From Verrucomicrobiaceae bacterium (GTDB lineage Bacteria; Verrucomicrobiota; Verrucomicrobiia; Verrucomicrobiales; Verrucomicrobiaceae): a stretch of 35,300 nucleotides of DNA. A program made the position numbers and the translations under genes. The notes beneath the pieces were generated by a model. The model did not search any database. It saw only the letters and a program-made list of their open reading frames with translations, and was not told the DNA's origin. Positions within the stretch are counted from its first letter, which is position 1. Every line of letters starts with the position of its first letter. Positions 1 through 35,300 of the stretch are shown here, piece after piece. Location: the NCBI GenBank assembly GCA_027486585.1, contig JAIXOU010000114.1, forward strand, positions 1 through 35,300. The letters run 5' to 3'.

Positions 1-2608
1 CACGATCAGGGAAGCCATCATCATCCCGGCCATCATCATCTTTTCCGTCGGAATCCAGAAAGCCTTTTTCCGCCGTTGTGACGAGAGCAGTATCATAACC
101 ATTATAGACTGATTGAGCGTAAACGATACAAGACACCTGCACCCCCATAATAGACACCGTTTTCAGGGTGATGTCTTTTTCTGTCTTGGGAAGAGTGCCA
201 CTTCTAAATTGGCGCTGCTCCACACGGCAATTGTTCAATGTGGCCGTGGCAGGCCCAGTGGCTGGTTGTAAATCAGAATAAACGACCATGCTCCGGGAGC
301 CGCCTAAAACAACGCCACGCACGCCGCCACTCAAGGGTTGACCATCCCAGGGTTCGTAAATAGTGCTGGGCAGATCTGATCCTGCTCGGCTCGGGTTGAA
401 GGTACTCACTCTGGGATAGTCATAGCGCTTCCAACTACCGTCATTGGAAACGACCGTAGCCAGCTGGCCATAGCCAGGTTGGTTCAACAGCTGATAATAG
501 GTGTAATCGGTGACTTTCTTGCCAGTGTCATTTTGGGCATTGGCAAAGGCCTCTCTCTTCGTGACCTCCCAGCCCCAGCCAAAATTCGTCTTGGTGGTCA
601 CCACCTTGGCTTCGATCAGGCCCGCAGGGCCTTCGGTGGTTTCAGTTAAAGTCTCAGTCATGGGGCCGGTCACGGTCACTTTCCGAATCAACTGAAAGGC
701 ATCTGCCCCACTCTTTTCCATGACCCATTCTGTGCGCTTAGCCGTTCCGTCGGTTTGTTCCGTGTATTCACGGTAAATCGTGACCCAGGAAGAACTGCCT
801 CGCGTCTCCGTTATTTTAGCCACCGTTTTAACACCCGCTGGCAGGGCCGCCTGCACATTCTCAAGCTTCCAGCTAACATAAGGCGCAGGTGCCCCTGAAA
901 CGAGTTCATAAAATTCGCCAGTCGTCACGGCAGCCGCCCCAGGATCTGTAGCTGGTACCGTGACCTTCGCACCCGAAGCTGGATCCACCCAAATCGGACG
1001 GTAAAAAGACAACGTGTAACCGCTCACGACTCCGCTGGCATCAACAGCCTCACGCATATCCACAAAACAATCAGGTGTCTTAATCTGGCGGCGATGGTGG
1101 GATGCCGTGGGAGCACCCGCAGGCAGTCCAGGCTGCGAACCCACACCCCAGCCCGTGGTTAACCCCCTCGTTTCAATCAACTTCGAGGTATTCCCATAAC
1201 TAAGAGTCGAAAGCAGGAAGGACTGCGGTGTCAGAACTTTTTCACTCAATGCCAAAGTGCCAGCTGAACGCCCATCGGCCATTTTAGTGCCTAGACTTAC
1301 CGTCCAATCCAAGCTTGCGATTGCAGTGTCACCTGATCCAGCCGGATCGGAGCTGGTTTTGATGATAGTAAAGCTCCCATTTCCTGTGACAGTATTCTCT
1401 GAACATTCATCAGGCGCCACATAGCAACAAGAGCATTTGCAGAGGTTAGGCTGATCCGATTTACAAAGACACTCTTCTGGATGATCATCGTCATCGTCAT
1501 CTTCATCATCTGGGACATAGCCCTGACCGCTGCAATTTTCGCAATCAACCTTACCATCATTGCCACATCTGATACAAGGTTGTGTGCTGTTAACGCTGCC
1601 ACTTCCACCGCAATTTTCGCACGCAGGTGTTTTCGTGATTTTGCCTGTAGAATTGCAAGGTTTGCAATCATTGGTTCCACCGCTGCATTCGGGGCAATCA
1701 ATCGTTGGTGAGCACTCAATTGGTGGCAACCAGTCGCGGCAACTTTCACAGCTTGGATTTCCTTTGTGGTTTTGGCATGTGTTGCAGGTCGTAGATTCAA
1801 TTATAGCATTTGGATCGTAATCTGGATTAGCTATCTGTCCTTTGTCACAGCTGCTTTTGCATCGAGTTTTGCCTTTGCCGCCACAGGTTGGACAATTCAT
1901 CTTGGTATCGCCATTACAAGAAGTGCATGGTGTGCTTTCTATCACGAAGCCATTTACGCAGCCATAACGTGGGCAGTCCACTTGGCCGCCATTACAACCA
2001 CTCGCAGTGCAAGGTTTTGTGCCAGGTGATGGTGGTGGTGTTGTTGTTGCACAAGGGCACTTGCAGCCGCTTTTTGTACAGCTAGTGGGACCACCATCAC
2101 CATCTCCTGGTCGATTATTTCCCCCAGTCATGCTCCCAGAAGCTCCGTCTGAGATTTCGTATGTTTTCCCACAGCTACCGCTTCCACTGACCGAAAAGGT
2201 AAAGGTCACGTCCTTACATTTCCCACTTGAAGTCCAAGCAATCGGCTCATTTAAATACTCTTCAGCCTTGAGTCCACTAATGGATTGTGTTTGCCCACCA
2301 AGTTCCGAGCACTGCTGACTGGTCTGGAACGTAAGGGTCTGTCCACGTATATTGACTGTGACAGGACCCGCTGCTTTCCCTGAGGCAGCGACGTCAATGG
2401 ATATTTCACCTTCAGAGTTACCGCTGCCAGATGAATCACCACCACAGCAGGCTTGTGCCCAAAGTTGAATGCCGATAGCTCCAAATAAGATCAAAGTGCA
2501 GGCCAAAGGGATAAATGAAGAGCGCTTGGACTTGGCTTTCTGCCTTGGCTTGGGTTCCTCATCCAGCCAGTTTAACGCTTTTGAATAAAGGGTTTTGATC
2601 TTCCTCAT
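1..2608 (-). CDS. Large exported cysteine-rich protein with RHS/YD-like region, 3' end outside window
   Basis: An uninterrupted frame of 869 codons runs from the ATG at 2608 off the left edge with no stop. After a basic 31-residue N-region there is a hydrophobic stretch (about residues 32-49) ending in WAQA, which suggests a long signal peptide or signal anchor and export. Residues 176-402 are extremely cysteine-rich, with many CxxC pairs. Several fit the DnaJ zinc-finger pattern CxxCxGxG exactly (CPTCGGKG, CENCGGSG, CENCSGQG) and others are degenerate. An acidic run of Asp residues follows. Residues from about 410 onward resemble the N-terminal part of RHS/YD-repeat proteins (Tyr-rich, short beta-like strands, e.g. 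YTYYQLLNQPGYGQL). The last visible residues are an Asp/Gly-rich stretch like a calcium loop. It lies 35 bp downstream of the repeat protein at 2644-6132 and is probably cotranscribed. The RHS assignment is inference; the frame and cysteine motifs are seen directly. No Shine-Dalgarno is visible. Confidence 0.8.
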   Translation of the reverse strand, partial: MRKIKTLYSKALNWLDEEPKPRQKAKSKRSSFIPLACTLILFGAIGIQLWAQACCGGDSSGSGNSEGEISIDVAASGKAAGPVTVNIRGQTLTFQTSQQCSELGGQTQSISGLKAEEYLNEPIAWTSSGKCKDVTFTFSVSGSGSCGKTYEISDGASGSMTGGNNRPGDGDGGPTSCTKSGCKCPCATTTPPPSPGTKPCTASGCNGGQVDCPRYGCVNGFVIESTPCTSCNGDTKMNCPTCGGKGKTRCKSSCDKGQIANPDYDPNAIIESTTCNTCQNHKGNPSCESCRDWLPPIECSPTIDCPECSGGTNDCKPCNSTGKITKTPACENCGGSGSVNSTQPCIRCGNDGKVDCENCSGQGYVPDDEDDDDDDHPEECLCKSDQPNLCKCSCCYVAPDECSENTVTGNGSFTIIKTSSDPAGSGDTAIASLDWTVSLGTKMADGRSAGTLALSEKVLTPQSFLLSTLSYGNTSKLIETRGLTTGWGVGSQPGLPAGAPTASHHRRQIKTPDCFVDMREAVDASGVVSGYTLSFYRPIWVDPASGAKVTVPATDPGAAAVTTGEFYELVSGAPAPYVSWKLENVQAALPAGVKTVAKITETRGSSSWVTIYREYTEQTDGTAKRTEWVMEKSGADAFQLIRKVTVTGPMTETLTETTEGPAGLIEAKVVTTKTNFGWGWEVTKREAFANAQNDTGKKVTDYTYYQLLNQPGYGQLATVVSNDGSWKRYDYPRVSTFNPSRAGSDLPSTIYEPWDGQPLSGGVRGVVLGGSRSMVVYSDLQPATGPATATLNNCRVEQRQFRSGTLPKTEKDITLKTVSIMGVQVSCIVYAQSVYNGYDTALVTTAEKGFLDSDGKDDDGRDDDGFPDR

Positions 2609-2643
2609 AAGTAGATTCTTGGTGTGGTTCAAAAGTCTGGAAA

Positions 2644-5600
2644 TTAAAGGTTATCAAGTGAGGTCAGCACCCTGAGCCCAATGAGACTTCTTAGATTGGA
2701 CTGGGCGTTTAGTGGGTCTGTGCCCGCTTCTCTTTCGGCACTATCAGAAAAACCGTCCCCATCTGTATCTGCTAGGCGCGGATCTATCCCCAGCGCAATC
2801 TCTTGGCTATTTGTAATACCGTCACCATCGTAGTCCTCATTACCATCTCCAAGGTTATTAAAGTCTGAATCTTCCGCCAAGGGATTGCTGTTCAAACGAA
2901 ATTCCCAGAGATTGGTTAGGTCATCAGAATCGCTATCCACGTTGCCATCTGCAACCCGAAGTTGCAGCCCATTCGTGGTGTACTTCCATCTGCCATACTC
3001 ATGTTCCCAAAGGTCGCTCATACCGTCCCCGTCTAAATCCCCAGGCAGCTGTCTCTGATAAAAATAATGATCGGGTGCTGATGGACCGGCTAAGATTAGG
3101 TCCGCCCAATCCGGGACATTATTTCCATCCGCGTCGTCTGCAGGCGGTGTTGATCCATCGGAATGTCTGACCGCTAACATGAGTTGAAAGAGATCGCCCA
3201 AGGCTGTACCGTTTCCCATGGTATCCACGGTGTCTGGACGCAGCGCTAAAAGTCGTTCTTCTATGTTTAATACGCCGTCTCCATCAGGGTCAGCTACCGC
3301 ATCTGTAGGATCATTGCGAGACAAGACTTGTCGGAAACAATCTTCAAAAACATCAGATAACCCATCTCCATCGGAATCATAGCGAGCTAGATCAATATCA
3401 AGTGAAATGCCCATGGCATACTGGACTTTATTGTTCATGCCGTTCTGATCCAAATCATTAAGACCGTCCGCTGAAGAGTTTGGGTTTAAGCCATAGAATA
3501 GTTCGACACGGTCTGGAATGGTGTCCGTATCCGTATCAGTTAGATCGACCAAATCATAATCTGTGTACTGCGTGTTCCAACCTTTGGCTTTGCTAATCGA
3601 ATGTTTATCAAGAGGATTTGAGTTATGAATTCGGAATTCCTCGCCGTCTGTAAGGCCATCGCTATCAGTGTCTTTCATTTGAGGGTCAGTCCCGAGAATG
3701 GTTTCACGACTATTCGAGAGTCCGTCTTGGTCGGGATCGGCGAGGGCATCAATGGTTTCGGGAGCTTGATCATAGAAATTTTGAATACCATCTTCGTCCT
3801 CATCTCCAAAAACGTTAGTCCACCAGGTGATGCCGTTATGTGGGCTTGTGTTATCCGCCTTGTTTGGCTCTGGGTCATTGAGATCCAAATATCCATCCAT
3901 ATCACTATCTATTCTGTCTGACTCATAGGGGCGCGGATCATAAAAATTGTACAGACCATCATTATCTTCATCTTCATAGGCACCTCCGTACCAATCCACT
4001 TGATTGATGAAACTATGGTTGGCTGAAGATTTCGGCATGGGATCATGCAGCCCTTGCGCATCAACGGTGTCGAACGCGTCTTGATCCTCGTTGTTATTGC
4101 CATTCAGGGGGTCTTCTGGAAGCTCATCAATAAAGTTATAGAGTCCGTCTCGATCTGTGTCGCCGTAATATTTGATTAACTGATCAGCCCTTGCACTACT
4201 ATCCATTGAAACGCTTTCTTGTAATGGATCATAGGCATCAGCAATACCGTCATGATCACTGTCAGGATTGGGCTGATAGTTAGGCGGAGGCTGGATTGGG
4301 TTTCCATCCGCATCTAGTGGATAGTCCCAGTATGGTTGAGGTTCTGGAAGAGGTGATGGATCTGTGGCGTTAGGAATGGTGTCGGCGTCTAGATCCCCAC
4401 TAGCTGACCAAGGAAGCGTATCCACTCCATTCACTGTCCAAAGCATGCCGTTTTGTGAACTAATCTCTAAGTGAGGCTCAGCTGGGCGATTTGACGTGTT
4501 TGGTTCACCATCCCAATAATTCAAAAGTCCATCTTGATCGGAGTCCCCCCAAACATCCTGACTCCATGCTATATCATTGATTGGGCTAAGGTTGGTGGCA
4601 CTTTTTGGGTCTGGATCATTATTATTGAGAATGCCATCACCGTCGAAATCGGCTAACCCATCGTATTTACTCCAAGGAAAGAGGTCGTGGAAATTGACAG
4701 TTCCATCGTTGTCGATGTCTTCAAGCGGACTTGTCGGCCAATCCAGCCCATTGGCTACACTATGATTTGATGTGTCGTTTGGCGCTGGATCTACTGAGTT
4801 TTCAATTCCGTCATCATCATTGTCAGTGTCCTCGTCTGGCGGGGCTCCATTCCGTGGATCATCAGGCCAAGCATCATTATAATTGAAAACTCCGTCTGAA
4901 TCATTATCTCCGAACACATTGCTGTACCAATAAATGAAATTGTTAGAAGAGTAGTTATTCCAATCGTAAGGATAAGGATCTATGTCATCAGTATAGGAAT
5001 CCCAATCCGAATCTTGCGGGTAAGTCCAAACACAATAAACATAACCATTGTTTGAGTCATAAGGCCAAGCATCAGAGTGATTTGGGTAGCCATCGGAATC
5101 TGAATCTCCCAAAACATTGCTATACCAATATTGACCATTTGTGGAAGAATAGTTTGAATAATCGCTTGGGTAAGGATCTTGATCATTTGTTAATCCATCG
5201 CTGTCTGAGTCATTGTTTCCCGAGGATGAGCCATTGTTTGAATCGTAGGGCCAAGGATCATTATAATTCACCCAGCCATCAGAATCCGAATCTCCCAAAA
5301 CACTGCTATACCAATATTGGCCGTTAGTAGATGAATAGTTTGAATGATCGCTTGGATATGGATCTGATTCATTGTTTAATCCATCACCATCGCCATCAGG
5401 ACTACCATTGTTCGCATCATAAGGATAACTATCCCAATAATTTGCAATCGAATCAGAATCCGCATCGCCTAGCGCGTCACCATGCCAATTCAAATAATTG
5501 TTAAAACTGTAGTTGGCGCTGCTAGCCGAATCGGGATCAATGGAGTCATTCAAACCGTCCTGATCATTATCGTTATTCAGTGGATCGAGTGGGTAGGAGT

Positions 5601-6132
5601 CAAAAGGGTTCTTTGTTCCATCTCCGTCGTAGTCTGAATAGCTGGCATTTGGAAACTGAGGGAGAATTCCACTCGTGTACGTTACATTGAAAGATCCGTA
5701 AAAATCATCAAAGTCACTGACTTGGTCGCCATTACTATCCCAGGTTGTTAAGGAAAATGGTTTCCCATAGCTTTGAATTGCCAAATGGATTTCATCGCCG
5801 TCACCAAGGCCGTCCCCGTCTGTATCAAAAATGAATGGGTTAGAATTATATTGTAATTCCTCGACATTAGTAGCGTTGTCTGAATCAATGTCTATGCCGA
5901 TGGTATCTAGTTGAAGCAATGTGAATGTTTGACTAGTTGAAGGATCAATCCACTGATCTGGAATGCTATCAAGATCTACATCTACCCATGATGATTCAGC
6001 TAATAATGGCTGAAGACTCAATAAAATTGAAGCCAACACTTGAATCGCTGCCGCCCAAGGACTACGAAAGCGAGGGAGAACCTGTACGTAAGGTTTCATG
6101 TGGGGATTCAGATGCAACGAGTTTTTGGACAT
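2644..6132 (-). CDS. Exported thrombospondin type 3-like repeat protein (calcium-binding, giant)
   Basis: A 1162-residue protein with an N-terminal signal peptide (basic N-region, hydrophobic segment at about residues 28-45, likely cleavage after LLA-ES). The mature part is built from Asp-rich DxDxDG loops typical of thrombospondin type 3 / EF-hand-like calcium-binding repeats. From about residue 190 to 800 they form roughly ten compound units of about 57-85 residues. Each unit has one loop of the form DxDxDGxxNxxDPxPxD, a middle segment with N-x-S and a Trp/Tyr core (NYSSTNGQYWYS in the best copies), and then a second loop GDxDxDGxxNxxD. The last 300 residues contain more canonical repeats such as DTDGDGFSD. 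The protein is probably a rigid, calcium-stabilised cell-surface or secreted stalk. ATG at 6132 is used; an in-frame Met12 is an alternative. Base composition is low in G+C (19 of 60 at 5101-5160) compared with ftsK next door (40 of 60 at 7441-7500). Confidence 0.88.
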   Translation of the reverse strand: MSKNSLHLNPHMKPYVQVLPRFRSPWAAAIQVLASILLSLQPLLAESSWVDVDLDSIPDQWIDPSTSQTFTLLQLDTIGIDIDSDNATNVEELQYNSNPFIFDTDGDGLGDGDEIHLAIQSYGKPFSLTTWDSNGDQVSDFDDFYGSFNVTYTSGILPQFPNASYSDYDGDGTKNPFDSYPLDPLNNDNDQDGLNDSIDPDSASSANYSFNNYLNWHGDALGDADSDSIANYWDSYPYDANNGSPDGDGDGLNNESDPYPSDHSNYSSTNGQYWYSSVLGDSDSDGWVNYNDPWPYDSNNGSSSGNNDSDSDGLTNDQDPYPSDYSNYSSTNGQYWYSNVLGDSDSDGYPNHSDAWPYDSNNGYVYCVWTYPQDSDWDSYTDDIDPYPYDWNNYSSNNFIYWYSNVFGDNDSDGVFNYNDAWPDDPRNGAPPDEDTDNDDDGIENSVDPAPNDTSNHSVANGLDWPTSPLEDIDNDGTVNFHDLFPWSKYDGLADFDGDGILNNNDPDPKSATNLSPINDIAWSQDVWGDSDQDGLLNYWDGEPNTSNRPAEPHLEISSQNGMLWTVNGVDTLPWSASGDLDADTIPNATDPSPLPEPQPYWDYPLDADGNPIQPPPNYQPNPDSDHDGIADAYDPLQESVSMDSSARADQLIKYYGDTDRDGLYNFIDELPEDPLNGNNNEDQDAFDTVDAQGLHDPMPKSSANHSFINQVDWYGGAYEDEDNDGLYNFYDPRPYESDRIDSDMDGYLDLNDPEPNKADNTSPHNGITWWTNVFGDEDEDGIQNFYDQAPETIDALADPDQDGLSNSRETILGTDPQMKDTDSDGLTDGEEFRIHNSNPLDKHSISKAKGWNTQYTDYDLVDLTDTDTDTIPDRVELFYGLNPNSSADGLNDLDQNGMNNKVQYAMGISLDIDLARYDSDGDGLSDVFEDCFRQVLSRNDPTDAVADPDGDGVLNIEERLLALRPDTVDTMGNGTALGDLFQLMLAVRHSDGSTPPADDADGNNVPDWADLILAGPSAPDHYFYQRQLPGDLDGDGMSDLWEHEYGRWKYTTNGLQLRVADGNVDSDSDDLTNLWEFRLNSNPLAEDSDFNNLGDGNEDYDGDGITNSQEIALGIDPRLADTDGDGFSDSAEREAGTDPLNAQSNLRSLIGLRVLTSLDNL

Positions 6133-6191
6133 ACTTTGTGTGAATCAATTAATTAACACCGTTAGTTGATCTCAAAAAAATCATTGAGAGG

Positions 6192-6225
6192 CAAGAATAT
6201 TGTTCACTGTTTTCAAGAATATTGT
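6192..6225. promoter_or_regulatory. Direct repeat CAAGAATATTGT x2 in divergent intergenic region
   Basis: The 12-mer CAAGAATATTGT occurs at 6192-6203 and again, identical, at 6214-6225. The start-to-start distance is 22 bp, about two helical turns. Both copies lie in the 213-bp AT-rich gap between the divergent repeat-protein gene (start 6132) and ftsK (start 6346). The arrangement fits a regulator binding on one face of the DNA. No regulator is identified, so this is a candidate only. Confidence 0.4.
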
Positions 6226-6345
6226 CCGATATCAGCTATTTCATCCCTATAGCCAGATTTTTCCTCCGTCGTGATTGAGTTTTGTTGATATTTTGGATAA
6301 GTTGAGTAATTGTGGGCGATTAATCCCGAATTCCTCTAAAAACGC

Positions 6346-9024
6346 ATGGCACAGGCAGCAACAGCAGCACGTCCGGCACGTTCGCGTGACCAGCAGAAAG
6401 ATAGTCCCTGGAACGATCCCATTGGCATTGGGATGCTGGTTCTGGCGGCGATGTATTTGTTGGCGCTGATTTCTTATGATCCTCGGGATCTGCCTGCGTG
6501 GTCGCATTTTAGCACGGCTCAGGAAAGCGCTGGTGTGCGGCATAATTTCATTGGCGTGCTGGGGGCTATCGGAGCGGGCTACACTCTGGCGTTGGCGGGC
6601 TGGGCTACTTATTTGCTGCCTTTTAGCCTGACTTGGTTCGGGGTGTGCAAGCTTTCTTCTAACATCAAGATCAGTGGTCGCTCTTGGCTGGGCGTGGTGC
6701 TCATGATCATCAGCGCGGCGGCTATTATCGAGGTGCAGGGCATTTTGAGTTCGAAGGATGACATCACGCCGCTGGGTGGTGGTGGGGGCTTGGGGTATTT
6801 GATTGGGGGCAGTCTTTTCTCCAATCTGCTCGGTGTGTTTGGTTCGACCGTGATTCTGGGTGGGATTTATGCGGTGGGCTTTTTCCTGACCAGCGGACTG
6901 CATCCAGTGCAGGTGATGGAGGAGATTCGCCATGAGATCTCGATGATGATCGAGCGTGCCCGTATCCGTCGGGAACTGGAGGATGAAATGGCCGAGGCTG
7001 AGGCCAATGGGATCAGCCCGGCAGCTCAGGTGGCGGTGAAGAAAAAGCGTCCGGCTAAAGATGAAGTTCGTGCGGATGGTAGGCCGGCTGGGCCTTTGGT
7101 TACGCCTGAATTGGGTCTGACCTTTGAGCCGCAGAAGCCGAAGATCATTGATTCCTCGGCACCGCGAGTGCATTCAGATGAGGATAAAGATAAGCCGAAG
7201 CTTTCAGATGTTTGGGAAAAGAAACGTGCTCAAAAGATAGAGCAGGCACCTCATGGTTCCCTCGGTGGACTGACGGTCCGCTTCAAAGATTACAAGTTGC
7301 CGGCGCTGGATCTGCTGCACTGGGCGGATGATACGGAACGGTTGCCGACGGATAAAGGCGAGCTGCTAGCGATTCAGGACACGATCATTAAATCACTGGC
7401 CAGTTTTGGCGTGAAGGTCGAGGCGGGTGACATCACGCGGGGGCCAGCCATCACGCGGTATGAAGTTCGCCCCGTGGACGGTCTGCGTGTGGCGCGAATC
7501 GCGGCTCTGGATGACGACATCGCCCGGGCGACTTGTGCGGAGCGCATCAATATTTTGGCTCCGATTCCTGGGAAAGACACGGTCGGTATTGAGCTGGCCA
7601 ATCGTGAGAAGACGGCGGTGCGTATTCGTGAACTGCTAGAAGACGACATCTTTGCGAATGGCAAGGCGAGGATTCCGATCGCGCTGGGTAAGGACGTTTA
7701 CGGCAAGACGATCATTGGCGATCTCGCTGGAATGCCGCATCTGCTGGTGGCCGGTGCGACGGGCTCGGGGAAATCGGTGTGTATCAATGGCATCATCACC
7801 AGCTTGTTGTGCCGGTTTGCACCGGATGAACTGCGGTTCATTATGATCGATCCAAAGGTGGTGGAAATGCAGGCCTACGCTGAGCTGCCGCATTTGGCCC
7901 TGCCTGTGGTGACTGATCCGAAGAAGGCGCTGATGGCGCTCCGCTGGGTGGTCAAGGAGATGGAAAATCGCTACCAAATGTTTGCTCATGAAGGCTGCCG
8001 CAATTTCGAGGTCTTCAATAATCGCAATCGCAAACGTGCTGCGGACAATGAGGCGCGCAGAGCGGCTGCTGCAGCAGCGATGCCTGTCACAGAGGAGCCG
8101 TCCATTGTACTGAGTTCTGGGGCTAAACCAGCGACCACCAGTGCCGGGACGGACGATGTGCGCGTCTCAGCGGCTTTTGCCAAAGCGGCAGCTGCTGCGG
8201 ATAATCTGGTGGACGGCACCTCGCCGCCTTGGGAAGAGTTGGCTCCAGACACTGAGGCTGAGGTGTTGCCGGTAGAAAACCTCGAAGACGATAGCGGTAT
8301 CTGGCATGGCGATTCCCAGCCGCCTCCGCGTCGCAGTCAGCAGTTGGAGATTCCAGACACGCTGCCGTACATTGTGGTCATCATTGATGAGTTGGCGGAC
8401 CTGATGCAGACGGCTCCGGCTGACATTGAGGGTTCCATCGCCCGAATCACCCAAATGGCGCGTGCGGCTGGCATTCATCTCATCGTAGCCACTCAGACAC
8501 CGCGTGCCGATGTCATCACGGGGGTCATTAAGGCGAATATTCCGACTCGCATCGCTTTCCAGGTATCGTCTGCGCTGGATAGCCGAGTGATTCTGGATAA
8601 AAAAGGTGCTGAGAATCTGGTTGGCAAAGGGGACATGCTCTATGTGCCGCCTGGAGGAGCTCAGCAGATCCGCAGTCAGGGTGCCCTCGTCACGGATGAG
8701 GAGCTGCACGATCTCGTGGCGCACTGTGTTTCCCAGGGTAAACCGGTCTTTGATGTCCGAGTCGATGACGAAGGAAACGACTTCATGGGCGATGGCGAAG
8801 AAGGTGGCGGTGGCGTCAACTCGGAGGAAGAGGAGACCTTAGAGAAATGCCTAGAAGTCATGCGCCAGGAAAAAAAGGCCTCGACCAGTCTCTTTCAGCG
8901 GCGGTTACGCCTGGGTTATGGTCGCGCAGCCCGCATGATGGATATCCTCGAGGATCGCGGGATCATTGGTCCTGGCGATGGCGCAAAGCCGCGTGAGATT
9001 CTGGTTTCGATGGACATGATTTGA
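6346..9024 (+). CDS. ftsK: DNA translocase FtsK/SpoIIIE
   Basis: An 892-residue ATP-driven DNA pump that coordinates chromosome segregation and dimer resolution at the division septum. Residues about 25-190 contain hydrophobic membrane segments. A charged linker follows to about residue 320, then the alpha domain (KLPALDLL...) and the RecA-like motor. Walker A is GATGSGKS at 470-477, and Walker B is IVVIIDELADL with the DE at 681-682. The C-terminal winged-helix gamma domain (about 820-892) contains SLFQRRLRLGYGRAARMMD, which in the family reads KOPS/SRS sites and contacts XerD. Oddity: between the conserved FEVFNNRN (554-561) and Walker B there is an Ala-, Pro- and acid-rich insertion of about 100 residues (565-665), longer than in well-known homologues. 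The ATG at 6346 lacks an SD. The downstream vapB gene starts 43 bp after the stop. Confidence 0.96.
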   Translation: MAQAATAARPARSRDQQKDSPWNDPIGIGMLVLAAMYLLALISYDPRDLPAWSHFSTAQESAGVRHNFIGVLGAIGAGYTLALAGWATYLLPFSLTWFGVCKLSSNIKISGRSWLGVVLMIISAAAIIEVQGILSSKDDITPLGGGGGLGYLIGGSLFSNLLGVFGSTVILGGIYAVGFFLTSGLHPVQVMEEIRHEISMMIERARIRRELEDEMAEAEANGISPAAQVAVKKKRPAKDEVRADGRPAGPLVTPELGLTFEPQKPKIIDSSAPRVHSDEDKDKPKLSDVWEKKRAQKIEQAPHGSLGGLTVRFKDYKLPALDLLHWADDTERLPTDKGELLAIQDTIIKSLASFGVKVEAGDITRGPAITRYEVRPVDGLRVARIAALDDDIARATCAERINILAPIPGKDTVGIELANREKTAVRIRELLEDDIFANGKARIPIALGKDVYGKTIIGDLAGMPHLLVAGATGSGKSVCINGIITSLLCRFAPDELRFIMIDPKVVEMQAYAELPHLALPVVTDPKKALMALRWVVKEMENRYQMFAHEGCRNFEVFNNRNRKRAADNEARRAAAAAAMPVTEEPSIVLSSGAKPATTSAGTDDVRVSAAFAKAAAAADNLVDGTSPPWEELAPDTEAEVLPVENLEDDSGIWHGDSQPPPRRSQQLEIPDTLPYIVVIIDELADLMQTAPADIEGSIARITQMARAAGIHLIVATQTPRADVITGVIKANIPTRIAFQVSSALDSRVILDKKGAENLVGKGDMLYVPPGGAQQIRSQGALVTDEELHDLVAHCVSQGKPVFDVRVDDEGNDFMGDGEEGGGGVNSEEEETLEKCLEVMRQEKKASTSLFQRRLRLGYGRAARMMDILEDRGIIGPGDGAKPREILVSMDMI

Positions 9025-9036
9025 AGAAATGCTTGA

Positions 9037-9060
9037 ATGATGCATATGCGTATGCATCAT
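9037..9060. promoter_or_regulatory. Palindromic operator upstream of vapBC
   Basis: A perfect 10-bp inverted repeat, ATGATGCATA / TATGCATCAT, with a 4-bp centre (TGCG), ends 7 bp before the vapB start codon. Type II antitoxins such as VapB bind palindromes over their own promoter, alone and in complex with the toxin. Position and symmetry fit that role. Direct sight of the palindrome; function inferred. Confidence 0.7.
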
Positions 9061-9067
9061 TTGGCGC

Positions 9068-9322
9068 ATGAGAACGACATTGATTATCGAAGACAGTCTT
9101 TTGGCCAAGGCGGCCAGTTTGACCGGTATTGCTGAAAAAACGAAATTGATCCACATGGGGCTTGAGGCGCTCATTCACAGAGAGTCCGCTAGGAGGTTGT
9201 CTGCGTTGGGCGGTTCTATGCCTGATTTGGACGTGCCTGTGAGAAGACGCGCCTCAGAGGACATTCTCATGACGCCCTCGCTAAAGGTTGCTGAAAAAAC
9301 AATTCCTTATGGTGCTAGCTGA
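9068..9322 (+). CDS. vapB: VapB-type antitoxin
   Basis: An 84-residue protein beginning MRTTLIIEDSLLAKAASLTGI, followed by EKTKLIHMGLEALIHRESA. This is the usual ribbon-helix-helix-like N-terminus of the VapB family (DUF2191 type), in which the N-terminal half binds DNA and the C-terminal tail wraps the toxin. The C-terminal half contains DLDVPVRRR, a plausible toxin-binding segment. It overlaps the toxin gene by 14 nt, so the two are translationally coupled, as is typical for antitoxin-first pairs. The operator palindrome at 9037-9060 lies directly upstream. Expected to neutralise VapC and repress the operon. Confidence 0.9.
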   Translation: MRTTLIIEDSLLAKAASLTGIAEKTKLIHMGLEALIHRESARRLSALGGSMPDLDVPVRRRASEDILMTPSLKVAEKTIPYGAS

Positions 9323-9683
9323 TACTAATGTCTGGATCAATTTTCTGCATGGCAAAGACCAATTGCTAGGCCACATGCTCTGGCGGGGAGAAGTGGTCAT
9401 GCACTGGATCGTCATTGGCGAGTTAGCGACGGGGAATCTAGCGAACCGTGCCCATTTTCTGCATGATCTGCGGGAGATGGAAATGGTGCAGCCTGCGACT
9501 GAACGCGAGTCTTTGGCATTGATCGAAAATCGCCGATTGTTTGCGCGCGGAATCGGCTGGAACGATATTCAGATTCTGGCCAGTTGCCAGATTCATCATG
9601 TGCCACTTTGGACCAGTGACCGAAGATTGCGCGAGGCCGCTGTAGAGCTTGGATGTTCTTGGGTCAACAGTTCAGAAGACTAG
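9309..9683 (+). CDS. vapC: VapC toxin, PIN-domain ribonuclease
   Basis: 124 residues from the ATG at 9309; an in-frame TTG at 9288 would add seven residues but does not fit the family start (MxLxDTxVWI). The PIN-domain acidic residues are all present: D5 (LADTNVWINFL), E38 (VIGELA), D86 (GWNDIQILAS) and D104 (WTSDRRL). The protein should be an active Mg-dependent endoribonuclease; VapC toxins cut tRNA or rRNA loops. The gene overlaps vapB by 14 nt, and an AAAGG run about 21 nt upstream is inside vapB. The pair is small and self-contained, between housekeeping ftsK and an efflux operon. Confidence 0.92.
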   Translation: MVLADTNVWINFLHGKDQLLGHMLWRGEVVMHWIVIGELATGNLANRAHFLHDLREMEMVQPATERESLALIENRRLFARGIGWNDIQILASCQIHHVPLWTSDRRLREAAVELGCSWVNSSED

Positions 9684-9798
9684 AGTTCCATTGATAGATC
9701 TGTGCTCCTGACCGCGTTTAAGTGTACCCCCCAACAACCTGAGACCATCTGAATCCTTTTTCGGATTTTCTTGTCCCACTTTACCCCAGCGTTTCTTC

Positions 9799-11490
9799 AT
9801 GCCTTTTTATCGTCACATCTGCTCTGCCTTGGCTTTGGCCACGCTGAGTTCGGTGCTGATGACAGGCTGTACTCAGAAGTTTTACAAAGGATGGGCTGAT
9901 AAACAGGTCTTTGGCATCATTGGCAGTAAGAAGCAGATCGTGAAAGACGCCGACGATGAGACTTTGCTCAGCATCATGCCACCACCGCCAGTGCAGTTGG
10001 ACAAACTCATGGTGAAGACAGAAGGTTCAGAGTTTTTGGGCAAGCGAGCCTTCATCGAAAAAGGCGCACGTGTGTTGACTCTGGCTAATGCCCTGGATTT
10101 TGCGGTTCATCGGAACCGGGTTTATCTAACCCGAAAGGAAGTCGTCTATCTCCAGGCTTTGGCTCTTACTCGGACTCGACAGCAGTATGGCCCGATTGCT
10201 GATGGTGGAGGTAGTTCGACATTCACGGAGTCTCAGACCAAGGCTGGGGTGAATAATTTTGTCAGGAAATCTACCTTGCTTAGCAAAGGGGATGTTGGAC
10301 TGAGATACCTCATGAAAACGGGCGCCGTATTAGCCCTTGATCTCACGTCAGATTTCACTCGCACCTTTACTGGCAATGTCAAAGGCCTCAGTGATTCCAA
10401 GGCCGCTGTGACATTGGCACAGCCGCTGTTGCGAGGCGTCGGTGTCTTGGCCGCTGTTGAGCCTTTGCGTCAGGATGAAAGGAATGTGCTTTATGCCATT
10501 CGTGATTTCACCCAATACAGGAAGAACTTCGCGGTGGATGTGACCCGGCAATACATGCGGACTTTGCAGGCACGTGAGCAGGCTAGAAATCGGTACACGG
10601 CTTACTTGGCAGGTCAGCGTAACATTTTACGTGATCGCGCTCTGGCGGAGGCCAATATGAGGTCTCAATCTCAGCTCATGCAGCTAGAGCAGGGAACCTT
10701 GAGTTATGAACGCACATGGATGACGGCGATTCGGACTTATGAAGACGCACTTGATGACCTTAAGGTGGTGCTAGGTCTGCCGGTGACCGAGCGGCTTATC
10801 TTGGATTCAAGGGAACTGACAAAACTAGATGTCTCTGATCCCCGAGGCACCATGGATGAGATGGTCGATACGGCCTTAATTACCAGGCTTGATATCTACA
10901 ATGTCCGTGATCGTCTCGCTGACTCTGGCCGTAGAGTGAAGATCGCGCATCAAAACACACTGCCTACTGTGAATGCGCTCATGAATTATCAAATCAGCAC
11001 GCCTGGTGAGAATGAGGGGTTGGAGCTCAATCCACGTCAGCGAAGGGTTCAGGGAGGATTGGATGTGGATCTGAATTTGAATACCTTGCCGGAACGCAAT
11101 GATCTCAGAGCTGCACAGATCAATGAGCAGGCGACACGCCGTGGACTCGATTTGGCCGAAGAAGAATTACGCAAGACCATTCGCAGTGATTGGCGCGGGC
11201 TTCAATTGGCCCAGAGTCAGTATGCCCTTGCGGTGCAAGGCCTGACGCTTGCTCAAAAACGATTGGAAATTGAAGAGGCACTGATGTCGGAAGGACAGGG
11301 AACAGCGCGTGATTTTGTGGAATCTTCTGACCGTCTGATTACGGCGAGCGATCAGGCCATCTCGACATTGATCGACCTCAATCTGGCCCGACTTCAGCTT
11401 TGGTCGGACATGGGAGTCTTATTCATTCAGAAAGATGGGGCTTGGGCAGACGTATTAAAACGCGAAAAGGTACAGGGAGACGCACCATGA
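9799..11490 (+). CDS. TolC-like outer membrane efflux protein (probable lipoprotein)
   Basis: A 563-residue protein with a signal peptide ending VLMTGC, so Cys24 is the probable lipid-modified residue, as in NodT-type outer membrane factors. The body has long amphipathic helices, with LRAAQINEQATRRGLDLAEEELRKTI-type segments around residues 435-460, as in the repeated outer membrane efflux protein domain. It would form the trimeric outer-membrane channel of a tripartite exporter. It is the first gene of an operon: its stop TGA overlaps the ATG of the adaptor gene (ATGA at 11487-11490). The ATG at 9799 has a pyrimidine-rich, SD-less leader. The substrate cannot be told. Confidence 0.88.
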   Translation: MPFYRHICSALALATLSSVLMTGCTQKFYKGWADKQVFGIIGSKKQIVKDADDETLLSIMPPPPVQLDKLMVKTEGSEFLGKRAFIEKGARVLTLANALDFAVHRNRVYLTRKEVVYLQALALTRTRQQYGPIADGGGSSTFTESQTKAGVNNFVRKSTLLSKGDVGLRYLMKTGAVLALDLTSDFTRTFTGNVKGLSDSKAAVTLAQPLLRGVGVLAAVEPLRQDERNVLYAIRDFTQYRKNFAVDVTRQYMRTLQAREQARNRYTAYLAGQRNILRDRALAEANMRSQSQLMQLEQGTLSYERTWMTAIRTYEDALDDLKVVLGLPVTERLILDSRELTKLDVSDPRGTMDEMVDTALITRLDIYNVRDRLADSGRRVKIAHQNTLPTVNALMNYQISTPGENEGLELNPRQRRVQGGLDVDLNLNTLPERNDLRAAQINEQATRRGLDLAEEELRKTIRSDWRGLQLAQSQYALAVQGLTLAQKRLEIEEALMSEGQGTARDFVESSDRLITASDQAISTLIDLNLARLQLWSDMGVLFIQKDGAWADVLKREKVQGDAP

Positions 11491-13316
11491 AGAAGGCTAA
11501 CTGGAAAATTTGGATCATCATCGGAGGCTTGGCGCTGGGCGTCGTTGCCTGGATGACCCTATCCGGCGACGGCGCTACGAATGAAGAAGTGCCGACCTTT
11601 ACCGCGCAGCTTGGTCCTTTGCAGGTGGATGTGCTCCAGGGTGGGGAAATCCGCGCTTTGCAGAATTTTGAGGTCAAATCTGAGATTGAAATCCCTACCA
11701 AGATCATCAGCATCATTCCAGAAGGCTACCTGATTACTGAGGACGATATCAAAGATGGCAAGGTGCTCGTTGAGTTGGACAGCTCTGAGTTAAAAGCTCG
11801 TATTCAAGATCACGAGATCGATTTCCAAACGACCGTCGCCACTTATATCGATGCTGATGAAGGACGTGAAATTCAGCGTAGCGAGAATCAAAGTTTGGTC
11901 CGCGATATGAAAGAGGCTGGGGTTTTCGCTCTTATGGACTTTGAGAAATACCTCGGTCGCGATCTCACTGCCAAGATCCTGACAGATGCCAACCTGCCTG
12001 CCACTGGTGACGAGTTGGACAAATTTGCAGCCGTCTTGGACACGCAGTCCAATACACCGACCGATACTTCGGCTTTAGGGAAAGCCAAAGAGCCTGAGGC
12101 TAAGGCAGTTTCTTCAGCACTTGCTAAAAAGCGTCTTGGCGTGAGTTCCGAGCGCATCGACTTTTCTCCATTTCTGGAAGGTCAGGCCAGTGGTGATGGA
12201 GCGGCTCAGCAAAAGCTGCGCCAGCTCGAAGATGAGCTTCTTTTACGGAAATCGGAACTCTCTGTCGCTAAACAGAAAGTCGAATCTTCAGAGCGGTTGT
12301 CTTCCAAAAGTTTCATCACCAGGACCCAGTTAGAACTGGACCAAGTGGCGTATGAGAAAGTCACGCTGGCTCTAAAAACAGCGGAAACAGAACTTGGCCT
12401 TTTTACCAAGTATGAGTTCTCCAAGCAATGTGCCATGCTGCTTTCTGCCTATCGGGAAAGCCTTACGAAGCTGGAACGCACTGTCCGTGCCAACCGCTCT
12501 AAAATGGCACAGGCAGAGACACGTTTTCAGACCTCCAAGCGCCGCTATGAAATGCAGCTCGCCAAGACTGAAGAACTCGAGCGCCAACTGAAAGCCTGCA
12601 CCATCAAAGCTACGCAGCAGGGACTCGTGGCTTATGGTGATCTTGATGCAGGTGCTTCCTACAATTACAGCAACAGCATTGAAGAAGGTGCCAGCGTTCG
12701 CCTACGCCAGACCATCCTGACCATTCCAGACATGGCGCAGATGGGTGTCATGGTAAAGATCCACGAGTCCCAGGTGAAGAAAGTCAAAGTCGGGCAGCCT
12801 GTCCTCATCCGTGTGGACGCTGAGCCCGGCAAGGTGCTGGAAGGGCGCGTCGCTGAGTTAGCATTGCTACCAGACTCCAGCAGCAGCCGCTACACACCTA
12901 ACTTGAAGGTCTATCCAGCCAATATTCACATCATCGGCAATCAACCTTGGCTGAAGCCTGGGATGAATGCCAAGGCTGAAATCATTGTCGATCAATTGGC
13001 CGAGGTCCTCTATGTTCCAGTGCAGTCTATCGAGGTCGAAGCGGATCAGCATTTCTGTTACATTCGCAACAACGGCAAGCTAGAGCGGCGCTCGATCAAA
13101 ACGGGTGTGTTTAATGACGAATTCATCGAAGTTCGTGATGGGTTACAATCTGGAGAAAGCGTCGCATTATCGCTGCCTAAGCGTGCCAATACGGAAGAAT
13201 CGAGGCCTGATGTTCCATCTGTCTTTCCAAGCGATGGAGAAAAACCTGGTAAGCCTAAGGCCAAAGAAAAATCCAAAGCTGTGGCTGCTGCTGCCAAGCC
13301 TAGCCCTGCATCCTAA
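11487..13316 (+). CDS. HlyD/MacA-like periplasmic adaptor protein
   Basis: 609 residues from the ATG at 11487; an upstream in-frame extension to 11400 lies inside the TolC-like gene and is unlikely. A GGGAG Shine-Dalgarno at 11475-11479 supports this start and is one of very few SDs in the window. Order: membrane anchor (about 7-25), first half of the lipoyl/barrel-sandwich domain (30-110), an unusual acidic, Ala-rich insertion (about 115-236), a coiled-coil hairpin (240-370), the second lipoyl half (KATQQGLVAYGD, about 370-385), a beta-barrel (about 410-490), a membrane-proximal domain (500-560), and a Lys/Ala/Pro-rich tail. It bridges an inner-membrane ABC transporter to the TolC-like channel. 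The gene for a permease is not found next to it. Confidence 0.9.
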   Translation: MKKANWKIWIIIGGLALGVVAWMTLSGDGATNEEVPTFTAQLGPLQVDVLQGGEIRALQNFEVKSEIEIPTKIISIIPEGYLITEDDIKDGKVLVELDSSELKARIQDHEIDFQTTVATYIDADEGREIQRSENQSLVRDMKEAGVFALMDFEKYLGRDLTAKILTDANLPATGDELDKFAAVLDTQSNTPTDTSALGKAKEPEAKAVSSALAKKRLGVSSERIDFSPFLEGQASGDGAAQQKLRQLEDELLLRKSELSVAKQKVESSERLSSKSFITRTQLELDQVAYEKVTLALKTAETELGLFTKYEFSKQCAMLLSAYRESLTKLERTVRANRSKMAQAETRFQTSKRRYEMQLAKTEELERQLKACTIKATQQGLVAYGDLDAGASYNYSNSIEEGASVRLRQTILTIPDMAQMGVMVKIHESQVKKVKVGQPVLIRVDAEPGKVLEGRVAELALLPDSSSSRYTPNLKVYPANIHIIGNQPWLKPGMNAKAEIIVDQLAEVLYVPVQSIEVEADQHFCYIRNNGKLERRSIKTGVFNDEFIEVRDGLQSGESVALSLPKRANTEESRPDVPSVFPSDGEKPGKPKAKEKSKAVAAAAKPSPAS

Positions 13317-13343
13317 TCGTCAGGCTTTTGTTTTTTGCATTTG

Positions 13344-14045
13344 ATGTCAGAGCCCATCATCAGTCTCCGCGACATTCGCAAATCGTACCAGATGGGCGAT
13401 GTCGTCAGTCAAGTCCTGCAAGGCGTCAGCTTTGACATTCATCCCGGTGAATACGTCTGCATTATGGGACCCTCAGGATGCGGGAAGTCCACCTTATTGA
13501 ATGTTCTTGGTTGTTTGGATCAGCCAACCACCGGTGATTACTTTCTGGGTGGGCAAAACGTGGCCACTCTGGACGATGACGACTTGTCAGAAGCACGGAA
13601 TCGGAATCTTGGATTCATCTTTCAGAGCTACAATTTGATCCAGCAGCTCACCGTGTTAGAAAACATCGCTATCCCCATGTATTACGGTGGGGCAGACGAT
13701 GCTAGGATGCGTGAGGTGGCAGAAAAACTGGCCAATCAAGTCGGTCTCGGTCATCGTCTGCATCATAAACCGACCGAGTTATCTGGTGGTCAACAGCAGC
13801 GCGTCGCCATTGCCCGTGCGCTTTCCAACAGCCCTCTTGTCATCTTGGCGGATGAAGCCACCGGAAATCTAGATAGTAAATCGGGCCAAGAAATTCTGAA
13901 TCTTTTTGACGACCTGAATGCTCAAGGTAAAACCCTCGTTTTCGTGACTCATGACGAGCGGATGATCGAGCGCGCGACACGTGTCATTCGATTGAAAGAC
14001 GGGGTTGTGGAGTTGGATGAGCGGGGCAAGAAAAAGCTTGGCTAG
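13344..14045 (+). CDS. ABC transporter ATP-binding protein, MacB/LolD type
   Basis: 233 residues from ATG 13344, with upstream in-frame TTG codons rejected. Walker A is GPSGCGKST at 42-50, and the Q-loop is in FIFQSYNLI. The signature LSGGQQQR, Walker B VILADEAT, D-loop GNLDS and H-loop VTHD are all intact. The FQSYNL and LSGGQQQRVAIARAL patterns match the MacB/LolD/FtsE family that drives mechanotransmission-type export rather than classical import. It is third in the operon after the TolC-like and HlyD-like genes, 27 bp from the latter. The expected fourth gene, a MacB/FtsX-like permease, is absent: a terminator and the oppositely oriented clpC follow. Confidence 0.93.
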   Translation: MSEPIISLRDIRKSYQMGDVVSQVLQGVSFDIHPGEYVCIMGPSGCGKSTLLNVLGCLDQPTTGDYFLGGQNVATLDDDDLSEARNRNLGFIFQSYNLIQQLTVLENIAIPMYYGGADDARMREVAEKLANQVGLGHRLHHKPTELSGGQQQRVAIARALSNSPLVILADEATGNLDSKSGQEILNLFDDLNAQGKTLVFVTHDERMIERATRVIRLKDGVVELDERGKKKLG

Positions 14046-14151
14046 GTCCAAGTTGAACCCGTTGACAACGTTAGGTCGATCATCACTTGGGTCCATCGTC
14101 GTGGCGTGTCTGACCCAATGTCGAATGAAATGAACGAGTGCCTTGTAAACA

Positions 14152-14181
14152 AAAACGCCGACGGGTAAGCGTCGGCGTTTT
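14152..14181. terminator. Bidirectional rho-independent terminator
   Basis: Perfect 11-bp inverted repeat AAAACGCCGAC / GTCGGCGTTTT around an 8-nt loop. It is flanked by A residues on one side and T residues on the other, so it can stop transcription in both directions. It separates the plus-strand efflux operon from the minus-strand clpC operon. Confidence 0.88.
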
Positions 14182-14203
14182 AGTTCAGGGTTTGTTCTTG
14201 TGA

Positions 14204-16723
14204 TTAGGCGACGGACTCTTCGACGATTTTCGGGGCGCTTTCGGCGGCGAATTTCAGGCGCTTGTTTTCGGTGTCGTAGGACACTTTCACGACATCACCT
14301 TCACGAACGTCGCCACGGAGGAGGTGCTCGGCGAGTGGGTCTTCGATGTTCTTCTCGACCGCGCGGCGCATTGGACGGGCTCCGTAGGCGGGGTCGTAAC
14401 CTTCCTTCATGAGGAACTCAACGGCGCTGGTGTCCAGGCTGATGTTGATGTTGCGCTTCTTGAGGCGGTTGACGACTTTGCTGACTTCGAGATCGACGAT
14501 CTGGGTGAGTTCGGCTTTCTCCAACATGCGGAAGACAACGAGGTCGTCGAGGCGGTTGAGGAACTCGGGCTTGAAGTATTTCTTAGCAGCCTCGGTGATC
14601 TTCTCTTTGATGGCACCATTGTCGGCCTGATTCTGACCCATGGCGGCAAAGCCTAGGCTGGTCTGGCGTTTGATGACCTCAGCTCCAGCATTGGAAGTGA
14701 GGATGATGATGGTGTTTCGGAAGTCGATCTTACGTCCGAAGTTATCCGTGACGGTGCCTTCTTCCAGGATCTGAAGCAGCAGGTGCATCACATCTGGGTG
14801 GGCTTTTTCGACTTCATCAAAGAGCACGACGCTGTAAGGACGGCGACGCACGGCTTCGGAAAGTTGACCACCCTCCTCATAACCAACATAGCCGGGAGGT
14901 GCTCCGATCAGGCGGCTGGCGGTATGCTTCTCCATGTACTCGCTCATGTCGATCTGGATTAGCGCTTCTGGGGTGCCAAACATGAATTCGGCAAGGTTCT
15001 TGGCCAGGAAGGTTTTGCCGACGCCAGTAGGGCCGAGGAAAAGGAACGATCCGATCGGGCGGCGCGGATCTTTGAGGTCGGCACGACTGCGGCGGAGGGC
15101 TTTGCTGATGGCGATGACGGCTTCGTCTTGGCCGATGACTTTGCCTTTGAGCTCGGCTTCCATTTTGAGGAGCTTTTGAGCTTCAGCAGTTTCCATTCGT
15201 TGGAGCGGCACGCCGGTCCACTTGGAAACGACACTCATGATGTCTTCGTCCGTGACATCGACGATGCGCTCTTGGTTGTTGCTGCGCCAAGTTTCCAAGA
15301 TGTCGTCGTAACGTTTCTTGGTGTTCTTTTCGCTATCGCGCAGACGAGCGGCTTTTTCGAAGTCTTGATCCTTGATGGAGACTTCTTTTTCCACGCGGAT
15401 GGCTTCGATCTCGGCGTCGATGTCCTTCAGCTCAGGCGGGCGGGTCATGGCACCGATGCGGGCCTTGGAGCCAGCTTCGTCCATGATGTCGATGGCTTTG
15501 TCAGGAAGGAAACGGGAGGTGAGGTAGCGTGAGCTAAGGGTGACGGCGCTGCGGATGGCTTCGTCGCTATACTTGGCTTTGTGATGCATCTCGTATTTGC
15601 TCTTCAAGCCCATGAGGATCTTGATAGCGTCATCGACCGACGGCTCTTCGACTTTCACTTGTTGGAAGCGGCGTTCGAGGGCGCTGTCTTTTTCGATGTA
15701 TTTGCGGAACTCATTGAGCGTGGTGGCTCCGATGACCTGCAGCTCGCCACGGCTAAGAGCAGGCTTGATGATGTTGCTGGCATCCATCGTGCCTTCGGCT
15801 GAGCCGGCACCGACGATGGTGTGCATTTCATCGATGAAGAGAATGATGTTTTTGCTTCGGCGGATCTCATCCATGACGGCTTTGATGCGCTCTTCAAATT
15901 GACCACGATACTTGGTGCCTGCGACCATGAGGGCGAGGTCAAGCGTGATGACTTTCTTGTCGCGGAGGATTTCAGGCACGTTGCCGTTGATGATTTCCTG
16001 GGCGAGGCCTTCGACGATGGCCGTTTTACCGACACCAGCTTCCCCGATGAGCACGGGATTGTTCTTGGTGCGGCGGCAGAGGATCTGGATGACGCGGGCG
16101 ATTTCTTCGGTGCGTCCGATGACGGGGTCCATCTCGCCTTTTTGAGCCATTTCCGTGAGGTCACGGCCAAAGGCACGCAGGGCAGGGGTCTTCTCGTTCT
16201 TTTTCTTCTTTTTGGCGTCGTCTTCTCCGCCGCCATTGGGGGTGACTGGCTCTGCGTCTTCGTCGTCCTCTTCTTCGCTGGCGCTGAAATTAGGATCGAG
16301 TTCCTTGAGGATCTCGTTGCGGGCTTTGTCGAGATTGATGTCGAGATTACGCAGAACTTGCGCGGCCACGCCTTCGCCCTCACGGAGCAGGCCCAAAAGG
16401 ATATGCTCTGTGCCGACGTAGCTGTGATTGAGGGCTTTGGCTTCTTTGCTGGCCAGAGCAAGCACCTTCTTCACACGGGGTGTGTAGGGGATATTGCCGA
16501 CCATTTTGGTCTCTGGACCTGAGCCGACTTGCTGCTCGACCTGTAGGCGCACGGTTTCGAGATCGAGGCCAAGCTTTCCAAGGACATTGACGGCGACGCC
16601 TTGTCCGAGCTTGATGAGTCCAAGCAGGATGTGTTCTGTGCCGACGTAATTATGGTTGAAGCGGTCGGCTTCTTTGCGAGCCAGAGCGAGGACCTGTTGG
16701 GCGCGGGGTGTGAAATTATTCAT
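14204..16723 (-). CDS. clpC: ATP-dependent Clp protease ATP-binding subunit ClpC
   Basis: 839 residues from the ATG at 16723 ([12 protein letters not shown], the standard ClpC N-terminus); a longer frame to 16822 lies within mcsB and is rejected. It has two N-terminal Clp repeats ([11 protein letters not shown] appears twice, residues about 5-150), an acidic linker, AAA+ module 1 with Walker A GEAGVGKT (about 226), an M-domain with a UVR-like segment ([10 protein letters not shown], about 445-460), and AAA+ module 2 with Walker A GPTGVGKT (about 564). Clp family motifs such as [17 protein letters not shown] are also present. The hexameric unfoldase feeds substrates to ClpP; in Firmicutes the N-domain recognises phosphoarginine. 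The start overlaps the end of mcsB by 8 nt, implying coupled translation. Confidence 0.97.
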
Positions 16724-17837
16724 CGGGTAAATCAGAGGTTGGTGCCTCTGGTGGGGGTTGGTTGTTGGAAACGTTAGAAGGTCCGGCGAGAGAATGCAAC
16801 CTCGTGCGGGTGATTTCCGCACGGCGCAGGTCTCTTTCTTCGGGACTGAGATCTTTCCCAGCGCGGAGTTGGAGGTGAGCGGGTTGGATTTCTAAAAGAA
16901 GCATGTCGAGCAGGCTGCGGTCACAGTTGGATATCAGATCGAGATCTGCACCCAGTCGTAACAGGGAAAGCAAGTTCAGTGCCTCTTTTGATGCGAGAAT
17001 GTGAGCATGGCGTAAAATCGCATAAGCGCGGCCGACTTGGTCCTGCAGCATGTTGGGATTATCTTCCACCAGCTTTTGCCGTGCGTTGGTTTCAGAGTTG
17101 ATGACACGCTCGATGACTTTTTCGATTTGCGAGATGATCTCGCTCTCTTTTTCACCCAGGGTGTGTTGGTTTGAAATCTGAAAGAGATTGCCAAGAGCTT
17201 CAGTTCCTTCGCCATAGAGCCCGCGAACGGCAAGACCGATTTTTCCCACGGCTTTGATCACCGGATTGATCTGATCGGTGAGTGCCAGTGCTGGCAAATG
17301 CAGCATAACCGAGGCTCTCATGCCTGTGCCGAGATTGGTCGGGCAGGCGGTGAGGTAGCCAAGCTTCTCGTCATAGGCGTAGGGCAGGGCGCCTTCCAGT
17401 TCGGTATCAACTTTATCGACCAATTGCCAGGCGCTGCGCAGATTCAGGCCTGGACGGATGCCTTGGATGCGAAAGTGATCTTCCTCATTGATCATGATGG
17501 AGAGATTCTGCTTCCGATCCACAGCCACGGCGCAGCCGTTGGCGCGTGCCGCATGTTCACGGCTGACGAGGTGACGCTCGACCATGACTTGTTTGCGGGT
17601 CTTGCTCAGCTTTGCATAGTCCTCACTGTAGCCATCTTTCATCTCAGGTAGGGCATCCACACAAGGCCGTGCCAGTTGCACTAACTCCAGCCGCTGATGT
17701 TCCTGACTGTAACCAGGGAATGGGAAGCCACGAAGATTGCGCGCAAGTCTGACCCGTGAGGTCATGACGATCTCAGAGTGCGGTCCGCTACCCTGCATCC
17801 AGTCGGCAGGGTGGTTGATGAGGGTTTTAAAAAGCAT
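16716..17837 (-). CDS. mcsB: Protein arginine kinase McsB
   Basis: 373 residues from ATG 17837; an adjacent in-frame GTG at 17840 is an alternative. It is a member of the ATP:guanido phosphotransferase family. Characteristic segments are SRVRLARNL near the N-terminus, NEEDHFRIQ, and GEGTEALGNLFQISNQHTLG. McsB phosphorylates arginine side chains, marking proteins for ClpCP. The C-terminal RDxxRA motif, which forms the allosteric phosphoarginine pocket in Bacillus McsB, is conserved here as RDLRRA at residues 335-340. The gene lies 12 nt after mcsA and overlaps clpC by 8 nt, so kinase, activator and unfoldase are made together. No ctsR repressor gene is present. Confidence 0.95.
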   Translation of the reverse strand: MLFKTLINHPADWMQGSGPHSEIVMTSRVRLARNLRGFPFPGYSQEHQRLELVQLARPCVDALPEMKDGYSEDYAKLSKTRKQVMVERHLVSREHAARANGCAVAVDRKQNLSIMINEEDHFRIQGIRPGLNLRSAWQLVDKVDTELEGALPYAYDEKLGYLTACPTNLGTGMRASVMLHLPALALTDQINPVIKAVGKIGLAVRGLYGEGTEALGNLFQISNQHTLGEKESEIISQIEKVIERVINSETNARQKLVEDNPNMLQDQVGRAYAILRHAHILASKEALNLLSLLRLGADLDLISNCDRSLLDMLLLEIQPAHLQLRAGKDLSPEERDLRRAEITRTRLHSLAGPSNVSNNQPPPEAPTSDLPDE

Positions 17838-17849
17838 CACGGTGATTTG

Positions 17850-18335
17850 TCAGACAGCATCTGGCGTTGGATTCAGCATACGATCAATCTCATTCTTTAG
17901 ACGTGCAGCGTCTTCATAACGTTCATCACGAACTGCATTTGCTAGTTCTTCACGGAGATGATTGATGTTTCCCTGTACATGGCGGCTTTGAGTGATCTTG
18001 CTTGGCGTTTTACCGACATGGCGCGTGCCTTTATGCATGGCTTTGAGCAGGCCATCCAAGCCATCACGGAAGGCTGAGTAGCATTCAGGGCAGCCCATAC
18101 GTCCGATTTTTTTCAGTTGAGCTGCCGTGAAGCCACAGGCTTCGCAAACACCTTCAGTGACGTCATTGGTCGGCGTTGGTTGATTAAGGAAAGCTTCGGC
18201 TAAACCAAAGCCCATTTCATCGGTGACGCCCTTGGCTTGGGAGCAGGCATCACAGAGATTCACCGTGGTCATCTGACCGTTGATGATTTGGGTCAGAAAC
18301 ACAGTGGCTTCACTTTCGCATACGTCACATTTCAT
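17850..18335 (-). CDS. mcsA: McsA-like zinc-binding activator with UVR domain
   Basis: A 161-residue protein starting MKCDVC. Four CxxC pairs (C3/C6, C28/C31, C64/C67, C82/C85) would bind two zinc ions. The C-terminal UVR motif (about 120-155, LREELANAVRDERYEDAARLKNEIDRM) matches the McsA/UvrB-C type. In Firmicutes McsA activates McsB and links it to ClpC. Its position as first gene of mcsA-mcsB-clpC supports that role here. No SD is visible before the ATG at 18335. Confidence 0.93.
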   Translation of the reverse strand: MKCDVCESEATVFLTQIINGQMTTVNLCDACSQAKGVTDEMGFGLAEAFLNQPTPTNDVTEGVCEACGFTAAQLKKIGRMGCPECYSAFRDGLDGLLKAMHKGTRHVGKTPSKITQSRHVQGNINHLREELANAVRDERYEDAARLKNEIDRMLNPTPDAV

Positions 18336-18439
18336 GGTAGGGCATCGGTCGGCGTGTGCTTTCTATCAAACCAGACACCTAGCACACACATGCAGTACGG
18401 TTAGGACAGGGAATTGGAGCCGTCAATCACGCTAGCGAT

Positions 18440-19201
18440 TTACAATGAATCCGTTTCGTCTTTGCCCGCTGCTGGCTTGGTCTTCACTGGGCGGCTGGCA
18501 CCTGAGCCAGGCAGAGCGCTGAAAAAGAAATAGCGCGGAGAGCTGAGCAGATCGCCGACTTCTCTCGTCGCGGCACGGTGCAGGTAGCCTTCTAATCTTT
18601 CGTGGGCTGAGACACGGTGACTGAGATGCTTTTCCAAAAAGCGTTTGAGTCTGGCATTGGCATTAAACTCCACGGCCAGTGTGCCTACATTGAGGAGCAA
18701 AAAGATCACGCACATGGCTCCGAAGCCCATGAGCGCGAAGCGGGGCGGGAATTTCAGGAAAAACATCATCAAAGCAGCTGCGACGGCAGCGAAGACTGGG
18801 CCGTAGCGTGTCATCTTGATCACGGACTGCCGCCATTTCACATCACCGAGCATTTCGCCCGTTTGTGTGGCATGGGCAGCCTCATGCAGGGCCAGCGTCC
18901 AGGCTGCCATGGTGGTTCCTTGATTCACATTTCGACTGAGAAACAAGCGCCGCCGGGTTGGATCAAAGTAGTTCGTCACGGTGCCATTGTGCTCCACGAC
19001 TTCCACATCACGTATTTCCTCAAAGGCGAGGAAAAGCTGCGCTACCTCGGCCCCAGTGTGTGCTGTTGGGGAGGGTTCCTTTGAGGCGCGTGCTAGCATC
19101 GCTTCAAAGCGTCCAGCCGCCCAGCGGCAGACGCCGACACAGAGGGCGATGATCAAAATAGGAATGGCGAGCATGTCGCAGATCTTGGCGCAATTTTTCA
19201 T
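18440..19201 (-). CDS. YugP-like membrane zinc metallopeptidase
   Basis: 253 residues from ATG 19201; an in-frame ATG at 19174 is possible, and the open frame further upstream overlaps dhaL and is rejected. The N-terminal hydrophobic anchor (10-25) is followed by NYFDPTRRRLFLS, matching the YugP-family DHYDPR...LS region. The zinc-binding HExxH is HEAAH at 106-110. Two more membrane segments follow (about 130-175), then AVEFNANARLKRFL, equivalent to the conserved LPVEFxAS segment of the family. A proline/Lys-rich tail closes the protein. It is probably an inner-membrane protease of unknown substrate. It lies 104 bp upstream of mcsA on the same strand and could be read into that proteostasis operon. 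Confidence 0.8.
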   Translation of the reverse strand: MKNCAKICDMLAIPILIIALCVGVCRWAAGRFEAMLARASKEPSPTAHTGAEVAQLFLAFEEIRDVEVVEHNGTVTNYFDPTRRRLFLSRNVNQGTTMAAWTLALHEAAHATQTGEMLGDVKWRQSVIKMTRYGPVFAAVAAALMMFFLKFPPRFALMGFGAMCVIFLLLNVGTLAVEFNANARLKRFLEKHLSHRVSAHERLEGYLHRAATREVGDLLSSPRYFFFSALPGSGASRPVKTKPAAGKDETDSL

Positions 19202-19279
19202 CAGCGGCAAGGTGCGGGATTTCACATTCCCGTGCATTCTTGATTGACGCCTGCTTTCAGGCATCCAACATCGGCGACC

Positions 19280-19915
19280 ATGCCAAAAGCCAGCCTCACC
19301 AAAGAAGACGTCAAATCCATGCTCCTCCTCGCCTGCGAGCGCATCATCGCAGCCGAACCCCAACTCTCCGAAGCCGACCGTAATCTCGGTGATGGCGATC
19401 ACGGCCTCGGCATGGAACGCGGCATGACTGCGGCCAAAGAAGGCCTCATGGCTGGTGATGTTGAAAGCATCGAAAAAGCCTTCGTCATCGTTGGCACCAA
19501 AATGATGAGCAGCATGGGCGGTGCCTCGGGCGCTATTTTTGGCACCTTTTTCCGCAATGGCGGAAAAGCACTCTCGGGTGTGGAAAGCTTCGATTCAGCA
19601 GCATTGGCGGCCTTTCTCCAAGCCGGCGTGGATGGCGTGAAACAGCGTGGTGGTGCCGCCGTCGGTGATAAAACCGTCGTGGATGCCATGCAACCTGCCG
19701 CTGAGACGGCTGCTACTGTCACGGGTCAATCTCTGCCTGAAGCTGCTGCTGCTGTAAGTGCCGCTGCGCTTGCGGGCCTGGAGGCCAGCAAAGCCATGGT
19801 TGCCAAATTTGGTCGTGCCAAAACACTGGGCGAGGCCTGCATCGGTTTCCCTGATGCTGGGGCCATGTCTGTCACGATCATCATCGGTGCTTTTGCGGAT
19901 TACATCGCGGGCTGA
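19280..19915 (+). CDS. dhaL: DhaL-type (DAK2) dihydroxyacetone kinase subunit
   Basis: 211 residues from ATG 19280; an upstream in-frame start at 19244 gives an unnatural extension. The Mg-ADP-binding aspartates of DhaL (D30, D35, D37 in E. coli) are present with identical spacing as D33, D38, D40 in DRNLGDGDHG. GGASGAIFGTFF, GDKTVVDAMQPA and the DAGAMS loop are also family features. DhaL carries ADP and passes phosphate to dihydroxyacetone bound on DhaK. No dhaK or dhaM gene is in the window, so the partner must be elsewhere or the substrate is different. Transcribed divergently from the YugP-like gene with about 78 bp between starts. Confidence 0.88.
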   Translation: MPKASLTKEDVKSMLLLACERIIAAEPQLSEADRNLGDGDHGLGMERGMTAAKEGLMAGDVESIEKAFVIVGTKMMSSMGGASGAIFGTFFRNGGKALSGVESFDSAALAAFLQAGVDGVKQRGGAAVGDKTVVDAMQPAAETAATVTGQSLPEAAAAVSAAALAGLEASKAMVAKFGRAKTLGEACIGFPDAGAMSVTIIIGAFADYIAG

Positions 19916-19979
19916 AAAGCTGAAAATAATTCAAAATTAGGGTTGTCGAAAATTCGTCGGCCTGTTAAAAACGCAGCCT

Positions 19980-20525
19980 GTGTTTCTCCCCCCCCGTTTA
20001 ATTAGCCTATTAAGTCTGTGCCTTTCCAGTGCAGGCTTGTCTGCACAGGAGGTGTTTTTGCCGCTTCCTGTCGAGGGGTCTCCCATGCCGATGCAGGAAT
20101 CGGTCACCACGGAATCACGTCTTTTTAAGCCGACCAAGTCCATCAAACCGCCGACAGCAGCAGCTTCTTCGGTGACTTCAGCTCCCAAGCCCCAGGTGAG
20201 CACTCCAACGGTGGCGCGTCTGCGTCGTCTGATTCTCATGCCGAGTGGTCTGACACCTGAAGCCATGCGTGAGCAGATCGTTGCCAGTGGCCAGAGCCGC
20301 CAGCCTGTGACCATCGTCGGCATGAATTCTTCCGCTCCTATTTTGGCCAAACTGGCTGATTTCTTCGGCAGTGACGTCAATGAAGACACCCAGAAGAAAG
20401 TCGTCGAAGCCGTCCGCGAAAACCTTGGCGACTCAAAGACTTCCTCCTCGCCCCGTCGTGTCGAAGTGGTCACTTGGTTACCTGCCGAAGGCGTGATGGC
20501 CGTGGCGGTTTATCCTGAGAGCTAA
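19980..20525 (+). CDS. Small secreted protein of unknown function
   Basis: A 181-residue frame beginning with GTG at 19980. Residues 1-22 form a signal peptide (FLPPRLISLLSLCLSSAGLSAQE, predicted cleavage near LSA-QE). Then comes a Pro/Ser/Thr-rich linker (about 45-80) and a small compact C-terminal domain (about 80-181) containing LMPSGLTPEAMREQIV and a final VVTWLPAEGVMAVAVYP. I do not recognise the family. The start is uncertain because the leader is C-rich (a run of eight C after the first codons) and no SD is seen. It follows dhaL by 64 bp on the same strand and may be cotranscribed. Confidence 0.6.
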   Translation: MFLPPRLISLLSLCLSSAGLSAQEVFLPLPVEGSPMPMQESVTTESRLFKPTKSIKPPTAAASSVTSAPKPQVSTPTVARLRRLILMPSGLTPEAMREQIVASGQSRQPVTIVGMNSSAPILAKLADFFGSDVNEDTQKKVVEAVRENLGDSKTSSSPRRVEVVTWLPAEGVMAVAVYPES

Positions 20526-20589
20526 ACCGGATATTCGCGAGTCATCGACTGCAAACGCTGATAAGCTCGAGTCTGCTGCGTTGGGCTTG

Positions 20590-20635
20590 TTTTGAAAGCT
20601 GTTGAGCAGTTACTAATTCACTCAGCCTTTCAAAA
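20590..20635. repeat. Imperfect hairpin with TTTTGAAAG/CTTTCAAAA arms
   Basis: A perfect 9-bp inverted repeat (20590-20598 and 20627-20635) encloses 28 nt that can pair further in part. It is the first of a cluster of inverted repeats in this intergenic region. Nature unknown: possible remnant of a mobile or REP-like element. Confidence 0.45.
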
Positions 20636-20640
20636 CCGCG

Positions 20641-20675
20641 ACCGCCTTGCAGCCCCAAGCTTTTGGGCGGTTTTA
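20641..20675 (+). terminator. Possible terminator stem-loop
   Basis: ACCGCC (20641-20646) pairs with GGCGGT (20666-20671), with an inner CCCAA/TTGGG stem, and is followed by TTTT. It could end transcription from the 19980-20525 gene, but it lies 116 bp downstream and has only a short T-run. Confidence 0.35.
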
Positions 20676-20730
20676 CGACGATGTTCATGAATAATCCAGG
20701 CTGAAGAGCCTCTTGCAAAACCACCTCTAA

Positions 20731-20791
20731 CCCTCGTTCTGGCGAACGAGCCTACGAGGCGCAGTAGGCGCATTCGCCAGAATGCGGAGGG
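20731..20791. repeat. REP-like nested hairpin
   Basis: A 61-bp dyad: outer arms CCCTC/GAGGG, a perfect middle pair TTCTGGCGAA (20737-20746) / TTCGCCAGAA (20773-20782), and an inner pair CCTAC/GTAGG (20751-20755, 20764-20768). The size and nested structure resemble REP/BIME-type intergenic repeats, but there is only one copy in the window, so repetition is untested. Confidence 0.5.
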
Positions 20792-20799
20792 TTCTGCAT

Positions 20800-20835
20800 A
20801 AAAAAGGCGGACTTCGAAAAGCCCGCCTCTTTTTT
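20800..20835. terminator. Bidirectional terminator downstream of DUF1080 gene
   Basis: GGCGGaCTT and AAGcCCGCC form a stem with a short loop. It is bordered by AAAAAA at 20800-20805 and TCTTTTTT at 20828-20835, so it can act in both directions. It lies 15 bp beyond the end of the minus-strand DUF1080 gene. Confidence 0.8.
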
Positions 20836-20850
20836 GATCTGTGTTCGAAC

Positions 20851-21498
20851 TTAGAGCTCTCTAATCTTGATGTTCTTGTACCACACTTTGTCGGTGTGAT
20901 CGGTCAGCATGATGTGGCCTTTTCCTGGGGCAAAGCCGGCTTTGTTTTTGAATTTGCTGGCGGCGATCATGGTTTTCCATTCATCGGTCTTGGTGTCGGC
21001 TTCACAGACGAGCACGCCATTCAGCCAATGCTGGATTTTACCTTCCCGGACGACGATGCGGCTGGTGTTCCATTCACCCACGGGTTTGAGGGGTTTGTCC
21101 GCGGCTGGCTGCTTGATGTCGTAAATGGAAGCGGTGGTGTGGCTACCGCCTTTGAGTCCATCCGGGTGTTTGTGATCGTCGATCATTTGGTACTCGATGC
21201 CGAGCCACTCTTTGCCGCCGACTTTGGTGGCCCAATACTTCACGCCATTGTTGCCGCCTTCTTCGACCTTCCAGTCCCATTCGAGCTCGAACTGGCTGTA
21301 TTCTTTGTCTGAAAGTAACATGCCGCCGGGTGTGCCATTGAGATGCAGAGTGCCTTGGTCAAAGACCCAGCCTGCGCCGGGAGCCTTGCCATCGGGTGCA
21401 TGCCAGCCTGTTAGGGTCTTGCCATCAAAGAGTGAAACGAAGTCGCCAGCATAGGCGCTGACGGTGGACAGAAAAAGTGCAGTGAGGAGAGGTTTCAT
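20851..21498 (-). CDS. Secreted DUF1080 (3-keto-disaccharide hydrolase domain) protein
   Basis: A 215-residue protein with a signal peptide (MKPLLTALFLSTVSAYA, cleavage before GD). It has the start typical of the DUF1080 family, FVSLFDGKTLTGWH, followed by GGMLLSDKEYSQFELEWDWKV, GNNGVKYW and the terminal IMLTDHTDKVWYKNIKIREL. The fold is a concanavalin-like beta-sandwich. Related proteins in Bacteroides-like and verrucomicrobial bacteria hydrolyse 3-keto-glycosides or act on plant and animal glycans. It lies 31 bp downstream of a ThuA-domain gene on the same strand; ThuA proteins process 3-keto-sugars, so the pair probably works on the same oxidised sugars in the periplasm. Confidence 0.92.
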   Translation of the reverse strand: MKPLLTALFLSTVSAYAGDFVSLFDGKTLTGWHAPDGKAPGAGWVFDQGTLHLNGTPGGMLLSDKEYSQFELEWDWKVEEGGNNGVKYWATKVGGKEWLGIEYQMIDDHKHPDGLKGGSHTTASIYDIKQPAADKPLKPVGEWNTSRIVVREGKIQHWLNGVLVCEADTKTDEWKTMIAASKFKNKAGFAPGKGHIMLTDHTDKVWYKNIKIREL

Positions 21499-21529
21499 GA
21501 GATTGTTCGTTATTTAAAAAAGAGATGGA

Positions 21530-22495
21530 TTAGCGCTGGAAGACGCCGGGAGTCAGCATGGCGGTCTTTTTGGGTTTAGGCAGGGGTTTGGTGTCTAGAT
21601 TTTTGCTGAGATCCTCTTCGCTGGTTGTGGATTCGACACCGCCTGCAGGGACTTCGACTTTGCTGACCCAGAGCAGGGCGTTGAGGATGGTCTTGCGGAA
21701 GTCAGCATTGCCCCAGTTTTTATGAAAGTGGCCACCGGTGAAACCAAATCCGCGTCCATTGTCCGCGCGTTCGACCGCCCACATGGTGGACTCTTGCGCG
21801 CCTTTTTCGGCTTGGATGTGGGGATACGGGCCTTTAGGGGCGACGTAAGGGCCATCACGGGTCGCATCTGGTGGCGTGGCGACGAGGATGGGCACAAACT
21901 TCATTCCCGCATCTTCAGCGGCGACGATGCCATCTTTGAAGCCAGGGCGGAAGCGCATGTTGATGTACCATTCGTCGGAAATTTGGAAGGGTTTCACACC
22001 ACGAGTGATCGGATGCTCGGGGAAGCTGCTGAAGGCAGGTTCCCAGATTGGATTGCAGGAGAAGGCATTTTCATAATGACCGCCCAGCCACTCTTTAAAC
22101 TCGGCGCCACCGTTCTCGGCCACGACTTCGACGCCGTAATGCATGACACCAAAACCCACGCCTTTAGCGATCAGTCCGCGCAAGGTCTCCAGATGTGTTC
22201 CTTGAACCGCTGGATGGCCTTTTCCGCCGTCTGCATAGATCACCACGGCATCTGCATCGGCAAAGGTGGCTTCATCTTTGACCCAGCCCATTTCATGACG
22301 GTCCACGATCAGATTCGGCACTGTGGCGAGGCATTTTTCCAGCAACATGCTGCCGGCCTTGAACTCATGCATCCCTGGTGGATGAGATGGCTTTCCGGCA
22401 ATGAAGACTAATTTGTGTTTTCCATCCGGCGTGATCGCTTGGGAGCTGATGGCTAAAAGGAAGGTGGCGGCGAGAATGAAACGCATAAGGTTCAT
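21530..22495 (-). CDS. Exported ThuA-domain protein
   Basis: 321 residues from ATG 22495, with in-frame ATG 22486 possible. It has a signal peptide, MRFILAATFLLAISSQA. The ThuA (glutamine-amidotransferase-like trehalose utilisation) fold is shown by KLVFIAGKPSHPPGMHEF near the N-terminus, ADAVVIYADGGKGHP, GVGFGVMHYGVE, and a late GFGFTGGHFHKNWGNADFRKTILNALLW segment typical of the family. ThuA-like proteins act with Gfo/Idh/MocA dehydrogenases and DUF1080 hydrolases on 3-keto-sugars. It is the first gene of a two-gene operon with the DUF1080 gene. The C-terminal about 45 residues are a Pro/Lys/Thr-rich tail. Confidence 0.9.
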   Translation of the reverse strand: MNLMRFILAATFLLAISSQAITPDGKHKLVFIAGKPSHPPGMHEFKAGSMLLEKCLATVPNLIVDRHEMGWVKDEATFADADAVVIYADGGKGHPAVQGTHLETLRGLIAKGVGFGVMHYGVEVVAENGGAEFKEWLGGHYENAFSCNPIWEPAFSSFPEHPITRGVKPFQISDEWYINMRFRPGFKDGIVAAEDAGMKFVPILVATPPDATRDGPYVAPKGPYPHIQAEKGAQESTMWAVERADNGRGFGFTGGHFHKNWGNADFRKTILNALLWVSKVEVPAGGVESTTSEEDLSKNLDTKPLPKPKKTAMLTPGVFQR

Positions 22496-22582
22496 AGCAT
22501 GACGCCTTGGCCCTATGACTGGCAAGTACAACCTAGGGGCTATCTAAAGTTGAGTATTTTTCACAGTGTTTGAAAACACAAA

Positions 22583-22612
22583 AAAGCCGCACCCATTGCT
22601 GAGTGCGGCTTT
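22583..22612 (-). terminator. rho-independent terminator of rplI
   Basis: A 10-bp perfect stem, AAAGCCGCAC (22583-22592) / GTGCGGCTTT (22603-22612), with a 10-nt loop. In the minus direction it is followed by a T-run (plus-strand A-run 22581-22585). It sits just downstream of the L9 gene. Confidence 0.88.
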
Positions 22613-22629
22613 AAATTGAGTTAGAAGGA

Positions 22630-23127
22630 TTACTCCTCGCCAGATTCTTCGGAGCTATCAGCGCCAGCTTCGCCGGCTGTGACGGTGATCTTGAGGAAGC
22701 AGCTGACTTCGCCATGAAGCTTCACAGGCACTTCAAAAGTACCGGAGGCTTTGATTGGCTTGTCGAGCTGGATCTGGTGACGATCCAATTCCACTTTAGC
22801 GGCGCTTTCCAGCACGGCTTTAGCGATGTCGATCGTGGTAATAGAACCAAAGGCTTTGCCGCCTTGTCCAGTTTGAAGAGTCATCTTGAGCTTCAGCTTC
22901 TTCAGCTTAGCGGCGATTTTCTCAGCTTCTTGTACCTCGGCAGCTTCACGCGTTGCGCGGATGGCTTTGAGGTGATTGAGGTGACGGAGGTTGCCTGCTG
23001 TTGCATCGTAAGCCTTGCCCTGTGGGACTAGGAAATTGCGTGCGTAGCCGCGCTTTACTTGCACGACATCAGCCTCGGCACCGAGACCTTTGATTTGTTC
23101 TTTGAGGATAACTTGGACGTTTGCCAT
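22630..23127 (-). CDS. rplI: 50S ribosomal protein L9
   Basis: 165 residues. The L9 N-domain starts with VQVILKEQIKGLGAEADVVQVKRGYARNFLVPQGKA, the family signature, and a long helical linker (KAIRATREAAEVQEAEKIAAKLKKLK) leads to the C-domain (GKAFGSITTIDIAKAV...). An acidic tail (SSEESGEE) extends beyond the usual about 150 residues. L9 stabilises the large subunit near the L1 stalk. In many bacteria it lies in rpsF-ssb-rpsR-rplI; here it is alone with its own terminator. The leader before the ATG is pyrimidine-rich and has no SD. Confidence 0.97.
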   Translation of the reverse strand: MANVQVILKEQIKGLGAEADVVQVKRGYARNFLVPQGKAYDATAGNLRHLNHLKAIRATREAAEVQEAEKIAAKLKKLKLKMTLQTGQGGKAFGSITTIDIAKAVLESAAKVELDRHQIQLDKPIKASGTFEVPVKLHGEVSCFLKITVTAGEAGADSSEESGEE

Positions 23128-23158
23128 ATACAGGGGGCTTTCTGGGGAAAGGGGGGCG

Positions 23159-23186
23159 AAAGTACACGCATACCTGACAGTGTCAA
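23159..23186 (-). promoter_or_regulatory. Candidate sigma-70 promoter of rplI
   Basis: On the minus strand a consensus -35 TTGACA (plus 23181-23186) is followed 16 bp later by a weak -10 TACTTT (plus 23159-23164). Transcription would start about 25 nt before the rplI ATG, in a C-rich stretch. The -10 matches the consensus at only three of six positions, so this is tentative. Confidence 0.4.
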
Positions 23187-23297
23187 ATGATGCGATGAAT
23201 TCCTTTTCGTTTATATTTTCTTTTTCATAGGCGTCTGCCGCCTGTCGTTCTGTCAGAATAAGCTGATTTTACTGGGTGAAGGTGCAGGGAAATGGAC

Positions 23298-24305
23298 TCA
23301 AATGACCTCGTCTCCGAGGCGCTTATCCCCGATGAGATATCCTTGAACATAATCACGAACGGCGTCTGCCAGCGTGAAAAGTGGCTGCTTATACCCGCTT
23401 TTGATGAGCTTGGAGACATCTGCACAGGTGTAGTATTGATACTTCGACTTCAAGTGCTCTGGCATTTCGACAAATTCAATGTTTGGTGCTCTGCCAAGTG
23501 CGGCAAAGATGGCCTGAACAAGCTGAACCCAGGTGTGAGCCTGGCCTGAGCCGAGGTTGTAGAGACCACTGGCCAGTGGTTCAGAGGCTAGATGTAGGGT
23601 CATACGGATGGCGTCCTTCACGTAAAGGAAGTCGCGCATCTGCTCGCCGTCCTTGAAGTCAGGGCGGTTGGATTTAAAGAGCTGCACTTTGTCGGTCTGC
23701 AGGATCTGCCCATAGGCTTTATGAACGACGCTGCGCATGTCAGCTTTGTGATCTTCATTTGGGCCATAGACATTGAAGTACTTCATGCCAACGATCCGGC
23801 GTAACATACCTGTGCGCTGGGCATGAAGGTCAAAGAGATGCTTCGAATAGCCATACATGTTTAGCGGGCGGAGGCGATGCAGATCTACCATCTGATCATC
23901 CATGCCGAGTGCGCCGTCGCCATAAGTGGCTGCGGATGAGGCATAGACAAAGCGGGTGTTTTTGGTAAGAGACCACTCAGCTAAAATTTTGGTGAACTCA
24001 TAATTGTTCCGCATGAGGTAGTCGGCATCCTTTTCTGTGGTGGCAGAGCAGGCTCCGAGATGGAAAATGACATCAAATTTCCCCAAGGTTTCAGGCGCAG
24101 TGCGGACCTTGTTTTCTAAATCGATGCCGTCGATGTAGTCGTGAAAGCGTAGCGGGACGAGGTTCTTCCACTTCTCATCGGTGCAGAGGCGGTCACTGAC
24201 GAGGATGTTTTCACATCCACGGCGATTGAGTTCCCAAATGAGGGCGCTGCCGATAAATCCGGCTCCGCCTGTGACGAGGATGCGACTTTCTGAAGACTTG
24301 AGCAT
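23298..24305 (-). CDS. hldD: ADP-L-glycero-D-manno-heptose 6-epimerase
   Basis: 335-residue extended short-chain dehydrogenase. The Rossmann motif is GGAGFIG (13-19). The catalytic triad region contains SSAATYG (S123/S124) and Y151xxxK155 in MYGYSKHLFD. LGACSATTEKDADYLMRNNYE, GMKYFNVYGPNEDHKADMRSV and RDFLYVKDA are HldD/RfaD signatures. The enzyme makes ADP-L-glycero-beta-D-manno-heptose for the LPS inner core, which indicates a Gram-negative envelope. There is a short extra C-terminal tail (about 15 residues). It lies 170 bp upstream of rplI on the same strand. Confidence 0.95.
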   Translation of the reverse strand: MLKSSESRILVTGGAGFIGSALIWELNRRGCENILVSDRLCTDEKWKNLVPLRFHDYIDGIDLENKVRTAPETLGKFDVIFHLGACSATTEKDADYLMRNNYEFTKILAEWSLTKNTRFVYASSAATYGDGALGMDDQMVDLHRLRPLNMYGYSKHLFDLHAQRTGMLRRIVGMKYFNVYGPNEDHKADMRSVVHKAYGQILQTDKVQLFKSNRPDFKDGEQMRDFLYVKDAIRMTLHLASEPLASGLYNLGSGQAHTWVQLVQAIFAALGRAPNIEFVEMPEHLKSKYQYYTCADVSKLIKSGYKQPLFTLADAVRDYVQGYLIGDKRLGDEVI

Positions 24306-24374
24306 CAGAGGCGTTAGCGAGGAGGCCGATGCTTTGCAAATTTAAACCGCAGATCGTCAATCAAAGATCATGAA

Positions 24375-24899
24375 TCAAATGACCTCACGCCAGACAGCAG
24401 GGTGCATAAAGGCGGTCATGGTGCTGCCTTTATCACCAGCGGCACCGGCCAGGGTATCCATAATCATGTCATCTGGGCAGCTTAGAGCGGGATAGAGCCA
24501 CTCTTCCCCACCGATGTGGAGACGCGGAATAAGGGCAGAGCCCAAATGCTCCACTTCCCAGCTAAGCAGCATGGGCTCTTCGTCTGTAAATCGTGCGTGA
24601 AACCTATCTGGCTCATCCACCATGCCGATTAGGCCAGAATCATTCAGCAGATCCCAAATTTCACCTGTCAGAAGGTCCAGTCGAATGGCGAATCCGTGTG
24701 TTTGAGCGCGCCCATTGACTTGGGGCCGATGCTGGGAAATAAGGCCAAAAACAATCTGATTCGGGCACTCCGAAGGGATGATGTCTAGCTGAAAGCCTAA
24801 ACGCAAGGGATGCGGTGGAACGCGAATCGATCCGAAACTGACAAGGTCGAAACTGGCAAAGGCCATCTCTGGAGTCACAAAAGTCAGGGGAGAGTGCAT
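24375..24899 (-). CDS. Hypothetical protein, probable beta-rich
   Basis: A 174-residue frame with no signal peptide and no family I recognise. It has alternating hydrophobic strands (IRVPPHPLRLGFQLDII, NQIVFGLISQH, THGFAIRLDLLTGEIWDLL) that suggest a beta-sandwich. The phrase GFAIRLDLLTGEIW is reminiscent of lectin-like/SPRY-type strands, but that is only a guess. It lies between hldD and a NUDIX gene, both on the same strand, with 69 and 84 bp gaps. The region upstream of the ATG at 24899 is AT-rich and could hold its promoter. Confidence 0.65.
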   Translation of the reverse strand: MHSPLTFVTPEMAFASFDLVSFGSIRVPPHPLRLGFQLDIIPSECPNQIVFGLISQHRPQVNGRAQTHGFAIRLDLLTGEIWDLLNDSGLIGMVDEPDRFHARFTDEEPMLLSWEVEHLGSALIPRLHIGGEEWLYPALSCPDDMIMDTLAGAAGDKGSTMTAFMHPAVWREVI

Positions 24900-24983
24900 G
24901 GATTTGAGAGGGTAATTCTGACAAATAAATCACAAATGCTGTATCATATCAATAATTATTATGGTTTTTCTCTTTTAATCTGG

Positions 24984-25418
24984 TTATTCTATATCTGGTG
25001 GGGATTCAAATGGGCATGCCTTCAGTAACCAATCCACCACTGGACCATCAGCAGGGGCTAGACCATCCTGAGATAATTCGTTTTTTAGAAGCCATCTGAA
25101 AGCCTGATGCTCCCGCGTCTCAGGTATAGGACTATCCGCCGTCATTTCGCAAAGGAAGGCATGCAGCACAATCTCTCCCCACGGGTAGCTCCACGGCACG
25201 GCAGGCCCTGTCTGGATGATTTGGAGTTGGCACCCCAGCTCCTCCAAGATCTCGCGATGAAGCGCTTGCTCTGGCGTTTCCCCTTTTTCGATTTTTCCTC
25301 CTGGAAACTCCCAACAACCTGCAAGGCGTTTTCCCTCAGGTCTCTGGGCCAAGAGAACTCGGCCCTGCTTCAGAATAACAGCACAAACAACGTTAATAGG
25401 GAGCGATTTTTGACTCAT
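24984..25418 (-). CDS. NUDIX hydrolase, MutT-like
   Basis: 144 residues from ATG 25418 (MSQKSLPINVVCAVILKQGRVLLAQRP). The NUDIX box Gx5Ex7REUxEExGU is intact in GGKIEKGETPEQALHREILEELG. GCWEFPGGK resembles MutT and predicts 8-oxo-dGTP diphosphatase activity (nucleotide-pool cleaning). An upstream in-frame TTG at 25454 abuts the sulfatase stop and is a less likely start. It follows the sulfatase gene with 36 bp between stop and ATG, so the two may be cotranscribed. Confidence 0.9.
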   Translation of the reverse strand: MSQKSLPINVVCAVILKQGRVLLAQRPEGKRLAGCWEFPGGKIEKGETPEQALHREILEELGCQLQIIQTGPAVPWSYPWGEIVLHAFLCEMTADSPIPETREHQAFRWLLKNELSQDGLAPADGPVVDWLLKACPFESPPDIE

Positions 25419-25454
25419 GCTATGATCAAAGCACCTGCGCAGGATCAACGCCAA

Positions 25455-26984
25455 TCAATCAGTCGGAAGCTGGGGCAGGTCATCGATATAAGTAGCCTCA
25501 GTCCGATGCAGTTCTTCAACGGTGGATCTCCGCAGCCGATCCAAGGTTTGACGCTGTTTTGTGTCTTGGGCCAGGTTGGTGAGTTCTTCAGGATCTGATT
25601 TCAGATCGTAGAGCTCCTCGGGCACTCCCGGCTGTAGGTAGCGGATGTATTTAAAGCGTCCGTCATTCAGGGCAGCATACCACGGCACATGATGGTGGAT
25701 GGCTTCCTTGGGGTCGCTTTTCATGACTCGAGAGACGTCGCTACCATAGTGGTCACCTGTTGCCTCAAAGAAGCATGGGAATGGCCACTCAGCCTGCTCT
25801 GGGTTCTTTAAGAGTGGCGTCAGGTCACGGCCATGTGTTTTCCACGGAATCTTCACCCCAGAGACTGCGCTCATTGTGGCGACGAGATCCGTGGCATTGA
25901 CTGGCCGTTGGCAAACTTTGCCTTCATGCAGGGTGCCGGGCTGGGAAATGATCAGGGGGCTGCGGTAGTTCGCATCATAGGGCGCCAGTTTGGTGCGGAA
26001 GCCGTGCTCTCCCATGGCAAAGCCCTGATCTGCGGTGAAGATGACCAGCGTATTCTCAAGTTGACCGCTGTCCTTGAGTGCTTGCATCACTCTGGCTACG
26101 CCCTCATCCAAAGCTGCAACACAGTCATTCACCTGGTGAATGTAGTCTGCGTATGGCAGAGATTTTTTATTGGATACATCGCCAAAAGATTCTCCACTTT
26201 TGATGGCGACGATTTGGCCCTGAGCGTCCTTTTTCCAGGACTGCGTTTCATTCAGGTAATCTGGCTTTCCTGGGCGTGGTCCCAAGATGTCCGCAGGGAC
26301 TGTGACGGGGTCCTTTTCATGCCGTCCTAAATGTCGATCCGCTGGTGTGGTCGGACCGTGAATGGCACCATAGCAAAGCCAAAGATACCAAGGCCTATCT
26401 GCGGGACGATTCTTCCCCGAAATGTAGTCGCAGGCCCAATCGGTGTAGTTGTCAGTGGAGTAACCAGAGACTTTTTTTTCGACGCCATTAAAGGCCAAAA
26501 TTTGATCCCCATAATAAGCTCCTGCATTGTCAGGGTGCTTCGGCCGATTCCAGACAATTTGGTAGTCCCAATCTCTGTCAAACCCACTATCCGTGCCGGT
26601 GTGCCATTTGCCGATATGGGCTGTGTGATAACCGCCAGCTCTTAACACAGCCGGGAAGAAGGGACATTTTTCGGGATCATACTCGCTCGCCGGATACTTG
26701 CCCTCCATGCGCATGGACTCGATGCCATGCGGATGCCGTCCGGTCAGTAAGGAAGAGCGTGAAGGCATGCACCAAGCTCCCATGTACGCATGAGTGAATC
26801 GCACCCCCGTTTTGGCCAAAGCATCAATGGCCGGTGTCTGAACACCTGGCAAGGCCTCTGGATAAGCGGAAACCGTCTTGTAAGACTGATCGTCGCTCAG
26901 AATGAAAAGAATATTTTGACGCCCTGCCGCTGTGAGCGACTGCGTGAGAACTCCAAAAAATAGAAAGAAAGCAGCGCGAAGCAT
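25455..26984 (-). CDS. Exported sulfatase, formylglycine type
   Basis: 509 residues with a signal peptide (hydrophobic residues 4-19, TAAG). The type I sulfatase motif CxPSR is C72-M-P-S-R76 in WCMPSRSSLLTG; Cys72 must be converted to formylglycine. Metal-binding D31-D32 and GKWHTG are also present, and a late TADQGFAMGEHG site completes the calcium site. This suggests desulfation of polysaccharides such as mucin or algal glycans in the periplasm. It lies 45 bp downstream of the secretin gene on the same strand, which is an unusual neighbour. The maturation enzyme gene is not in the window. Confidence 0.93.
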   Translation of the reverse strand: MLRAAFFLFFGVLTQSLTAAGRQNILFILSDDQSYKTVSAYPEALPGVQTPAIDALAKTGVRFTHAYMGAWCMPSRSSLLTGRHPHGIESMRMEGKYPASEYDPEKCPFFPAVLRAGGYHTAHIGKWHTGTDSGFDRDWDYQIVWNRPKHPDNAGAYYGDQILAFNGVEKKVSGYSTDNYTDWACDYISGKNRPADRPWYLWLCYGAIHGPTTPADRHLGRHEKDPVTVPADILGPRPGKPDYLNETQSWKKDAQGQIVAIKSGESFGDVSNKKSLPYADYIHQVNDCVAALDEGVARVMQALKDSGQLENTLVIFTADQGFAMGEHGFRTKLAPYDANYRSPLIISQPGTLHEGKVCQRPVNATDLVATMSAVSGVKIPWKTHGRDLTPLLKNPEQAEWPFPCFFEATGDHYGSDVSRVMKSDPKEAIHHHVPWYAALNDGRFKYIRYLQPGVPEELYDLKSDPEELTNLAQDTKQRQTLDRLRRSTVEELHRTEATYIDDLPQLPTD

Positions 26985-27028
26985 AGGGAGTGATAACGCT
27001 CGACGCTTGTTCAGCTATCAAGCCTTGA

Positions 27029-29452
27029 TCACATATCTGGATTGATCCGGTTACCTGAGGGATCAACCACCTTCACCGTCACGAAGAAGAGCAGATTCTT
27101 AGCCCTCTTCTGCTTCACCTTGCTCTGGAAAAATTTACCCACAAAAGGCAAATCACCCACGATGGGGATTTTGTCATTAATCATGATCGACTGATCGGAC
27201 ATTAATCCGCCCAGAACAACCGTTTGGCCGTCATAAACCTTCACACCCGTGACGATTTTCTTGGAGGTGAAAATAGGCTGGGTGATAATGTTCGGAGTTA
27301 ACTCTAATTTGGAGTTTCTCGAAACTTGATTGATCGGGCTGCCATAATTCACGAAGCCGAGAAACTCCGTTAAATCGGGTGTGACCAGCAGATCAATTGT
27401 TTTGCCGTCTTCGGAAATCTGCGGCTCTACGTCCAATATCATACCCACACGACGCGTCTCGAAAGCTGTCGGCGTGGTCGGTGTGACTGGTATAGCTGGA
27501 GCCCCAACAACAACTGAGGACACAAGAACACCGCCAACGAAGGTTTGAACTAAAGTTCCTCCACCAACATTGGTCGGAATTTGTGGTGGGTCGTACTCTG
27601 TTGGGTAAATGAATTCACGAACGAGTTCGATCGTTGCTTTCTGGCCGCTTTTCGTGATGACGGAAGGTTTTGAGACCAAATCAATGCCTGTTTTTTGATC
27701 CAAAGCACGCCAGACTACCTGAAATTGAGGTTCAGTTAGAACACCTGTCAGAGACAAGGCACCAGGAGATCTTTTCGAAGTGGGCGTGACAGAGCCATAG
27801 AGGACATCTTCAATGGTTGTGTTACCTAAATTGCCTGAACTACGGAGGCCTGATGATCCAACCCCAACATTGGTGGCCGCTAGGGCAGAGTTTTCCGGGA
27901 ACTCATTCACGCGGAAGTTTGAACTCTGTGCATTGCCTACGGTTCCGCCGGCAAAGGTCATTTTTGTCCCGAAGCTGTTCAGCAACCAATCAAAACCAAA
28001 TTCTTCCAACTTGGTATTGTTGACTTCGACAATTTTAACTTCGACCACGGCCATTTTCGGAGCCGTGTTCAGAGTCTGCTCCACGAGTCCATCGATCAAT
28101 TCGATGTTCTTTGCCGTATTTCGAACAGTGAGCATGTTTGCGACAGGGTTATAGCTAGCTCCTGCGCCTTCGGGGAAAATCACGCCACGGCTTTCAAGGA
28201 ATTCTTTGGCACCAAGACGGCGAACGAGTGTGCCTGCTGCTACTGCCCCGGGCGCTTGAGCTGAAAATGGATCCGCTGCGGCTGCTGGTGCTGATGTGAT
28301 AAAATCAGGCGGGACTCGATAGCTTTTAGAAATGATGGTCTGGTTCGTGTCTGTCAAAGGCACGATTCGAACGGCATACTCCTCGACACGGTAATTCACC
28401 CCAGCCACCTGAGTGACATAGCGCAGAACTTCTTCAATCGGCACATTGACCAGATTGAGGGTGATTGGGCGCAAGGCGTCATCGCCAGAGACGCCGTTCA
28501 CAAAATCCACGCCCTTTTTGGTAGGGTCAAGATCGCGTGCGCGAACTTTCAGGTATTCTAAAACCTCTTCTAAAGTTGCTGCTGTGAAGTCAACACGCTC
28601 AATCCTCAAGTCTCTCAGTTTAGCCGTGATGCTAGCCCGGCCACTTTTTTGACCCGAGTCAGCTTGCTGTGCGCGCTCAGCACCGAAAAGGGCGCTGATG
28701 TCTTCAGCTTTGAGCCGGGGTTTATCTTCCCAGAGTTCGTTGACGCCATTCAGCATCCTCGCGCGAGTATGATCTTTAGCTGCTTCAAAGTAGCGCGCAC
28801 GATCTGCTTCCACACGTTCCATGCCACGGCGTGCGGCAGAGTTTGTGACATCAATACGCAACACCTCTTCGTAGGTGCTGAGTGCTTTATCATACAGGCC
28901 AGTCTCTTGTTGGGACGCGGCCATCGTAAGCAGGCGTTGTACCTCTCCCACATTTTTGATGTGTTTGGGGGTTAGCGCGCGTGGATACCGATCCGGGTCA
29001 TTGAGACGGGCACGAAGTTCCACGATTTCACGCCGACCTTTCGCCACAGCTGGACTATCGATGGCATCTAGAATCTTGAGAGCCTCAGGATAGCTACCTG
29101 TAGCCATCAGTTCACTGGCTCTTCTCAGGCCTGAATGCACATAGCCTTCTCGGGCCACCGCTCTAACTTCTTGGCTCAGGGGTATGTCGGGAACACTTTG
29201 ATAGATCTCCTGATACAGCGCATAGGCTGCCTCGGCGTTCCCTGCTTCATAGAGGGTGCCAGCTTCAGAAAGCCGGTTCGCCTGAGTCTCAATCATGGCT
29301 GCACGCCGTTGAACTTCTTTTTCGGCAATACCTACCGTAGAGCTCGGCCCAGCCAAGACATGCACACAGACTGCGAGGCCGGCTATAGCCAGCAGGCCAG
29401 CACGAGGGGGACTAGTGTATGTTAAAACTATCTGGGGGGAAAATCGAATCAT
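27029..29452 (-). CDS. Secretin, type IV pilus outer-membrane protein (PilQ-like, Amuc_1098-type)
   Basis: About 807 residues from ATG 29452; ATG 29515 and TTG 29524 are in-frame alternatives, giving 828 or 831. The signal peptide (hydrophobic stretch ending VHVLAG) precedes a helical, TPR-like N-region (about residues 30-220: YEAGNAEAAYALYQEIYQ). Then come a STN/N0-like domain (ITLNLVNVPIEEVLRYVTQVAGVNY), an N1-like repeat (GASYNPVANMLTVRNTAKNIELIDGLVEQ) and the secretin core (VEVKIVEVNNTKLEEFG, then KKIVTGVKVYDGQTVVLGGLM and PIVGDLPFVGKFF). These would form the outer-membrane gate for pili or secretion. No pilM/N/O-like genes are next to it. Annotators of Verrucomicrobiota place such proteins in an Amuc_1098 family. 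Confidence 0.88.
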   Translation of the reverse strand: MIRFSPQIVLTYTSPPRAGLLAIAGLAVCVHVLAGPSSTVGIAEKEVQRRAAMIETQANRLSEAGTLYEAGNAEAAYALYQEIYQSVPDIPLSQEVRAVAREGYVHSGLRRASELMATGSYPEALKILDAIDSPAVAKGRREIVELRARLNDPDRYPRALTPKHIKNVGEVQRLLTMAASQQETGLYDKALSTYEEVLRIDVTNSAARRGMERVEADRARYFEAAKDHTRARMLNGVNELWEDKPRLKAEDISALFGAERAQQADSGQKSGRASITAKLRDLRIERVDFTAATLEEVLEYLKVRARDLDPTKKGVDFVNGVSGDDALRPITLNLVNVPIEEVLRYVTQVAGVNYRVEEYAVRIVPLTDTNQTIISKSYRVPPDFITSAPAAAADPFSAQAPGAVAAGTLVRRLGAKEFLESRGVIFPEGAGASYNPVANMLTVRNTAKNIELIDGLVEQTLNTAPKMAVVEVKIVEVNNTKLEEFGFDWLLNSFGTKMTFAGGTVGNAQSSNFRVNEFPENSALAATNVGVGSSGLRSSGNLGNTTIEDVLYGSVTPTSKRSPGALSLTGVLTEPQFQVVWRALDQKTGIDLVSKPSVITKSGQKATIELVREFIYPTEYDPPQIPTNVGGGTLVQTFVGGVLVSSVVVGAPAIPVTPTTPTAFETRRVGMILDVEPQISEDGKTIDLLVTPDLTEFLGFVNYGSPINQVSRNSKLELTPNIITQPIFTSKKIVTGVKVYDGQTVVLGGLMSDQSIMINDKIPIVGDLPFVGKFFQSKVKQKRAKNLLFFVTVKVVDPSGNRINPDM

Positions 29453-29576
29453 CGACGGAATGGGAGAACAGCGAATAATTAGGAATATCAACTTTTTCGC
29501 CTGAGCCCAAGACATTTTATTCAAAGAATGCAGGTTTTAATTTGGACTCACGCAAAACAAAAGATGCGGAAAAACT

Positions 29577-29591
29577 AAACTAGTCTAGTTT
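29577..29591. promoter_or_regulatory. Palindrome AAACTAG-T-CTAGTTT
   Basis: A perfect 15-bp inverted repeat (7-bp arms around a single T) ends 13 bp before the start codon at 29605. It lies in the divergent gap between the secretin gene and the 29605 gene. It could be an operator controlling one or both; no -10 or -35 is claimed. Confidence 0.4.
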
Positions 29592-29604
29592 TCATCCCCC
29601 CTCC

Positions 29605-30912
29605 ATGCCTATCATCCAACCACCAATTGGATCATTTTCGCGACTTTTCACGAAGATTGGTCCCTCGGTTTTTCTCTCTAGTTTTCTCTTCCTCGACCTG
29701 TCTTTTGGTCAAATTACCAGCCTCGAAGATCTGGGTCTGCTCGTCGCGCAGTCTGATACAAAGACTGTGACAGAAACGATCAACTCGGCCGTCAAAACAT
29801 CGGTAAATCCTAATGTTTTTTACCTCAACCCTGGACCCTGGGGCCGATTACGCTGTGCTTATATCTATCTTGAGGCTCCAAAGTCTCTGATGGAAAATTT
29901 CCCTCTACCCAGTTCACATCCACGCTGGGGCTTCGCAGAGTCGATGAAAGATCAATTGCCGGAACTTTTTAAATCCGCTAATCTTTCTCAGAGCATGATC
30001 ACGGCTCTGCTAGACCCAAAAACGCTTATCACAGCAGACGGCAATGTTTATGTTTTCCCTGCTATTGCTGATCTCATGGCCATGACGCCTGAATCTCGTA
30101 GCCTAATTTATACCGAACTCGCTAAAAATCAGGTCAACGAGTATCAGGTGGACCCAGTCCTAATTGTCGGTCAAGAAATCAAAGATTGGTTCCGAACCAG
30201 TAAGCTACGTCCGGAAACTATCGCTCTCATTGAGCAGCTCAGTTACAAGCGTGGAGAGACGACCGCCTTCAGTGATGTTTCCGTTCTGATGAACTCAGCC
30301 ACCTCGGATGCGGATGCGCGGGCCATCTTCAAAGCGATGACCCGCACACGCTCCATCTTGGTGAAGCTGGAAGTGGATCATGACTCGAACGTGGCCGAAC
30401 TCTCCCATTACTGGTCGCCCGCCTTCATGAATCGTCATAAAGACATCGATCCGCTTATTCAATCCATCATTGATACAGATGGCATTGAGGCACTGCCGCT
30501 GTCTCATTTATTGCCCGCCCTTGCTCGAAAACTGATCTACACCTATCCAGACCTTGACTTGGCAAAGCATGGGCGACTCCCTGACTGCCATTGGACCTCA
30601 TTGAATTTTTTCAATTACGATCCCCATGAGTATTTGCTGGACGAGCGTCTCGCCACAAACTCAGTTTTAGAACACTTCGCACCCGTAGAGCCTCCCTATC
30701 AATATGGGGATATTCTTTTCTTTCTGAACGCTAAAACAGGAGATGCTTACCATTCTTGCATTCAGCTGGCTGACAATCTTGTGTACACCAAAAATGGCCG
30801 CAATCTCCTGTCTCCCTGGATCATCATGCGCCGTGAAGATTTAGAGAAAGTCTATCTCTATCGCGGAGACGGTCGTGTTCAGGGATTCCGCAGGAAACCC
30901 GAAACACCTTAA
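29605..30912 (+). CDS. Exported protein with possible NlpC/P60-like C-terminus
   Basis: 435 residues with a signal peptide (hydrophobic about 20-35, FGQ). I do not recognise the first about 320 residues. Near the C-terminus, DCHWTSLNFFNY carries C328 at the start of a predicted helix. About 55 residues on there is YGDILFFLN...DAYHSCIQL with H383, then a Gly-Asn turn, NGRN. This Cys-helix / GDILFF / His order is that of NlpC/P60 and amidase-like thiol peptidases, so a cell-wall or peptide hydrolase is a reasonable guess. It is transcribed divergently from the secretin gene, and a palindrome lies just upstream. SD is absent. Confidence 0.7.
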   Translation: MPIIQPPIGSFSRLFTKIGPSVFLSSFLFLDLSFGQITSLEDLGLLVAQSDTKTVTETINSAVKTSVNPNVFYLNPGPWGRLRCAYIYLEAPKSLMENFPLPSSHPRWGFAESMKDQLPELFKSANLSQSMITALLDPKTLITADGNVYVFPAIADLMAMTPESRSLIYTELAKNQVNEYQVDPVLIVGQEIKDWFRTSKLRPETIALIEQLSYKRGETTAFSDVSVLMNSATSDADARAIFKAMTRTRSILVKLEVDHDSNVAELSHYWSPAFMNRHKDIDPLIQSIIDTDGIEALPLSHLLPALARKLIYTYPDLDLAKHGRLPDCHWTSLNFFNYDPHEYLLDERLATNSVLEHFAPVEPPYQYGDILFFLNAKTGDAYHSCIQLADNLVYTKNGRNLLSPWIIMRREDLEKVYLYRGDGRVQGFRRKPETP

Positions 30913-30926
30913 AGTGGTCTGACCGT

Positions 30927-31307
30927 TTAGGTCAGTTCAACGATCACTTCGATCTCAATCAAAGCTCCCAGGGGCAGTCCAGCCACCGCTACCGTGGACC
31001 TTGCAGGTTTATGGTCTCCGAATGCCTCTGCGTAGATTGGGTTCACCTTTGGAAAGTCGGCCATGTCTTTGAGAAAGACGGTCGCTTTCACCACCTGCCT
31101 AAGTTCCAGATTTTGAGAGGCCAACAGAGCCTTGATATTGGTCAGCACTTGCCTGGCCTGGCCTTCTACCTCAGCCGCCTCGATCGTGCCAGAAGCTGGG
31201 TTGATTGGAATTTGACCCGAACAAAACAATAAATTGCCTGAGCGCACAGCTTGGGAATAGGGGCCGACCGCAGACGGCACATTGGGAGCATTGTTGATGA
31301 GATCCAT
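30927..31307 (-). CDS. ridA: RidA family enamine/imine deaminase
   Basis: 126 residues from ATG 31307; a longer frame to 31358 adds an unlikely leader. The N-terminus (MDLINNAPNVPSAVGPYSQAV) is typical of RidA. R103 in KPARSTVAV and E118 in IEIEVIVE are at the positions of the catalytic Arg105 and Glu120 of the family. RidA hydrolyses reactive 2-aminoacrylate and related imines to ketoacids. It lies divergent from the cytochrome gene (88 bp gap) and ends 14 bp from the preceding gene's stop. Confidence 0.95.
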   Translation of the reverse strand: MDLINNAPNVPSAVGPYSQAVRSGNLLFCSGQIPINPASGTIEAAEVEGQARQVLTNIKALLASQNLELRQVVKATVFLKDMADFPKVNPIYAEAFGDHKPARSTVAVAGLPLGALIEIEVIVELT

Positions 31308-31394
31308 ATGTTTCTTTTGGGCGCGGATAGTCTGACGGTCAAGTGCGCCTTGGCGCAAGAAAGACCTCGTTAGTCTGCGTTATGTTGATCTCAC

Positions 31395-33818
31395 ATGTTT
31401 CGTTGCCTGCTCCCTTTTTCAATTTTGATCTCTGTTCTCTCTGCTAGCGCAGCTGTGGACTTCGCCCATCAGATCGTGCCTATTTTAAAAAAGCACTGTG
31501 CCGAGTGCCATGCAGGTGACAAAAAGAAGGGCGGTTTTTCTTTCAATACTCGTGAAGCCCTCATCGATGGCAGTGAAAATGGCCCCGTGATCGCTAAAGC
31601 CAGTCCGGACAAAAGCCGCCTCGTCGAAGTCATTCTCTCCACGGATAGCGACGAACAGATGCCGCCGAAAGGTGACCGCCTTAGCGCTGCCGAGATTGCC
31701 TTGTTGAAAAACTGGATCGCTGAGGATCTGCCTTGGGAGCAGGGTTTTGCTTTCAAAAAACCCGCTTATGAGCCTCCGCTAAAACCGCGACGTCCCTTGT
31801 TGCCAGCTGCTGTGGAGAATCGCACCCATCCTCTGGACCGCATCCTCGATCAATACCTCGCCGATCATCATCGCGAGCCACCGGTTCCCATCGACGACGC
31901 CACTTTTGCCCGCCGATTGCATTTGGATCTCATCGGCCTGCTGCCAGAGCCCGCGGCGCTTGAGAAGTTCTTGAGCGACACCGCCCCAGATAAGCGGACC
32001 AAGTTGATCGCAAGCCTGCTGAGTAACGACCAAGCCTATGCCGAGCACTGGCTCACTTTTTGGAATGACCTGCTGCGCAACGACTACAGTGGCACCGGTT
32101 TCATCACTGGAGGACGCAAGCAGATCAGCAAATGGCTCTACGACTCGCTCATTCACAACAAGCCTGCGGATCAAATGGCCCGCGAGCTCATCGCTCCTCC
32201 TGGAGATGAGAGCCGTGGATTCATCGAAGGCATCAAATGGCGTGGTGAGGTCAGTGCTGGGCAGACCACAGAGATTCAGTTCGCCCAAAGTGTCTCTCAG
32301 AGCTTTCTCGGGATCAACATGAAGTGCGCCTCTTGTCACGACAGTTTTATTGATCGCTGGAAGCTGGATGAAGCCTACGGCCTTGCTGCCATCTTTTCTA
32401 CACGGCCGCTCGACATCGCCCGCTGTGATAAGCCTACCGGTCGCATGGCGCAGGCCTCGTGGCTCTTCCCTGAGCTGGGTCAGGTCGATCCCAAGGCGGC
32501 GCAACCCGAGCGCCTAAAACAACTCGCTGCCCTGCTGACGCATCCCGAGAATGGTCGCTTTCCGCGCACTCTCGTTAACCGCCTCTGGCATCGACTCATG
32601 GGGCGTGGCATCGTTCATCCCGTGGACTCCATGCAGACTGAGCCATGGAGCAGCGACCTGCTCGATTACCTGGCCAGTGACTTCTCAGATCAGAAGTATG
32701 ATTTGAAAAAAGTGCTCACTCTCATCGCCAGCTCCCAAGCTTATCAGAGTCAGGCAGAGATCCTGAAGCCAGACGCCGATAGCCAAGGCTACGTCTATGC
32801 AGGTCCCCGTAGCAAGCGGCTCACCGCCGAGCAGTTTATTGACGCCGTCTGGACAATTACCGGCACAGCGCCCGCCAAGATGGACGCCCCAGTCATGCGC
32901 GGGAAAGTGGACCCCGCGGCTGTGAAAAACATCCAGCTCAGCGCCCAGTGGATCTGGGGAGATAGCGCTAAAGCAGGTGCACCACCAGCAGGTGAAACCC
33001 TCACCCTGAGAAAGACATTCACGCTGCCTGCTGCCGTGACCAGCGCCTCAGCCGTGGTAACTTGCGACAACGCCTTCACTTTGTACGTCAATGGTCGTAA
33101 AGTCAGTCAGAGCGACGACTGGCAGCAGATGGAAGCCGTCCCACTTCACACCTCATTGATCGCTGGAGACAACACCATCGTCATTATCGCTAAAAACGCT
33201 GGTGCAGGCCCAAACGCCGCAGGAGCTTATTTCGAGGCGCTCGTTCGGCTGGCCAATGGCAAATCACAAAGCCTGATCACCGACAGCACCTGGGAATTTC
33301 ATCCGACCGCACCCGCAGGCAAAGAGGGCCGCCTCGGAGCTCTGCCCAAACAAGGTTGGAAACCCGTCACCGTAGTGAAATCGCTGCCTGTCTGGAGCGC
33401 GCTTATTCAAAAGCAGGCTCCCGCTCTGCTGGCTCAGGCCGCCCAGGGCAGCCTTCAGCCCGTCCGGGCCAGCCTGCTAAAGAGTGACTTCCTCATGCGA
33501 AGTCTTGGCAGGCCCAATCGTGATCAAATCGTCTCTATGCGCCCAGACGACCTCACCACTTTGGAGGCCATTGATTTGGCCAACGGAGCCATCCTCACCG
33601 ACACGCTTTCCAAAGGTGCCCAAAATCTCAGTGCCAAAAACTGGCCAGACAGTGCGGCCTTCATCACCTGGCTCTATCAGTCCGCCCTCTGCCGACAGCC
33701 TACTTCTGTTGAGTTGAGTGCCTTCAGCTCAGCCATTGGCGAAAAAGTCACCCAACAAGCCATTGCCGACAGCCTCTGGACCGTCCTGATGCTGCCCGAG
33801 TTTCAGCGCCTGCGCTAA
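31395..33818 (+). CDS. Secreted c-type cytochrome / DUF1549 / DUF1553 protein
   Basis: 807 residues with a signal peptide (about 1-20). The PSCyt1 heme motif is C35-A-E-C-H39, with later EQMPPKGD. DUF1549 (about 145-345) follows and ends with a second CxxCH, C311-A-S-C-H315. DUF1553-like sequence (about 355-510 and 650-806) is interrupted by a beta-sandwich insertion (about 515-640: WIWGDS...TLRKTF...TLYVNGRKV...IIAKN) that resembles carbohydrate-binding rhamnosidase-type domains. In Planctomycetes and Verrucomicrobiota these proteins usually pair with a DUF1501 protein; here the next gene is bioB. Role unknown, presumed periplasmic or surface redox or glycan-related. Confidence 0.9.
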   Translation: MFRCLLPFSILISVLSASAAVDFAHQIVPILKKHCAECHAGDKKKGGFSFNTREALIDGSENGPVIAKASPDKSRLVEVILSTDSDEQMPPKGDRLSAAEIALLKNWIAEDLPWEQGFAFKKPAYEPPLKPRRPLLPAAVENRTHPLDRILDQYLADHHREPPVPIDDATFARRLHLDLIGLLPEPAALEKFLSDTAPDKRTKLIASLLSNDQAYAEHWLTFWNDLLRNDYSGTGFITGGRKQISKWLYDSLIHNKPADQMARELIAPPGDESRGFIEGIKWRGEVSAGQTTEIQFAQSVSQSFLGINMKCASCHDSFIDRWKLDEAYGLAAIFSTRPLDIARCDKPTGRMAQASWLFPELGQVDPKAAQPERLKQLAALLTHPENGRFPRTLVNRLWHRLMGRGIVHPVDSMQTEPWSSDLLDYLASDFSDQKYDLKKVLTLIASSQAYQSQAEILKPDADSQGYVYAGPRSKRLTAEQFIDAVWTITGTAPAKMDAPVMRGKVDPAAVKNIQLSAQWIWGDSAKAGAPPAGETLTLRKTFTLPAAVTSASAVVTCDNAFTLYVNGRKVSQSDDWQQMEAVPLHTSLIAGDNTIVIIAKNAGAGPNAAGAYFEALVRLANGKSQSLITDSTWEFHPTAPAGKEGRLGALPKQGWKPVTVVKSLPVWSALIQKQAPALLAQAAQGSLQPVRASLLKSDFLMRSLGRPNRDQIVSMRPDDLTTLEAIDLANGAILTDTLSKGAQNLSAKNWPDSAAFITWLYQSALCRQPTSVELSAFSSAIGEKVTQQAIADSLWTVLMLPEFQRLR

Positions 33819-33954
33819 AGTTCCGTCGATTTCGCAGAAAAGGCACTTCTAGCCAACCATCGTGAAGAACATCCCATTTTGTGAATAATGTGAAGGCAAG
33901 GTGGAGCTTCTCTCTTGCTGGATAAGCAGTTTCGTGGCAGAAGAGCGGTTGAGC

Positions 33955-34971
33955 ATGAATTACACAGACCTGCACCGCATCTATCACCAGCCATTTTTTG
34001 ATCTTATCAAGCAATCACGCGCAGTGCATGAAGAGCATTGGACCAGCAATGAAGTGCAGCTGTGCACGCTGCTAAGCATCAAGACGGGTGGTTGCAGTGA
34101 AGACTGTGGTTACTGTGCTCAGAGTGCTCGTTATACCACCGACGTGAAGGCGGAGAAATTGATGGGCCGGGAACAAGTTATGGAGCGCGCCCTTGCTGCC
34201 CGCGCCAATGGATCTACCCGCTTTTGCATGGGCGCTGCCTGGAAAGGTGTCCGCGTTGGTACTCAAAAATTTGATCAAGTGGTCGATATCGTAAAAGACG
34301 TGGCCACGCTGGGCATGGAGGTCTGTGTGACCCTCGGTGAGCTGGGCAGTGAAGAGGCCCGCATTCTGAAAGAAGCTGGTGTGACAGCTTACAATCACAA
34401 CATCGACACCTCTCCTGAGCATTATCCAAACATTGTCACAACGCACACCTTTGACGACCGACTCAGCACCATCCGCCATGCGCAGGATGCTGGGATGTCC
34501 GTCTGCTGTGGTGGCATTCTGGGCTTGGGCGAGACGATTGAGGATCGCCTAAAAATGCTGGAAGTGCTCAGCAACTTCAATCCGCATCCCGAGAGCGTGC
34601 CGATCAATGCCCTCATGCCGCAGAAGGGTACGCCCTTGGGTGAGAATGTGCAGGTGGATAGCTTTTCATTGGTGCGCATGATCGCCGTGACGCGCATTGC
34701 CATTCCTCGGGCAAAGGTCCGCCTGAGTGCTGGTCGCACGAATTTGAGCCGTGAAGCTCAGGCGCTGGCCTTCTTTGCTGGTGCTAACTCGATTTTCTAC
34801 GGAGACAAACTGCTCACGGCCGCTAATCCTCGTGCCAATGAAGATTTGGCTCTTTTGCGTGAGCTCGGACTCAGCGCGCAACAGCCAAACCCGAGCATGG
34901 AGGCACCTCTGGCCGACGAAGTCCGTGAGCTGGCCCCGGCCTCCTGCGCACTGGCCGGCTGTGGTGCTTAA
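33955..34971 (+). CDS. bioB: Biotin synthase BioB
   Basis: 338 residues from ATG 33955; a GTG at 33901 would add 18 residues. The radical-SAM cluster motif CxxxCxxC is C47, C51, C54 in GGCSEDCGYCAQS. YNHNIDTSPEHYPNI, GGILGLGET, INALMPQKGTP and LSAGR (with the conserved Arg of the auxiliary [2Fe-2S] site) are BioB signatures. It inserts sulfur into dethiobiotin in the last step of biotin synthesis. No other biotin gene is near. It ends with CALAGCGA. The upstream leader is 136 bp with no clear SD. Confidence 0.97.
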   Translation: MNYTDLHRIYHQPFFDLIKQSRAVHEEHWTSNEVQLCTLLSIKTGGCSEDCGYCAQSARYTTDVKAEKLMGREQVMERALAARANGSTRFCMGAAWKGVRVGTQKFDQVVDIVKDVATLGMEVCVTLGELGSEEARILKEAGVTAYNHNIDTSPEHYPNIVTTHTFDDRLSTIRHAQDAGMSVCCGGILGLGETIEDRLKMLEVLSNFNPHPESVPINALMPQKGTPLGENVQVDSFSLVRMIAVTRIAIPRAKVRLSAGRTNLSREAQALAFFAGANSIFYGDKLLTAANPRANEDLALLRELGLSAQQPNPSMEAPLADEVRELAPASCALAGCGA

Positions 34972-35046
34972 ATTTATTTTTCGTTGGCCCCAAGAAACCT
35001 GAATCAACTGCGTGATTTAGATTGAACACATCTCATTTTTTCTACC

Positions 35047-35300
35047 ATGTCTGATACTCCAGCTCCAAATCCGCCAAGCGACACTTCTGTTCCACCTCAG
35101 GGTGCTGTGACCCAGCCGATGGGCTACCCTCCGGGATATCCGATGCAGCCTGGGATGCCAATGCCACAAGGTTACCCTCAGCAAGGTTATCCGCAGGGCT
35201 ATCCGCAGCCCATGGGTTATCCTGGGCAACCGCCAATGGGCTATCCTCCAGGGTATCCAATGCAACCCGGAATGCCAATGCCGCAGGGGTATCCACAAGG
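35047..35300 (+). CDS. Gly-Tyr-Pro repeat protein, 3' part outside window
   Basis: The open frame starts MSDTPAPNPPSD and runs off the right edge after 84 complete codons. It is dominated by GYP(P/Q)GYP and QPGMPMPQGYPQ motifs. A 39-residue unit repeats: the segment from 35119 recurs at 35236 (117 bp later) with many synonymous third-position changes but almost identical protein, so the repeat is old and maintained by selection. Such low-complexity N-termini often precede membrane domains in verrucomicrobial proteins, but that part is not visible. Function unknown. Confidence 0.75.
   Translation, partial: MSDTPAPNPPSDTSVPPQGAVTQPMGYPPGYPMQPGMPMPQGYPQQGYPQGYPQPMGYPGQPPMGYPPGYPMQPGMPMPQGYPQ

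What the first reader, a model, noticed from the sequence alone, without database searches (positions are those of the whole stretch)
1..2608. Exported protein carrying many DnaJ-type CxxCxGxG motifs, joined to RHS/YD-like sequence
Residues 176-402 hold dozens of cysteines in CxxC pairs, at least three of which fit CxxCxGxG exactly. That zinc-binding pattern is normal in cytosolic DnaJ, but this frame begins with a signal sequence or anchor. A zinc- or disulfide-knotted module on an RHS-like surface protein is unusual and may be a new architecture. The full gene lies beyond the window.
Basis: partly seen in the sequence, partly recalled or inferred. Interest (0 to 1): 0.6.

Follow-up and report, generated by a model that had tools for sequence, protein, structure and literature searches.

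The report
Exported RHS protein with cysteine array
A bacterium, probably of the order Verrucomicrobiales, has a gene for a very large exported RHS protein, probably a toxin used against other cells, whose front part holds an unusual string of paired cysteines that may bind zinc.

Summary
The gene at 2-2632 (-) has an export segment and, at residues 185-410, 36 cysteines with three exact CxxCxGxG motifs. It runs off the contig; the contig's first 119 bases recur exactly at the end of contig C48, where the same frame continues as RHS repeats and an RHS core. A relative, G005, has export segment, cysteine block and RHS in one 1823-aa frame.

The DnaJ link is weaker. The window block scores 15 bits (cut-off 32.7). 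The matching block of G022, cut out alone, scores 25.4 bits. A three-block profile lists BSD2 and anti-TRAP first in the PDB; two control profiles find nothing, but without G022 nothing significant remains. Structure prediction of the array failed.

The context is the larger result. The neighbouring gene encodes a TSP3-repeat protein. Its relatives stand beside RHS genes (5 of 20 fetched loci) or are fused to RHS (4 of 20); in G022 TSP3, cysteine array and RHS form one frame in that order. Best reading: an exported RHS polymorphic-toxin system with a modular stalk, in which a rare zinc-knuckle-like array fills the linker position. Zinc binding, toxicity and stalk role are inferred.

The parts
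2..2632 (-). Exported RHS-type protein, N-terminal 877 aa (open at contig end; TTG start, or ATG at 2608)
   Evidence: continues in frame in contig C48
2450..2524 (-). Hydrophobic signal or anchor segment, residues 37-61, directly before two cysteines; possibly a lipoprotein site
   Evidence: by eye on the translation; the fit of W-A-Q-A-C to the PROSITE lipobox pattern is recalled and comes from no call
2123..2449 (-). Beta-rich N-terminal domain and linker, residues 62-170
   Evidence: AlphaFold model with strands between residues about 76 and 161, mean pLDDT 52-73 in ten-residue blocks over residues 72-151; homologous in G005
1403..2080 (-). Cysteine array, residues 185-410, 36 Cys, 10 CxxC units, 3 exact CxxCxGxG
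   Evidence: DnaJ profile 15.0 bits at 1508-1666
2..1402 (-). Region after the cysteine array leading towards the RHS part, matched in G005
1..119 (.). 119 bases identical to the ends of contigs C48 and C71: assembly junction
2644..6132 (-). TSP3-repeat protein, 1162 aa, with a signal-like start by eye; 11 bases before the RHS ORF (35 before its ATG)
   Evidence: PF18884 50 bits, cut-off 25; homologous to the front part of the G022 protein, in which a cysteine array and RHS follow

Best explanation
The gene encodes the front part of an exported RHS polymorphic-toxin protein. Shown by sequence: a TSP3-repeat gene and the RHS gene are neighbours; in relatives they are neighbours or one protein; the cysteine array lies between the TSP3 part and the RHS part. 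Inferred: TSP3 repeats bind calcium and make an extended rod; the CxxC knuckles, often 10-12 residues apart, pair up around zinc ions and form a short rigid beaded stalk; the stalk holds the RHS cocoon away from the cell surface; the cocoon encloses a variable C-terminal toxin that is released on contact; the 274-aa ORF after the RHS gene is the candidate immunity protein. The array is not a chaperone domain.
For: RHS continuation: RHS_repeat 120.5 bits, Rhs_assc_core 90.8 bits, cut-off 32.5. Same order of parts in one frame in G005 (RHS_repeat 167.1 bits) and, with TSP3 in front, in G022 (TSP3_bac 38.9 and RHS_repeat 61.8 bits). Window TSP3 protein 43% identical to the TSP3 part of G022 over 920 columns. 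TSP3 with RHS: 5 of 20 fetched loci as two genes, 4 of 20 fused. Toxin character in relatives: LHH nuclease at the C-terminus in L098, 70.4 bits, cut-off 23.3; JAB/DUF4329-like C-terminus in L094, under the cut-off. Zinc type: the three-block profile lists two BSD2 chains first in the PDB (E 0.001, 0.0011), then anti-TRAP (0.065), AIR2 (0.19) and a chain labelled DnaJ (0.27); the reversed and the Cys-fixed shuffled profiles find 0 at E<=10; G022 block alone 25.4 bits DnaJ, 20.1 bits Anti-TRAP. CxxC spacings of 10-12 residues: 4 of 9, 4 of 8 and 4 of 9 in window, G005 and G022, p 0.011, 0.012, 0.020 against random placement. 29 of the 36 array cysteines stand in identical columns of the alignment with G005.
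Against: Without the G022 row the profile finds only BSD2 at E 6.9; the longer two-row profile finds nothing, and neither does the window block alone. The G022 block alone has BSD2 (E 0.096) and DnaJ (0.17) on top in the PDB, neither significant, among 23 mixed weak hits. Of the 8 hits of the three-row profile 2 are cyanovirin, a disulfide protein. No zinc family passes its cut-off, and DnaJ is not listed at E<=10 when the whole G022 protein is scanned. AlphaFold gives block pLDDT 23-38 over the array and a mean of 35 for residues 304-380 alone. An exported protein is also where disulfides are expected. No convincing fold was found in the C-terminal tip, and the 274-aa ORF matches no family.
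Confidence: 0.5

Rival explanations
1. The cysteine array is a disulfide-bonded rod, as the EGF and cysteine-rich regions are in animal teneurins, and binds no metal.
For: The protein looks exported (by eye); animal teneurins have eight EGF repeats and a cysteine-rich region before the superfold that contains the YD shell (passage); G023 has a cysteine-rich linker of another pattern in the same place; 2 of 8 hits of the three-row profile are cyanovirin.
Against: No EGF or similar family in Pfam for the window protein or the blocks; the best PDB matches of the profile are CxxC zinc-type proteins, AIR2 as such from recall; Gly follows as CxxCxG in 5 of 10, 5 of 9 and 8 of 10 units.
Confidence: 0.3
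2. The array is a metal-scavenging, metallothionein-like patch, or a redox sensor that changes the RHS stalk on oxidation.
For: Very high cysteine content, 36 of 226 residues; the G023 linker also has HxH stretches near cysteines.
Against: Units keep the CxxCxG form and partly regular spacing, more than a metal sponge needs. No metal-handling genes were looked for.
Confidence: 0.12
3. The block is a drifting low-complexity linker with no function of its own.
For: Other TSP3-RHS systems have Gly-rich or Ig-like linkers here (Ig-like named by Pfam only in L101); the array is rare, 3 of 386 genomes of the order; the window block is only weakly DnaJ-like.
Against: 29 of 36 array cysteines stand in identical columns with G005 although the two proteins are only about 35% identical; motif counts exceed shuffles.
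Confidence: 0.08

Closest known systems
RHS polymorphic toxins (Rhs_assc_core type)
   Same: RHS repeats and RHS core followed by a short tip; a relative of the same TSP3-RHS kind ends in a known toxin fold
   Different: Export segment, TSP3 partner gene and cysteine array in front; no toxin fold recognised in this tip
Bacterial teneurin-like proteins (PMC13018210: abstract, passages and section 6 read)
   Same: YD shell with variable N-terminal surface modules and polymorphic C-termini; animal teneurins have a cysteine-rich part before the shell
   Different: TEN_YD-shell is not among the matches at E<=1 for the C48 frame or G005; the six phyla listed in that paper do not include Verrucomicrobiota
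DnaJ central domain, BSD2 and anti-TRAP zinc modules
   Same: CxxCxGxG-like knuckles; BSD2 and anti-TRAP are the best PDB matches of the three-block profile
   Different: 10 CxxC units; 4 of 9 spacings are 10-12 residues, against 17, 22 and 14 in the DnaJ of this genome; no J domain found; protein looks exported
Bacterial TSP3-repeat proteins (PF18884)
   Same: The neighbour protein passes the cut-off
   Different: Here next to an RHS gene; in relatives often next to or fused to RHS

Membership tests
RHS polymorphic toxin | RHS/YD repeats | tested here: met
   PF05593 120.5 bits in the C48 continuation; none in the window part
RHS polymorphic toxin | RHS-associated core | tested here: met
   TIGR03696 90.8 bits, cut-off 32.5, in the C48 continuation
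RHS polymorphic toxin | C-terminal toxin domain | tested here: inconclusive
   Only weak matches under cut-off in the own tip, best E 0.041; LHH nuclease in relative L098
RHS polymorphic toxin | Adjacent immunity gene that protects | not testable with these tools
   A 274-aa ORF follows, no family match
DnaJ central zinc domain (PF00684) | Profile score over the curated cut-off | tested here: not met
   15.0 bits in the window, cut-off 32.7; G022 block alone 25.4 bits
DnaJ chaperone | J domain in the same protein | tested here: not met
   No Pfam family at E<=1 in the 877 aa; no J domain among the matches of the C48 frame
DnaJ central zinc domain (PF00684) | Binds zinc | not testable with these tools
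   Models of the array are of too low confidence to judge geometry
Bacterial teneurin-like protein | Teneurin YD-shell profile | tested here: not met
   Not among Pfam matches at E<=1 for the C48 frame; folds not compared
TSP3 repeat protein | PF18884 over cut-off | tested here: met
   50 bits, cut-off 25, neighbour gene

The most novel reading that the evidence does not exclude
An exported RHS toxin system of Verrucomicrobiales is built on a two-metal stalk: a calcium-binding TSP3 rod, as a partner protein or as the front of the same protein, followed by an extracellular zinc-knuckle array of the BSD2/DnaJ type that carries the toxin cocoon and may gate its release when metal or redox state changes at the surface of the target.
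Probability: 0.25. Interest if true: 0.65.

Novelty: new variant of a known kind. Interest (0 to 1): 0.45.

Why it matters
How exported RHS proteins of this bacterial group are displayed and released is, as far as my few literature searches show, not described. A recurrent TSP3 partner, sometimes fused, points to a defined display module, and a DnaJ-type zinc array outside the cell would be an unusual use of that module. Both ideas can be tested with small pieces of protein.

Tried and rejected
Chance cysteine richness: rejected by shuffles. DnaJ membership: rejected, no J domain and under the cut-off. Structure of the array: two AlphaFold jobs gave no usable model, so no fold search was run and zinc geometry could not be checked. 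PHROGs gave nothing for the two window genes and one family of unknown function for the C48 frame. The other DnaJ-profile hits of the own genome (5 besides this gene) are DnaJ itself, two UvrA-like proteins and an RNase E/G-like protein, named by eye, and one in a broken frame that was not opened. Five further leads in relatives (L057-L061) look by eye like a DnaJ, a small membrane protein, a metal ATPase and two cytochrome-like proteins. The two weak phylum hits were not opened. Literature: I saw listings only, capped at 25 of 60,288, 22 of 22, 15 of 96, 12 of 12 and 12 of 155 papers; none of the titles and abstract beginnings shown describes this arrangement. The polymorphic-toxin survey PMC3482391 (passages only; first 300,000 characters held) has no occurrence of thrombospondin, TSP3, DnaJ, cysteine-rich or zinc ribbon. 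The TSP3 neighbour also matches the gliding protein model CglD at 44.1 bits, far under its cut-off of 400, which I take as shared TSP3 repeats.

Full report
What is there. The window is contig C73 of a 6.5 Mb genome in 147 contigs. The gene at 2-2632 (-) codes for 877 aa and runs off the contig. In order it has a basic start, a hydrophobic segment, a beta-rich domain, a cysteine array at residues 185-410 and a further region up to the contig end. The array has 36 cysteines. The protein has 10 CxxC units and three exact CxxCxGxG motifs; 0 and 1 of 10,000 shuffles reach the counts of CxxCxG and CxxCxGxG.

The rest of the gene. Bases 1-119 of the window are identical to the last 119 bases of contig C48 and the first 119 of contig C71. 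A search of the own genome with the 877 aa finds this end piece in these contigs only. The position at three contig ends suggests a k-mer overlap of the assembler (inference). C48 continues the same frame for 1585 aa, with RHS_repeat 120.5 bits and Rhs_assc_core 90.8 bits, ends in a 171-aa tip, and a 274-aa ORF follows. C71 carries an IS66-type element, named by eye from its ORFs, with 24-base inverted ends, 88% complementary, at 119-142 and 2762-2785; it begins where the shared sequence stops. So C48 has a second possible neighbour: a second copy, or a part of the population with the element in this gene.

Independent support for the architecture. Of 68 genomes of the bacterial family, 2 match the first 413 residues at 1e-5, the own one and G005. 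With a two-row profile it is 2 of 386 genomes of the order, at most 4 candidates scored per genome in the rows shown. G005 has one frame of 1823 aa, open at its contig end, with hydrophobic start, cysteine block and RHS repeats; its first 710 residues align with the window protein at 35% identity. A named record with a contig of the same length, probably the same contig, is a Verrucomicrobiales MAG; that the window comes from this order is inferred from this.

A third and a fourth case. The DnaJ profile in 37 genomes, own included, listed a weak hit, 16.6 bits, in a long frame of G022, same genus. This stop-to-stop frame of 2342 aa, which meets an unread base near its end, holds TSP3 repeats, then a cysteine array with 10 CxxC units, then RHS repeats. 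Reading TSP3 loci by eye gave G023, with a linker rich in cysteine and histidine between TSP3 and RHS. A profile of the three arrays finds 3 of 386 genomes of the order, which are its own members (at most 8 candidates scored per genome in the rows shown; it misses G023). In 387 genomes of the phylum it finds the own genome and two weak hits, 22-24 bits, in frames of 392 and 397 aa, of the length of DnaJ, not opened.

The TSP3 connection. The gene upstream, 2644-6132, encodes a TSP3-repeat protein (PF18884, 50 bits), 43% identical over 920 columns to the front part of the G022 protein. Its last 350 residues have matches at 1e-20 in 30 of 68 family genomes. Of 20 loci that I fetched from these matches, 5 have a separate YD-rich frame next to the TSP3 frame (L094, L095, L098, L099, L109), 4 have both in one frame (L097, L100, L101, L108), and 11 show no frame with three or more YD..G[RN] motifs, some of them cut by contig ends. 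Pfam confirms RHS_repeat over its cut-off in 7 of these 9: L094, L095, L098, L100, L101, L109 and L097. L099 gives only a TEN_YD-shell match under the cut-off, and L108 was not scanned. In the 9 loci read by eye the stretch before the RHS part varies: cysteine-rich, Gly-rich, Ig-like and others. The own genome has 4 RHS cores; the RHS frames of the three other loci hold no CxxC.

Toxin character. Among the relatives, L098 ends in an LHH nuclease, 70.4 bits, cut-off 23.3, and L094 in a JAB/DUF4329-like domain under the cut-off. The last 450 residues of L097 match no family at E<=5, nor does the 274-aa ORF, and the own tip has only weak matches. So the toxin reading rests on the RHS core and on one clear relative.

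Zinc or disulfide. For the window block alone the evidence is weak. The DnaJ profile gives 15.0 bits. With a profile from 27 DnaJ proteins the scores, and the Cys-fixed shuffles of 1000 that reach them, are: window 4.1 bits, 20; G005 1.4 bits, 87; G023 2.9 bits, 21; G022 15.8 bits, 0; a UvrA fragment as yardstick 15.4 bits, 2. In Pfam the G022 block alone gives DnaJ_CXXCXGXG 25.4 bits and Anti-TRAP 20.1 bits, both under cut-off; scanned as a whole protein, G022 shows no DnaJ match at E<=10 and Anti-TRAP only at E 0.57. The three-row profile puts two BSD2 chains and then anti-TRAP first among 177,635 PDB sequences; 8 sequences match at E<=10, of which 2 are cyanovirin. The reversed and the Cys-fixed shuffled profiles find none. 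Without G022 only BSD2 at E 6.9 remains. The window and G022 blocks match each other at E 2e-6 in a single comparison, in several registers, as expected for repeats. In the algal protein ZnJ2, with four CXXCXGXG motifs, one zinc per molecule was measured (passages of PMC5818400). I lean to zinc knuckles, not strongly.

Verdict. A real and rare architecture: a new variant of RHS polymorphic-toxin proteins. Its general part, TSP3 coupled to RHS, may be the more useful finding.

Noticed in passing
L005 (contig C71) 119-2785: IS66-type element with 24-base inverted ends whose left end abuts the same 119 bases as the window gene; its right flank is a different gene, so it marks an alternative branch at this gene.
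   Followed up: partly
L004 (contig C48) 1-400; L065, L066, L067: C48 begins with 105 bases shared exactly with the end of contig C103 and with sequence 74-80% alike in C17 and C89; the fetched stretches of C103, C17 and C89 hold proteins that look by eye like REP-associated transposases.
   Followed up: partly
L097 (G023), frame 662-10810 (-), residues 1044-1268: Linker rich in cysteine and histidine, with HxH stretches before CY pairs, between TSP3 and RHS parts.
   Followed up: partly
L098 1015-8313 and L094 1378-8640: RHS partners of TSP3 genes ending in an LHH nuclease and in a JAB/DUF4329-like domain.
   Followed up: partly
L062 6821-7607 and L005 3022-3834: Two proteins that share a stretch like REVxxFVGxEPDPPY, one next to an RHS gene, the other next to the IS66 element.
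   Followed up: no
window 6247-35300: The remainder of the window was listed for ORFs only and not studied.
   Followed up: no
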